Positions 1 through 64,000 of a stretch of 64,000 bases of DNA are shown here, piece after piece. Position 1 is the stretch's first letter. Every line of letters begins with the position of its first letter. The stretch lies in assembly GCA_008360975.2 (NCBI GenBank), contig VLJF02000863.1, positions 1-64,000 on the forward strand, in the 5' to 3' direction. The notes under the pieces are model-generated. The model was not told the DNA's origin, did not search any database, and worked only from the letters and a program-made list of their open reading frames with translations. Source of the stretch: Lichenostomus cassidix. Lineage: Eukaryota; Chordata; Aves; Passeriformes; Meliphagidae. The position numbers were made by a program, and so were the translations under genes.

Positions 1-480
1 CCCAAAAAATCCCAAAAAGTTCTCCGAGAATTCCCAATAAATCCCAAAAAAATTCTCTGAAAAATCCCAAAAATCCCCAAAAAATTCTCCGAAAAATAAA
101 AACAAATCCCCCAAAAATTCTCCGAGAATTCCCAAAAAATCCCAAAAAACTTCTCAGAGAATTTCCCAAAAAATTCTCCAAGAATTCCAAATAAATCCCA
201 AAAACTTCTCGGAGATTTCCCAAAAAAACCCCCAAAAAATCCTCCGAGAATTCCCTAAATATCCCAAATAAAATTCTCCGAAAAATCCAAAAAAATCCCA
301 AAAAACTTCTCCGAGAATTTAAAAAAAAAATCCCAAAAAATTCTCCTAGAACTCCCAAAAAACTCCAAAAAAATCTCAGAAAAATCCCAAAAAACCCCAA
401 AAATTCCTCTCCGGAATCAGGAAATTCCCTGGAATTTTTTCCTCCGGAATCTCAGCAAAAAAATGGAATTTCGGGTTTTT
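1..480. repeat. A/C-rich minisatellite, about 30-bp unit
   Basis: Diverged tandem copies of a unit built from CCCAAAAAA and TTCTCCGAGAATT blocks fill this stretch. No gene or conserved island is visible in it. It lies far upstream of HOXC11, in what should be the HOXC12-HOXC11 interval. Confidence 0.8.
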
Positions 481-534
481 TTCCTGGAAAAAAATCAACT
501 TTTCCTCCCCGAATCGCTGCGGAATTTGGGGATA

Positions 535-1115
535 TTTCTGAAAATTCTCTTTATTTTGGGGTAAAATTGAGATTTTCGGAGTGAAATTCTCTTTATTTTG
601 AGGTAAAATCCTCTTTACTTTGGGATAAAATTGGGATTTTTGGGGTGAAATTCTCTATTTTGGGGAGAAATTCGGTTTTTTTGGGGTAAAATTCTCTTTA
701 TTTTTGGGCAAAATTGAGATTTTTGGGCCAAAATCCTCTTTATTTTGGGGTAAAATTCTCTTATTTTGGGGAAAATTCTTATTTTAGTAAAATTGGATTT
801 TAAAGAAAAAATCCCTTTTATTTTGAGGTAAAATTCTCTTTATTTTGAGGTAAAATTCGATTTTTGATGTAAAATTCTCTTTACTTTGAGGTAAAATTGG
901 AATTTTTGGGGTAAAAATCTCTTTATTTTGGGATAAAAGTGATTTTTGGGGTAAAATCCTCTTTATTTTGGGGTAAATTCGGAGTTTTGGGGTAAAATCC
1001 TCTGTATTTGGTGGTAAAATTGGGATTTTTGGGGTAAAATTGGCATTTTTTGGTGTAAAATCCTCTTTATTTTGGGATAAATTCGGATTTTTTTGGGGTA
1101 AATTTACTATTTTAT
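535..1115. repeat. Minisatellite, TAAAATTCTCTTTATTTTGG unit
   Basis: About twenty diverged copies of a 25-35 bp unit combining TAAAATTCTCTTTATTTTGG with GGATTTTTGGGG. Copies differ by substitutions and small indels. Nothing gene-like is seen. Confidence 0.8.
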
Positions 1116-1794
1116 TTTGATTTTTTCTCTCCCCAACCCGCGAGGTTTTTTTCTCCTCCCAAAATTCCCTTTTTTCCCCTGAATTTCCCTCTCGATCCGG
1201 ATGAAAACCTTTGGAATTTCTCTTCCCTTTTTCCGGTTTTTATTGGGAATTTTGGGAATTTTCATCCCAAAAAAACCCAAAAAAACCAACAAATCCCAAA
1301 CTGGGCTGAAATTCGGGAGAAATTCCTTATTTTTCTTCCATTTCCCGGAAAATTCCCATTTTTTTTTAAAGTGAAAATTCCTCAGGATGATCCTGGAAAT
1401 TAAAGGATTAAAAAAAAACCTAAAAAATCAAAATATTTTCGAATTTTTTTCCATCCGGAGCTGAAAATTCCCAACGGAATTCCCAATTTTCCAGCTGAAA
1501 AAACCGAATTTTCCCCCAAATTCTTCCAGGGGGATTTCGGAATTCCTAAAATTCTTGGAAAACTCAGAATTTTGGGTTTTTCCAGCTTCGCTTTTCCCCA
1601 AAATAATCCCAAAATATCATTTTTTTTCTATTTATTTTACTAAATTCTAACAATTCCGTTTCAAACTCTCCCAAAATATCCAATAATTCGATTTTTTTTT
1701 TCTCCCGGATTGGAAATTCCAAAAAAAAATAAAAATAAAAATAAAAATAAAAATCCGACGAGAATTCCAAGCGGAAAACAAACGACTTTAATCC
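1116..1794. other. Low-complexity intergenic DNA, no gene seen
   Basis: AT-rich sequence with scattered GGAATTTT and CCCAAAA blocks and an AAAAAT microsatellite at about 1726-1754. Short open frames exist but have no recognisable protein features. Confidence 0.6.
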
Positions 1795-1920
1795 GAAAAA
1801 AATCTCATTTTTTATTCATTTGTTCGTTTATTTCGCGGTTTAATTTGATTTTTAATTCGGCGGCAAATCAAACCATCGATCGCCAATAAATCTCCACATG
1901 AATAAATAATCATTTAATTC
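1795..1920. promoter_or_regulatory. Candidate conserved noncoding island upstream of HOXC11
   Basis: Non-repetitive, AT-rich sequence containing several homeodomain-type motifs: TTTAATTTGATTTTTAATT, CCAATAAATC and AATCATTTAATT. It stands out from the surrounding minisatellites, which suggests constraint. Function is inferred only from composition and position inside a Hox cluster. Confidence 0.35.
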
Positions 1921-2165
1921 AAGAATTATAAATATTTCAGGAAGGAATAAAAAGGGAGGAAGGAAAAGAGGAAAAAGTTCATTAATTCATTTATTTCGCC
2001 CAGAAATCGCGAATTTAATCGAAAATTCCCCAAAAAAATTCAAGAATTATAAATATTTCAGGAAGGAATAAAAAAGGAGGAGAAGGAAAAAGGAGGGAAA
2101 AGTTCATTAATTCATTTATTTCGCCGAGAAATCGCCAATTTAATCGAAAATTCCCACAAAAATTC
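1917..2165. repeat. Two-copy direct repeat, 121-bp period
   Basis: Two head-to-tail copies, about 1917-2037 and 2038-2165, of a unit starting ATTCAAGAATTATAAATATT and including AGTTCATTAATTCATTTATT. They are highly similar with a few indels, so the duplication is fairly recent. The unit abuts the island at 1795-1920 and includes its right edge. Confidence 0.8.
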
Positions 2166-2214
2166 ATATTTTACCAGCCGAACTGGGAGGAAAAATTGGG
2201 AAATTTTTCGCTTT

Positions 2215-2478
2215 TCCTTGGAATTTGATTTTAAATTTTTTCTGGAGTTTTTAAAAATTTTTTTTAAATTTTTTTTAAATTTTTTTGGGATTTTTTGGGA
2301 ATTTTTTGGGAATCTTTGGGGAATTTTTTTGGGGACATTTGGTAATTTTTTGGTAATTTTTTGGTAATTTTTTGGGATTTTTTTGGTAATTTTTGGGGAA
2401 TCTTTGGGGAATTTTTTGGGATCTTTGGGGAATTTTTTGGGGAATTTTTTGGGGGATTTTTTTGGGATTTTTTTCCCC
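2215..2478. repeat. T/G minisatellite (TTTTTTGGGAA units)
   Basis: Degenerate tandem units of 10-12 bp made of T5-6 and G2-4 runs, such as TTTTTTGGGGAA and TTTTTTGGTAA. The reading frame on the minus strand is a by-product of the repeat. Confidence 0.8.
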
Positions 2479-2482
2479 TCAA

Positions 2483-2610
2483 TGGGCGGCGGCGGAGCGT
2501 TGAGAGCAGAGGGAGAATCGCTAATTAGCGCTCGTTAGGATCTCGTTAATTAGCGCTAATTGCCGCTCGGGGAGTTTGCTGGTTTTGCCTTTATTGGGGA
2601 AGTTTTGCCC
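2483..2610. promoter_or_regulatory. Candidate conserved element with paired TAATTA sites
   Basis: A unique GC-rich island about 4 kb upstream of the HOXC11 start codon. It contains GCTAATTAGCGC at about 2520-2531 and TAATTAGCGCTAATTG at 2547-2562, clustered homeodomain core sites (TAAT/ATTA). The 16-bp motif recurs in inverted orientation with one mismatch at 30121-30136. Minisatellites flank both sides, so survival of this unit implies constraint. A cis-regulatory role is inference. Confidence 0.5.
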
Positions 2611-2754
2611 CAAAAAATTCTCTTGGGAATTTCGGTGGGGAGGGAGAGGAAATGTGGGAAAAGAGGGAAAATGACCCAAAATGACCCAAAATTGAGCCAA
2701 AATTGAGCCAAAAATGAGCCAAAATTGAGGTTTTTTTGGTTTTCCGACGGGAAA

Positions 2755-4830
2755 TGTTAATAGCGGAGAGAGGGAAAAAAAAAAGGGGAAAAAGGGAGAA
2801 ATTGGGGAAAAAAGGAGGAAAAGAGAGAGAAAAGAAAAAGGAGGAATGGAAAAAAAATGGGGAGAAAAGAGGAAAAAAAATTGGGAGGAAAAGGAGGAGG
2901 AAAAGAGGGAAAAAATGGGAGAAATGGGAAAAAGTTGGGAGGAAATAGGGGAGAAAAGAGGAAAAAAAATTGGGAGAAATGGGAAAAATTGGGAGGAAAA
3001 AGGGGAGAAAAAAGGAGGGAAAAAAAGGGAAAAAAAGGGAGAAATGGAAAAAATTGGGAGGAAAGAGGGAAGAAAATAGGGGAGAAAAAGAGGGAAAAAA
3101 TTGGGAGAAATGGAAAAAAATTGGGAGGAAAAGGAGGAGGAAAAACGGGAAAAAATGGGAGAAATGGGAAAAAAAACGGGAGAAAAGAGGGGAGAAAATA
3201 GGGAAGGGAAAAGAAGGGAAAAAAAGGGAGAAATGGAAAAAAATTGGGAGAAAATTGGGAGGAAAAGAGGAAAAAAAAATTGGACGAATGGAAAAAATTG
3301 GGAGGAAAAGGAGGAGGAAAAGAGGGAAAAAATGGGAGAAATGGGAAAAATATGGGAGGAAAAAGGGGAAAAAATAGGAGGGGAAAAAAGGGAAAAAAAG
3401 GGAGAAATGGGGAAAAAATTGGGAGGAAAAGGAGGAGGAAAACCGGAAAAAAATGGGAGAAATGGAAAAAAAAATGGGAGAAAAGTGGGGAGAAAATAGA
3501 GGGAAAAAAGAAAAAATTAGGAAAAGTTGGAGGAAAAAATGAGGGAAAAGAAGGAAAAAAGGGGAAAAAGTGGGAAAAGAAGGGAAAAGGAAAATGGAGA
3601 AGAGAAAAGAGAAGAAAAGATGGAAAAAGGGAATAAAGAGGAAAAAAGGGAGAAATAAAACGAAAAAAGAAGGGAAGAGAGAAAAAGAATAGCGGGAAGG
3701 GAGGGGAAGAGGAAAAAAGAGGAAAAAGTGGGAAAAAAGGAGGAAAAATGAGGAAAAAAGGAGAAAAGGAGGAAGAAAAGGAGGGAAAGGAAGAGAAAAA
3801 AGGAGGGAAAAGTGGGGAAAAGAGGGAAAAAAGAAAGGAAGGAAAAGGGAAAGAAGAGAGAAAAAAGGGAGAGAAAAGAGGAGGAGAAAGGAAGGAAAAA
3901 GAGGAGAAAAAAGGGAGAAAAAAGGGAGAAAAAAATGGAGAAAAAAGGGAGAAAAAAGGGAGAAAAAAAGGAGGAAAAAGGAGAAAAAAAGGGAGAAAAA
4001 AGGGAGAAAAAAAGGGAGAAAAAAAGGGAGAAAAAAGGGAGAAAAAAAGGGAGAAAAAAGGGAGAAAAAAGGGAGAAAAAAAAGGGAGAAAAAAGGGAGA
4101 AAAAAAGGGAGAAAAAAAGGGAGAAAAAAAGGGAGAAAAAAGGCAAAACGGTGAAGGAAAGAAAGAGAAAAAAGGGAGGAAAAAAAGGGGAAAAATGAAG
4201 AAAAAAGAGGAGAAAGAGAGTAAAAAAGTGGAGGAAAGAGAGAGAAAAAAAGGGAGGAAAAAGGGAAGGAGAAGAGAAAAAGGGTGAAGGAAAGAGAGAG
4301 AAAAAGGGAAGAAAAAAGAGGAGAAAAAGAGTAAAAAGGTGAAGGAAAGAGAGAGAAAAAAGGAGGAAAAAAGGGAATTAAAAGGGTAAAAAGGGAGGGA
4401 AAGAAAGAGAAAAAAGGGAGAAAAAGGAGGAGAAAAAAGGAAGAAAAAAGGATAAGAAGGTGAAGGAAAGAAAGAGAAAAAAGGAAATTAAAAAGAGGAG
4501 AAAAAGAGTAAAAAGGTGAAGGAAAGAGAGACAAAAAGGGGAGAAAAAGGAGGAGAAAAAAGGAAGAAAAAAAGGAATAAAAAAGGACAAGAAGGTGAAG
4601 GAAAAAAGAGCAAAAAGGAAATTAAAAAGAGGAGAAAAAGAGTAAAAAGGTGAAGGAAAGAGAGAGAAAAAAGGGAGAAAAAAGGAAGAAAAAAAGAAGA
4701 AAAAAGGAAGAAAAAAGGACAAGAAAGTGAAGGAAATAAGAGCAAAAAGGGAGGAAAAAGAGGAGAAAAAGAGTGAGAAAGTGAAGGAAAAAAGAACCAA
4801 AAGGGGTAAAAACTGAGAAAACCCAAAACG
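2755..4830. repeat. Long polypurine tract (GGGAGAAAAAA units)
   Basis: About 2 kb in which the + strand is almost entirely A and G, in units such as GGGAGAAAAAA and GGAAGAAAAAAGG. A GGTGAAGGAAAGAGAGAG submotif recurs from about 4140 to 4740. Pure purine/pyrimidine strand asymmetry of this length can form triplex (H-DNA) structures. The long Phe/Pro/Ser-rich frames on the minus strand are translation of the repeat, not genes. Confidence 0.9.
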
Positions 4831-4836
4831 GAGCGA

Positions 4837-4976
4837 AGTTGGATTTTCTCCACTCGCTGCGCTGCCGGACAGGGAGGGGAGGGAGAGAAAAAAAAACCCC
4901 AAAAAATGAGATTTTTCGGCTCTTTGCGGCGCTGGGAACTTGCGGAGATCCACCTAAGGTTGCCAACTCCTCCTCC

Positions 4977-5011
<35 letters not shown>

Positions 5012-5150
5012 CTCCTCCTCCTCCTCCTCCTCCTCCTCCTCCTCCTCCGAGTGACAAAATGCCAAAATCTCCCCTTCGGGATCACGTGGATTCCGCGGCG
5101 CCTGAGCGGAGCAGCGTCATTGACTCCAAAAAAAAAAAATTTATATATAT
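4837..5150 (+). promoter_or_regulatory. HOXC11: HOXC11 promoter-like island
   Basis: Unique sequence between two polypurine arrays. It contains a (TCC)n microsatellite (about 4967-5048), then a block with an E-box CACGTG at 5083-5088, the motif GTCATTGACTCC at 5115-5126, and a TATA-like run TTTATATATAT at about 5140-5150. A CACGTG box is also present in the HOXC10 promoter island. I infer this is the HOXC11 promoter core, now separated from the start codon by about 1.4 kb of purine repeat. Confidence 0.5.
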
Positions 5151-5159
5151 TTTTTTTTT

Positions 5160-6555
5160 TTCCTTCTTCTTTTCGTTCCCAGGGCTTCGGGAAAAAAAAA
5201 AAAAAAAAAGATAAAAAAAGGGAGAGAGGAGGAAAAAAAAAAGGGGAAAAAAAGAAATGGGTTTGTGGGGAGGGAAGGAGAGGTTGAGAGAGGAGAGGCT
5301 TTGAAAAAAGGGGGAAAAATATAGGAATTGGAGAGGAATCGGAGGAGGAGGAGGAGGAGGAAGGAGAAGCAGAAGGGAAAAAGGAGATTCGGGGTGGGGG
5401 AGAGGAAAAAGGAAAAGGAAAGAGGAAAAGGAAAAGAGGGAAAGAAGGAAAAAGGAAAAAAAAATAGAGAGAGGAAAAAATAAAGAGAAAAAGAAAGAGA
5501 GAGAAAGAAAAAGAGAGGAAAAAAAGAAAGAGGAAAAAAAGAAAGAGGAAAAAAAGAAAGAGGATAAAAAGAAAGAGGAAAAAAAACCAGAAAGGGGGAA
5601 AAGAGAGAAAAAAGAAAGAAAGAGAAAAAAAGAAAGAAAGAGAAAAAAAGAAAGAGAAAAAAAGAAAGAAAGAGGAAAAAAAGAAAGAAAGAGAAAAAAA
5701 AAAAAAGGAAGGAAGAAAAAAGAAGGAGAAAAAAAGAGGTAGAAAAAAGGGGAAAAAAAAAGAAAGGAAAAAAGGAAGAGGAAAAAAGAAAGTGATAAAA
5801 AAGGAAGAGAGAAAAAAAGGAAAGAAGAAAAAAAGGAAAGAAGAAAAAGGAAAGCAGAAAAAAGAAAAGAAGGGGAAAAAAAGAAAGGAAAAAGGAAAGG
5901 AGAAAAAAAAGAAAGAGAAAAAAAGAAAGGAGAAAAAAAGGAGAAAAGAAAAGAAGAAAAGAAAGAGGAAAAAAAGAAAGAGGAAAGAAAAGAAAAAAAA
6001 AGAAAGAAAGAGGAAAAGAAGAAAGAAAGAAAGAAAGGGAAGGGCAAAAAAAAAAGAAGGAGAAAAAGAGAAAGGGAAAAAAAAAGGAAGGAGAAAAAAA
6101 GAAAGAGAAAAAAAAGGAAAGAAAGAAAAAGAAAGAGAAAAAAAAGAAAGAAAGGAAAAAGAAAGGAGAAGAAAAAGGAAAGAAAGAAAGAAGAAAGGAG
6201 AAAAAAAGGAAAGAAAGGAAAAAGAAAGGAGAAAAAAGAAGGAAAGAAAGGAAAAAGACAGAAAAAAAAGGAAAGAAAGGAAAAAGAAAGGAGAAAAAAG
6301 AAGGAAAGAAAGAAAAAAGGAGAAAAAAAAGGAAAGAAAGGAAAAAGACAGGAAAAAAAAAGGAAAGAAAGGAAGAAGAAAGGAGAAAAAAGAAGGAAAG
6401 CAAGGAAAAAGAAAGGAGAAAGAAAAAGGAAAGAAAGGAGGAAAAAAAAGGGAAAAAAGGAAAGAAAAGAAGAAAAAAAAAAGGAAAAAAGGAAAGAAAA
6501 GAAGAAAAAAAAAAAAGCAAAAAAAGGAAAGAAAAGGCCAAAAAAAAAGGACAAT
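5160..6555. repeat. Polypurine array between HOXC11 promoter island and start codon
   Basis: Degenerate AAAGAAAGGAAAAAG and GGAGAAAAAAAG units continue up to about 30 bp before the HOXC11 start codon. If transcription begins near 5150 the array would lie in the 5' UTR or a 5' intron. If it begins close to 6560 the array separates the core promoter from upstream elements. There is no coding evidence. Confidence 0.85.
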
Positions 6556-6586
6556 AATTTAAAAAAACCCCAAACCCACCCGCAGC

Positions 6587-7259
6587 ATGTTCAACTCGGT
6601 CAGCCTGGGCTCTCTGTGCGCTCCGGGCCGCAAGGATCGCGGCGGCGCTCAGGGCGACTATCCGGACAGGAACCTTTACTTGCCCAGCTGCCCTTACTAC
6701 GTGCCCGAGCTGCCCGCCGTGCCTTCCTTCCTGCCGCAGCCCGCTCGCCACCTGCCCTACCCCTACTCGCCCAGCCTGCCCCGCGAGGTGCCCTACGGGC
6801 TGGAGACCCCCGGCAAGTGGCGCGGGAGCTACGCGGGGTGCTGCGCGGCCGAGGAGCTGCTGCCCGACGTGGCCGTGAAGGGCGACGGGGCGTTCGGGAT
6901 GGGCCACCATCATCATCATCATCATCTTCATCATCATCACCAACAACAGCAGCAACAGCAGCATCACTCTGGAGGATCTTCTTCATCTTCATCCTCCTCC
7001 TCCGCGCAGTTCTACGCGGGGATGAAGAGCGGAGTGTTGCCCCAAGGGTTTGAGAGGTTCTTCGAGGGGCCTGGAGGAGGAGGAGGAGGAGGAGGAGGAG
7101 GAGGAGGAGGAGGAGGAAGCGCGGAGGGATCGGCGGAGAGCTGCGCGCTGGCGGCAGGAGAGCAGCGCAAGGGCGGCGGAGAGGAGGAGGAGGAGGAGGA
7201 GGAGGAAGAGGAGAGCAGAGGGAAGAGGAGCGAGGAGGGAGGCAAGAGCGGCGCGGCGA
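6587..7259 (+). CDS. HOXC11: HOXC11 coding exon 1
   Basis: Encodes residues 1-224 of a predicted 301-residue sequence-specific transcription factor of the posterior (Abd-B) Hox class, which patterns the caudal axis and hindlimb in vertebrates. The start MFNSVSLGSLC and the blocks NLYLPSCPYYVPE, REVPYGLE, GKW and VLPQGFERFF match HOXC11, not HOXA11 or HOXD11. Low-complexity runs are prominent: His/Gln at 107-127, Ser at 131-139, 15 Gly at 163-177 and 11 Glu at 199-209. The 5' splice site GTAGGT at 7260 leaves a phase 1 end (GCG A) that joins exon 2 to read GAAS-APRPRKK, the expected junction. The open frame running on to a stop at 7265 is therefore intronic. Total length is close to human (304). 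The start is chosen by homology. Confidence 0.96.
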
Positions 7260-7269
7260 GTAGGTAGAG

Positions 7270-8345
7270 CCGAGCATTGGGGGGAAATGGGGAAAAATTG
7301 GGAAAAAATGTGTTTTTCGGGGGGAAAAATTGTCTTTTTTGGGGGAAAAGTGTCTTTTTGGGGAAAAATGGGGGTAAATATGGGGATTATGGGGGAAAAA
7401 ATGGGGTAAAAATGAGAATTCTGGAGGTAAAATGTCTCTTTTGGGGAAAAAATGGGGGTAAAAATGGGGATTTTGGAAAAAATATGAAGGTTTTAGTGAG
7501 AAAAATGGGAGTTTTGGGGAGAAAAATGGGAGTTTTGGGGGAAAAATGGGAGTTTTGGGGAAAAGTGAGGTTGCGGCGCAGAGCTGCGCGCTGGCGGGAG
7601 GAGAGGAGGAGGAGGAGGAGGAAGAGGAGAGCAGAGGGAAGAGGAGCGAGGAGGGAGGCAAGAGCGGCGCGGCGAGTAGGTAGAGCCCAGGAGAGGGGGA
7701 AATGGGGAAAAATTGGGGGAAAATGTCTTTTTTTGGGGGAAAAATGTCTTTTTTGGGGGAAAATGGAAATTTGGGGGAAATGATTTGGGGAAAAATGGGG
7801 ATTTTGGGGGCAAATTGGGAATGAGGAAAAATGGAAGAGGGTAAACATGGAGATTTTGGGGAAAAATGGGAGTTATGGGGAAAAATGGGGATTTTGGGGG
7901 GAAAATGGGAGTTTTGGGGGAGAAAATGAGGGTTTTGAGGAAAAAATGAGGGTTTCGGGGAGAAAAATGGGAGTTTTGGGGAAAAAATGGGGTAAATATG
8001 GGGATGTTGGAAAGAAAAGGATTTTGGGGGTAAAAAATGGGAGTAAACATGGGGATTTTGGGAAAAATGGGAGTTTTGGGGAAAAGATGAGGGTTTTGGG
8101 AAAATGGGGAAAATAGGGGATTTTGGGGGAAAATGGGGGTTTTGGGGAAAAAATGGGGATTTTGGGGAAAAGATTGAAAGGGGAATGGGGAGGTTTGGGG
8201 AAAAAAGTGGAGAGGAAAAATGGGGGAAAATGGGGATTTTGAGAAAAAAAATGGGAATTTTGGGGAGAAAATTGAAGGGGAAATTGGGGAATAAAAGAGG
8301 ATTTGGGTGAAAAAAGTGGAGAGGAAAAAATAGGGGAATGAGGGG
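7270..8345. repeat. G-run-rich minisatellite after HOXC11 exon 1
   Basis: Units of 20-30 bp such as GGGGAAAAATGGGAGTTTTG place G3-G5 runs every 8-12 nt on the sense strand. The array is interrupted by the exon-end copy at 7573-7688. Such G spacing on the non-template strand is compatible with G-quadruplex and R-loop formation. The frames read from it are artefacts. Confidence 0.85.
7573..7688 (+). pseudogene. HOXC11: Duplicate of HOXC11 exon 1 3' end with its splice donor
   Basis: A second copy of the last 125 bp or so of exon 1, including CTGCGCGCTGGCGG, the GAG run and the donor GCGAGTAGGTAGAG; the donor GT is at 7676, 416 bp after the real one. The copy lacks a short segment that encodes EQRKGG in the original. 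It has no splice acceptor, and reaching its donor would require reading through the stop at 7265, so a normal protein cannot come from it. It could still act as a decoy 5' splice site. Confidence 0.85.
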
Positions 8346-9205
8346 AAAATGGAGGGAAAAGGATGGGAAAAGATTGGGGAGAAAAAGGGGAAAAAGTGAA
8401 GGAAAAAAGGGAGGAAAAAGGGAGAAAAGAAGTTGGGAAAAAGAAGAGAAAAAAGGGGAAAAAATGGGGAAAAAAGCGATTTTTGAAAAGGGTGAGGAGG
8501 AATAAATGGGGAAAAAGGGGAAAAAGAGGGGGAAAATGGGGAAAAAAGAGAAAAAGGCGGAAAAATATGGGAGAAAAGAGGAAAAAAGGGGAAAAAGGGG
8601 GAAAAAAGAGGAAAAAACGGGGGAAAAGGGGGAAAAGGGATAAAAAAGGGGAAAAAAGAGGGAAAAAGGGGAATAAAAGGGGAAAAAAAGGGAAATAAAA
8701 GGGAATAAAAGGGGAAAAATGGGAAAAATGGGAAAAAAGGGGAGAAAAATGGGGAGAAAAAGGGGGAATAAAAAGGGAAATATATGAGAAGAAACAGGGA
8801 AAAAATGGGAAAAAAGGGGGAAAAAAGTGGAAAAAATGGGAAAAAAGTGGGAAAAAAAGGTGAAAAAGTGGGAGAAAAAAGGGAATAAAAGGGAAAAAAA
8901 GGGGAATAAAAGGGGAAAAATATGAGAAAAAAAGGATGGTAAATGGGAAAAAAGGGGAAAAAAGGCGGAAAAAAGGGAAAAAAAGGGAAAAAAAGGCAGA
9001 AAAAAGGTGGAAAAAAAGGGAAAAAAAGGCAGAAAAAAGGTGGAAAAAAAGGGAAAAAAAGGCAGAAAAAAGTGGAAAAAAGGGAAAAAAGTGGAAAAAA
9101 AGGGAAAAATAAGGGGAAAAAAGGAGAATAAAGGGAAAAAATGGGGAAAAAAGTGGAAAAAAAGGGAAAAAAGTGGAAAAAAAAGGGGAAAAAATGGGGA
9201 AAAAA
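8346..9205. repeat. Polypurine array (GGGGAAAAA units)
   Basis: The + strand is almost entirely purine with units such as GGGGAAAAAAGTGGAAAAA and AGGCAGAAAAAAGGTGG. The latter is repeated near-perfectly at 8996-9075. No gene is seen. Confidence 0.85.
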
Positions 9206-9610
9206 ATTGCAAAAGCCATCAAGAGGTTAAGGAGGGAATCCCGCGGCCGCTGAGGGCCAAAAGGGTTTCTGCCTTGTTGGTTTTTGGGGATTTTTATGGG
9301 AACTTTTATAAGGCGCTCCGAGGATTTTACGAGAAGCTCCGAAGCGCTTTTTGCTCCTTTTTTACGAGAGAAGAGGAAAAAATAAAAATAAAATCAAATA
9401 AAAAGAAAAGAAAGGAAAGGGAAAGAGGTTAGGGAGATAAAAAAAAGGGGAAATGATATAAAATGGAGATGTTAAGTTGGGAGTCTGTGAAATTTTTAAA
9501 AGCTTCGCCGAGTGACAAAAATCCGCTTGAAAAGGGTTTTGATGAGCAAAGAGGATTTGCCGAGAGGAGGAAAAGGAGGAGAAGAGGTTTGGGCGGCGAG
9601 AGGTTGAATT
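9206..9610. promoter_or_regulatory. Candidate intronic conserved element of HOXC11
   Basis: About 400 bp of mostly unique sequence. It has a GC-rich start (CCGCGGCCGCTGAGGGCC, about 9240-9257) and two copies of TTTTACGAG (9325-9333 and 9360-9368), a sequence close to the posterior HOX/CDX consensus, plus TTTTATAAGG at about 9304. A second part, 9430-9600, includes AAGCTTCGCCGAGTGACAAA. The motif content and escape from repeats suggest an intronic enhancer; this is inference. Confidence 0.4.
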
Positions 9611-10490
9611 AAAATCTCGTTAAAAGTCGCCGCTGAGTCTCGCTGATCCGGCGGGAGGGGAAAGGGGAGAAAAACGGGGAAAAATCAGGATTTTTGTGCT
9701 TTTTTCCGCTTTTTTTCCGTGAGTTTTCCGCGATTTTCTTCGATTTTTTTCGATTTATTCTCGATTTTCCGCGATTTTCCCTGGATTTTCCCCAAATTTC
9801 CCTGGATTTTCTCTCCACTGAGTCTCGCTGCTCCGGCGGGAGGAGAAATTGGAGAAAAACGGGGAAAAAAATCAGGATTTTTGTCCTTTTTTCCGCGTTT
9901 TTTCCGCGATTTTCTTTGATTTTTCCTCGATTTATTCTCGATTTTCCTTGATTTTCCTCGATTTTTCTTCCATTTCTCTTAATTTTCCCTCGATATTCCC
10001 CAAATTCCCCTCGATTTCCCCCAAATTTCCCTCGATTTTCCCCAAATTTCCCTGGATTTTCTCTCCGCCGAGTCTCGCTGCTCCGGCGGGAGGAGAAATT
10101 GGAGAAAAACGGGGAAAAAAATCAGGATTTTTGTCCTTTTTTCCGCGTTTTTTCCGCGATTTTCCGCGATTTTCTTCGATTTATTCTCCATTTTCCTTAA
10201 ATTTCCCTCGATTTTCCTTAATTTTCCCTCGATTTTCCCCAAATTTCCCTGGATTTTCTCTCCGCCGAGTCTCGCTGCTCCGGCGGGAGGAGAAATTGGA
10301 GAAAAACGGGGAAAAAAATCAGGATTTTTGTCCTTTTTTCCGCGTTTTTTCCGCGATTTTCCGCGATTTTCTTCGATTTATTCTCCATTTTCCTTAAATT
10401 TCCCTCGATTTTCCTTGATTTTCCCTCGATTTTCCCCAAATTTCCCTCGATTTTCTCTCCGCCGAGTCTCGCTGCTCTGCCGGGAGAAAA
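9611..10490. repeat. About 200-bp tandem repeat, 5 copies
   Basis: Five copies, starting near 9631, 9817, 10067, 10263 and 10461, of a unit beginning with GAGTCTCGCTGCTCCGGCGG and followed by GGAGAAAAACGGGG, ATCAGGATTTTTGTCC and a run of CGATTTTCC subrepeats. The first copy is the most diverged and abuts the conserved element at 9206-9610, so the array may have captured that element's right edge. Confidence 0.85.
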
Positions 10491-10980
10491 GCTGCGGGAG
10501 AAATGGGAGAAAAACGAAGGAAAAATCAGGATTTTTGTCCTCTTTTTCCGCGATTTTCTCTCGATTTTCCTCGATTTTTCCTCTATTTTCCTCAATTTTT
10601 CCTCCATTTCTCTTAAATTTCCCTGGATTTTCCCCAAATTTCCCCAAATTTTCCCCAAATTTCCCCTTTCAATCCCAATTTTCCCTCCCGAGCTCTGCGC
10701 TGCTCTCAGCAGATCTTTTCCCGCCTCGGATTTCCCTCGAATTCCCAAAAAACCCCCAAAATTTCCCCTTTTATTGCTATTTTTCCCTTTTATTCCCAAT
10801 TTCCCCTTTTATTCTCATTTTTCTTTTATTCCCATTTTTCCTTTTATTCCCATTTTTCTCTCTTATTCCATTTTTTCCCTTTTATTCCAATTTCCCCTTT
10901 TATTCCCATTTCCCTTTTTATTCCCATTTTTCCTTTTATTCCATTTTCCCTTTTATTCCCATTTTTCCCTTTTATTTCCT
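10491..10980. repeat. Pyrimidine-rich minisatellite (TTTTATTCCCATTTTTCCC)
   Basis: Begins with semi-unique sequence, including GCTCTGCGCTGCTCTCAGCA near 10692, and passes into TTTTATTCCCATTTTTCCC units of about 19 bp. No gene is seen. Confidence 0.7.
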
Positions 10981-11300
10981 CGTCTCGGGTTGGTTTTTTA
11001 GGGATTTTTTTTTTGGGTTTTTTTGGGGATTTTTTGTTGTTTTTTTGGGATTCTCGATCAAAAACGGAATTAATCCAAACCTCGAGCGGAACTGAATTCC
11101 CATTTTTTATTCCCATTTTCTCCTTTTCCCCTTTTATTCCCAATTTTCCCTTTTATTCCCATTTTTCCCTTTTATTTCCTCATCTCGGGTTGGTTTTTAG
11201 GAATTTTTTTGGGTTTTTTTGGGGATTTTTTGTTGTTTTTTTGGGATTCTCGATCAAAAACGGAATTAATCCAAACCTCGAGCGGAACAAGAATTCCTTT
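10981..11300. repeat. Two-copy direct repeat, about 200-bp offset
   Basis: Two near-identical copies (about 10981-11095 and 11181-11292) of a block containing TCTCGGGTTGGTTTTT and GATTCTCGATCAAAAACGGA. They are separated by more TTTTATTCCCATTTTTCC units. Confidence 0.85.
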
Positions 11301-11935
11301 TTCCCCCAAATCCCAAAAAAATCCCCAAAAAATCCCTTTTTTCCCTTCTCCGGTTTCAGATCCGGAACTGATCCTTCCCCGAAATTCCATTTAATCCACC
11401 AGAAAAAACCCAAAAAATCCCCGATTTGTCCCCAAAAATCTCCTCGTGGGAAATTCCCGCCCAGGGAGGAAAAAATTCCTTTAAAAATCCCTTTGAAATT
11501 CCTTTAAAAATACCTAAAAAAATTCCCTAAAAATTCCCTAAAAATCCCTTAAAAATTCCCTAAAAATCCTTTAAAAATCCCTTAAAAATCCCTTAAAAAA
11601 CCCTTTAAAAATCCCTTTGAAATTCCTTTAAAAATCCCTTAAAAAGTCCCAAAATTTCTCCAAAAATCCCTTAAAAATCCCTTTAAAAATCCCTTTAAAA
11701 TTCCCTAAAAATCCCTTAAAAATCCCTTTAAAAATCCCTTTAAAATCCCCTAAAAATCCCCTAAAAATCCCTTAAAAATTCCCTAAAAATCCCTTTAAAA
11801 TCCCCTAAAAAATCCCAAAAAATTCCCTAAAAATCCACTTTATTCTCTCCCAGCAATTCCTGAATTTCTCTCTGTTTTCCCCTCGAAGTTTTTCCCAAAA
11901 ATCAGATTTTTTTCATCTTTTCCACCCGAAAATCC
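11301..11935. repeat. AAAAATCCCTTT minisatellite
   Basis: After a short semi-unique lead (11300-11480, with TTTCAGATCCGGAACTGATC) the sequence becomes tandem AAAAATCCCTTTA and AAAAATTCCCT units of 11-13 bp. No gene is seen. Confidence 0.75.
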
Positions 11936-11939
11936 CCAA

Positions 11940-13560
11940 AAATTCCCCGATCCCTTTAGGATATTTATTATTTTGGGGTTTTTATTCCTTTGGGATATTT
12001 ATTCTTTTGGGATTTTTATCTCTTTTGAGATTTTTATCCCTTTGGGATTTTTCTCCTTTTAGGATTTTTATTCCTTTGGGATTTTTATCCTTTTAGGATA
12101 TTTATCCTTTTAGGATTTTTATCCTTTTAGGATTTTTATCCCTTTGGGATATTTATCCTTTTAGGATTTTCATTCCTTTGGGATTCTTGTTCCTTTGGGG
12201 TTTTTATCCCTTTGGGATATTTATTCTTTTAGGATTTTTATTCCTTTGGGATTTTTATTCTTTTGGGATTTTTATCCTTTTAGGATATTTATCCTTTTAG
12301 GATTTTTATCCCTTTGGGATTTTTATCCCTTTGGAGTTTTTATTCTTTTGGGGTTTTTATTCTTTTGGGGTTTTTACTCCTTTGGGATTTTTAGCCATTT
12401 AGGATTTTTATCCCTTTGGGATATTTATTCCTTTGGGATTTTTTATCCTTTGGGATTTTTATCCTTTTCGGATATTTATCATTTTAGGATTTTTATTCCT
12501 TTGGGATATTTATTCTTTTGGGGTTTTTATTCCTTTGGGATATTTATCCTTTTCGGATATTTATCATTTTAGGATTTTTATCCCTCTGGGGTATTTATTG
12601 ATCCCTTTGGGGTATTTATTGATCCCTTTGGGGTATTTATTGATCCCTTTGGGGTATTTTTCCCTTTGGGATTTCCATTTCCATTTCTCTCCATTCCTCT
12701 CCCTTTCCCATATTATTCCCAAAAATCACAATTTTCCAGTTTCTCCCTCATCCCATTGTTTTTTTGGGATTTTGATCCCTTTGGGGATTAATTCCTTCGG
12801 GATATTGATTGATTATTGATTGATTGATTGATTAATTTGGGGTGTGAATTCCTTTGGGGTATTGATCGATTCCTTTGGGATATTTGGGGTTTTGATTAAT
12901 GTCTTTGGGAGTTTGGGGATTTTGATTAATTTCTTTGGGGTTTTTGAGGTTTTGATCGATTCCTTTGGGGTATTGATTGATTCCCTTGAGGTATTGATCC
13001 CTTCGGGATATTGATTTATCGCTTTGGGGTATTTATTTCTTTATTTATTTAGGATATTTATTTATCCCTTTGGGGTATTGATTGATTCCTTTGGAGTATT
13101 TGGGATATTGATTGATCCCTTTGGGGTATTTGGGGTATTGATTGATCCCTTTGGGGTATTTAGGATATTGATCCATCCCTTTGGGATATTTGGGGTTTTG
13201 ATTGATCCCTTTGGGGTATTTGGGATATTGATCGATCCCTTTGGAATATTTCTTTATCCCTTTGGGGCATTTATCTATTTATTGATTGATTTGGGATGGA
13301 TTGATTCCTTCGGGATATTGATCCCTTTGGGATATTTATTGATCGATCCCTTTGGGGTATTTATTGATTGATTCCTTTGGGATATTTATTGATCCCCTTG
13401 GGGCATTTATTGATTGATTCTTTTGGGATATTTATTGATTGATCCCTTTGGGATATTTATTGATCCCCTTGGGGCATTTATTGATTGATTCTTTTGGGGT
13501 ATTTAACCCTTTGGGATATTTATTGATCCCTTTAGGATATTTATCCTTTTGGGATTTCTG
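11940..13560. repeat. Minisatellite, CCCTTTGGGATATTTATTGA units
   Basis: Around 80 copies of a unit of about 18-21 bp, such as TTTTATCCCTTTGGGAT. From about 12590 a longer variant (GGTATTTATTGATCCCTTTG) dominates. The central CCTTTGGG makes each unit partly palindromic. Proteins read from it (LGYLFFWDFYSF-like) are repeat by-products. Confidence 0.9.
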
Positions 13561-14607
13561 TTCCTTTGGGATTTTCTGTCCCTTTTTCCCGTGAAAACAC
13601 CAACTCGAATTCCCCATTTTCGGCTCATTTATCAATTAATTTATTGCGGATTTTCTGTCCCTTTTTCCTCGTGAAAACACCAACTGAAAAGTCCCATTTT
13701 TGTGTCATTAATTCATTTTTTTTAGGATTTTTAATTTAGGATTTATTCCGGATTTTCTGTCCCTTTTCCCCGGAAAAACACCAACTCAAATTCCCCATTT
13801 TTGCATCATTTATTCCTTTATTTCTTTGGCATTTTCTGTCCCTTTTTCGCCGTGAAAACACCAATTAAATCCCCATTTTGGTGTCATTAATTCCTTTTTT
13901 TCTTGGGGATTTTTCTCTCCCTTTTTCCCATGAAAACAACAACTCAAATCCCCATTTTCGGGGCATAAATTCCTTCATTTATTTGGGATTTTCTCTTCTT
14001 TTTTCTCAACTAAAATCCCCATTTTCGGGGCATTAATTAATTAATTTATTTGGGACTTTCTCTTCTTTTTTCTCAACTAAAATCCCCATTTTCGGCTCGT
14101 TTATTAATTGTTTTGTTAGGGATTTTCTGTCCCTTTTTCCCCATTAAACACCAACCAAAATCCCCATTTTTGGCTCATCTATCAATATATTTATTTCGGA
14201 TTTTCTGTCCCTTTTCCCCATGCAAACTCCAACTAAAATCCCCATTTTGGGCGATTAATTCCTACATTTATCTAGGATTTTCTCTCCTTTTTCCCCATGA
14301 AAACAACAACTAAAATCCCCATTTTCGGGACACAAATTCCTTTATTTATTTCGGATTTTCTCTCCCTTTTTCTCAACTAAAATCCCCATTTTCGGCTCAT
14401 TTCTCAATTTATTTATTCGGGATTTTCTCTCCTTTTTCCCCATGCAAACCCCAACAAAAAATCCCATTTTCGGGGCACAAATTAATTTATTTATTTCGGA
14501 TTTTCTCTCCCTTTTTCCCCATGCAAACCCCAATTTCTCCATTATTTTTTTCCCCCATTTTCGGGACATAAATAAATAAATTAATTAGTAATTTTTCCCC
14601 TCCCCAG

Positions 14608-14681
14608 GCACCCCTCGGCCTCGCAAGAAGCTCTGTCCTTACTCCAAATTCCAGATCCGCGAGCTCGAACGGGAGTTTTTC
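14608..14681 (+). pseudogene. HOXC11: Truncated HOXC11 exon 2 copy 1
   Basis: Follows an intact acceptor (TCCCCTCCCCAG ending at 14607) and encodes [22 protein letters not shown], then breaks into array sequence after GGGAGTTTTTC. It covers the N-terminal arm and the start of homeodomain helix 1 only. It carries R-to-L at the KKRC motif. Confidence 0.92.
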
Positions 14682-14932
14682 ATTTATTTCGGATTTTCTG
14701 TCCCTTTTTCTCAACTAAAATCCCCATTTTCGGCTCGTTTATTAACTGATTTATTTAGGATTTTCTGTCCCTTTTCCCCATGCAAACCCCAACAAAAAAT
14801 CCCATTTTCGGGGCACAAATTAATTAATTTATTCGGGATTTTCTCTCCCTTTTCCCCATGCAAACCCCAATTAAATTCCCCATTTTCGGGGCATAAATAA
14901 ATTAATTTTTCCCTAATTTTTCTCCCTCCCAG

Positions 14933-15006
14933 CCACCCCTCGGCCGCGCAAGCAGTTCTGTCCTTACTGCAAATTCCAGATCCGCGAACTTGAACGGGAA
15001 TTTTTC
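14933..15006 (+). pseudogene. HOXC11: Truncated HOXC11 exon 2 copy 2
   Basis: Acceptor TCTCCCTCCCAG ends at 14932. The copy carries KQFC in place of KKRC and a S-to-C change (CPYCKF). It ends at the same GGGAATTTTTC breakpoint as the other copies. Confidence 0.92.
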
Positions 15007-15327
15007 ATTTATCGATTGATTTATTTAGGATTTTCTCTCACTTTTTCTCAACCGAAATCCCCATTTTCGGGGCATTAATTCCTTTATTTATTTCGGATTT
15101 TCTCTCCCTTTTTCCCCATGAAAACCCCAACTGAAATCCCCATTTTTGGCTCATTTATCAATATATTTATTTCGGATTTTCTGACTCTTTTTCTCAACTA
15201 AAATCCCCATTGATTAAATAATTTATTCTGGATTTTCTCTCCTTTTTCCCCATGCAAACACCAATTAAAAATCCCCATTTTCGGCTAATTTCTCCACTAA
15301 TTTTCCCCTAATTTTTCCTCTCCCCAG

Positions 15328-15401
15328 GCGCCCCTCGGCCGCGCAAGCAGCTCTGTCCTTACTCCAAATTCCAGATCCGCGAGCTCGAACGGGAGTTTTT
15401 C
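15328..15401 (+). pseudogene. HOXC11: Truncated HOXC11 exon 2 copy 3
   Basis: Acceptor CCTCTCCCCAG ends at 15327. It reads APRPRKQLCPYSKF and then IRELEREFF before array sequence. The frame stays open for a further stretch of repeat and then reaches a stop. Confidence 0.92.
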
Positions 15402-15683
15402 ATTTATCGATTAATTCATTTAGGATTTAGGATTCATTTCGGATTTTCTGTCCCTTTTTCTCAACTCAAATCCCCATTTTCGGGGCATAAATTAATTTAT
15501 TTATTTCGGATTTTCTCTCCCTTTTCCCCCATGAAAACCCCAACTGAAATCCCCATTTTCGGCTCATATATTAATAAATTTATTTAGGATTTTCTCTCCC
15601 GTTTCCCCATGAAAACAACAACCGATAACTCCAATTTTCGGCTAATCAATTAATTAATTTTCCCCCAATTTTTCCCCTCCCAG

Positions 15684-15758
15684 CCACCCCTCGGCCTCGC
15701 AAGAAGCGCTGCCCTTACTCCAAATTCCAGATCCGCGAGCTCGAGCGGGAATTTTTCC
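15684..15758 (+). pseudogene. HOXC11: Truncated HOXC11 exon 2 copy 4
   Basis: Acceptor TTCCCCTCCCAG ends at 15683. This copy keeps [18 protein letters not shown], so its protein sequence equals the functional exon over the shared part, but a one-base shift (GGAATTTTTCC) at the breakpoint differs from the others. Confidence 0.92.
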
Positions 15759-16102
15759 ATTTATCGATTGATTTCTTTAGGATTTTCTCTCACTTTTCCC
15801 CATGAAAACACCAACTAAAAATCCCCATTTTCGGGACACAAATTAATTTATTTATTTCGGATTTTCTGTCCCTTTTTCTCAACTAAAATCCCCATTTTCG
15901 GCTCGTTGATTAACTGATTTATTTAGGATTTTCTCTCCCTTTTCCCCATGAAAACCCCAACTGAAGTCCCCATTTTCGGCTCATATATTAATTTTTTTAC
16001 TTCGGATTTTCTCTCCCTTTTTCCCCACGCAAACCCCAATTAAATTCCCCATTTTTGTGTCATTAACTAATTAATTTTTTCCTCATTTTCTGCCCTCCCC
16101 AG

Positions 16103-16176
16103 GCGCCCCTCGGCCGCGCAAGAAGCTCTGTCCTTACTCCAAATTCCAGATCCGCGAGCTCGAACGGGAGTTTTTC
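16103..16176 (+). pseudogene. HOXC11: Truncated HOXC11 exon 2 copy 5
   Basis: Acceptor CTGCCCTCCCCAG ends at 16102. It reads [14 protein letters not shown] with IRELEREFF and ends at the common breakpoint. It lies 298 bp upstream of the real exon 2. Confidence 0.92.
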
Positions 16177-16400
16177 ATTTATCGATTAATTCATTTAGGA
16201 TTTAGGATTTAGGATTCATTTCGGATTTTCTGTCCCTTTTTCTCAACTAAAATCCTCATTTTCGGCTCATTTCTCAATTTATTTATTCGGGATTTTCTCT
16301 CCCTTTTTCCCCATGCAAACCCCAATTTCTCCATTAATTTTTTCCCCATTTTCAGGGCATAAATTAATCAAATTTTCCCCTAATTTTTCTCCCTCCCCAG

Positions 16401-16633
16401 GCGCCCCTCGGCCTCGCAAGAAGCGCTGTCCTTACTCCAAGTTCCAGATCCGCGAACTCGAACGGGAGTTTTTCTTCAACGTTTACATCAACAAGGAGAA
16501 GCGGCTGCAGCTCTCGCGGATGCTCAACCTCACCGACCGCCAGGTCAAAATCTGGTTCCAAAACCGACGCATGAAGGAGAAAAAACTCAGCAGGGATCGC
16601 CTGCAGTACTTCTCCGGGAATCCCTTGTTGTGA
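16401..16633 (+). CDS. HOXC11: HOXC11 coding exon 2 (homeodomain)
   Basis: Encodes residues 225-301. It completes a serine codon with exon 1, then APRPRKKRC, and contains the full 60-residue homeodomain (about 229-288) with helix 1 [13 protein letters not shown], the turn [19 protein letters not shown] and recognition helix [14 protein letters not shown]. The tail [15 protein letters not shown] is diagnostic of HOXC11. The protein binds TTTAT/TTAC-type posterior Hox sites in the nucleus. No frameshift or missing DNA-contact residue is visible (W, F, N and R of WFQNRR all present). This is the only complete copy among six exon 2-like segments. It ends with TGA at 16631-16633. Confidence 0.98.
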
Positions 16634-19060
16634 GGGGAAATGGGGGAAAAAATTGGGAAAAAAATCCCAAAGGGAATTGGGGAAATGGGGAGAAGGAGTG
16701 GAGGAGGTGGGAGGAAAATTGGGGAGGAGGTGGAGGAAAAATCGTGGAGGAAATGGGAAAAATTGGGGAGGAGATGGAGGAAAAATCGTGGAGGAAATGG
16801 GAAAAATTCCTGGAGGAAATGGGAAAAATTGTGGAGGAAATGGAGGAAAAATCGTGGAGGAAATGGAGAAAAATTGTGGAGGAAATGGAGGAAAAATCGT
16901 GGAGGAAATGGAGAAAAATTGTGGAGGAAATGGAGGAAAAATTGTGGAGGAAATGGAGGAAAAATCGTGGAGGAAATGGAGAAAAAATTCCTGGAGGAAA
17001 TGGGAAAAAATCGTGGAGGAAATGGGAAAAAATCGTGGAGGAAATGGGAAAAAATTCCTGGAGAAAATGGGAAAAACTTCTGGGGAAAATGGAAGAAAAT
17101 CCTGGGAGAAACTGGAAGGAAATTCCTGGAGAAAATGGAAAATAAATCCCAAGGAAAATGGGAAAAAAAAATAGGAAGGAATGTGGAAAAATGTCCCTGG
17201 AGAAAGTGGAAAAAAATCCCAAGGAAAATGGGAAAAAATCCTGGGAAAAAGGAAAAAATCCCAAGGAGAATGGGAAAAAAATCCCTGGAAAAAATAAAAA
17301 AAAATCCCAAGGAGAATGAAAGAAAATTCCTGGAGAAAATGGAAAAAAATCACAGGGAAAATGGAAAAAAAATTCCAAGGAAAATGGAAAAAAAATCACA
17401 GGGAAAAAGGAAAAAATCCCAAGGAAAATGGGAAAAAAATCCCTGGAGAAAATGGAAATAAAATGGAAAAAAAATCCCAAGGAAAATGGGAAAAAATCCC
17501 TGGGGAAAATGGAAGAAAATCCTGGGAGAGAAGGAAAAAAAAATCCCTGGAGAAAATGGAAACAAATCCCGAGGAAAATGGGAAAAAAATCCTGGAGAAA
17601 ATGGAAATAAAATGGAAAAAAAATCCCAAGGAAAATGGAAACAAAATCCTGGAGAAAATGGAAAAAAATTCCTGGAGAAAATGGAAACAAATCCCAGAGA
17701 AAATGGGAAAAAATTCCTGGGGGAAATGGAAGAAAATCCTGGGAGAAAAGGAAAAATAATTCCTGGAGAAAATGGGAAAAAATTCCTGGACAAAATGGAA
17801 AAAAAATCACAGGGAAGATGGAAAAAAATCCCAAGGAAAAAGGAAAAAAAATCCTGGAGAGAATGGAAAAAAATCCTGGAGAAAATGGAAAAAAAATCCC
17901 AAAGAAAATGGAATAAAATCCTGGAGAAATGGGAAAAAATCCCAAGGAAAATGATGAAAAAATCCCTGGAGAAAAATGATAAAATAATCCCTGGAGAATG
18001 AAAAAAAATCCCAAGGAAAATGAGAAAAAATCCCAAAGAAAAATGGAAACAAATCCCAAGGAAAATGGAAACAAATCCTGGAGAAAATGGAAAAAAACTC
18101 CCAGGAAAAATGGAAAAAACTCCCTGGAGAAAATGGGAAAAAATCCGAAGGAAAATGGAAACAAATCCCTGGAGAAAATGGAAAAAAATTCCTGGAGAAA
18201 ATAAAAAAAACTCCCAGAGAAAATGGAAAAAAATCCCCAAGAAAATGGAAACAAATCCTGGAGAAAATGGAAAAAAATCCGAAGGAAAATGGAAAAAAAT
18301 CTCAGGAGAAAAGGGAAATAAATCCTGGAGAAAATGGAAACAAATCCTGGAGAAAATGGAATAAAATTCCTGGAGAAAATAAAAAAACTCCCAGAGAAAA
18401 TGGAAAAAAAATCCTGGAGAAAATGAGAAAAAATCCCAAAGAAAAATGGAAACAAATCCTGGAGAAAAGGAAAGAAATCTCAGGAGAAAATAAAAAAAAC
18501 TCCCAGGAAAAATGGAAAAAAATCCCAAAGAAAATGGAAAAAAATCCCAAAGAAAATGGAAACAAATCCTGGAGAAAAAGGAAAAAAAATCCTGGAGAAA
18601 ATGGAATAAAATCCCAAAGAAAATAAAAAAAAACCTCCCAGGAAAAATGGAATAAAATCTCAGGAGAAAATGGAAAAAAATCCGAAGGAAAATGGAAAAA
18701 AATCCCAAAGAAAATGGAAAAAAATCCCCAAGAAAATGGAAAAAAATCCCAAAGAAAATGGAAACAAATCCTGGAGAAAATGGAAAAAAAATTCCTGGAG
18801 AAAATAAAACTCCCAGGAAAATGGAAAAAAATCTCAGGAGAAAATGGAAATAAATCCCAAGGAAAATGGAAACAAATCCGAAGGAAAATGGGAAAAAATC
18901 CTGGAGAAAATGGAAAAAAATCCCAAAGAAAATTAAAAAAAACCTCCCAGGAAAAATGGAAAAAAATCTCAGGAGAAAATGGGAAAAATCCGAAGGAAAA
19001 CGGGAAAAAATCCCAAAGAAAATGGAAAAAAAATCCCCAAGAAAAGCCAAAAAAATCCCC
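16634..19060. repeat. GGAGAAAATGGAAAAAAATCC minisatellite in HOXC11 3' flank
   Basis: Directly follows the stop codon. The first part (to about 17080) uses GGAGGAAATGGAGAAAAATTG units; the rest uses AAAATGGAAAAAAATCCCAA and AATCCTGGAGAAAATGG units of 20-25 bp. It is probably transcribed as 3' UTR. The long Phe/Ser/Pro frames on the minus strand and Lys/Glu/Asn frames on the plus strand are artefacts of unit composition. Confidence 0.9.
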
Positions 19061-19069
19061 AAAGGTTCA

Positions 19070-19600
19070 AAAACCCAACAAACCAAAATTCCAAATCTCG
19101 GCCGAGAAAAAAAACCTCAAATTGGAGAATTTTCCCATTTTTTTTGGTGACAAAAAAGGGAATTTTTCTGTCGTTTCTTCCTCCCCAACCCACCGCGAGG
19201 ACTTTGAACTCCACAGACTTTTAATTTCAATTTTTTCTGATTTTTATTTTTCTCCTTTTGTTGGATTTTGTGGATTTTCTGGACAGTTTTGGGATTATTT
19301 CGGGTTTTGGGTTTTATTTTTTTTAATGTATATAATTCTAATATTATTATTATTATTATTATTTTTGGTTGGAATTGTCGCTGATTTCATTCCCCGAAAA
19401 AAATCTCATTTTTTAGGAGGAAAAATCCCCAATTTTGGGACATCCGAAGCCCCAAAAAATGATAATTTTCACCTCCTTCTGCCTCCTTTTTCCCCCCAAA
19501 AAACCCAAATTTTGGCAGTTTTGGGGAATTTTGAGATAAAAATCCATTTTTAGTCATTTCTCTGCCTCATCGCTGCTCTTGGATTTGGAGTTTGGGGCAA
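19070..19600 (+). other. HOXC11: Probable HOXC11 3' UTR, semi-unique block
   Basis: Largely non-repetitive, T-rich DNA with TTAATGTATATAATTCTAAT near 19322, an ATT microsatellite (about 19341-19362) and GTCGCTGATTTCATTCCCCG. Being unique and downstream of the stop in sense orientation, it is a good candidate for original 3' UTR. No poly(A) signal is seen within it. Confidence 0.45.
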
Positions 19601-20340
19601 AATTCGGGGAAAAAAGTTCATTTTCGAGCGAAAAAAGTTCATTTTCGAGCAAAAAACTTTCATTTTCGAGCAAAAAAGTTCATTTTCGAGCGAAAAAAGT
19701 TCATTTTCGAGCGAAAAAAGTTCATTTTCGAGCAAAAAAAGTTCATTTTCGAGCAAAAAAATTCATTTTCGAGTGAAAAAAGTTCATTTTCTGAGCAAAA
19801 ATCTCAATTTTCAGATAAAATCCTTCATTTCCGAGCCGAAAACTCCATTTCCAAGCAAAAAAAGTTAATTTCCAAGCGAAAAAAAGTTAATTTTCAAGCA
19901 AAAAAAGGTCAATTTTCAAGCTAAAAAACCTCAATTTCCAAGCTAAAAAACTCGATTTCTAGGCAAAAACTCATTTTCCATTCAAAAACTCTGTTTTCAA
20001 GAGAAAAATCTAAATTTTCAATTAAAAAATCTTAATTTTCAATGAAAAAAACATTCATTTCCAATGAAAAATGCTTAATTTTCCATCAAAAAATCTTCAT
20101 TTCAATGAAAAAATCTTCATTTTCAATCAAAAATCCTTAATTTGAAATCATTTCAGTCAAAAAACCTCAATTTTCAATCAAGTAATCTTAATTTCCAATC
20201 AAAAAAACTTAATTTTCAATCAAAAAACTTAATTTCTAATCAAAAAACCTTAATTTTCAGTCAAAAAATCTTAATTTTCAATCAAAAAAACTAATTTTCA
20301 GTCAAAAAACCTCAATTTTCACTCAAATAATCTTAATTTC
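19600..20340. repeat. 21-bp minisatellite AAAAAAGTTCATTTTCGAGC
   Basis: Near-perfect 21-bp units at 19610-19800 decay into variants (TTAATTTTCAATCAAAAAAC) up to 20340. Each unit holds one A-tract and one T-tract, spaced about one helical turn apart. Confidence 0.9.
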
Positions 20341-20450
20341 CAGCAACCCTCGAGCGATTTGTATATAAATCTCCTAATTGTTTTTTTTTAATTATAATTT
20401 TCTATATATATCTAATTTTTTTTTTCCCCACTGGAAAAGGGAGGCGGAAA
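20341..20450 (+). other. Unique AT-rich island, possible 3' UTR segment
   Basis: Short non-repetitive sequence with GAGCGATTTGTATATAAATC and ATTTTCTATATATATC between two minisatellites. It could be a surviving part of the HOXC11 3' UTR. Little more can be said. Confidence 0.3.
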
Positions 20451-20454
20451 AAAA

Positions 20455-22140
20455 AACCCCCAAAAAATAGAAAAAAAATCAAAATAAATCACAGAAAAAA
20501 GTGAAAAAATCCCAGAAAAAAGTGAAAAATCCCAGAAAAAAGTGAAAAATCCCAGAAAAAAATCAAAATAAATCCCAGAAAAAAGTGAAAACCCTAAAAA
20601 AGTGAAAATCCTAGAAAAAAGTGAAAAATCCCAGAAAAAAGTGAAAATCCCTGAAAAAAGTGAAAAATACCAGAAAAAAGTGAAAAATCCTCGAAAAAAG
20701 TGAAAAATCCCAGAAAAAGTGAAAAATCCCTGAAAATCAAAATAAATCCCAGAAAAAAATCAAAATAAATCCCAGAAAAAATCAAAATAAATCCCAGAAA
20801 AAAGTGAAAAAATCCCCGAAAAAAGTGAAAAAATCCCAGAAAAAGGTGAAAAATCCCCGAAAAAAGTGAAAAAATCCCAGAAAAAGTGAAAAAATCCCCA
20901 GAAAAAAATCAAAATAAATCCCAGAAAAAAGTGGAAAAATCCCAGAAAAAGGTGAAAAATCCCATAAAAAAGTGAAAAATCCCAGAAAAAAAATCAAAGT
21001 AAATCCCAGAAAAAGTGGAAAATCCCAGAAAAAGGTGAAAAATCCCAGAAAAAAGTGAAAAATCCCAGAAAAAAATCAAAGTAAATCCCAGAAAAAGTGG
21101 AAAATCCTAGAAAAAGGTGAAAATCCCAGAAAAAGCAAAAATCCCAGAAAAAGTGAAAATCCCAGAAAAATCAAAATAAATCCCAGAAAATCAAAATAAA
21201 TCCAGAAAAAAGTGAAAATCCCTGAAAAAGTGAAAATCCCAGAAAAAAGTGAAAAATCCCAGAAAAAAAATCAAAATAAACCCAGAAAAAAGTGGAGAAA
21301 TCCCAGAAAAAGTGAAAAATCCCCGAAAACAGTGAAAAATCACCCCAAAAATCAAAATAAATCCCAGAAAAAAGTGAAAAAATCCCAGAAAAAAGTGAAA
21401 AAATCCCAGAAAAAGGTGAAAAATCCCCGAAAAAAGTGAAAAAATCCCAGAAAAAAGTGAAAAAATCCCAGAAAAAAATCAAAAATCACAGAAAAAAATT
21501 TAAAAATCCCAGAAAAATTTAAAACAGAAAAATCAAAAAAAACCGTGAAAAATCACAATAAACCCAAAAAAAAGTAAAATCCCAGAAAAAGTGAAAATCC
21601 AGAAAAAGTGAAAATCCCAAAAAAAAGTGAAAAATCCCAGAAAAAGTGAAAATCCCAGAAAATAAAATAAACCAGAAAAAAATCAAAAATGAATCCCAGA
21701 AAAAAGTGAAAAATCCTCGAAAAAAGTGAAAAAATCCCAGAAAAAAGTGAAAAAATCCCAGAAAAAGGTGAAAAATCACCCAAAAAAATCAAAATAAATC
21801 CCAGAAAAGGTGAAATATCTCAGAAAAAAGTGAAAAATCCCCGAAAAAAGTGAAAAATCATAGAAAAAAGTGAAAAATCATAGAAAAAAGTGGAAAATCC
21901 CAGAAAAAATCACAATAAATCCCAGAAAAAAGTGAAAAATCACCCAAAAAATCAAAATATATCCCAGAAAAAAGTGAAAAATCCCCGAAAAAAGTGAAAA
22001 ATCCCCGAAAAAAGTGAAAAATGCCCGAAAAAATCAAAATAAATCCTAGAAAAAAGTGAAAAATCCCCGAAAAAAGTGAAAAAATCAGTGAAAATCCAGA
22101 AAATGAAAATCCCAGAAAAAAGTGAAAAAATCCCAGAAAA
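20455..22140. repeat. 21-bp minisatellite CCCAGAAAAAAGTGAAAAAT
   Basis: About 75 units of CCCAGAAAAAAGTGAAAAAT alternating with CCCAGAAAAAAATCAAAATA. Two A-tracts per unit lie about 10.5 bp apart. AATAAA hexamers inside the second variant occur many times and could act as weak poly(A) signals. Confidence 0.9.
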
Positions 22141-22225
22141 AAATCCGCATTTTGGTTTCTTTGTGTTTGTGAGAATTTCCTGTGAGTTTCTGTGAGAATA
22201 AAGACTTTGGAGGTTTTGGTTTTCC
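22141..22225 (+). terminator. HOXC11: Probable HOXC11 poly(A) site region
   Basis: Unique sequence with TTTGTGTTTGTGAG, AATAAA at 22197-22202 and a GT-rich stretch (GGAGGTTTTGGTTTTCCGG) just downstream, the classical layout of a vertebrate polyadenylation site in sense orientation. It would give HOXC11 a 3' UTR of about 5.6 kb, mostly minisatellite. Earlier AATAAA hexamers in the repeat could be used instead. Confidence 0.5.
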
Positions 22226-22350
22226 GGAGGTTTTATTGGGAATTTTATTGGGAATTTTATTGGGAATTTTATTGGGAATTTTATGGGAATTTTATTGGGA
22301 ATTTTATTGGGAATTTTATTGGGAATTTTATGGGAATTTTATTGGGAATT
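22226..22350. repeat. GGGAATTTTATT 12-bp tandem repeat
   Basis: About ten nearly perfect 12-bp units, two of them shortened to 10 bp. It immediately follows the poly(A) region. Confidence 0.95.
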
Positions 22351-22514
22351 TCTCCTCTTGAAAAGCTCTTTGTGGTTTTTTGAAGTCCTTTTTTCGGCTG
22401 GGAGGGAAATGAGGGAAAAAATGGGAATTTCTGAGGGTTTTGGGGGAATTTTGGGGTTTTTTGGGGTTTTTGGGAGGGTTTGGGGTTGGAGAGGAAATTG
22501 GGAATTTGGGATTT

Positions 22515-23350
22515 TATAAAGTTGGTTTTTATTATTATTGTTGTTGTTTTCATTATTATAATTGTCATTATTTTTATTTTATTTTATTTTATTTTATTTT
22601 CCATTCTATTCTATCTTGGTCTATTTTATTTTATTATTTTATTTTATTATTTTATTTTATTTCATTTCTTTTTTTCTATTTTATTCTATGTTATTCATTT
22701 TATTCTGTTTTATTCTATTCTATTTTATTATTTTATTCTGTTCTATTTATTATTTTATTCGATTTTATTCTATTTTACCCTATTTTATATTTATTATTGT
22801 ATATTATTTTATTTTATATTACTTTATTTTATTCTATTTTATTTTATTCTATTTCATTCTATTTTATTCTATTTATTTTATTCTATTTCATTTTATTCTA
22901 TTTTATTCTATTCTATTTCATTCTATTCTTATTCTCATTTTATTCTATTCTATTTTATTTCACTCTATTCTATTCTATTCCACTTTAATGTTTTCTTTTC
23001 TATTATTGTTATTATTATTATTATTATCATTATTATCTTCATTATTATTATTATCATCATTACCATCATCGTTATTCTATTTTTAATTTTTACTTTTATT
23101 TTATTAGTATTTTATTCGTATCTTATTAGTATTTTATTCGTATCCTGTTAGTATTTCACTTTATTTCATTTTCTTTTTTATTTTGTTTTATTTTATATTT
23201 TATATTTTATATTTTATATTTTATACATTTTATTTTCTATTTTTGCATTTTATCTTATTTTATTTTATGTTATTTTATGTTATTTTTTAGATTTTATGTT
23301 ATTATTTTCTTCTATTTTCTATTATTGTTATTAATTATCATTATTATTAT
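22515..23350. repeat. TTTTA/TTCTA pentanucleotide microsatellite
   Basis: Some 800 bp of ATTTT, ATTCT and ATT units, with ATTATT and ATCATT stretches at 22521-22570 and 23000-23080. Hydrophobic frames (FILFYFIL) are artefacts. Confidence 0.9.
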
Positions 23351-26100
23351 CCTCATCCCACAAATCCCAGCAAATTCACCTCCAACCAATTTTTCCAATT
23401 TTATTCCACTCATCCATTTTTTAATCCTTTTTTCCAGCCTTCCCACCTCCCAAAAACCCCAAAACCCACAAATCCCATTAAAATATCCCCAAAAACCCAT
23501 TTTAAAAATCCCCAAAAACCCTCAAATCCTAAAAAAGTCCCACAAATCGCTCAAATCCCGTTAAAAAACTCCCAAAAACTAAAAACCATTAAAAAAACCC
23601 AAAAACCCTCAAACCCATTAAAAAAATCCCAAAAAACCCACTAAAAAACCCCAAAAATCCCATTAAAAAACCCCCAAAAAAACCCAAAACCATTAAAAAA
23701 ACCCCAAAAAACCCATTAAAAAACCCCAAAAATCCCATTAAAAAATCCCCAAAAACCCCTCAAATCCCATTAAAAAAATCCCCAAAAAACCCATTAAGAA
23801 AACCCCAAAAAACCCTCAAATCCCATTAAAAAATCCCCAAAAAACCATCAAATCCCATTAAAAAAACCCAAAAAACCCATTAAAAAAACCCCAAAAAACC
23901 CATTTAAAAACAAAAACCCTTAAATCCCATTAAAAATCCCAAAAACCCCAAAAATCCATTAAAAATCCCCAAAAGCCCTCAAATCCCATTTAAAAATCCC
24001 CAAGGAACCCATTTAAAACCCAAAAAAGCCTTAAACCCCATTAAAAACCCAAAAAACCTCAAATCCCATTTTAAAGAAATCCCAAAAACCCAACAAACCC
24101 ATTAAAAAACTCCAAAAAACCCATTTGAAAAAACCCAAAAAACCCATTTTAAAAACTCCAAAAACCCCAAAAATCCCATTAAAAAATCCCATTAAAAACC
24201 CGAAAAACCCTCAAATCCCATTAAAAATCCCAAAACCTCAATTCCCATTTAAAAAAGCCAAAAAATAAAAAACATTAAAACCCAAAAACCCATTAGAGAA
24301 AATCAAAAAAACCCTCAAATCCCATTAAAAAAATTCCAAAAAACTGATATAAAAAAACCCCCAAAAAACCCTCAAATCCCATTAAATAAGTCCCCAAAAA
24401 CCCCATTAAAAAAACCTCAAATCCCATTTAAAAAACCCCAAAAAACCCTCAAATTCCATTTAAAAAAACCCAAAAAACCCATTTAAAAAAACCAAAAAAA
24501 CCCCTTAAATCCCATTAAAAAATCCCAAAAACCCTCAAATCCCATTAAAAAAACCCAAAAAACCCAAAAAACTCATTAAAAACCCAAAAAACCCTCAAAT
24601 CCCATTAAAAAATCCCATTAAAAAATCTCGAAAAACCCTCAAATCCCATTTTAAAAAAATCCAAAAACCCCAAACTCATTAAAAATCCCCAAAACCCATT
24701 AAAAACCCCAAAATCCCAAAAAACCCATTAAAAAACCCCCAAAAATCCTAAAATCCCATTAAAAAAATCCCAAAAACCCCAAAATCCCGTTAAAAAAATC
24801 CCCAAAAAACCCAAAATCCCCCCTCACATTAAAAAATCCAAAAACCCCAAAAACCATTAAAAAACCCCAAAAACCCCAAATCCCATTAAAAAAAACCCAA
24901 AAAACCCCCAAAACCCATTAAAAAATCCCAAAAAAAATCCCTCAAATCCCATTAAAAAAACCCCAAAAACCCCAAACCCATTAAAAATCCTAAACCCCAA
25001 AATTCTCCTACAGTCATGACAATTCAAATTCCCATTAAAAAACCACAAAAACCCTAAAACCTTAAACCCCAAAAAATTCAAAAACCAAAAACCACAAAAC
25101 CCAAAACCCCAAAATCCCATTAAAATCCCCAAAAACCAATAAAACTCAAATTCCACGAAAACCCCAAAACCCATTAAAACAAACCCTCAAATCCCAAAAA
25201 AACCCAAAACCTCAATCCCATTAAAATCCCATTAAAAACTTCGAAAAACCTCAAATCCCATTAAAAACTCAAAACCCATTAAAAACCAAAAACCATATAC
25301 AAAAATCCAAAAAATCCCTCAAATCTCATTAAAAACCTCAAAACAAACACAAGAAAATCCAAAACCCTCAAATCCCATTAAAATATCCTAAAACTATTTA
25401 AAACCTTAACCCATTAAAATCCCCCAAAAAACCCTCAAATCCCATTAAAAAAATCCCAAAAACCCCAAAATCCTCTCCTCACAGTCAAGGATAATTCAAA
25501 TTCCCATTAAAAAAATCCCATTAAAAAAATCCCAAAAACCTCAAACCCAATTAATAAAAAACCAAAACCCTCAAATCCCATTAAGAAAAACCCCAAAAAA
25601 CCCATTAAAAAATCAAAAAAAATCCTCAAATCTCATTAAAACATTAAAAATCCCAAAACCCTAAAAACCCCATTAAAAAACCAAAAACCCATTTTAAAAA
25701 AACCCAAAAACCCATTTTAAAAAACCCCAAAAACCCTTTAAACTCCCATTAAAATTCCCCCAAAAAACCCTCAAATCCCATTAAAAAAATCCCCAAAAAA
25801 CTCAAATCTCATTAAAAAAAACCCCAAAAAACCCATTAAAAAATCCCAAAAAACCCATTAAAAATCCCAAAAAACCCATTTAAAAAAACCCAAAAACCCC
25901 ATTTTAAAAAACCCAAAAAAACCTTAAATCCCATTAAAAATTCCCCCAAAAAACCCTCAAATCCCATTAAAAAAACCTCCAAAAATCCCCAAAATCCCAA
26001 AAAACCCCAAACTCTCTCCTCACAGTCAAGGATAATTCAAACCCCAAATACAAAGTCAAGTCCAGAAATAAAACCTAAAAAAAAAACCCAAAACAAGTTC
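23350..26100. repeat. Minisatellite CCCATTAAAAAACCCCAAAAA
   Basis: About 2.7 kb of 20-40 bp units combining CCCATTAAAAAA, CCCCAAAAA and CCCTCAAAT, with A-tracts recurring roughly every 10 bp. Three short islands with ACAGTCA(A/T)G and AATTCAAA, at 25004-25033, 25471-25501 and 26011-26040, interrupt it. No gene is seen. Confidence 0.9.
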
Positions 26101-26380
26101 AACTCCCAGGAAACCCCAAAGTCACTTTTTCCCATTTTTTGGGTTTTTTTTGAGGTTTTTTGTTGGTTTTTTGTTGTTTTTCTGTGAAGAACAAAAGGAA
26201 TTTGGTGTGAAAAACTTCAGTTCCGGAAATTTGGGGAGGAGGAGGAGATTTGGGGGAAATTCCGGTTTTTTTTGGGGATTTTATGGGGTTTGGGATGAGG
26301 GGGAGGGAGGGAGGGAGGGGTGGAGAAAAACAAAAAAAAAACCCAAAAAAAATCCCCAAAACCACCCAAAAAATCCCAAA
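26101..26380. other. Semi-unique spacer, nothing recognised
   Basis: T/G-rich then GGGA-rich sequence with GAAAAACTTCAGTTCCGGAA near 26209. No coding or RNA feature is recognised. Confidence 0.4.
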
Positions 26381-27870
26381 AATTCAATTTATTCCGTTTA
26401 ATTCACGAGTTGATTTCAAAATCTCATTTTCCATTTAAAAGCGATGATTTGGAATTATAAAAAAACCTAAAAAACCCTAAAAAACCCCCAAAAAACCCCA
26501 AAAAATCCCAAAAAATTCAATTTATTTCATTTAATTCACGCGGTGATTTGAAATTCTCATTTTCTGTTTAAAGGCGACGCTTTGAAATGATAAAAAACCT
26601 AAAAAAAACCCAAAAAAACCCCCCAAAAAATTCCCAAAAAATCCCAAAAAATTCAATTTATTCCATTTAATTCAGGCGGCGATTTGGAATTCTCATTTTC
26701 CCTTTAAAGGCGACGCTTTGAAATGATAAAAAACCCCAAAAAAACCCCCAAAAATTCAATTTATTCCACTTAATTCCTGCGGTGCTTTGAAATCCTCATT
26801 TTCTCTTTAAACACGATGTTATAAAATTACCAAAAACCCAAAAAATCACCCCAAAAAAACCCAAAAATTCAATTTATTCTGTTTAATTCTCTCGGTGTTG
26901 CAAAATCCTCATTTTCCCTTTAAACACGATGTTGTAAAATGACAAAAAAAACCCCAAAAAAACCCCAAAAAAACCCCAAAAAATTCAATTTATTCCGTTT
27001 AATTCACGTGGTGTTGGAAAATCCTCATTTTCCCTTTAAACGCAAAGCTGAGAAATGACAAAAAAAACCCAAAAAACCCCAAAAAAATTCAACTTATTCC
27101 ATTTAATTCATTCACTGTTGCAAAATCCTCATTTTCCCTTGAAATGCAAAGTTGTGAAATGACAAAAAAACTAACAAAAACCACCAAAAAATTCAATTTA
27201 TTCCATTTCACTCACGCGGTGCTTTGAAATTCTCATTTTCCCTTTAAAGGCGACGATTTGGAATGATAAAAAACCGAAAAAAAAACCCCCAAAAATTCGA
27301 TTTATTCCGTTTAATTCCCGAGGTGTTGCAAAATCCTCATTTTCCCTTTAAAGGCGACGCTTTGGAATGATAAAAAACCCCAAAAAAACCCAAAAAAAAT
27401 CCCCAAAAATTCAATTTATTCCATTTAATTCAGGTGATGTTGCAAAATCCTCATTTTCCCTTTGAATGCAACGCTTTGGAATGATAAAAAAACCCCAAAA
27501 AAACCCCAAAAAAACCCCAAAAAATTCAATTTATTCCATTTAATTCCTGCGGTGCTTTGAAATTCTCATTTTCTCTTTAAACACGATGTTATAAAATGAC
27601 CAAAAACCCAAAAAATCATCCCAAAGAAACCCAAAAATTCAATTTATTCTGTTTAATTTGCTCAGTGTTGCAAAATCCTCATTTTCCCTTTGAATGCAAC
27701 GCTTTGGAATGATAAAAACCCCAAAAAAACCCAAAAAAAAGCCCAAAAAATTCAATTTTTTCCATGTAATTCCTGCGGTGCTTTGAAATTCTCATTTTCC
27801 AATTAAACACAACGCTGTGAAATGACAAAAAAACCCCAAAAAACCCCCAAAAATCAAAAAAAATTCCCCA
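26380..27870. repeat. About 112-bp tandem array, 13 copies, homeodomain-site rich
   Basis: Thirteen copies begin with TTCAATTTATTCCATTTAAT (near 26385, 26516, 26655, 26755, 26868, 26985, 27090, 27195, 27296, 27409, 27524, 27640 and 27748). They continue through a variable CG-containing segment (CACGCGGTGCTTTGAAAT), then TCTCATTTTCCCTTTAAAGG and CGACGCTTTGAAATGATAAA. Unlike the simple minisatellites around it, the unit is complex and each copy carries TTTAATT and TTTAAA cores. It may derive from a former regulatory element. Confidence 0.9.
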
Positions 27871-27959
27871 AAAATCCCCAAAATCTCTTTGCCGGTGAAA
27901 TCTGATTTAAAAAAGGAATTTTTTTGATTTAAAAATTGGGAAAACTGATGGAAAATTGG

Positions 27960-28490
27960 GAAAAATGGGATTGAGGGAGAAGAGCTGCTGGAGTTATTTA
28001 TTTGTATTTTTATTTAATTTAATTTCTATTTATTTTAATTTCTATTTCTTTTAATTTTTATTTAATTTAATTTTTATTTATATTCATTTCTATTTATTTA
28101 AATTTCTATTTATTTAAATTTCTATTTATTTTCATTTCTATTATTTATTTTCATTTCTATTATTTATTTTCTTTTCATTTATTTAAATTTCTATTTCTTT
28201 TCATTTCTATTATTTATTTTCATTTCTATTATTTATTTTCATTTCTATTTATTTTCATTTCTATTATTTATTTTCATTTCTATTTATTTTCATTTCTATT
28301 ATTTATTTTCATTTCTATTTCTTTTAATTTTTATTTAATTTAATTTCTATTTATTTAAATTTCATTTCTATTTATTTTCATTTCCATTTATTTTAATTTC
28401 TATTTATTTTCATTTCTATTCATTTTCATTTCTATTTCTTTTCATTTCTATTTCTTTTCATTTCTATTTCTTTTCGCCGCTGGGCTCGGG
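27960..28490. repeat. ATTTATTTTCATTTCT microsatellite
   Basis: About 500 bp of ATTTCTATTTATTTTC-type units of 11-16 bp. It ends in a short GC-rich segment (CGCCGCTGGGCTCGGGCC, about 28476-28493). Confidence 0.9.
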
Positions 28491-28499
28491 CCTGAAATG

Positions 28500-29420
28500 G
28501 GAAATAAATGGAATTTTTAGGGAATTTTTTTGGGGGAAAAATGGGAATTTGGAGAGGATTTGGAAAGGATTTGGAAAAAGTGAGTTTTACTGTGGGGAAA
28601 AATCGAAATAAAGGGAAAAAAAGGGGAAAAAAGGGGAAAAAAAGGGAAAAAGGAGCTGAAAAAATAATTAAAAATCAAAGAAAAAAATCAAAGAAAAAGA
28701 TAAAAAAGATTGGGAGGAAAGAAAAAGAAAATAGAGAAAAATAAAAGGGAAAAAAATGGAAAAAAAGGGGAAAAAATTAAAATTTTTGGAAGGGAGAGGA
28801 GGGAAGGAAGGTCAAAAAAATTTAAAAAAGGAAAAGAAAAGGAAAAAAAGGAAATAAAAAGTTTTAAAAAGGTTGGAAAAAGTTTTTTGAAGGAGGAGAA
28901 AAGTAAAGGGGAAAAAAAGAGAGGAAAAAAGAGAGAAAAAAAGGAGAAAAAGGATTTTAAAATGTAAAAAAAAAGCAAAAAAAAAAGCCGAAAAAGGCCA
29001 AAAAAAGAAAAAAAATGAGGCGAAAAGTAAAAGGAAAAAAGAGAGAAAAAAAGGGAAAAAAGAATTTTAAAAAGTAAAAAGAAAGCAAAAAAAAGCAAAA
29101 AAAAAGCCAAAGAAAGAGGCGAAAAGTAGAAGGAAAAAAGAGAGAAAAAAAGGAGAAAATGAATTTTTAAAAGCAAAAAAAAAACCAAAAAAATAAAAAA
29201 AAAGCCGAAAAAAGGCCAAAAAATATTGGAAAAAGGCGAAAAAAGGGGGAAAAAAGAGAGGAAAAAAAAGGACAAAAAGAATTTTCAAAAGCCAAAAAAA
29301 GCCAAAAAAAGGTCAAAAAATATTTGAGAAAGGCGAAAAATAAAGGAAGGAAAAAGAGAGAAAAAAAAAAGGAGAAAAAGAATTTTCGAAAAGCCAAAAA
29401 ACCCATAAAAGGCCGAAAAC
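28500..29420. repeat. Polypurine array (AAAAAGCCAAAAAAAG units)
   Basis: Purine-rich units. From 28970 a longer repeat (GAGAGAAAAAAAGG, AATTTT, AAAGC and GCCAAAAAA blocks) recurs with a period of about 100 bp. No gene is seen. Confidence 0.85.
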
Positions 29421-29975
29421 AACCCCAAAACCTAAATAAAAAGGTCAAAAGAACAAACTAAAAACCTCAAAAAACCAAATAAAAAGCTCAAAAAACCCCC
29501 AAAATAAAAATAAAAATACCACAAAACCCCAAAACTCCCAAAAATCCCCCAAAAAATCCTAAAAACTCCCAAAATCCCCCAAAATCCCAAAATTCCAAAA
29601 TCCCAAAAATCAAAATCCCAAATCCCAAAACTCAAACCCCCAAAAACCCCCAAAAATCCCAAACCCCCCAAAATCCCCAAAAATCCCGAAAATCCCTAAA
29701 ATCCCCAAAACCCCCCAAAAACAAAAACTCCCAAAACCCCCAAAAACTCCCCAAAACCCCCAAAATCCCCAAAAAACCCAAAAATCCCCAAAAATCCCAA
29801 ACCCAAAAATCCCCAAAACTCCCCAAAAACCCCAAAATCCCCAAAAATTCCCCAAAAAATAAAACCCAAAATAATCCGAAAGAATCCCAAAAATCCCCCA
29901 AAATAAAAAAATCCAAAAAAACCCCCCAAAAAACCCCAAAAAAATCCCCAAAAAATCCCCAAAAATCAGTAACTA
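29420..29975. repeat. CCCCAAAAAT minisatellite
   Basis: Short units of 9-10 bp, CCCCAAAAAT and CCCAAAATC, with strong strand asymmetry (no G). The Gly/Phe/Trp-rich frames on the minus strand are artefacts. Confidence 0.9.
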
Positions 29976-29979
29976 TCCG

Positions 29980-30215
29980 CGGCTCCGGGAAGGCGATTTT
30001 GGGGTGAATTTGGGCTATTTTTGGGGTGTATTTTGGGGTATTTTTCGGCTCTCAGCAGCAGCAGCGGCGGCGGAAGTTGAGCACAAAGCGCCGCCGGCAG
30101 TCTAGACAGAGCAATAAACTCAATTAGCGTTAATTAGCTCCGTCTGGCCAAGGAGCTTCCCGCGCCGAGACAACAACAACCCGCCTCACCTCCCCGGGGA
30201 ATTTCTCTGTTATTC
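29980..30215. promoter_or_regulatory. Candidate conserved element between HOXC11 and HOXC10
   Basis: The clearest unique intergenic island. It has a CAGCAGCAGCGGCGGCGG stretch near 30055, then GTCTAGACAGAGCAATAAAC, CAATTAGCGTTAATTA at 30121-30136, GCTCCGTCTGGCCAAGGAGC (an imperfect hairpin) and CAACAACAACCCGCC. It holds multiple homeodomain cores, and its 16-bp motif is the inverted, 15/16 match of one at 2547-2562 upstream of HOXC11. Likely a Hox-cluster regulatory element by inference. Confidence 0.55.
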
Positions 30216-31575
30216 CCAGGTTTTCCCAGTTTTCCCAAATTTTCCCAATTTTTTCCCATTTTTTCCCCAATTTTTTGTCAATTTTTTCCCATTTTTTCCC
30301 TATTTTTTCCCTTTTTTTTTCCTATTTTTTGCCAATTTTTTCCCATTTTTTCCCCATTTTTTCCCCTTTTTTTCCATTTTTTCCCAGGTTTTCCCAATTT
30401 TTTCCCAATTTTTTCCCATTTTTTCCCTTTTTTTTCCTATTTTTTGCCAATTTTTCCCCATTTTTCCCCCTTTTTTCCATTTTTTTCCCAGGTTTTCCCA
30501 ATTTTTTCCCAATTTTTTCCCATTTTTTCCCAATTTTTTTCCTATTTTTTCCAATTTTTTCCGATTTTTTCCCATTTTTTCCCCATTTTTTCCCACTTTT
30601 TTCCAATTTTTTCCAATATTTTCCCCATTTTTTCCCATTGTCCCCCCTTTTTTCCCCATTTTTTCCCCTTTTTTTCCAGTTTTTCCCATTTTTTCCCATT
30701 TTTTCCCATTTTTTCCCAATTTTCCCCATTTTTTCCCCATTTTTTCCCATTTTTTTCCCTTTTTTCCCATTTTTTCCCCATTTTTTCTGACTTTTTTCCC
30801 TTTTTTTTTCCAATTTTTTCCCAATTTTTCCCCATTTTTTCCCCTTTCCCCCCATTTTCCCCCACGTTTTCCTTTTCCCAATTTTTTCCCATTTTCCCAT
30901 TTTTTCCAATTTTTTCCCATTTTTCCCTTTTTTTTTCCTATTTTTCCCATTTTCCCAATTTTCCCATTTTCCCCCCTTTTTTCCCCATTTTTTCCCTTTT
31001 TTTTCCATTTTTTCCCATTTTTTCCCATTTTTTTCCATTTTTTCCCAATTTTTCCCATTTTTCCCAATTTTTTCCCACTTTTCCCCTATTTTTTTCACAT
31101 TTTTTCCCACTTTTTTCCAATTTTTGCCCAATTTTTCCCAATTTTTTCCCCTTTTCCCCCATTTCCCCCCATTTTCCCCTACCTTTTTCCTTTTCCCACA
31201 TTTTTCCAATTTTTCCCATTTTTTGCCATTTTTTTCCCAATTTTTCCCTCTTTTTCCCCCAATTTTTCCCAATTTTTCCCAATTTTTTCACTATTTTTCC
31301 CCAATTTTTCACAATTTTTTCCTCATTTTCCCCCATTTTTTCTCATTTTTCCACTTTTCCCCATTTTTCCATATTTTCCCAATTTTTTCCCAATTTTTCC
31401 CAATTTATTCCCAATTTTTTCCTATTTTTTCCCAATTTTCCCCATTTTTTCCTCATTTTTCCCCACTTTTCCCCCTTTTTCCCAATTTTCCCCCATTTTT
31501 TCCCATTTTTTTCCCAATTTTCCCCAATTTTTCCCCATTTTTTCCATTTATTTCCCCATTTTCCCCAACGAAAAC
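30215..31575. repeat. Polypyrimidine array (CCCATTTTTT / CCCAATTTTT)
   Basis: 1.35 kb of 9-12 bp units of C3-4 and T4-6 with single A residues. The + strand has almost no G. Long frames on both strands are artefacts. Confidence 0.9.
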
Positions 31576-31579
31576 TCTC

Positions 31580-31925
31580 ATTTTCCGGAGTATTTTGGCT
31601 GATTTTGGGTTTATTTTGGGTATTTTTGGGTTTACTTTGGCTGATTTTGGGTTTATTTTGGGTTTATTTTGGCTATTTTGGGGCTTATTTTGGCTATTTT
31701 GGGTTTATTTTGGGTATTTTTTGGGTTTGTTTTGGCTATTTTTGGGTTTATTTTGGATATTTTGGGTTTATTTTGGCTGATTTTGGGTTTATTTTGGGTA
31801 TTTTTGGGTTTATTTTGGATATTTTGGGTTTATTTTGGCTGGTTTTGGGTTTATTTTGGCTGATTTTGGGTTTATTTTGGGTGTTTTTGGGTTTATTTCG
31901 GCTGATTTTGGGTGTTTTTCCTCCT
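31580..31925. repeat. 21-bp minisatellite TTTTGGGTTTATTTTGGCTGA
   Basis: About seventeen units of TTTTGGGTTTATTTTGGCTG with variants ending in GGTA or GATA. T-tracts recur every 10-11 bp. Confidence 0.92.
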
Positions 31926-31929
31926 CCCA

Positions 31930-33310
31930 CCTCGAGGGGCGAAAAGATCAGAAAATTTGGGTTAAAAAAGCGAATTTTATGGAGCGTGAGGAGTTTATGG
32001 CCTAAAGGTCATTCATGGAAAAAAACCCAAAAAATGGGAAAAAAAGGGAAAAAATGCAAACTTTGGGATGAATTTTGGGGCTAAAAACGACAAATTCGGG
32101 AGCGAAGAGAACTGGAGAGAAAAATCCTTTAAAAATCCCCAAAAAATGGGGAAAAAAATCAAAATATTCTCATTTTCCGTCCCAAAAAAGGGGAAAAAAA
32201 GGGAAAAAGGGGGGAAAAAACGGGAAAAAAAATCAAATTTTGGGATGAATTTTGGGGCTAAAAACAACAAATTCGGGAGCGACGAGAACTGGAGAGAAAC
32301 AGAATCAGCGGAAGGAGAGAAAAATCCTTAAAAAAACCAAAAAAATGGGAAAAAAATGGGAAAAAAATGGAAAAAAATCAAATTTTGGGATGAATTTTGG
32401 GGCTAAAACTAAGAATTTCTTCGGGAGAAAACAAAAAACCCTAAAAACGACTAAAAAAATTCAAAATATTCTCATTTTCCGCCCCAAAAATGGGCAAAAA
32501 AAGGGGAAAAAAGGAAACTTTGGGATGAATTTTGGGGCTAAAAACGAGAAATTCGGGAGCGAAGAGAATTGGAGAGAAACAGAATCAGCGGAAGGAGAGA
32601 AAAATCCTTAAAAAAACCCCAAAAAAAGGGAAAAAACGGGAAAAAAATCAAATTTTGGGATGAATTTTGGGGCTAAAAACAAGAATTTCTTCGGGAGAAA
32701 ACAAAAAAACCCAAAAAATGGCTAAAAAATTCAAAATATTCTCATTTTCAGCCCCAAAAAAAGGGGGAAAAATGAGAAAAAAAGGAAATTTGGGGATGAA
32801 TTTTGGGGCTAAAAACGACAAATTCGGGAGCGACGAGAACTGGAGAGAAAAATCCTTAAAAAAACCTAAAAAATGGGGAAAAAAATCAAAATATTGGCGT
32901 TTCCAGCCCCAAAAAAAAGGGAAAAAAAGGGGGAAAATGGGAAAAAAATCAAATTTTGGGATGAATTTTGGGGCTAAAACCAAGAATTTCTTCGGGAGAA
33001 AACAAAAAAAAAACCAAAAATGGCTAAAATTTCAAAATATTCTCATTTTCAGCCCCAAAAAAGGGGAAAAAAGGAAACTTTGGGATGAATTTTGGGGCTA
33101 AAACCAACAAATTCGGGAGCGACGAGAACTGGAGAGAAACAGAATCAGCGGAAGGAGAGAAAAATCCTTAAAAAAACCCAAAAAAATGGGAAAAAAATCA
33201 AATTTTGGGATGAATTTTGGGGCTAAAACTAAGAATTTCTTCAGGAGAAAACAAAAAAACCCTAAAAACGACTAAAAAAATTCAAAATATTCTCATTTTC
33301 GCCCCAAAAA
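31930..33310. repeat. About 145-bp array, 9 copies with two alternating forms
   Basis: Nine copies of TGGGATGAATTTTGGGGCTA, near 32066, 32243, 32387, 32523, 32657, 32795, 32957, 33083 and 33207. Each is followed either by CAAATTCGGGAGCGACGAGA with ACTGGAGAGAAACAG or by AAGAATTTCTTCGGGAGAAA. The two forms tend to alternate, indicating a higher-order duplication. Frames reading GMNFGAKNDKF are repeat by-products. Confidence 0.9.
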
Positions 33311-33324
33311 TGGGCAAAAAAAGG

Positions 33325-33425
33325 CGATTTTTGGTGTCTTTGACCTTCGGGGAGTCAAGGCCATCGCGGTTAACCCTTTCGGCGCCGCGGCACTTCCGCC
33401 CCTCCCCCCCCCGCGGAAATTGAGG
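33325..33425. promoter_or_regulatory. Candidate conserved GC-rich island
   Basis: About 100 bp of unique sequence with TTTGACCTTCGGGGAGTCAA, TCAAGGCCA at 33355-33363, CGCGGTTAACC and a GC-rich tail (GGCGCCGCGGCACTTCCGCC). The TGACCTT and TCAAGGCCA elements resemble nuclear-receptor half-sites. It is isolated between two minisatellites. Confidence 0.4.
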
Positions 33426-34625
33426 TTTTTTGGAGCCAAAAATGGGGAAATTCTGAAGGTTTTTGGGGTTTTGGGTGGAAAATTCGATGGTTTTGGGGTT
33501 TTGGAGCCCAAAATGGCTAAAAAAAAGGAATTTTCGCCCCAAAATGGCTAAAAAATCTGAATTTTGGACCAAAAATGGCTAAAAAAATCTGAATTTTTGA
33601 GCAAAAATGGCTAAAAAATCCGAATTTTGGACCAAAAATGGCTAAAAAAAGGGGAATTTTCACCCTAAAATGGCTAAAAAAAAGGGAATTTTTTTCCCTA
33701 AATGGCTAAAAAAATCCGAATTTTTGCCCTAAAATGATTTTAAAAAATCGGAATTTTCGCCCCAAAATGGCTCAAAAAATCGGAAATTTTGCCCCAAAAC
33801 GGCTAAAAAAAAGGGAATTTTTCCCCAAAATGGCTAAAAAAAAGGGAATTTTTGCCCTAAAATGACAAAAAAAAACCGAATTTTTGACCAAAAATCGCTA
33901 AAATATTCCAAATTTTCACCCTAAAATGGCTCAAAAATCCCAATTTCCCCCTAGAGTGGCTCAAAAAATGGGAATTTTTCCCCCTAAAATTACTAAAAAA
34001 AAGGGAATTTTCCCCTAAAATGACTAAAAAATTCAGAACTTTTGCCCCAAAATGGCTCAAAAAATCCGAAATTTCGCCCCAAAACGGCTAAAAAAAAGGG
34101 ATTTTCCCTAAAATGGCTAAAAAATTCAAATTTTTCCTCCGAAATGGTTTAAAAAATCCGAATTTTCGCCCCAAAAAGGCTCAAAAAATCCGAATTTCCC
34201 CAAAAAGGCTAAAAAAATCCGAATTTTCCCCCAAAATAGCTAAAAAAATCCGAATTTTGACCCTAAAATAGTTTAAAAATCCGAATTTTGGCCCCAAAAT
34301 GGCTAAAAAAAGGGGAATTTTTCCCCTAAAATGACTCAAAAATTCCAAATTTTCGCTCTAAAATGGCTCAAAAAATCCGAATTTGCTCCAAAATGGTTTA
34401 AAATCCGATTTTCCCCCAAATGGTTAAAAAAAATCCGAATTTTTCGCCCCAAAATGGCTAAAAAAAGGAATTTTTGCCCTAAAATGACTCAAAATTCCAA
34501 ATTTTCGCTCTAAAATGGCTCAAAACCTCCGAATTTTCCCCCAAAATGGTTAAAAAAAATCGAATTTTCCCAAAACGGTTAAAAAACTCCGAATTTTGGC
34601 CCCAAACGGTTAAAAAAAAGGGAAT
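33426..34625. repeat. Minisatellite AAAATGGCTAAAAAAATCCGAA
   Basis: About 35 units of 28-34 bp: AAAATGGCTAAAAAAATCCG followed by AATTTTCGCCCC. No gene is seen. Confidence 0.9.
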
Positions 34626-34785
34626 TTCCCGGCGGCCGCTCAGCTGCTCAGCAGATGCGAAGAGAGACAATGAAATCCAAATTTCCCTCCTTTGATAAAT
34701 CCCAAAAAAAGCCTCCGGAATGTCTCCGCAATTCCTCTGCAGCTCCTCAAGTTCACAGCGAAACAAAATCCCATAAAAATCCCAT
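34626..34785. promoter_or_regulatory. Candidate conserved island
   Basis: Unique 160-bp block beginning GGCGGCCGCTCAGCTGCTCA, with CAGATGCGAAGAGAGACAAT, CCTTTGATAAATCCC and CCTCTGCAGCTCCTCAAGTT. The E-box-like CAGCTG and the GATAAA site are visible. No coding evidence; a short frame through it is interrupted by repeats. Confidence 0.4.
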
Positions 34786-35640
34786 AAAAAAACCCACAAA
34801 AAACTCCAAAAAAACCCCCAAAAACCCCAAAAAAACCCCAAAAAACCCCAAAAATCCTCAAAATCCTCATTTTCGCTGCGGAAAAAATCAAATTATTCCC
34901 CGAAAGAATTGGGAATTTTTTTGGGAGAAAAAAGCGGAAAAATTGGGGATTTTTGGGGATCAAAAGGAGATTTTTTTTGGGTTTTTTTTGTTCTTCTCTC
35001 TGCGGTTTTTTCTGTTGCCAAGATGTGGTTTTTAATTGGAACCGGATGGGAAAAAAAATGGGAATAAAAATAAAAATAAATCCTTGGGAAGGAGGGAGAG
35101 AGAATTCAAGCCGGGTGGGAAAAAAAAATCAGAAAATTAAAATAAAAATAAATAATGTGTAAAAAATTAATATATTAAAAAAAATTAATATATTTAAAAA
35201 ATAATGTAAAATAAATTCAATTCTCGCCTTTAAATCGGATTTTTTCCGCTTTATTTTCTCGGTTTTCGAGGGGAAAATTCAATTTATTGTGTTTTTTTCC
35301 TCAGTCTCAAAGGCCTGAAATTCAATTTATTGTATTTTCCTCCAGATTTTCTCTTTTAAGGGGAAAATTTAAGATATTTGGTTTTTCTGATTTTTCCAGT
35401 GTCTCAATTGGATTTTTCTCCTGATTTTCTTTGTTTTAAAGGGAAAATTCCATTTATTCAATGTTTTCCTCCAGATTTTCTCTGTTTTCAAGGCTTAAAT
35501 TCCATTTGTTTTCCATTTATTTTGCATTTATTTTGCATTTATTTTCCATTTATTTTCCATTTATTTTCCATTATTTCCATTAAATTCAAACCCACAGTGC
35601 GAAATGTTGTTTTGTCCTCTCTAAGGTGTAAAAATTCTAT
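34786..35640. other. Mixed low-complexity spacer
   Basis: CCCCAAAAA units (to 34860), a semi-unique T-rich segment (TTGCCAAGATGTGGTTTTTA near 35015), a TTAATATATT palindrome pair (35167-35195), then GGGAAAATTCAATTTATTG-type units to about 35590. Nothing gene-like is seen. Confidence 0.5.
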
Positions 35641-36085
35641 TTTTTTGGGATTTTTTTTTTCTTTCTTTTTTGGGGATTTTTTGAGGATTTTTCCGGATAT
35701 TTTGAGGATTTTTGGGGCATTTTTTGATTTTGGGACTTTTTGGGACTTCTTTGGGATTTTGGGGATTTTTTTTCATTTTTGGGTGATTCTTAGGGGATTA
35801 TTTTGAGGATTTTTGGGGATTTTGGTGGATTTTTGGGGCTTTCATGACTCTTTGGGATTTTTTGATTTTGGGGGATTTTGGGGCCACTGGGGGATATTTT
35901 TAGGTTTGGGTTTAGGAGTCCCCTTTTGGGGATTTTTTTGGATTTTTAAGGTTTCTTTTGCGATTTTTTCATGAATTATTTTCGATCTTTTTTATATATT
36001 TTTGGGGGACTTTTTTAGGATTTTTTTGTCTTTTTTTCCCATTTTTTCCCCATTTTTCCCCCTTTTTTTCCCATTTTTTTTAGGA
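35640..36085. repeat. GGATTTTTTGGGG low-complexity tract
   Basis: Degenerate T-run/G-run units of 9-14 bp without a recognisable gene. It leads into the four-copy array. Confidence 0.75.
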
Positions 36086-37480
36086 TTTTCCCCAACAAGC
36101 CGGGAGGTCCCAAAAATCCCCAAAAAAACCTCTTTAAAAATCCTCATAATTCCCGGATTTGCCTTTTCCCGGCGAGAAAAAAGAGCAAAGATTGTAAAAT
36201 TTGATGGATTTTTTTGCGATTTCTTAATTTATTTTTGGGGGGAATAATTCCCCTTTTTTGGGGATTTTTGGTGATTTTTTTTTCGATTTTTTAAATGATT
36301 TTTTCCCGATATTTTTATTTTTGGGGGGATTTTTAAGGATTTTTGCCATTTTTTTGCCATTTTTTAGGATTTTTAAAGGATTTTTTTAGGATTTTTTCGC
36401 CATTTTTTTAGGATTTTTTTCCCAGCACCACAACAAGCCGGGAGGTCCCAAAAAACCCCAAAAAAACCTCTTTAAAAATCCTCATAATTCCCGGATTTGG
36501 GTTTTCCCGGCGAGAAAAAAGAGCAAAGATTGTAAAATTTGGGGGATTTTTTTGCGATTTTTTGGGGCTTTTTTGAGGGATTTTTGTTTTTATTTTTCTG
36601 GGAATTTTTCGAATTTTGGGGGAATTTTTTGGTGATATTTTTTGGGATTTTTTGGGGATATTTTGGGATTTTTGGGATTTTTTGATTTTTTTGATATTTT
36701 TTATATTTTGGGGGATTTTAAAGGATTTTTTAAGGATTTTTTAGGATTTTTTTAGGATATTTTTGCCATTTTTAAAATTTTTTTTCGATATTTTGGGATT
36801 TTTAAAGGATTTTTTGTCCTTTTTGCCATTTTTAGCCAATTTTTAACCTTTTGGCCTTTTTGCCATTTTTTAAGTTTTCCCCAACAAGCCTGGAGGTCCC
36901 AAAAACCCCAAAAAAACCTCTTTAAAAATCCTCATAATTCCCATTTGGCTTTTCCCGGCGAAAAGAGCAAAGATTGTAAAATTTGATGGATTTTTTTGCG
37001 ATTTCTTAATTTATTTTTTGAGGGGAATAATTCCCCTTTTTGGGGGATTTTTGGGGGATTTCTGGTGATTTTTTTTTCGATTTTTTAAATGATTTTTTCC
37101 GATATTTTTGATATTTTTGGGGGGATTTTAAAAGGATTTTTTTGCCATTATTTTGCCAATTTTTTAGGATTTTTTTTTAATTTTTTTGCGATTTTTTTAG
37201 GATTTTTTTCCCGATATTTTTGATTTTTTTGGGGGGATTTTTAAAGGATTTTTTTGTCTTTTTTTGCCATTTTTTAGCCAATTTTTAACCTTTTTTTTGC
37301 CTTTTTTTTGCCATTTTTTAGGATTTTCCCCAACAAGCCGGGAGGTCCCAAAAAACCCCAAAAAAACCTCTTTAAAAATCCTCATAATTCCCGGATTTGC
37401 CTTTTCCCGGCGAGAAAAAAGAGCAAAGATTGTAAAATTTGATGATTTCCTGCAGTTTACAATTCCTGAGCCAAAAAAGG
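36086..37480. repeat. Four-copy complex repeat, 340-450 bp period
   Basis: Four copies (near 36091, 36430, 36881 and 37331) of a 130-150 bp core. The core includes CCAACAAGCCGGGAGGTCCC, CCTCTTTAAAAATCCTCATA, TTCCCGGCGAGAAAAAAGAG and CAAAGATTGTAAAATTTGAT; T/G low-complexity DNA separates the copies. The last copy continues into GATTTCCTGCAGTTTACAAT, the probable original context, so the array may have copied an element whose right edge is near 37475. Confidence 0.88.
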
Positions 37481-37700
37481 ACAAAAAAAACCCCAAAAAA
37501 AACTCGTTTTGGATTTTATTTTATTTTATTTTCCTTTTTTTTTGGCGTCGATTGTTCTTTGGGATCTCCGAGGTGATAAATCTGAATTATTTCCGGAGCT
37601 GGAAAAGAGGAGAAAAATCATAAAAATGGGAATAAAATGGAATAAAATGGGAGAAATTGGAGGGAAATCGTTAAATTCGCAACGACTTCCGAGAGGAGGA
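37481..37700. other. Semi-unique spacer
   Basis: Contains GGCGTCGATTGTTCTTTGGG and GATCTCCGAGGTGATAAATC near 37545-37580 and AATTCGCAACGACTTCCGAG near 37674. It could be a degraded conserved element; no gene is recognised. Confidence 0.35.
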
Positions 37701-38720
37701 GAGGAGGAAATAAATAGAAATAAATTGGGGAAAAAAGGGGGAAAAAAGGGGGAAAAAATGGGGGAAAAAATCCAAATAAAATTGGGTTAAAAAGGGGAAA
37801 AAATAGAAATAAAATTGGGTTAAAAAGGGGAAAAAATCCAAATAAAATTGGGTTAAAAAGAGGAAAAAATAGAAATAAAATTGGGGGAAAAAGGGAAAAA
37901 TCCAAATAAAATTGGGTTAAAGAGGAAAAAATAGAAATAAAATTGGGGAAAAGGGAAAAAATCCAAATAAAATTGGGTTAAAAAGAGGAAAAAATAGAAA
38001 TGAAATTGGGTTAAAAAGGGGAAAAAATCCAACTAAAATTGGGTTAAAAAGGGGAAAAAATAGAAATAAAATTGGGTTAAAAAGGGGGAAAAATCCAAAT
38101 AAAATTGGGGGAAAAAGGGGAAAAAATCCAACTAAAATTGGGTTAAAAAGGGGAAAAAATAGAAATAAAATTGGGTTAAAAAGGGGAAAAAATAGAAATA
38201 AAATTGGGGGAAAAAGGGGGAAAAAAGGGAAATAAATAGGGGGAAAAATGGAAATAAAATTGGGGTAAAAAAGGAAAGAAAAGGGGGAAAAAATAGGGGA
38301 AAAATCAAAATAAAATTGAGTTTAAAAGGGAATAAAAAGGAAAAAAATCCAAATAAAAGGGAAAATTGGGTTAAAAAGGGAATTAAAAGGGAAATAAGTA
38401 GGAGAAAAAAATCAAAATAAAATTGGGTTAAAAGGGAATAAAAAGGAAATAAAAATCCAAATAAAATTGGGTTTAAAAGGGAAATAAAAACGGAAAAATC
38501 AAAATAAAAGGGAAATTGGGGTAAAAAAAGGGAATTAAAGAAATAAAAATGGGGGTGGAAAAATGAAATAAATTGGGGGAAAAAGGGGGAAAAAAGGGAA
38601 ATAAATAGGGAAAAAATCGAAATAAAAGGGGAAAAATGGGTTAAAAAGGGAATAAAAAGGAAAAAATAATCCAAATAAAAGGGGAAAATTTGGTTTTAAA
38701 AAGGGAAATTTTTTAGGGTT
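37700..38720. repeat. Minisatellite AAATTGGGTTAAAAAGGGGA
   Basis: About 30 units of 32-36 bp, AAATTGGGTTAAAAAGGGGA followed by AAAAATAGAAATAA or AAAAATCCAAATAA. Frames on the minus strand are artefacts. Confidence 0.92.
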
Positions 38721-38864
38721 TGTTGGAGATAAAAAGGCTCCGAAATGACCCCAAAAAATCCCTTTTTTTTTAGGGTTTGGATGGAGAAAAAAATTCAATT
38801 TTTTTAGGGTTTGTTGGATAAAAAAATTGGCTCCAAAAATCCCAATTTTTTAGGGTTTGTTAAA

Positions 38865-39265
38865 ATAAAAAATAAAATAGAAAATAAAGTAGAAAAGAAA
38901 ATAAAATAAAACAAAAATGGAATAGAAAATAAACCAGAAAATAAAATAAAATATAAAAAATAAAATTAAAATAATAAAATAAAAATAGAAAACAAAATAG
39001 AAAATAGAAATAAAATAAATTAAATAGAAAAGAAAATAAAAAAGAAAACAAAACAAAACAAAAAATGGAATAGAAAATAAACCAGAAAATAATAAAATAA
39101 AATAAGAAAATAAAATAGAAAATAAAATGGAAAAGAAAATAGAAAATAAAATAGAAAATAAAATGGAAAATAAAATGGAAAATAAAATAGAAAATAAAAT
39201 AGAAAATAAAATAGAAAATAAAATAGAAAATAAAATAAAATAAAATAAACCCAAATAAAATAAAC
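38865..39265. repeat. AAAATAAAATAG microsatellite
   Basis: 400 bp of AAAATAAAATAGAAAATA-type units, very AT-rich and free of C except at its edges. Confidence 0.92.
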
Positions 39266-39289
39266 CCAAATAAACCAAACCCCATTCAA

Positions 39290-39515
39290 TCCCCCGAGGA
39301 TGGAAAAATCCCAATAAAAACCCCAAAAAAACGGAATTATTGTGAATTTCCCAAAAAGCCAAATCAATCCTGCCGAAGCACCAAGTTGGATTTCAGCCAA
39401 ATGCAGCAGGAATTTCACCAAAATCCCAAAAAAAACCCCAAAAATTCCTAACGAAGTTTCTCCTGAACTCCTCAAATCCTCCAGACTGAGACAGAAAACC
39501 CCAAATCGCTGCTTT
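39290..39515. promoter_or_regulatory. Candidate conserved island
   Basis: Unique block with GAATTATTGTGAATTTCCCA, CAATCCTGCCGAAGCACCAA, GTTGGATTTCAGCCAAATGC and CAGACTGAGACAG. It differs from the flanking repeats in composition and could be a cluster regulatory element. No open frame of note. Confidence 0.4.
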
Positions 39516-40405
39516 TAGGGGTTTTAGTTTTTTAGGGATTTTTTAGGGTTTTTGAAGGATTTTAGGGTTTTAAGAGTTTTTAGGATTTTGGGGTTTTAGG
39601 GTTTAGGGATTTTTTTTTAGGTTTTTTAAGGGTTTTTAGGGTTTTTAGGGATTTTTAGGGATTTTTAGGGATTTTTAGGATTTTTAAGGGATTTTTATTT
39701 TTAAGGGTTTTTTAAAGGTTTTTTCAGGATTTTTAGGGTTTTTTAGAGTTTTTAAGGGTTTTAGGTTTTTGGGTTTTTAAGGGTTTTTAGGGTTTTTAAG
39801 GGTTTTAAAGGGATTTTTTAGGGTTTTTTTAGGGTTTTTTTAAGGGTTTTTTTAAGGGTTTTTTAGGGGTTTTTAGGGTTTTTTTAAGGGTTTTTTTAGG
39901 GATTTTTAGGGGTTTTTTTTAGGGTTTTTTTAAGGGTTTTTTTAGGGTTTCTTAAGGGATTTTTTAGGGATTTTCTAAGGATTTTTAAAGTTCTTTCTAA
40001 GGGTTTTTTTAGGGTTTGTTTTGGTTTTTTAGGGTTTTTTTTTAGGGGGTTTTAGGTTTTTTAGGGTTTTTTTAAAGGGTATTTTTTAGAGGTTTATTTA
40101 GGTTTTTTAAAGGATTTTTAGGGTTTTTAGGGGTTTTTAAGGGTTTTTAGGTGTTTTTGGGTTTTTTTTAGGTTTCTTCAGGGTCTTTTTAGGGTTTTGG
40201 GGGTTTTTAGAGGTTTTTTTAGAGTTTGTTTTTTAGGGTTTTTTTAGGTTTTTTAGGGGTTTTTTTAGGGGTTTTTAGGGTGTTTCTTAAGGGTTTTTAA
40301 AAGGGTTTTTTTGAGTTTTCTTTAAGGTCATTTTTCAGGGTTTTTTGGGGTTTTTTAGGGTTTTTTAAAGGTTTTTAGGATTTTTTAAGGGTTTTTTAGG
40401 TTTTT
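39515..40405. repeat. TTTTTAGGG minisatellite
   Basis: About 70 degenerate units of TTTTTAGGG, TTTTTTAGGG and TTTAAGGG. It contains TTAGGG hexamers but with variable T-runs, so it is not a canonical telomeric repeat. Confidence 0.9.
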
Positions 40406-40409
40406 TTCT

Positions 40410-40665
40410 TTTCTCCCAAAGAACCAAACGGCGCCGAAAATCTCATCCGGTTTCGATTTCGGATCGAAGATTTTAACCCAAAAAAAACCCCAAAAAATCA
40501 GATTTTTTCCTCTCATTTCACGCCGGGAAATAAATCCACAAAGGAAAATCCTTCGGGAATTTTTTTGGGCTTGAAAATCTTTGGGAAAAATCCGATTTTT
40601 GGGAATTTCTGGGAGGATTTCCCTCATCCGGTACAAATCACCCCAAACGGTCAAGTTCCACTTTT
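40410..40665. promoter_or_regulatory. Candidate conserved island
   Basis: Mostly unique DNA with AACCAAACGGCGCCGAAAAT, TCATCCGGTTTCGATTTCGG, CATTTCACGCCGGGAAATAA and GGTACAAATCACCCCAAACG. CpG-containing and surrounded by simple repeats. Function unknown. Confidence 0.35.
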
Positions 40666-40864
40666 GTTTTCCTTTTTTTTCCCTTTTTTTCTCTCAAATT
40701 TTTCCTTTTTTTTCCATTTATTTTCCCTTTTTTTCTCCTATATTTTAATTTTCCCATTTTTCCCCATTTTTTCCCATTTTTTCCTCATTTTTCCCTAATT
40801 CTCCTTTCGGTTTTTTAACCATTTTTTCCCTTTTTTCCCCCAAAAATATTTCCTTTTTCTTTCC

Positions 40865-41115
40865 CTTGAAAATGACTCTGAACGAGTCGTGATCTTGAAA
40901 TTCCAGCCGATTTTCCCCTTTTTTTTTTTTTCCCATTTCCTCCTCTTTTTTCCCCCAAAAAATACAGAAAAACCTCTTCGATCCCAATTCTTGTATTCGG
41001 GAATAAAAAAGGGAATAAATCGAGATGGAAAAACCGCGAAAAACTCAAATTTCGCCGATTTTAGGCAAAAAAATTCTCGCTGGGAGATTAAAAAATTCCT
41101 AAAAAATTCACCCAA
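40865..41115. other. Semi-unique island with an inverted repeat
   Basis: Contains ACTCTGAACGAGTCGTGA near 40873 (ACTC ... GAGT inverted pair), CTTGAAATTCCAGCCGATTT and TCGATCCCAATTCTTGTATT near 40978. The middle is a short pyrimidine tract. No gene is recognised. Confidence 0.35.
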
Positions 41116-41489
41116 AAAATGGGAATTTCTCCAACAAAAAAAGGGGAAAGAAGAAAAAAAATCAAAGAGGGAAAAAAAGTGAATTTTCTCCATAAAATCT
41201 GTGAGGAAATAATGAAAATTCCATTAAAATCCGCCGGGAAAAAATGGAAATTCCAATAAAATAAATTGAAATAAAAATAAATTCAAATAAAATTAATTCA
41301 AATAAAATAAATCCAATAAAATCCATCCGGATTCTGAGAGTTTCCATTGAAAGTTGATTTTTCCCGCCGCCGGATGGGAAAATTCCCGAAAAAAATCCAA
41401 ATAAAGTGGGAAAGGAAGGAGAGAAAAACTCACCGGTTAGAATCTCAAATTTGCTCCTTTTTGCCCCAAAACGGAGATTTATTTTCTCC

Positions 41490-42345
41490 ACTTTCCGCTG
41501 GATTTTTCCCCTTTTTTTCCCCTTTTTTCCCCCTTTTTTCTCCTTTTTTCCCTCCTTTTTTCTCCTTTTTTTCCTCTTTTTTTCCTCCTTTTTTTCTCCA
41601 TTTTTTCTCCATTTTTTCCACTTTTTTCTCCCTTTTTTCCTCCTTTTTTTCTCCTTTTCTTCTGCTTTTTCCTCCTTGTTTCTCCTTTTTCTCCTTGTTT
41701 TTCTCCTTTTTTCTCCATTTTTCCACTTTTCTCCCTTGTTTCCTCCTTTTTTTCCTCCTTTTTTTCTCTTTTTTCCCCTTTTTCCCCCTTTTTTTTCTCC
41801 CTTTTTTCCTCCTTTTTCTCCCTTGTTTTCGTCCTTTTTTCTCCTTTTTTTCCCACTTTTTTTCCCCCTTTCTACTTTTTTTCTCCTTTTTTTCTCCACT
41901 ATTCTCTGGATTTTTCCCCCCTTTTTTCTCCCTTTTTTCCCCCTTTTTTCCCCTTTTTTTCCTCCTTTTTTCTCCTTTTTTTCTCCTTTTTTTCTCCTTT
42001 TTTCCCCTTTTTTTTTCTCCTTTTTTCCCCTTTTTTTTCCCCTTTTTTTCTCCTTTTTTTCTCCTTTTTTCTCCTTTTTTCCTCCACTCTCCGCTGGATT
42101 TTTTTCCCTTTTTTTCTCCTTTTTTCCTCCATTTTTCCCCATTTCTTCCCCTTTTTTTTCCCCCTATTTTTCCCCCAGTTTTCCTCATTTTTTCCCCTTT
42201 TTTCCCCATTTTTTTTCTCCTTTTTTCCCCATTTTTCCCCATTTTTCCCCAATTTTTTCCCCAATTTTTCCCCAATTTTTTCCCCTTTTTTCCCCATATT
42301 TTTCCCCATTTTTTCCCATTTTCCCCATTTCCCCATTTTATTTTT
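41490..42345. repeat. Polypyrimidine array (CTCCTTTTTTCCC)
   Basis: About 850 bp with the + strand almost entirely C and T, in units TTTTTTCTCC and TTTTTTCCCC. It runs directly into CTCTCTCTCCGCAG at 42345-42359. Lys/Glu/Gly-rich minus-strand frames are artefacts. Confidence 0.92.
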
Positions 42346-42482
42346 CTCTCTCTCCGCAGATGTTTTCCATCCCAGAAATCTGAGCTGTTTCGGGAATTTC
42401 TGTGGATAATTGGAAAAATCTGTTTTTCGGGAGGGGGAAGGAGGGAGCAACTGCCGAGCAGCTGGAAACCTGGAAACATATA
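42345..42482 (+). other. Unique island preceded by a strong splice-acceptor-like sequence
   Basis: TTTCTCTCTCTCCGCAG ends at about 42359 and is followed by ATGTTTTCCATCCCAGAAAT, then GTGGATAATTGGAAAAATC and GCAACTGCCGAGCAGCTGGA. The layout could mark the 3' splice site of a noncoding exon in the + strand, or simply be a conserved element edge. The frame from the ATG stops after seven codons (MFSIPEI), so coding is not supported. Confidence 0.35.
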
Positions 42483-43020
42483 AAATAAAATAAAATAAAA
42501 TACAAAATATAAAATATAAAATAAAAAATAAAATAAAATAAATAAAAGAAAATAAAAGAAAATATAAAATATAAAATATAAAAAATAAAATAAAATAAAA
42601 ATAAAATAAAATAAAAGACAAAATATAAAATAAAAAATAAAATAAATAAAATAAAAAACAAAACAAATAAAATAAAATACAAAATATAAAATATAAAATA
42701 TAAAATATAAAATATAAAATATAAAATATAAAATAAAATAATTTAAAATAAAACAAAACAAAATAAAGTAAAATAAAACAAAATAAAATAAATAAAATAA
42801 AATAAACAAAATAAAATAGAGTTAAAGATAAAATATAACATAAAATATAAAATAAAATAAAATTTACATTTAAATAAAATAAAATAAAATAGAAAATAGA
42901 AGAAAATAAAATATAAAATAAAATAAATAAAAACGAAACAAAACAAAATAAAATAAAATAAAATAAATAAATAAAATCAAAAATAATAAAATAAAATATA
43001 AAATAAAATAAAAAATTACA
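42483..43020. repeat. AAAATAAAATAT microsatellite
   Basis: 540 bp of AAAATA, AAATATA and AAACAAAATA units. Confidence 0.92.
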
Positions 43021-43194
43021 TTGAAAAAAAACCCAATAAAATACAAGAATTTCTCAAAAAAAATTTCGGATTTTATTGTCTTTTTCTCGGTTAGAAATAG
43101 AAAAAAAAAGGGAGTTTCGGGAAAAGCCTGGATGGGAATTTTGGGAATTTTTTCCTCAATTTTTTGGCTCCAAATTTTTTCTCCCAAGAGGGAC

Positions 43195-43940
43195 AGAAAA
43201 AGAGGATTTTAGGGGCAGAAAAAGAGGATTTTTAGGGGAAAAAAAGACGATTTTGGGTACAGAAAAAGAGGATATTTGGAGCACAAAAAGAGGATTTTTG
43301 GGGAAGAAAAAGAGGATTTTTGGTGCAGAAAAAGAGGATTTTGGGACAGAAAAAGAGGATTTTTAAGGGTAGAAAAAGAGGATTTTTGGGGCCAAAATAA
43401 CAGGATTTTTATGGCAGAACAAGAGGATTTTGGGGGTACAATAACAAAATTTTTCGACAAAATAACAGGATTTTTAGGGCACAAAAAGAGGATTTTTGGA
43501 GCAGAAAAAGAGGATTTTTTGAACAGAAAAAGAGGGTTTTTGGGGGCAGAAAAAGAGGATTTGTTGGGCAGAAAAAGAGGATTTTTCAGGGCAGAAAAAT
43601 AGAATTTTTGGGACAGAAAAAGAGGATTTTTGGGGAAGAAAAAGAGGATTTTTGGGGACAGAAAAAGAGGATTTCGAGGGCAGAAAAAGAGGATTTTTGG
43701 GGTAGAAAAAGAGGATTTTGGGGACAGAAAAAGAGGATTTTTACGGGCAGAAAAAGAGGATTTTTAGAGCACAAAAAGAGGATTTTTGGAGCACAAAAAG
43801 AGGAATTTTTGGGGCACAAAAAGGAAATTTTGGAGCACAAAAAGAGGAAATTTTGGAGCACAGAAAGAGGAATTTTTGGGGCACAAAAAGAGAAATTTTT
43901 GGGGCACAAAAAGAGGATTTTGGGGCACAAAAAGAGGATT
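43195..43940. repeat. 22-bp minisatellite AGAAAAAGAGGATTTTTGGGGC
   Basis: About 33 units of AGAAAAAGAGGATTTTTGGG with small variants; from 43765 a CACAAAAAGAGG form dominates. Copies are among the best conserved in the window, so expansion is recent. Frames in both directions are artefacts. Confidence 0.95.
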
Positions 43941-43941
43941 T

Positions 43942-44080
43942 CCGGAGCGACCCGCCAAGGGCAGAATGTAAAAAAATCACACAGAAAACATCAAATAAAA
44001 AGCAGAAATGATTTATTAATAAATCGAATTTCCTCCTCATTTCCCATCACATCCCAAACTCAACCCGCGCTCGGATTTGG
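43942..44080. promoter_or_regulatory. Candidate HOXC10 upstream element with PBX-HOX-like site
   Basis: Unique island about 3.2 kb upstream of the HOXC10 start, with CGACCCGCCAAGGGCAGAAT, AAACATCAAATAAAAAGCAG and TGATTTATTA at 44009-44018 followed by ATAAATCG. TGATTTAT matches the composite consensus bound by PBX with posterior HOX proteins. The array that follows starts at its right edge. Confidence 0.45.
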
Positions 44081-46815
44081 GGTGAAAAATCACATTTTTT
44101 TCTTCCCACGAGATGTTATTTCGATAAAAAATCGATCGGAAAGGCGCTGAGATTGAGGATTTTGGGGGATTTTTTGGCATTTTTTGGGATTTTTTAGGAT
44201 TTGGGGGTTTTTTTGGATTTTGGGGTTTTTTTTCCTTCCATCCCTCGGCCAGATTTGAGGTGAAAAATCACATTTTTTTCTTCCCACGAGAGGTTATTTC
44301 GATAAAAAATCGACAGGAAAGGCGCTGAGATTGAGGATTTTGGGGGATTTTTGGGATTTTTTTGGGATTTTTTAGGATTTGGGGTTTTTTTTTGGATTTT
44401 GGGGTTTTTTTCCTTCCATCCCTCGGCCAGATTTGGGATAAAAAATCACATTTTTTTCTTCCCGCGAGAGGTTATTTCGATAAAAAATCGACAGGGAAGG
44501 CGCTGAGATTGTGGATTTTGGGGGATTTTGGGGGATTTTGGGGGATTTTGGAGGATTTTTGGGGATTTTTTAGGATTTGGGGTTTTTTGGGGATTTTGGG
44601 GTTTTTTTCCTTCCATCCCTCGGCCAGATTTGGGGTGAAAAATTCGATTTTTTCCTTTCCCACGAGAGGTTATTTCGATAAAAAATCGATCGGGAAGGCG
44701 CTGAGATTGTGGGATCTTGTGGGATTTTTTAGGATTTCGGGATTTTTTGGGATTTCGGGGATTTTTTGGGGTTTTTCCCTCCGTCCCTCGGCCAGATTTG
44801 GGGTGAAAAATCACATTTTTTTTCCCACCCGATAAACAAACGAGCTGGAAGACGCTGAAATTGGGGGATTTTGGGGGATTTTTTTGGGATTTCGGGATTT
44901 TTTGGGGTTTTTCTCTCCACCCCTCAGCCAGATTTGGGGTGAAAAATCCGATTTTTTTCTTCCCACGCGCTAAAAAACGATGGGAAAAGCGCTGAGACTG
45001 TGGGATTGTTTGGGATTGTTTGGGATCCTGTCGGATTTTTTAGGATTTTGGGGTTTTTTTGGGGTTTTCCCCTCCGTCCCTCGGCCAGATTTGGGGTGAA
45101 AAATCACATTTTTTCCCCACGAGCCATTATTTTTGGCAAACAACCGATCTGAAAGGCGCCGAGACTGTGGGATTCTGTCGGATTTTTGGGCATTTTGGGG
45201 TATTTAGGGGTTTTTTTTTAGGATTTTGTGGTTTTCCCCTCCATCCCTCAGCCAGATTTGGGGTGAAAAATCCGATTTTTTTTCCCCACGAGCTGTTATT
45301 TCGGTAAACAAACCATGGGGAAGGGGCTGAGATTGGGGTGAAAAATCCCATTTTTTTCTTCCCACGCGCTAAAAAACGGCAGGGAAGGCACTGAGATTGT
45401 GGGATTTTGGGGGATTTTTGGGGGATTTTGGGGTTTTTTGGGGTTTTTCCTCCATCCCTCAGCCAGATTTGGGGTGAAAAATCCGATTTTTTTCCCCACG
45501 CGATAAACAAACGATGGGGAAAGCGCTGAGATTGGAGTGAAAAATCCATTTTTTTCCCCCACGCGATAAAGAAATCGGCAGAAAGGCACTGAAATCGGGG
45601 GATTTTTTGGGGATTTTGGGGTATTTAGGGTTTTTTTGGGGGATTTCGGGGTTTTCCCCTCCATCCCTCAGCCAGATTTGGGGTGAAAAATCACATTTTT
45701 TTTTCCCCACGCGCGGTTATTTCAGTAAACAACCGATGGGGAAAGCGCTGAGACTGTGAGATTCTGTTGGATTTTGTCGGATTTGTTGGGATTTTGGGGT
45801 TTTTTGGGCTTTTTTTAGGATTTTGGGGGTTTTTTTTGGGGTTTTTTTTAGGATTTTGGGGGTTTTCCCCTCTGTCCTTGGGGTGAAAAATCCGATTTAT
45901 TTCCTCAAGAGCCATGATTTCGCTAAACAACCGATGGGGAAAGCACTGAGACTGTGGGATTTTTTTGACTTTTTTTGGATTTTTAGGATTTGGGATTTTT
46001 TTGGGGATTTTCCCCTCCATCCCTCGGCCAGATTTGGGGTGAAAAATCACATTTTCTCCCCCACGAGCTGTTATTTTTGGCAAACAATCAATGGGGAAAG
46101 CGCTGAGACTCTGGGATTCTGTCGGATTTTTTTGGATTTTGGGGTATTTGGGGTTTTTTGGAGGATTTCAGGGGTTTTTTCCTTCCATCCCTCAACCAGA
46201 TTTGGGGTGAAAAATCAGATTTTTTTTCTTCCCACGCGCTAAAAAACTATGGGGAAAGCGCCGAGACAGTGGGATTCTGTCAGATTTTTTTTATTTTTTA
46301 GGATTTTGGGGTTTTTTTGGGATTTTCCCCTCGGTCCCTCAGCCAGATTTGGGGTGAAAAATCACATTTTTTTCCCCAAGCGCGGCTATTTCCATAAACA
46401 ACCGATGGGGAAAGCCCTGAGGCTGTGGGATTGTTTGGGATTTGTTGGGATTTCGGGTTTTTTGGGGTTTTTGGGGCATTTCGCGGTTTTTTCCCTCCAT
46501 CCCTCGGCCAGATTTGGGGTGAAAAATCATATTTTTTTCTTCCCACGCGCTAAAAAACGATGGGGAAAGCGCCGAGATTGTGGGATTTTTTGGGATTTTT
46601 TAGGATTTCGGGATTTTTTGGCATTTCGGGGATTTTTTGGGGGTTTTCCCTCCATCCCTCAACCAGATTTGGGTTGAAAAATCCGATTTTTTTTCTTCCC
46701 ACGCGCTAAAAATCGATGGGAAAACCGCCGAGACCGTGGGATTCTGTCAGATTTTTTTTTATATTTTAGGATTTTGGGGTTTTTTTGGGATTTTCCCCCC
46801 TCGGTCCCTCGGCCA
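44080..46815. repeat. About 155-bp array, some 18 copies, ending at HOXC10 promoter island
   Basis: The unit starts CCATCCCTCGGCCAGATTTG and GGGTGAAAAATCACATTTTT, then CCCACGAGAGGTTATTTCG, ATAAAAAATCG, GGAAAGGCGCTGAGATTGTG and a run of GGATTTTTTGGGG. About 14 full and 4 partial copies. The last GTCCCTCGGCCAGAT, near 46802, is continuous with unique promoter sequence (GTCGCTGTTGCTCC), so CCCTCGGCCAGAT appears to be the captured left edge of the conserved island. Confidence 0.92.
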
Positions 46816-47240
46816 GATGTCGCTGTTGCTCCACGCAGCCTCTCCGGGTGACAACATTGACCGCGGTGACGTTTCGCGCTTCGCCCGCAGCATTCAAGGC
46901 CATTTCCAATCCCCATTGGCTTCAGCCTCACGTGGGCTCGCTGCGACCAAAAAAAACCCCAAAAAACAAACCCAAAAAATCCCCAAAAAAACCCCCCAAA
47001 AGATCGGGGAGGGGTTTGGCTCGCAACGCGCTAATTACTCCGCGCGATTTTTTTTTTCTTCCCTTTTTTTTTCCCATTTTTTTTCGCTTTTTTTCCCATT
47101 TTTTTCCCATTTTTCTCCCAATTTTTTTCCTCCCTCTCCCAATTTTTTTTTTCCCTCATTTTCCTTCCTCCTCCTCCTCCTCTCCTCTTCCTCCCTCTCT
47201 CTCCCCTCCTCTCCTCCTCTCCAAAAAAAGATGTCCAAAC
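46815..47240 (+). promoter_or_regulatory. HOXC10: HOXC10 promoter island
   Basis: Unique, CpG-rich block just upstream of the HOXC10 coding start. It shows TGACGT (CRE-like, 46867-46872), CCAAT at 46906-46910, inverted CCAAT (ATTGG, 46915-46919) and E-box CACGTG at 46929-46934. This is followed by an A/C-rich stretch, GCGCTAATTACTCCGCGCGA near 47028 and a polypyrimidine tract (47047-47222). The motif set and position support a promoter with the transcription start within or just after it; the exact start cannot be seen. Confidence 0.6.
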
Positions 47241-47276
47241 GCCGCGCGGAGCTCTTCTCCCCTCCGCGGGGCCGAA

Positions 47277-48849
47277 ATGTCATCATGTGAGGAGCGAGTG
47301 ACATCTTCCTCCTCCTCCTCCTCCTCGCCGCCCTTCCTCCGCGCCCCGCGCAGCGAGCCGCTGGCCATGTTCGCCCAGCCGGGCGACTTCAGCCCCTGCG
47401 CGGCGATGCGCGGCTGCTCCGCGCTCGTCGCCAAGGGCTCCGAGGTGGCTTTGGGCTCCTACCAGCCCTGCGTGGCGCAGCTGGACGCCTGGGGTGACCC
47501 CAAGGGGACATTCCGCGGCCAGCAGCTGCCCGCCTGCTCCTTCCCGGTGAAGGAGGAGAATGTTTGCTGCATGTTCGCCGCGGAAAAAGCGCCGCGAGCC
47601 GCGGGGAGAGCCGCGGGGAGAGCCGAGCGGAGAGCCCCGGAGGGACATCCGGAGGGACACCCGGAGGGACACCAGCAGGGACACCCGCAGGGACACCCGG
47701 AGGGACACCCGCAGGGACATCTGGAGGGACACCCCGAGGGACACCCGGAGGGACCTTCCGCGCTCTTCCCCGCGCCGCTAGCCCAGCCGTGCCTGCCCGA
47801 GCCCGAGCTGCCCGCAGCCGCAGCCGCGGTGTACTTCCGCGCGGGTTACGCGGCGCTGGAGAAGGGGAGGAGTGAGTTCCACGCGGGGCTGGAGCTGGAG
47901 AAGGCGCGGAGCTCCGCGGAATTCCACGCGGGGCTGGAGCTCGATAAAGCGAGGAGTGAATTCCACGCGGGGCTGGAGAAGGGGAGGAGTGAGTTCCACG
48001 CGGGGTTGGAGTTAGACAAAGCGCGGAGCTCCGCGGAATTCCACGCGGGGTTGGAGTTGGAGAAAGCGCGGAGCTCCGCGGATTTCCACTCTGGGCTGGA
48101 GCTCGATAAAACGCGGAGCTCCGCGGATTTCCACGCGGGGTTAGAGTTAGACAAGGCGCGGAGCTCCGCGGATTTCCACGCGGGGTTGGAGCTGGAGAAA
48201 GCGCGGAGTGAGTTCCACGCGGGGTTAGAGAAAACGCGGAGCTCCGCGGATTTCCACGCGGGGTTGGAGTTAGACAAAGCGCGGAGCTCCGCGGAATTCC
48301 ACGCGGGGTTGGAGAAGGCGAGGAGTGAATTCCACGCGGGGTTGGAGTTGGACAAAACGCGGAGCTCCGCGGATTTCCACGCGGGGTTAGAGTTAGACAA
48401 GGCGCGGAGCTCCGCGGATTTCCACGCGGGGTTGGAGTTAGACAAACCACGGAGCTCCGCAGAATTCCACTCTGGGCTGGAGTTAGACAAACCACGGAGC
48501 TCCGCAGAATTCCACTCCGGGTTGGAGTTAGACAAAGCGCGGAGCTCCGCGGATTTCCACTCTGGGCTGGAGTTAGACAAAGCTCGGAGCTCCGCGGATT
48601 TCCACGCGGGAAGGTTCGCGGAGGGGAGGAGCGAGAGGCTCGAGGTCTCTCCTCTTCCTCCTCCTCCTCCTCCTCCTCCTCCTGGTCCCGGCTCCGCGGG
48701 CGCGGCCGGAGCTCCGCGGGAGCTGCGCGGCGCGGAGGTGAAGCGGGAGGAGCTGCGCGGCGCGGCGCGGAGGAGCTCCGCGGGGAAGGAGCGCGGGAGG
48801 AGCTCCGCGGAGGGAAGCGGCAGCGACAACTCGGACTGCGAGGGCAAAG
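47277..48849 (+). CDS. HOXC10: HOXC10 coding exon 1 (repeat-expanded)
   Basis: Encodes residues 1-524 of a predicted 617-residue posterior Hox transcription factor (about 342 in human). The start MSSCEERVTSSS fits the family N terminus (MTCPRNVTPNS). Family blocks retained are EPLA, MRGC, QLDAWGDPK (68-76) and VKEENVCCM (91-99). Two in-frame expansions follow: a Pro-Glu-Gly-His 4-mer (about 121-160) and 17 copies of an 11-15 residue unit FHAGLELDKARSSAE (201-445). After these come a proline run and an acidic/serine end SDNSDCEGK. The 5' splice site GTAGGG at 48850 leaves phase 1 (AAA G). An upstream ATG at 47231 is in another frame and stops after 19 codons (a possible uORF). The N-terminal region normally serves regulation, so the consequences of the expansion are unknown. 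Confidence 0.93.
47639..47756 (+). repeat. HOXC10: 12-bp coding repeat (GGACACCCGGAG) in HOXC10
   Basis: About ten units of GGACACCCGGAG and GGACACCCGCAG encode GHPEG/GHPQG. All units are multiples of 3, so frame is kept. It lies between the VKEENVCCM block and the larger repeat. Confidence 0.92.
47850..48612 (+). repeat. HOXC10: 45-bp coding minisatellite (FHAGLELDKARSS) in HOXC10
   Basis: Seventeen tandem units plus a final FHAG, unit lengths 33, 39 and 45 bp. The DNA core is GGAGCTCCGCGGATTTCCAC with GCGGGGTTGGAGTTAGACAA. Every length difference is a multiple of three and no stop occurs, unlike the noncoding arrays nearby, which points to translation and selection. The unit seems to derive from the family segment around YSALDK. 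Confidence 0.95.
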
Positions 48850-48964
48850 GTAGGGAATTGGTTAATTAATTAATTGATTGATGAATTAATTGGGGTTCAA
48901 TGGTTTAATTAATTGGGGAATGGTTAACGGGGAGCTCGCTGCTGCTGCTGCTGCTGCCTTCGGG

Positions 48965-50495
48965 AAATTGGGGAAAAATACCCCAAAAAATTGGATTTTC
49001 TGAGCCAAATCCGGCTGGTTGGGAATGCGGTTTTATGTTTTTATGGGAAAAAAACCCCGAAATTGGATATTCTGCCCCAAATCCTACTGGGTTGAGAAGA
49101 TATTTATGGGAAAAAAACCCCAAAATTGGTTATTCTGCACCAAATCCGGTTGGTTTGAAGATATATTTATGTATTTCTATGGAAAAAAACCCCAAAATCA
49201 GATATTCTGAACCAAATCCTGCTGGGCTGGAAATGTGGTTTTATGTTTTTATGGGAAAAAAACCCAAAAATTGGATATTCTGCCCCAAATCCGGCTGGCT
49301 GGGAATGTGTTTACATATTTTTATGGGAAAAAAACCCCAAAAATCAGATCTTCTGCCCCAAATCCTGTTGTTTTGAAGATGTATTGACATATTTTTATGG
49401 GGAAAAACCCCAAAAATTGGATATTCTGAAGCAAATCCTGCTGGGCTGGGAATGTGGTTTTATGTTTTTATGGGAAAAAACCCCAAAAATTGGATTTTCT
49501 GAACCAAATCCGGTTGTATTGAAAATATATTTATGTATTTTGATGGGGAAAAACCCAAAACTCAGATATTCTGCCCCAAATCCGGTTGTTTTGAAGATAT
49601 ATTTATGTATTTTGATAGGAAAAAACCCCAAAAATCAGTTATTCAGCCCCAAATCCTGCAGTTTTGAAGACATATTTATGTATTTTGATGGGAAAAAACC
49701 CCAAAATTGGATATTCTGGAGCAAATCCTGCTGGGCTGGGAATGTGGTTTTATATTTTTATAGGAAAAAAACCCCAAAATTGGATATTCTGAACCAAATC
49801 CGGTTGTTTTGAGGATATATTTCTATATTTCTATGGAAAAAAACCCAAAAATGAGATATTCTACCCCAAATCCTGTTATTTTGAAGATGTATTTCTATAT
49901 TTCTATGGAAAAAACCCCAAAAATCAGATTTTTTTTGCCCCAAATCCTGTTATTTTGAAGACATATTTTTGTATTTTTATGGGAAATAAACCCCGAAAAT
50001 GAGATTTTTTGCCCCAAATCCTGTTATTTTTAGTATTTATTTCTATATTTCTATGGAAAAAACCCCAAAAATCAGATTTTTTTCCCCAAGTCCTGTTATT
50101 TTGAAGATATATTTATATATTTCTATGGAAAAAAACCCCAAAAATGAGATTTTTTGCCCCAAATCCGGTTGGTTTGAAGATTTATTGACACATTTCTATG
50201 GGAAAAAAACCCCAAAATCAGATTTTTTTCCCCAAGTCCTGTTATTTTGAAGATTTATTTCTATATTTCTATGGAAAAAAACCCAAAAATGAGATTTTTT
50301 TTGCCCCAAATCCGGTTGGTTTGAAGATTTATTGACACATTTCTATGGGAAAAAAACCCCAAAATCAGATTTTTTTCCCCAAATCCTGTTATTTTGAAGA
50401 CATATTTTTGTATTTTTATGGGAAATAAACCCCGAAAATGAGATTTTTTGCCCCAAATCCTGTTATTTTTAGGATTTATTTCCATATTTCAATCT
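48965..50495. repeat. About 72-bp minisatellite, some 21 copies
   Basis: The unit combines GGGAAAAAAACCCCAAAAAT, CAGATATTCTGCCCCAAATC, CTGCTGGGCTGGGAATG or TGTTATTTTGAAGAT, and ATATTTATGTATTTTGATG. It starts about 115 bp after the HOXC10 donor. Between 48850 and 48965 lie TTAATTAATTAATTGATTGA and a CTG run (about 48940-48957). Confidence 0.92.
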
Positions 50496-50640
50496 CCTTG
50501 AGGAGCAAAGGCAGCAGCGAGTTTTCCCCATGAGGAGGAAAATCTGTTTTATTGGAAAATAAATGATGGAAATTCGGATTTTTGGGGAGAATTTTGGGTG
50601 GAAATCGAGGAGATTTGGGGGTTTCTGGGCGGAAATTTTG
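50496..50640. other. Small unique island in HOXC10 intron
   Basis: Contains TCCTTGAGGAGCAAAGGCAG, CAGCGAGTTTTCCCCATGAG and TTTTATTGGAAAATAAATGA. TTTATTGG-like and ATAAAT sites are visible. It may be a reduced conserved element. Confidence 0.3.
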
Positions 50641-51250
50641 GTAATATTTTGGGGATAATTTGGGGATAATTTGGTGATATTTTGGTGATAATTTGGTAAT
50701 ATTTTGGTGATAATTTGGTGATAATTTGGTAATATTTTGGTGATAATTTGGTGATATTTAGGTGATTTTTTGGTGATATTTTAGTGAGATTTTGGTGAGA
50801 TTTAGGTGAGTTTTTGGTGATATTTTGGTGATATTTTAGTGATATTTTAGTGATATTTTGGTGATTTTTTGGTGATATTTTGGTGATAATTTGGTGAGAT
50901 TTAGGTGATATTTTGGGGACAATTTGGTGATTTTTTGGTGAGACTTTGGTGATATTTAGGTGATGTTTTGGTGATATTTTGGTGAGATTTTGGTGATATT
51001 TTGATGATAATTTGGTGATAATTTGGTGATGTTTTGGTGATGTTTTGGTGATATTTTGGTGATATTTTGGTGATATTTTGGTGATATTTTGGTGATATTT
51101 TGGTGATATTTTGATGATATTTTGATGATAATTTGGTGATATTTTGGTGATATTTTGGTGATATTTTGGTGATTTTTGGTGATATTTTGGTGATACTTTG
51201 GTGATATTTTAGAGATATCTTAGTGAGATTTTTGCGAGATTTTTGCGAGA
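50640..51250. repeat. 12-bp minisatellite TTTTGGTGATAT
   Basis: About 50 units of TTTTGGTGATAT with variants TAATTTGGTGA and TTTAGGTGATT. Frames reading ITKISPKYHQN are artefacts. Confidence 0.95.
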
Positions 51251-51314
51251 TTTTTGCCCCTTTTCGCCATCGATAAATTCTGATTTTTCCCATCCTTTTC
51301 CTCGCGAATTTCTC

Positions 51315-51805
51315 TCCTTCTGGGTTAAAAAAAAACCTTAAAAAATACAAATTCAAATGAAAAGAATGGAAAAAAAACCCTAAAAAAATACGAATTAAAC
51401 CCAAAAAAATGGAAAAAAACCTGAAAAAATACAAATTAAACCCAAAAAAATGGAAAAAAAACCTTAAAAAATACAAAAACCAAAAAAAAAACCTGAAAAA
51501 ACAAATTAAAGTGAAAAGAATGAGAAAAAAACCCTAAAAATACAAATTAAACCCAAAAAAATGGAAAAACCCTTAACAATACAAAGTCAAATGAAAAGAA
51601 TGAAAAAACCTAAAAAATACAAATTAAACCCAAAAAATGGAAAAAAAACCCTTAAAGAATACAAATTAAACCCAAAAAAATGGAAAAAAACCCTTAAAAA
51701 ATACAAATTCAAATGAAAAGAATGAAAAAAACCCTTAAAAAATAGAAATTAAACCCAAAAAAATGGAAAAAAACCCTTTAAAAACACAAATTAAACCCCA
51801 AAAAA
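51315..51805. repeat. About 38-bp minisatellite AAATACAAATTAAACCC
   Basis: About 12 units of AAAATACAAATTAAACCC, AAAAAAATGGAAAAAAACC and TTCAAATGAAAAGAATG. No gene is seen. Confidence 0.9.
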
Positions 51806-52020
51806 TGGAAAAAGTGGAATTCGCAGCTCCGGGAGGGAATTCCGGTGGTGACAAAGATGGAAAAAAATCTCTTTATAAATTGAATTTTGCGGTTTTTTGG
51901 GATGAATGAAACTCGAGTTTGCGGAGGAGGAAAAGGTTCGAGTTGAGCTGCGCAGATGGTTTGAATTATTTCGATTTTCTGCAGCTGAAATTCGCACGGA
52001 AAGAGCTCCGGGTGGAGAAA
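51806..52020. promoter_or_regulatory. Candidate conserved island in HOXC10 intron
   Basis: About 215 bp of unique DNA: GAATTCGCAGCTCCGGGAGG, GGTGGTGACAAAGATGG, CTCTTTATAAATTGAATTTT, GAGCTGCGCAGATGGTTTGA and TTTTCTGCAGCTGAAATTCG. It includes CAGCTG and CAGATG E-boxes and a TTTATAAAT site. A short open frame from 51906 has no recognisable domain. An intronic enhancer is plausible. Confidence 0.45.
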
Positions 52021-52129
52021 TTTGGGGATTTTTGGGGTTTTTTTGGGGTTTTTTGGGGTTTTTTTGGGTTTTTTTTGGGAATTCCCAGCTGGGGAAAGCC
52101 GGAGGTGGAGGATGGAGTTGGATTTTGGG

Positions 52130-52410
52130 GGGAAAAATGGAAATAAATGGAAATAAACGTTGAAAAAATGGGAATAAAGTGAAATAAACCTTAAAAAAAT
52201 GGGAATAAATTGAAATAAAAGTTGAAAAAATGGGAATAAGTTGAAATAAACGTTAAAAAATGGGAATAAATTGAAATAAACGTTGAAAAAATGGGATTAA
52301 GTTGAAATAAACGTTGAAAAAAAGGAAATAAATTGAAATAAACATTAAAAATTGGAAATAAATGGAAATAAAGTTGAAAAAAATGGAAATAAATGGAAAT
52401 AAAGTTGAAA
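52130..52410. repeat. About 31-bp minisatellite GGGAATAAATTGAAATAAAC
   Basis: Nine or so units of GGGAATAAATTGAAATAAAC followed by GTTGAAAAAAT. A short unique segment follows at 52410-52560 (CTCGGATCTCATCCTGAGCT, TTTACGGATTAAAATATCCC). Confidence 0.9.
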
Positions 52411-52564
52411 AAAATGAGGGAAATTCCTCTCGGATCTCATCCTGAGCTTTACGGATTAAAATATCCCAAAATTTGGGGTGAAATTTGGGATTATCCAAAA
52501 TTCCTGGAGCTCCGACAAAACCTCTCCAAAACCCCCAAAATTCCCTTTTTTTTCCTCCCTGGTT

Positions 52565-52980
52565 TTGTTGAATAATTCGCATTTCCCTCTTGAGTTCAAT
52601 AATTGGCGTTTTGTCCAAAAATTCGCATTTTTCCTTCGATTTTGTCCAAAAATTCGCATTTTTCCTCTCGAGTTTTGTCCAAAAATTCGCATTTTTCCTT
52701 CGATTTTGTCCAAAAATTCGCATTTTTCCTCTCGATTTTTGTCCAATAATTCGCATTTTTCCTTCGATTTTGTCCAAAAATTCGCATTTTCCTATTGATT
52801 TTATTGCATAATTCTCATTTACTTCTTGATTTTTTGGAATAATTCGCATTTTCCTATTGATTTTATTGAATAATTCGCATTTTTCCCTCGATTTTGTCCA
52901 ATAATTCTCATTTACTTCTTGATTTTTTTTCATAATTCGCATTTTCCCATTGATTTTATCAGATAATTAACATTTCCCTC
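52565..52980. repeat. 31-bp minisatellite ATTCGCATTTTTCCTTCGAT
   Basis: About 13 units of ATTCGCATTTTTCCTTCGAT plus TTTGTCCAAAA, with period 31 and variants of 30-33 bp. Frames are artefacts. Confidence 0.95.
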
Positions 52981-53039
52981 TCGAATTTTTTCTCCATCCG
53001 GAGGGGAAATGATTTCCTCTGCCGGCTGAGCTTCGATTC

Positions 53040-53570
53040 CACCCCAAAAAAACCCCAAAAAAACCCCCCAAAAAACCCCAAAACAAACCGAAAAAGCCCT
53101 GAAAAACCCCAAAACAAACAACAACAACAAAAAAAAACCAAAAAACCCCCAAAAACCCCAAAACAAAAAACCGAAAAACCAAAAAAAAAAACCCCAAAAA
53201 AACCCAAAACCCCAAAACAAACCCCAAAAAGCCCCAAAACAAACAAACCAAAACCCAAAAAACCCCAAAACAAACCAAAGAAAACCCCAAAAACACCCCA
53301 AAAACCCCCAAAACAAAACCAAAAAAACCCAAAAAAACCCAAAATAAACCCCCCAAAAAAACCCCAAAACCCCCCAAAACCCAAAAAAAACCCCAAAAAA
53401 CCCCAAAAACCCAAAAAAACCCCAAAACAAACAAAAAAACCCAAAAAACCCCCAAAACAAACCAAAAAACCCTAAAACAAACAAACAAAAACCCCAAAAA
53501 AACCCCAAAAAACCCCCCAAAAACCCCAAAACAAACCCAAAAAACCCACAAAAAAACCCAAATAAATCAA
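53040..53570. repeat. CCCCAAAACAAACC minisatellite
   Basis: Short units of CCCCAAAAA and CCCCAAAACAAA, G-poor on the + strand. A small unique segment (CATCCGGAGGGGAAATGATT, 52994 on) precedes it. Hydrophobic Gly/Phe frames on the minus strand are artefacts. Confidence 0.9.
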
Positions 53571-54060
53571 AGTCAAGGTTATCAAAACCCTAAAAAAAAC
53601 CCCAAAATTCCCAAGGCGTCGCCGGGAGAGGTTTTGCTGGGAAAAAAACCCAAAAAAAACCCCAAAAAACCCCAAAAAAACCCCAAAAAATGTGATTTTT
53701 GGAGTTGAATTCGCACTGAGGGAGAAAATAAAGAAATAGAGAAAATTAGATTTATTTTTGTTTTCAAATCTTGGTGGATTTGGGGTGAAAAATGGGATTT
53801 TTGGGATTTTTTGGGAGGTTTTTCTATTTCGTGGTGATTTGGGGTGAATTTTGTGGCTTTTGGGGTTTTGGGGTTTGAAGGGGAAATTCGCCGAGTTGAG
53901 ATTTTTGGGGTGAAAAACCCAAATTTTGGGGTTTTTTTGGGGAAAAAAATCCGAATTTCTGGTGGAATTTTGGGCGGAAAGAGAATTCCAAGTGGATTTT
54001 CAAGGTTTTTATGGAAATTCAAGTTCCTGAGGTTGAACCTGAGAGGGAAAAAAACCCGAA
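53571..54060. other. Semi-unique intronic spacer
   Basis: Contains AATCAAAGTCAAGGTTATCA near 53563 and CAAGGCGTCGCCGGGAGAGG near 53612, then T/G-rich low-complexity DNA. No gene is recognised. Confidence 0.4.
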
Positions 54061-54715
54061 TTTTGGGGAATTTGGGGGATTTTTGGGGATTTTTGGGAAT
54101 TTTTGGGAATTTTTGGGAATTTTTGGGAATTCCGGGGAAATTTGGGGGAATTTTGAGGGATTTGAATTTTGAGGGGATTAGAATTTTGGTGTATTTTGGA
54201 ATTTTGGGAATTGGGATTCGGGGGAGTTTTGGGGGAGTTTGGGGGAATTTTGGGGGAATTTCAGTGGGAATTTTGGAGAATTTTGAGGGAATTTTGGGGG
54301 AATTTTGGGGAATTTTGGGGGATTTTGGGGGATTTTGGGGTTGGGATAATTTGGGGAAATTTTGGGTGGTTTTGGAAGAATTTTGAAATTTTTAGAATTA
54401 TTTTAGAATTTGGGGAAAATTGGGGAAATTTGGGAATTTTGGGGAAATTTTGGGGAAATTTGGGGAAATTTTGGGAAAATTTGGGAATTTTTGGGGAAAT
54501 TTGGGGAAATTTGGGGAAAATTGGGGGGAAATTGGGGAATTTTGGGAATTTTTGGGGGATCTTGAGGGATTTGGGCAAATTTCGGGGTTTGGGGGAATTT
54601 TGGGGGATTTTGGGAGAATTTTGGGGAAATTTTGGGAAATTTTGGGGGAATTTTGGAGAATTTGGGGTGATTTGGGGAAATTTGGGGGAATTTTGGGGAA
54701 TTTCGGGGTGGAAAA
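54060..54715. repeat. GGGGAATTTTGGGGAAATTT minisatellite
   Basis: Short 10-14 bp units of AATTTTGGGG and GGGGAAATTT, strongly G-rich on the + strand with G-runs every 10 bp or so. Both-strand frames are artefacts. Confidence 0.9.
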
Positions 54716-55280
54716 TCCAGGAAATCAAATCCCAAATCCCTCGCGAGCCTCGAAAAGTTAATTTTTTTCCCCCAAAATTTGAAAAAAATCAACTTTTTTT
54801 CCAAAAATTAAGCAAAATTCGAAGAGCAAATATGAGTTTGATGTCAATTTTTGGGGTTTTTTTGGATTTTGCCCAAAATTCCTCCGAATTGCCTCAATTT
54901 TGCTCCTCTGGGAGCTGAAAATGGATTTATTTCCCCAAAAAATCCCCCAAAAATCCCCAAAAAATCTCAATTTCAGCCCCAATTTTGCTCCTCCTGGGTG
55001 AAGAAAATGGAATTTTTTCCCCCAAAAAAATCCCCAAAAAATCCGAATTTCACCTTCTGGAAAATCTGATAAATTAAATTTTTTTTTGGGGTGATTTAGG
55101 GAAAAACCAGAGAGTTCCAAAATTAATCCGAAATTCGTTTCTGAGGAATTTGGAATTAATTCATTTAATTGGAATTAAATCACAAAGAGATTTTTGGGGT
55201 TTCTGGGAGGTGGAAATGTTGATTTATTCCCGAAAATTCCATTTTTTTTTAACCTCCTGAACTTCATTTTCCTCCCTCAA
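54716..55280. other. Semi-unique intronic spacer
   Basis: Mixed sequence with two related segments (TTTTGCTCCTCTGGGAGCTG near 54898 and TTTTGCTCCTCCTGGGTGAA near 54984) and GAATTAATTCATTTAATTGG near 55152, which holds several ATTA/TAAT cores. No gene is recognised. Confidence 0.4.
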
Positions 55281-55850
55281 AAAACCTCATTTTCTCCTCC
55301 AAAAAACCTCATTTTTCACCCCAAAAAAACCCCATTTTTCTCCCCCAAAACCCACATTTTTCTCCCCAAAAATCCCATTTTTCTCCCCAGAAACTCAATT
55401 TTTCTCCCCAAAATCTGATTTATCTCCTCTGAACTCGATTTTCCTCCCCAAAAATCCCATTTTTCCCCTCAAAATCCCAATTTTCCTCCCCAAAAATCCG
55501 GTTTTTCTCCCCAAAACCCTAATTTTTCTCCCCAAAAATCCAATTTTCCTTCCAAAAATCCGATTTTTCCTCTCAAAACCCCAATTTTTCTCCCCAAAAA
55601 TCCGATTTTCCTCCCCAAAACCTCCATTTTCCTCCCAAAAATCCGATTTTTCTCCCCAAAAATGCAATTTTTTTCCCCAAAAACTCCATTTTTCTCCCCA
55701 AAAATCCAATTTTCCTCCCCAAAAATCCAATTTTTCTCCCCAAAAATCCCATTTTTCCCCCAAATTTCCCCTTTTTTCTCCTCCGCCTCTAAAAATCTCC
55801 CAAAACCCACAAATATCTTGAATTTTCCTCCATTTTTTACCCCAAAATCC
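55280..55850. repeat. About 25-bp minisatellite CTCCCCAAAAATCCGATTTTT
   Basis: Around 22 units of CTCCCCAAAAATCCGATTTT, pyrimidine-biased on the + strand. Frames such as FGEKNWIFGEE are artefacts. Confidence 0.93.
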
Positions 55851-55974
55851 CACAGATTTCTCTCCCCAAATCCTCCTTCGTTGCCGACCGAGGGGAATTC
55901 TTAATTATTTTCAATTATTTTTAATTATTTTAAATTATTTTTAATTATTTATTAATTAATCTCCTTTTAAAATA

Positions 55975-56480
55975 ATTCTCTCCTTTATTCTCCATCGAAA
56001 AAGCATCACAAAAAATCAAAATATATTTAATTTTAGCTCATTTTTAGGCTAAAAAATTAGATTTTTCTCCCCAAACATCTCAACCTCATCTTTCCTTTAT
56101 TCCCCATGGAAAAAACATCACAAAAAATTCAAAATATATTTAATTTCAGATAATTTTTTAGGCTAAAAAATCAGATTTTTCTCCCCAAACCTCCCAGCTT
56201 CATCTCTCCTTTATTCCCCATCGAAAAAATACCAAAAAAAGTCAAAATATATTTAATTTTAGCTCATTTTTTGGGCTAAAAAATTGGATTTTTCTCCCCA
56301 AACCTCCAAACCGCATCTCTCCTTTATCCCCCATGGAAAAAATATCACAAAAAATAAAAATATATTTATTTTCAACCCATTTTTTGGGCTAAAAAATCAG
56401 ATTTTTCTCCCCAAATTCCCAAATCGTTTTTCTCCTTTCCTCTCCCATCACCTCCGCCTGGAAAAAATGTCACAAAATCA
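55975..56480. repeat. About 115-bp tandem repeat, 4-5 copies
   Basis: Copies of CTCCTTTATTCCCCATGGAA, AAAACATCACAAAAAATC, AAAATATATTTAATTTTAGC and GGCTAAAAAATCAGATTTTT. The same blocks (ATCACAAAAA, CAAATATATTTATTTT, TCTCTCCTTTATCCTCCCAT) recur within the exon-copy array downstream, linking the two. Confidence 0.88.
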
Positions 56481-56499
56481 CAAAAATCTGAATTTTGAA

Positions 56500-57120
56500 C
56501 CTTTTTTTGGGGAAAAAAAAGCCATTTAACCCATTTTTTTCCTAACTAAAAAGCCATTTAATCAATTTTTTGGGGTAAAAAAAGCTATTTAACTAATTTT
56601 TTTCGGGAAAAAATATTGTTTAACTCATTTTTTGGGGTAAAAAATGCCATTTAATCAATTTTTTGGGGTTAAAAAAAGCCATTTTACCCATTATTTGGAG
56701 TAAAAAAAAGCCATTTAATCCATTTTTGGGGGTAAAAATCGCCGTTTAACCAATTTTTGGGGGTAAAAAATGCCATTTAATCAATTTTTTGGGGTAAAAA
56801 ATGCCATTTAATCCGTTTTTTGGGGTAAAAAATGCCATTTAACTAATTTTTGGGGGTAAAAATCGCCGTTTAACCAATTTCTTTGGGATAAAAAATGCCA
56901 TTTAATCAGTTTTTTGGGGTAAAAAATGCCATTTAATCAATTTTTTGGGGGTAAAAAATGCCGTTTAGCTAATTTTTTTGGGGTAAAAAATGCCTTAACC
57001 CATTTTTTGGGGTAAAAAATACCATTTAATCAATTTTTGGGGTAAAAAATGCCATTTAACCCTTTTTTTTCGGGGAGAAATGCCATTTATTCCATTTTTT
57101 GGGGTAAAAAAAAGCCATTT
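56500..57120. repeat. 31-bp minisatellite GCCATTTAATCAATTTTTTG
   Basis: About 19 units of GCCATTTAATCAATTTTTTG plus GGGTAAAAAAT with period 31. The same subunit is embedded in the 175-bp units downstream. Confidence 0.94.
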
Positions 57121-60100
57121 TTGGCTCTCCTGACAGCGGCTGTTTCCCGCAGAGGAGGCGAAGGTCGAGAGCATCAGAAAAAAATCAAAATATATTTATT
57201 TTTAACCTTTTTTTTTCCGGAAATAAAAGCCATTTCCATCCCCAAACCCGCAAACCGTTTCTCTCCTTTATCCTCCCATCATCTCCGCCTCGAAAAAAAG
57301 TCAGAAAAACCAAAAAAATTGCTTTATTTTTAACCCTTTTCTTGCCGGAAAAGGCGGTTTAACCCATTTTTTTTTTCCCCGAAAAAAAAAAGCCATTTCC
57401 CTCAAATTTTTCACCAAAAAAAAATCCATTTAACCCAATTTTTTTCCCCGAAAAAAAAAGCCATTTACCTCAAATTTTTCACCAAAAAAAACCATTTAAC
57501 CCAATTTTTTTGGGGTAAAACCCGCCGATTTCAGCTGTGCAGAGCATCAGAAAAACACAAATATCTTTATTTTTCACCCATTTTTTGGGGGAAAAAAGGC
57601 GTTTCCCTCCCCAAACCCCCAGTCGTGTCTCTCCTTTCTCCTCCCGTCACCTCCGCCTGGAAAAACCACCAAAAATACACAAAAAATAGCTTTATTTTTA
57701 ACTCTTTTCTTGCCGGAAAAAATGGCATTTAACCCTTTTTTTCCCACGAAAAAAAGCCATTTAAACTTAATTTTTTCACAGACAAAAAGCCATTTAACCC
57801 AATTTTTTTGGGGGGAAAAAAGCCATTTTTGGCTCTGCTGACAGCGGCTGTTTCCCCGCAGAGGAGGCGAAGGTCGAGAGCATCAGAAAAACACAAATAT
57901 ATTTATTTTCACCCAAATTTTTTGGGGAAAAAAGCCATTTCCTTCCCAGTCGTGTCTCTCCTTTATCCTCCCATCATCTCCGACTCGAAAAAATGTCAGA
58001 AAACCACAAAAATCTGAATTTTGAACCTTTTTTTGGGGGGAAAAAGGGATTTAATCCTCCGGCCGCTCATTTTTTTGGGGTAAAAAATGCCATTTAACTC
58101 TTTTTTTTGGGGAAAAAAAAGCCATTTAACCCATTTTTTGGGGTAAAAAATGCCATTTAACTCATTTTTTGGGGAAAAAAAAGCCATTTAACTCTTTTTT
58201 ATGGGGAAAAAAAAGCCATTTAACTCATTTTTTTGGGGTAAAAAATGCCATTTAACTCATTTTTTGGGGTAAAAAAGCCATTTTTGGCTCTCCTGACGGC
58301 GGCTGTTTCCCCGCAGAGGAGACTCCGGCCGGGAAACCACAAATTGCTTTCATTTAACCCAAAATTTTCACCAAAAAAAAGCCATTTTTGGGGTAAAAAA
58401 GCCATTTTTGGGGTAAAAAAAGCCATTTTCGGCTCTCCTGACTCCTCGGGCACCCGGAAAACAGAAATAGCTTTAATTTCGCTCTTTTTTTTTGGGGGGA
58501 AAAACCGCGTTTCTCCTTTGCTCCCCCAGGAAAAAAACACACCAAAAATTTTCTTTATTTTTAACCCTTTTCTTGCCGGAAAAAAGCCCCATTTAACCCT
58601 TTTTTTTCCCACGAAAAAAATCCATTTAACCCAATTTTTTCCCCACAAAAAAAAGCCATTTAAACTTAATTTTTTCGCGAAAAAAAAGCCATTTAACCCA
58701 ATTTTTTGGGGGAAAAAAAGCCATTTTTTGGCCCCATCTGACCGCGGCTTTGTTTTCTGCAGAGGAGGTGAAGGCCAAGAGCTCCTCGAGCACCTGGAAA
58801 ACACAAATAGCTTCATTTTTCACCCATTTTTTTGGGGAAAAAAGGCGTTTCCATCCCCAAACCCCCAGTCGTGTCTCTCCTTTCTCCTCTCGTCATCTCC
58901 GCCTGGAAAAACCACAAAAAATACACAAAAAATATCTTTATTTTTAACCCTTTTCTTGCCGGAAAAAATGGCATTTAACCTAATTTTTTCACGAAAAAAC
59001 GCCATTTAAACTTAATTTTTTCACGAAAAAACGCCATTTAAACTTTATTTTTTTGGGGAAAAAAAGCCATTTAACCCAATTTTTTGGGGTAAAAAACCCC
59101 ATTTTCGGCTGTGCTGACCTCGGCTGTTTCCCCGCAGAGGAGACGAAACCCGAGAGCTCAAAAAAACCACAAATAGCTTCATTTTTAACCCTTTACTTTC
59201 CGGAAAAAAAATCCATTTAACCCATTTTTTTGCTGTAAAAACGCCATTTAACCCAATTTTTTGGGGTAAAAAACCCCATTTTCGGTCCCTCTGACCTCGG
59301 CTGTTTCCCCGCCGAGGCGGCTCCGGCTGAGAGCATCAGGAAATCACAAATACCTTTATTTTTAACCCTTTTCTTGCCGGAAAAAAAGCCATTTAACCCA
59401 TTTTTTCGGGGAAAACCCCAATGTTTTTGGGGCTAAAAAACCCCATTTTTAGCTCTCCTGACCTCGGCTGTTTCCCCGCAGAGGACGCTCCGGCCGAGAG
59501 CATCTCGGGAACCTGGAAAACATAAATATCTTCATTTTTAACCCTTTTCTTGCCGTATAAAAAGCCATTTAACCCATTTTTTCGGGGAAAATCCCAATTT
59601 TGGGGGTAAAAAACCCCATTTTTAGCCCCAGCTGACCTCGGCTGTTTCCCCGCAGAGGAGACGAAACCCGAGAGCTCCAGAAAAACACAAATACCTTCAT
59701 TCTTAACCCTTTACTTTCCGGAAAAAAAGCCATGTAACCCATTTTTTTGCTGTAAAAACGCCATTTAACCCAATTTTTTGGGGTAAAAAACCCCATTTTT
59801 AGCCCCAGCTGACCTCGGCTGTTTCCCCGCAGAGGACGCTCGGGCCGGCGGCAGCCCGCCGGGCACGTGGAAAACAAATAGCTTCATTTTTAACCCTTTT
59901 CTTTCCGGAAAATAATGCATTTTAGCCAATTTTTTAGGGGAAAAAACACGATTTAACCCAATTTTTTTGGGTAAAAAAGCCCCATTTTTGGTCCCTCTGA
60001 CCTCGGCTGTTTCCCCGCAGAGGACGCTCCGGCCGAGAGCATCTCGGGAACCTGGAAAACACAAATAGCTTCATTTTTAACCCTTTACTTGCCGGATAAA

Positions 60101-61048
60101 AAGCCATTTAACCCATTTTTTCGGGGAAAACCCCAATTTTTTTGGGCTAAAAAACCCCATTTTTAGCTCTCCTGACCTCGGCTGTTTCCCCGCAGAGGAG
60201 GCTCCGGCCGGCAGCTCCAGAAAAGCACAAATACCTTCATTCTTAACCCTTTTCTTGCCGGAAAAAGAGCCGTTAAACCCATTTTTTTGCTGTAAAAACA
60301 CCATTTAACCCAATTTTTTCGGGTAAAAAATCCCCATTTTCGGCTCTGCTGACCTCGGCTGTTTCCCCGCAGAGGACGCTCGGGCCGGCAGCTCCTCGGG
60401 CACCTGGAAAACACAAATAGCTTCATTTTTAACCCTTTACTTTCCGGAAAAAAAGCAATTTTTTCAGGGAAAACCCCAATTTTTTTGGGCTAAAAACCCC
60501 ATTTTCGGTCCCTCTGACCTCGGCTGTTTCCCCGCAGAGGAGGCTCCGGCCGGGAGAATCAGGAAACCACAAATACCTTTATTTTTAACCCTTTTCTTGC
60601 CGGATAAAAAGCCATTTAACCCATTTTTTTGCTGTAGAAGCGCCTTTTAACCCAAATTTTTGGGGTAAAAAACCCCATTTTCGGTCCCTCTGACCTCGGC
60701 TGTTTCCCCGCAGAGGAGGCTCCGGCCGAGAGCATCTCGGGCACCTGGAAAACATAAATATCTTCATTTTTAACCCTTTACTTTCCGGAAAAAATGCAAT
60801 TTTTTCGGGGAAAACCCCAATTTTTTTTGGGCTAAAAACCCCCATTTTCGGTCCCTCTGACCTCGGCTGTTTCCCCGCAGAGGACGCTCGGGCCGGCGGC
60901 AGCCCGCCGGGCACGTGGAAAACACAAATAGCTTCATTTTTAACCCTTTACTTTCCGGAAAAAAAGCCATTTTTTCGGGGAAAACCCCAATTTTTTGGGC
61001 TAAAAAACCCCATTTTTAGCTCTCCTGACCTCGGCTGTTTCCCCGCAG
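57121..61048 (+). repeat. HOXC10: Tandem array carrying copies of the HOXC10 exon 2 splice acceptor
   Basis: About 15 copies of CTGACCTCGGCTGTTTCCCC-GCAG followed by up to 38 nt of exon 2, starting at 57153, 57862, 58317, 58763, 59138, 59316, 59482, 59656, 59833, 60021, 60196, 60373, 60538, 60714 and 60881; partial ones lie near 57541 and 58450. Spacing falls from about 450-700 bp to a regular 165-190 bp after 59138. The rest of each unit is AACACAAATAGCTTCATTTT, TAACCCTTTTCTTGCCGG and 31-bp subunits. The copy at 59316 has a damaged acceptor (GCCGAG). Copies at 59833 and 60881 are identical to the real exon over the shared 38 nt. Confidence 0.95.
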
Positions 61049-61329
61049 AGGACGCTCGGGCCGGCGGCAGCCCGCCGGGCACGTGGCTGACGGCGCGCAG
61101 CGGCCGCAAGAAGCGCTGCCCTTACAGCAAACACCAAACGCTGGAGTTGGAGAAGGAGTTCCTGTTCAACATGTACCTGACCCGCGAGCGCCGCCTGGAG
61201 ATCAGCCGCAGCATCAACCTCACCGACCGCCAGGTCAAGATCTGGTTCCAAAACCGCCGCATGAAGCTCAAGAAGATGAACAGGGAGAACCGGATCCGAG
61301 AGCTGACGTCGGGTTTTAGTTTTACTTGA
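61049..61329 (+). CDS. HOXC10: HOXC10 coding exon 2 (homeodomain)
   Basis: Encodes residues 525-617. The first 12 residues ([12 protein letters not shown]) differ from the family's EEIKAENTTGN and coincide with the segment copied in the upstream array. From [13 protein letters not shown] on, the sequence is typical Hox10: the Trp thought to mediate PBX contact (537), homeodomain about 543-602 with recognition helix [14 protein letters not shown], and tail [17 protein letters not shown]. Hox10 proteins act in the nucleus and specify lumbar identity. The DNA-contacting residues are intact. Divergence is confined to N-to-T before Trp and a few conservative changes (ISRSIN, SGFSFT). The acceptor CCCCGCAG ends at 61048; stop TGA at 61327-61329. 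This is the only complete copy of the exon in the window. Confidence 0.98.
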
Positions 61330-61700
61330 GATGAAAATGGGGTTTTTTTTGATGTTGGAAGGGTGTTTGGAGAGGTGGTTTGGGGGGAAAGTGGGGGGAA
61401 ATGGAGGGAAACGGTGGAAAAACGGTGGAAAACGGTGGAAAAACGGTGAAAAACGGTGGAAAAACGGTGAAAAAACGGTGGAAAAACTGTGAAAAAACGG
61501 TGGGAAAAGGTGAAAAAACTGTGAAAAAACTGTGGAAAAACAGTGGAAAACGATGGAAAAAAGGGTGGAAAAACTGTGGAAAAAAGGGTGGAAAAACTGT
61601 GGAAAAAGGGTGGAAAAACGGTGGAAAAACGGTGAAAAAACTGGAAAAACGGTGAAAAAAAGCGGAAAAACGGTGGGAAAATGGGGAGAAAGGAGCTAAA
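61330..61700. repeat. GGTGGAAAAACGGTGAAAAA minisatellite in HOXC10 3' flank
   Basis: After about 60 bp of T/G-rich DNA, units of 11-13 bp (ACGGTGGAAAA, ACTGTGAAAAA) continue to about 1700 bp short of the window end of the flank. Likely 3' UTR of HOXC10. Frames are artefacts. Confidence 0.9.
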
Positions 61701-61860
61701 ATGGAGAGGAAAAATGAGTTTTATGGTTTTGGTTGTGATTTGGGGTTTGGGGTTGGTTCTTGTGGTTGGTTGGAAGAGATTTTGGGTTTTTTGGGGTTTT
61801 TGGGTTGGTTTGGGTTGGTTGTCGGAGGGTTGGTTTGGTTTTTGTCGCCGAGGGGTGGAA
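61701..61860 (+). other. Semi-unique block, possible HOXC10 3' UTR
   Basis: G/T-rich sequence with TTTTATGGTTTTGGTTGTGA and GTTGTCGGAGGGTTGGTTTG. Non-repetitive enough to be original 3' UTR. No poly(A) signal is seen. Confidence 0.3.
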
Positions 61861-61864
61861 AATG

Positions 61865-63680
61865 TGGGAAAAAAGCGATAAAAGGGGAAAAAATATGCAG
61901 AAAACTGGGAAAAACCCGGCAAAATATCAGGAAAAAACCGGTAAAGAAACTGGGAAAAAACTGGCAAAAAACCAGACAAAAACTGGCAAAAAATCAGGAA
62001 AAAAACCGGAAAAAATCAGGAAAAAACCGGCAAAAAACGGGCAAAAAAATCAGGAAAAAAATCCGCAAAAACCCCCCGCGAAAAAACCAGCAAAGAAACT
62101 GGAAAAAAACCGCAAAAGCCCCGCAAAAAAACTGGCAAAAATCAGGAAAAAACCCGCAAAAAAGACCCGCAAAAAACCCGAAAAAACCAGGCAAAAATCA
62201 GGAAAAAACAGGCAAAAAACCAGGAAAAAACCCGCAACGAAACTGGAAAAAAGCGGCAAAAAAGCGGCAAAAAATCAGGAAAAATCCCGCAAAAAAGCGG
62301 CAAAAAAACCAGCAAAGAAACTGGAAAAAACCCGCAAAAAACCCGCAGAAGATCAGGAAGAAAACAGCAAAAAAAACTCGGAAAAAACCTGGCAAAGAAC
62401 TCGCAAAAAAACCCGAAAAAACCAGGCAAAAAGTCAGGAAAAAACCCGCAACGAAACTGGAAAAAAATGGCAAAAAAGCGGCAAAAAAACCAGCAAAGAA
62501 ACTGGAAAAAACCCGCAAATAACTGGCAAAAATTCAGAAAAAAAACTGGCAAAGAAACCCGCAAAGAAACTGGAAAAAACCCGCAAAAACCCGGCAAAAA
62601 ATCAGGAAAAATCCCGCAAAAAACTCGCATAAAAACCCGCAAAAAACTGGAAAAAATCAGAAAAAAACCCGCAAAAAACCGGCAACAAATCGGGAAAAAA
62701 TCGGAAAAAAACCCAGCAAAAAACCGGCAAAAAACCAGCGAAGAAAACAGCAAAAAACCGGCAAAACCCAGCAAAAAACTGGCAAAAAATCAGGAAAAAA
62801 CCCGCAAAACCCCGGCAAAAAAACCAGCAAAGAACTCGCAAAAAACTCGCAAAAACAAGGCAAAAAATCACGAAATAACCAGCAAAAGACTAACAAAAAA
62901 ACTCAGAAAAAACCACAAAGAAACCGCAAAAAAACCCGCAAAAATCTCGCAGAAAAACAGAAAAAAATGGTAAAAAATCAGGGAAAAACCCGCAAAAAAA
63001 CTCTCCGAAAACCAGAAAAAACCGCAAAGAAAACGAGAAAAAACCCGCAAAAAACTCGGAAAAAACCAGAAAAAAAGGCAAAAAATCAGGAAAAAATCCG
63101 GAAAAAAACCAGAAATAAACCAGCAAAAAACCGGCAAAAAACTGGCAAAAAATCAGGAAAAAAAGGCAAAAAACCACCGAAAAAACCAGCAAAGAACTCG
63201 CAAAAATCCCCCCCAAAACTTGGAAAAAACCAGCAAAAAGTGGCAAAAAACCAGCAAAAAACTGACCAAAAAAACCGCGAAAAAACCAGCAAAAATCCCG
63301 CAAAAAGCCGGCAAAAAAATCAGGAAAAAACTGGCAAAAGACTCGCAAAAAAACCAGAAAAAAGCCGGAAAGAAACCGCGAAAAAACCCCAAAAAACTGG
63401 CAAAAAACCAGGAAAAAAAGGCAGAAAATCAGGAAAAAAACCCAGAAAAAACTAGCAAAAACCCGGCAAAAAACCAGCAAAAACCCCCAAAAACTCGCAA
63501 AACCAGAAAAAAATGGGAAAAAATCAGAAAATCCCAAAAACCCAGAAAAAGCCGCAAACGAACCGAGAAAAAAACCCCAAAAACCCCAGAAAAAAACCCA
63601 AAAAAACTCGTAAAAAACCCGAAAAAACCCAGAAAAAACCACCGAAAAAACCCCGAAAAAACCACAAAAAACAGCCAAAA
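61865..63680. repeat. Minisatellite AACCGGCAAAAAATCAGGAAAA
   Basis: 1.8 kb of units mixing CCGGCAAAAAA, ATCAGGAAAAAA, CCCGCAAAAAA and ACCAGCAAAGAAACTGGAAA. Lys/Asn/Pro-rich and, on the minus strand, Phe-rich frames are artefacts. Confidence 0.93.
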
Positions 63681-63689
63681 AAGGAAAAC

Positions 63690-64000
63690 CGAAAATCAAC
63701 CCCAAACTCGTCCCTCCTTCGCCACCCAAAGCCGCGAGAAATGAACGAAAAAAGTGAAATAAAATGAAATAAAATGAAATAAAGTGAAATAAATCCAATC
63801 CGAGGAACTCGAGAGGTTTTTCCGCCGCGAGAGGAGAAGAAATTTGAATTTTTGGGTTTTTTTTTAATTTCTCCGTGGGAGAAAAAAAAGGAAAAAAAAA
63901 TTAAAAAATAAAAAAAAGAGACTTGGATTGAAAAGGGAAAAAAAATTATTATTGTTATAAAATGGTTTAAGTTATTTCCGAGCAGCGAAAAGGGAAAAAA
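63690..64000 (+). other. Unique block near window end, probable HOXC10 3' UTR
   Basis: Contains CTCGTCCCTCCTTCGCCACC, GAAATAAA repeats (63756-63792, with several AATAAA hexamers), TTCCGCCGCGAGAGGAGAAG and finally TTATTATTGTTATAAAATGG with TTTAAGTTATTTCCGAGCAG. Being unique and AT-rich in sense orientation it could hold the HOXC10 3' UTR end; the window stops here. Confidence 0.35.

Follow-up and report, generated by a model that had tools for sequence, protein, structure and literature searches.

Probable exon stuttering ahead of HOXC10 exon 2 in the songbird Lichenostomus cassidix

In Lichenostomus cassidix, the functional second exon of HOXC10 is preceded by a row of partial copies of its own 5' edge and splice acceptor. 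How could such an array arise, and what would splicing make of it? We considered both questions in a window of 64,000 nucleotides (contig VLJF02000863.1, positions 1 to 64,000, forward strand).

The gene has a Hox10-type homeodomain exon and a HOXC10-like exon 1, and it lies downstream of HOXC11 on the same strand. A preliminary description of this DNA had the gene, the phase and the acceptor array right. Its donor coordinate, 48850, is where the GT begins, but the last base of exon 1 is 48849. Among the best 120 of 634 protein matches of the predicted HOXC10, bird HOXC10 was one of the best full-length matches, and the top-scoring proteins were fused multi-homeodomain models. In the same best 120 of 634, no protein matched the whole prediction, and the best local coverage was 28% of the query. 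Exon 1 contains an in-frame coding minisatellite. Rfam gave 0 matches at the gathering score over the whole window. The parts of the gene and two intronic minisatellites are as follows.

47277..48849, plus strand: HOXC10 exon 1, coding, with a putative start Met
55977..56422, plus strand: 113-bp minisatellite of the HOXC10 intron, 74–79% related to distal array spacers
56503..57120, plus strand: 31-bp minisatellite of the HOXC10 intron, directly upstream of the array
61049..61329, plus strand: functional HOXC10 exon 2, homeodomain and stop codon included

Intron 1 contains 15 copies of the exon 2 acceptor (57153–60881) ahead of the functional exon base 61049, which bears out the earlier count of about 15. 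One relic unit was also read by eye.

57128..57176, plus strand: copy 1, exon base 57153, truncated exon piece
57837..57885, plus strand: copy 2, exon base 57862, truncated
58292..58332, plus strand: copy 3, exon base 58317, about 16 nt of exon
58430..58457 (about), plus strand: relic unit, branch-point region and exon end kept, polypyrimidine tract and AG missing
58738..58797, plus strand: copy 4, exon base 58763, exon piece to TGG, EEVKAKSSSSTW
59113..59159, plus strand: copy 5, exon base 59138, truncated
59290..59338, plus strand: copy 6, exon base 59315, AG changed to CG, truncated
59457..59516, plus strand: copy 7, exon base 59482, no difference from the functional site between -30 and +5, exon piece to TGG
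59631..59679, plus strand: copy 8, exon base 59656, truncated
59808..59870, plus strand: copy 9, exon base 59833, 38 nt identical to the functional exon
59996..60055, plus strand: copy 10, exon base 60021, exon piece to TGG
60171..60219, plus strand: copy 11, exon base 60196, truncated
60348..60407, plus strand: copy 12, exon base 60373, exon piece to TGG
60513..60561, plus strand: copy 13, exon base 60538, truncated
60689..60748, plus strand: copy 14, exon base 60714, exon piece to TGG
60856..60918, plus strand: copy 15, exon base 60881, 38 nt identical to the functional exon, in-frame read-through into exon 2

In the repeated module, a branch-point-like CTGAC and a polypyrimidine tract are followed by CAG and then by at most 38 nt of exon 2; the whole array spans just some 4 kb. 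The AG is kept in 14 of the 15 copies; in copy 59315, which reads CCCCGCCG, it is gone. The sequence CCCCGCAG is exact in 12 copies (the exceptions are 57153, 58763 and 59315). The acceptors had been called near-identical, and 10 of the 11 proximal copies (59138–60881) indeed differ from the functional site at no more than one base between -25 and +4 (28 or 29 of 29 shared). In an ungapped count, the four distal copies share 15–27 of the 29 bases with it, a one-base shift having reduced the count in two. The exon piece was said to end at the TGG codon after up to 38 nt; it does so in 7 of the 15 copies (35 or 38 nt), but in the other eight it ends after about 16–24 nt. From copy 57153 through 61049, the spacings are 709, 455, 446, 375, 177, 167, 174, 177, 188, 175, 177, 165, 176, 167 and 168 bp. 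Thus, the proposed period of 165–190 bp holds for 11 of the 15 but not for the four distal spacings of 375–709 bp. Given the latter, the near-nucleosomal period, previously considered notable, looks incidental, and a nucleosome-phasing function is unsupported.

We searched the intron with its own exon using BLAST. Copies 59833 and 60881 match exon 2 bases 1–38 at 100%, and these are the 2 confident matches of at least 42.1 bits, a published-style threshold below which the other 13 copies score. In 5 shuffled introns there were 0 matches at 42.1 bits, which rules out a chance origin of the copies. In all copies the exon part begins with base 1 and is joined to the acceptor, as expected of an exon-border source. 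Within this window they are confined to the neighbouring intron: exon 2 had no match in the window's intergenic stretch, and its sole match in the HOXC11 intron, 21 nt of homeobox at 15698–15718 (42.1 bits), can be attributed to a HOXC11 homeobox copy located there.

HOXC11 exon 2 stutters also.

14608..16176, plus strand: five HOXC11 acceptor copies, exon bases 14608, 14933, 15328, 15684 and 16103, each with about 74 nt of exon 2
16401..16633, plus strand: functional HOXC11 exon 2, stop codon included

BLAST of HOXC11 exon 2 against its own intron gave 5 matches of 77.8–117 bits, a search run without a shuffle control. Tandem repeats cover 84% of HOXC11 intron 1 (TRF). The preliminary description had missed this array, as well as the bird phenomenon discussed below.

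Could the assembler have multiplied or misjoined a few real copies? The region is highly repetitive, tandem repeats making up 77% of the window (TRF). However, the units differ at many sites, the array covers a short distance, and the same pattern is present in the separate intron of HOXC11. In addition, a published chicken case, PHF8, was checked with raw nanopore reads (PMC12954441, in the part available). We consider an assembly artefact highly improbable.

A phenomenon of this kind is already known: exon stuttering was reported in 2026 on chicken dot chromosomes (PMC12954441). In the parts of that report available, the exon part has a median of 36 bp (range 20–187 bp) and the copies number 1–44; the 38-bp exon part and 15 copies of HOXC10 are within these ranges. 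In both systems, the edge of an exon is repeated in tandem, together with its splice site, as imperfect, border-anchored copies within the neighbouring intron, and the introns are filled with tandem repeats, which cover 74% of HOXC10 intron 1 (TRF). The present case differs in its songbird host, its AT-rich spacers and its HOX genes, which the main text of the report, as far as available, does not name. The same parts describe chicken repeat blocks as not crossing into exons and the coding regions as intact, and this is a reported observation rather than a definition (PMC12954441). In contrast, HOXC10 exon 1 has a coding minisatellite, and exon 2, which shares 38 nt of its edge with two copies and whose unit looks mosaic, appears to recombine with the array. 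The HOXC10 array also resembles an ordinary intronic minisatellite (VNTR) in its head-to-tail, imperfect, recombining units, but each of its units includes a complete acceptor along with coding sequence of the adjoining exon. Tandem exon duplication with mutually exclusive exons likewise places repeated exon-derived sequence before an exon. In HOXC10, however, the copies comprise nothing of the exon beyond its 5' edge, the frames stop or run on, and no copy of the exon is complete. The GC-rich 'hidden' bird genes evolve at an accelerated rate (PMC8449477), and HOXC10 shares with them fast-changing G/A/R/P-rich protein segments and repeat-rich regions; that paper, in the parts available, does not mention HOX and describes no exon-edge arrays in the passages concerned. 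We conclude that HOXC10 of this oscine songbird probably shows exon stuttering, in which an exon edge and its splice site expand into the intron next to them. Compared with the chicken report, as far as available, the occurrence in HOX genes and in a songbird would be new.

To follow variation by column, we used the 12 proximal units, the functional one included. Only 3 of the 29 columns of the splice module (-25 to +4) vary, compared with 16 of 20 exon columns from +5 to +24 (Fisher p 1e-6); in the rest of the intron 41 of 107 vary. Mean column identity between units is 0.67–0.96, depending on the segment. The contrast between module and codons suggests repeated capture from a functional exon with a fast-evolving linker: the module would be constant because the functional site is under selection, and the linker codons would differ because the linker evolves fast in songbirds. 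Alternatively, the constancy of the core could reflect conversion centred on this GC-rich core. HOXC11 copy variation is the mirror image of the HOXC10 pattern: the homeobox pieces have a mean pairwise identity of 0.92, and 7 of 13 distinct changes are synonymous against 22–28% expected (p 0.014–0.045).

On this view, the copies would preserve past states of the exon edge in scrambled order. At residue 4, four of the five copies farthest from exon 2 have ancestral-type Lys (EDIKAENTTGNW), against one of the other ten (Fisher p 0.017). Glu stands at residue 2 in 9 of the 15 copies and the ancestral Asp in the functional exon; this counts against a simple order in which distal is older, and so does the match of the functional edge to 59833, seven units upstream. 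The GC content of the first 24 nt increases toward the exon (rho 0.68 over 15 copies, the truncated ones including some intron). Distal spacers are 74–79% identical to the adjacent 113-bp minisatellite in 3 of 4 queries, and the proximal query 59640–59740 has no match in that repeat; the spacers of the distal half derive from intronic minisatellite.

Among 11 units (59138 excluded), 24 of the 25 pairings of an upstream site with an exon site fail the four-gamete test. When the functional unit was compared with four parent pairs, run tests gave uncorrected p values of 0.002, 0.003, 0.008 and 0.055, and in a mosaic test with indel columns counted, 11 of 11 queried units reached the smallest possible p; these values overstate independence because the units are related and recombining. 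Like the other units, the functional one appears to be a mosaic of pieces of the array, and since mosaicism is general, most exchange may take place between copies. It is also conceivable, though rather unlikely, that one edge was captured long ago and multiplied in the manner of a minisatellite without exchange with the functional exon, the 38-nt identity being one recent duplication from that exon. In agreement with this, 22 of the 25 pairs still conflict without the functional unit, which is the sole gamete carrier in only 2 of 24. However, codons so much more variable than the splice module are not expected from one capture followed by neutral decay, and two distinct copies share the functional edge exactly. 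For exon stuttering, we infer that copies were taken repeatedly from the functional exon (the direction of copying being itself part of this proposal), that the array expanded through template switching or local recombination, for which short microhomologies (TGG, ATCA) may have provided the sites, and that the functional edge exchanged sequence with the array. G-quadruplexes were dismissed as a cause: no motif lies within the array, and the window holds 42 on the plus and 32 on the minus strand. The units fold weakly better than shuffles (z -1.83 for DNA, -1.42 for RNA), which makes folding a weak candidate cause.

What would splicing make of the decoys? They had been expected to add about 10–40 residues and stop without a homeodomain. 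It turned out that the stopping frames are 13–92 residues long and that 14 of the 15 decoys do end this way, but the nearest one, 60881, is open in frame for 56 codons (168 nt) into the real exon 2 and retains the homeodomain. This is unremarkable because 23% of shuffles remain open as well; with 7 of the 15 spacings being multiples of three, selected read-through is unneeded. Ten of the 15 units contain donor-like GTA-type sites, the exceptions being 59315, 60021, 60373, 60714 and 60881, and decoy cassette exons are possible. Most transcripts would use 61049, which should be preferred because exon 2 is terminal, with the poly(A) site near and signals in the complete exon. The stop of a decoy transcript would lie in the last exon, and the transcript should therefore escape exon-junction-dependent decay. 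Such transcripts could yield a little homeodomain-less protein, and those spliced to 60881 a protein that is 56 residues longer and has the homeodomain. Homeodomain-less isoforms and discrimination through exonic signals, both suggested earlier, are possible outcomes. It seems likeliest that the decoys are mostly silent, used at a low level and without a selected role. Could the acceptors instead be kept since some are used, homeodomain-less or 56-residue-longer HOXC10 tuning HOX dosage? The near-constant module among otherwise varying proximal columns, the retention of AG and frames that either stop within the terminal exon or continue through it would fit, and a homeodomain-less message is known for HOXB9 (PMC7040399, in the part available). 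However, the constancy is also expected of copies from a selected functional site, AG is lost in 59315, several exon pieces are truncated, and HOXC11 has the same kind of array. We regard regulated decoys as improbable. The homeodomain of HOXC10 should not be lost.

The linker concerned immediately precedes the HOXC10 homeodomain and its Trp. The stuttering codons of exon 2 are among those that vary between songbirds. We tentatively propose, as a doubtful but conceivable extension, that the array serves as archive and workshop: linker versions would be captured, diversified there free of constraint and returned by conversion, which would lead to fast songbird HOXC10 evolution at these codons. 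If true, an essential and otherwise near-invariant developmental regulator is being rewritten by an intronic repeat. With two HOXC genes stuttering and a coding minisatellite in exon 1, it becomes testable whether intron repeats rewrite exon edges. The HOXC10 array is also a natural experiment on exon definition, in which one acceptor is chosen among near-identical ones.

The second exon encodes the homeodomain in both HOXC11 and HOXC10 (Pfam), and the features of the two genes are as follows.

HOXC11 and HOXC10 features
6587-7259, + strand: HOXC11 exon 1, with start codon and donor inferred from the frame
14608-16176, + strand: array of HOXC11 exon 2 acceptor copies (14608, 14933, 15328, 15684, 16103), AG in all five
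16401-16633, + strand: HOXC11 exon 2, functional, stop included
47277-48849, + strand: HOXC10 exon 1, with start codon predicted from the frame
61049-61329, + strand: HOXC10 exon 2, functional, stop included

The exons have a GC content of 0.55-0.67; in the AT-rich introns and between the genes it falls to 0.33-0.38, and tandem repeats make up 74-84% of this DNA. The 30.6 kb between the genes (16633-47276) are 79% tandem repeat (GC 0.325). The whole window gave no Rfam match at the gathering score. HOXC11 exon 1 encodes tracts of His, of Gln, of Ser, of Gly and of Glu. HOXC10 exon 1 contains a 12-bp coding repeat (47636-47754, about 10 copies, EGHP type) and a coding minisatellite (47877-48617) of the FHAGLELDKARSSAD type, built of 17 units and one partial unit; unit lengths are 33, 39 and 45 nt, and all are in frame. 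Variable columns in its 12 full 45-nt units number 4, 0 and 8 of 15 by codon position, which is a coding signature.

The preliminary description held that the HOXC10 exon 2 acceptor is tandemly copied about 15 times ahead of the real exon, and we counted 15 copies upstream of the functional site. A full copy begins with CTGAC, which fits the consensus and position of a branch point, its A lying 21 nt ahead of the exon base; a polypyrimidine tract and CAG come next, and then the first 35-38 nt of the exon as far as TGG. Such an exon piece is present in 7 of the 15 copies; the other eight have shorter pieces. Copy 59315 has lost the AG, and copy 59482 is identical to the functional acceptor throughout positions -30 to +5 (35 bases). 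Judging by local acceptor signals, the proximal decoys can hardly be distinguished from the real site, so the discriminating feature must be elsewhere. By eye, a relic unit at 58430-58457 retains the branch-point region and the exon end, with neither polypyrimidine tract nor AG.

HOXC11 exon 2 stutters in the same way. Its copies each carry about 74 nt of the homeobox, with AAA in 5/5 versus AAG in the functional exon; this homeodomain-coding piece is conserved among copies (mean pairwise identity 0.92), and synonymous changes are overrepresented (7/13). Across 12 proximal HOXC10 units including the functional one (columns with more than three gaps dropped), variable columns made up 3/29 of the splice module (-25 to +4), 16/20 of the linker codons that follow it and 41/107 of the rest of the intron. 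If functional exons under their usual selection were captured repeatedly, both patterns would follow. A single ancient capture with subsequent neutral decay predicts neither, and we consider it unlikely. Ancestral-type lysine at residue 4 occurs mostly in distal HOXC10 copies and GC increases toward the exon, which is what a greater age of the distal copies would predict. Two observations argue against a clean order of this kind: residue 2, which is Asp in both the functional exon and the outgroup but Glu in 9/15 copies, and the distant match at 59833.

Just upstream of the acceptor, the functional HOXC10 unit resembles 59482 and 60196, and its exon edge shares all 38 nt with 59833 and 60881. 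A run test against the four parent pairs tried gave uncorrected p values of 0.002, 0.003, 0.008 and 0.055. The functional unit looks like a mosaic of array units, as do all 11 units queried, so sequence exchange close to a functional splice site, some 40 bp away at most, is likely. It may have run from exon to array or the reverse; the boldest reading, in which codons from the array are returned to the functional exon, seems doubtful. Three of four array queries aligned at 74-79% identity with a 113-bp minisatellite nearby in the intron (55977..56422), and the proximal query 59640-59740 did not match it. Array junctions at TGG or ATCA share 3-4 nt of microhomology, which is consistent with template switching, yet is short enough for chance.

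Translated as phase 1 continuations of exon 1, 14 of the 15 decoys stop without a homeodomain, as had been proposed, although after 13-92 rather than about 10-40 residues; the exception is 60881, open for 56 codons and running into real exon 2. None of the five HOXC11 copies yields a complete homeodomain on translation. Exon-junction-dependent decay should spare transcripts that stop in the terminal exon. The decoy stops lie there, and therefore this decay should not clear such transcripts. We expect the HOXC10 decoys to be mostly silent and used at a low level. Homeodomain-less HOX messages are known elsewhere, such as a HOXB9 variant (PMC7040399).

Outside songbirds, HOXC10 is nearly invariant in this stretch: EDIKAENTTGNWLTAKSGRKKR occurs in 11/13 fetched proteins, five of them from birds (manakins, cormorant, sandgrouse, rhea), and the other two are a monkey protein with EEIKAEN and P0016, not a HOXC10. 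Among the 120 listed exon 2 matches, the most similar is a wallcreeper HXC10 fragment, P0146 (95% over 88%). Of 15 of these proteins that were read, seven fragments, from the songbird genera Tichodroma, Parus, Cyanoderma, Ficedula, Motacilla, Sturnus and Certhia, have ARSGRKKR and SRSIAL in common; several are named Hox-D10 or D9-like at the source, and we read them as HOXC10. The window HOXC10 shares ARSG and SRSI with them and retains SINL. A Lonchura fragment among the 15 looks like a Hox9. The residues before TW differ in sequence among the songbird fragments. Their number also differs in the predicted models, being 12 in Tichodroma and 22 in Ficedula, and this variable stretch is the one copied in the HOXC10 array. 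The window Trp aligns with that of the HOXA9 chain in the solved structure 1puf. This Trp is a PBX contact.

In chicken, HOXC is located on chr33. PMC9974502 describes chr33 as like the dot chromosomes yet not classed among them. The main text of PMC12954441 reports exon stuttering in 236 chicken introns, 190 of them on dot chromosomes, with an exon part of 20-187 bp (median 36), 1-44 copies and a median span of 1,751 bp; there, blocks were not seen crossing into exons and gene-coding regions were intact. That main text contains no occurrence of 'HOX', its gene list being in the supplement, and its stuttering terms are confined to this one paper within the open-access literature searched. On these described features the HOXC10 array is alike: its exon part measures 38 bp, its 15 copies span about 4 kb, and it is local and anchored at the exon border. 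It is a real and striking structure and a new case of exon stuttering, here affecting HOX genes in what is probably a songbird. New beyond the chicken description are the stuttering of HOXC11 exon 2, the uneven variation and the signs that distal HOXC10 copies are older; moreover, the exon edge of functional HOXC10 seems to share in the exchange of the array.
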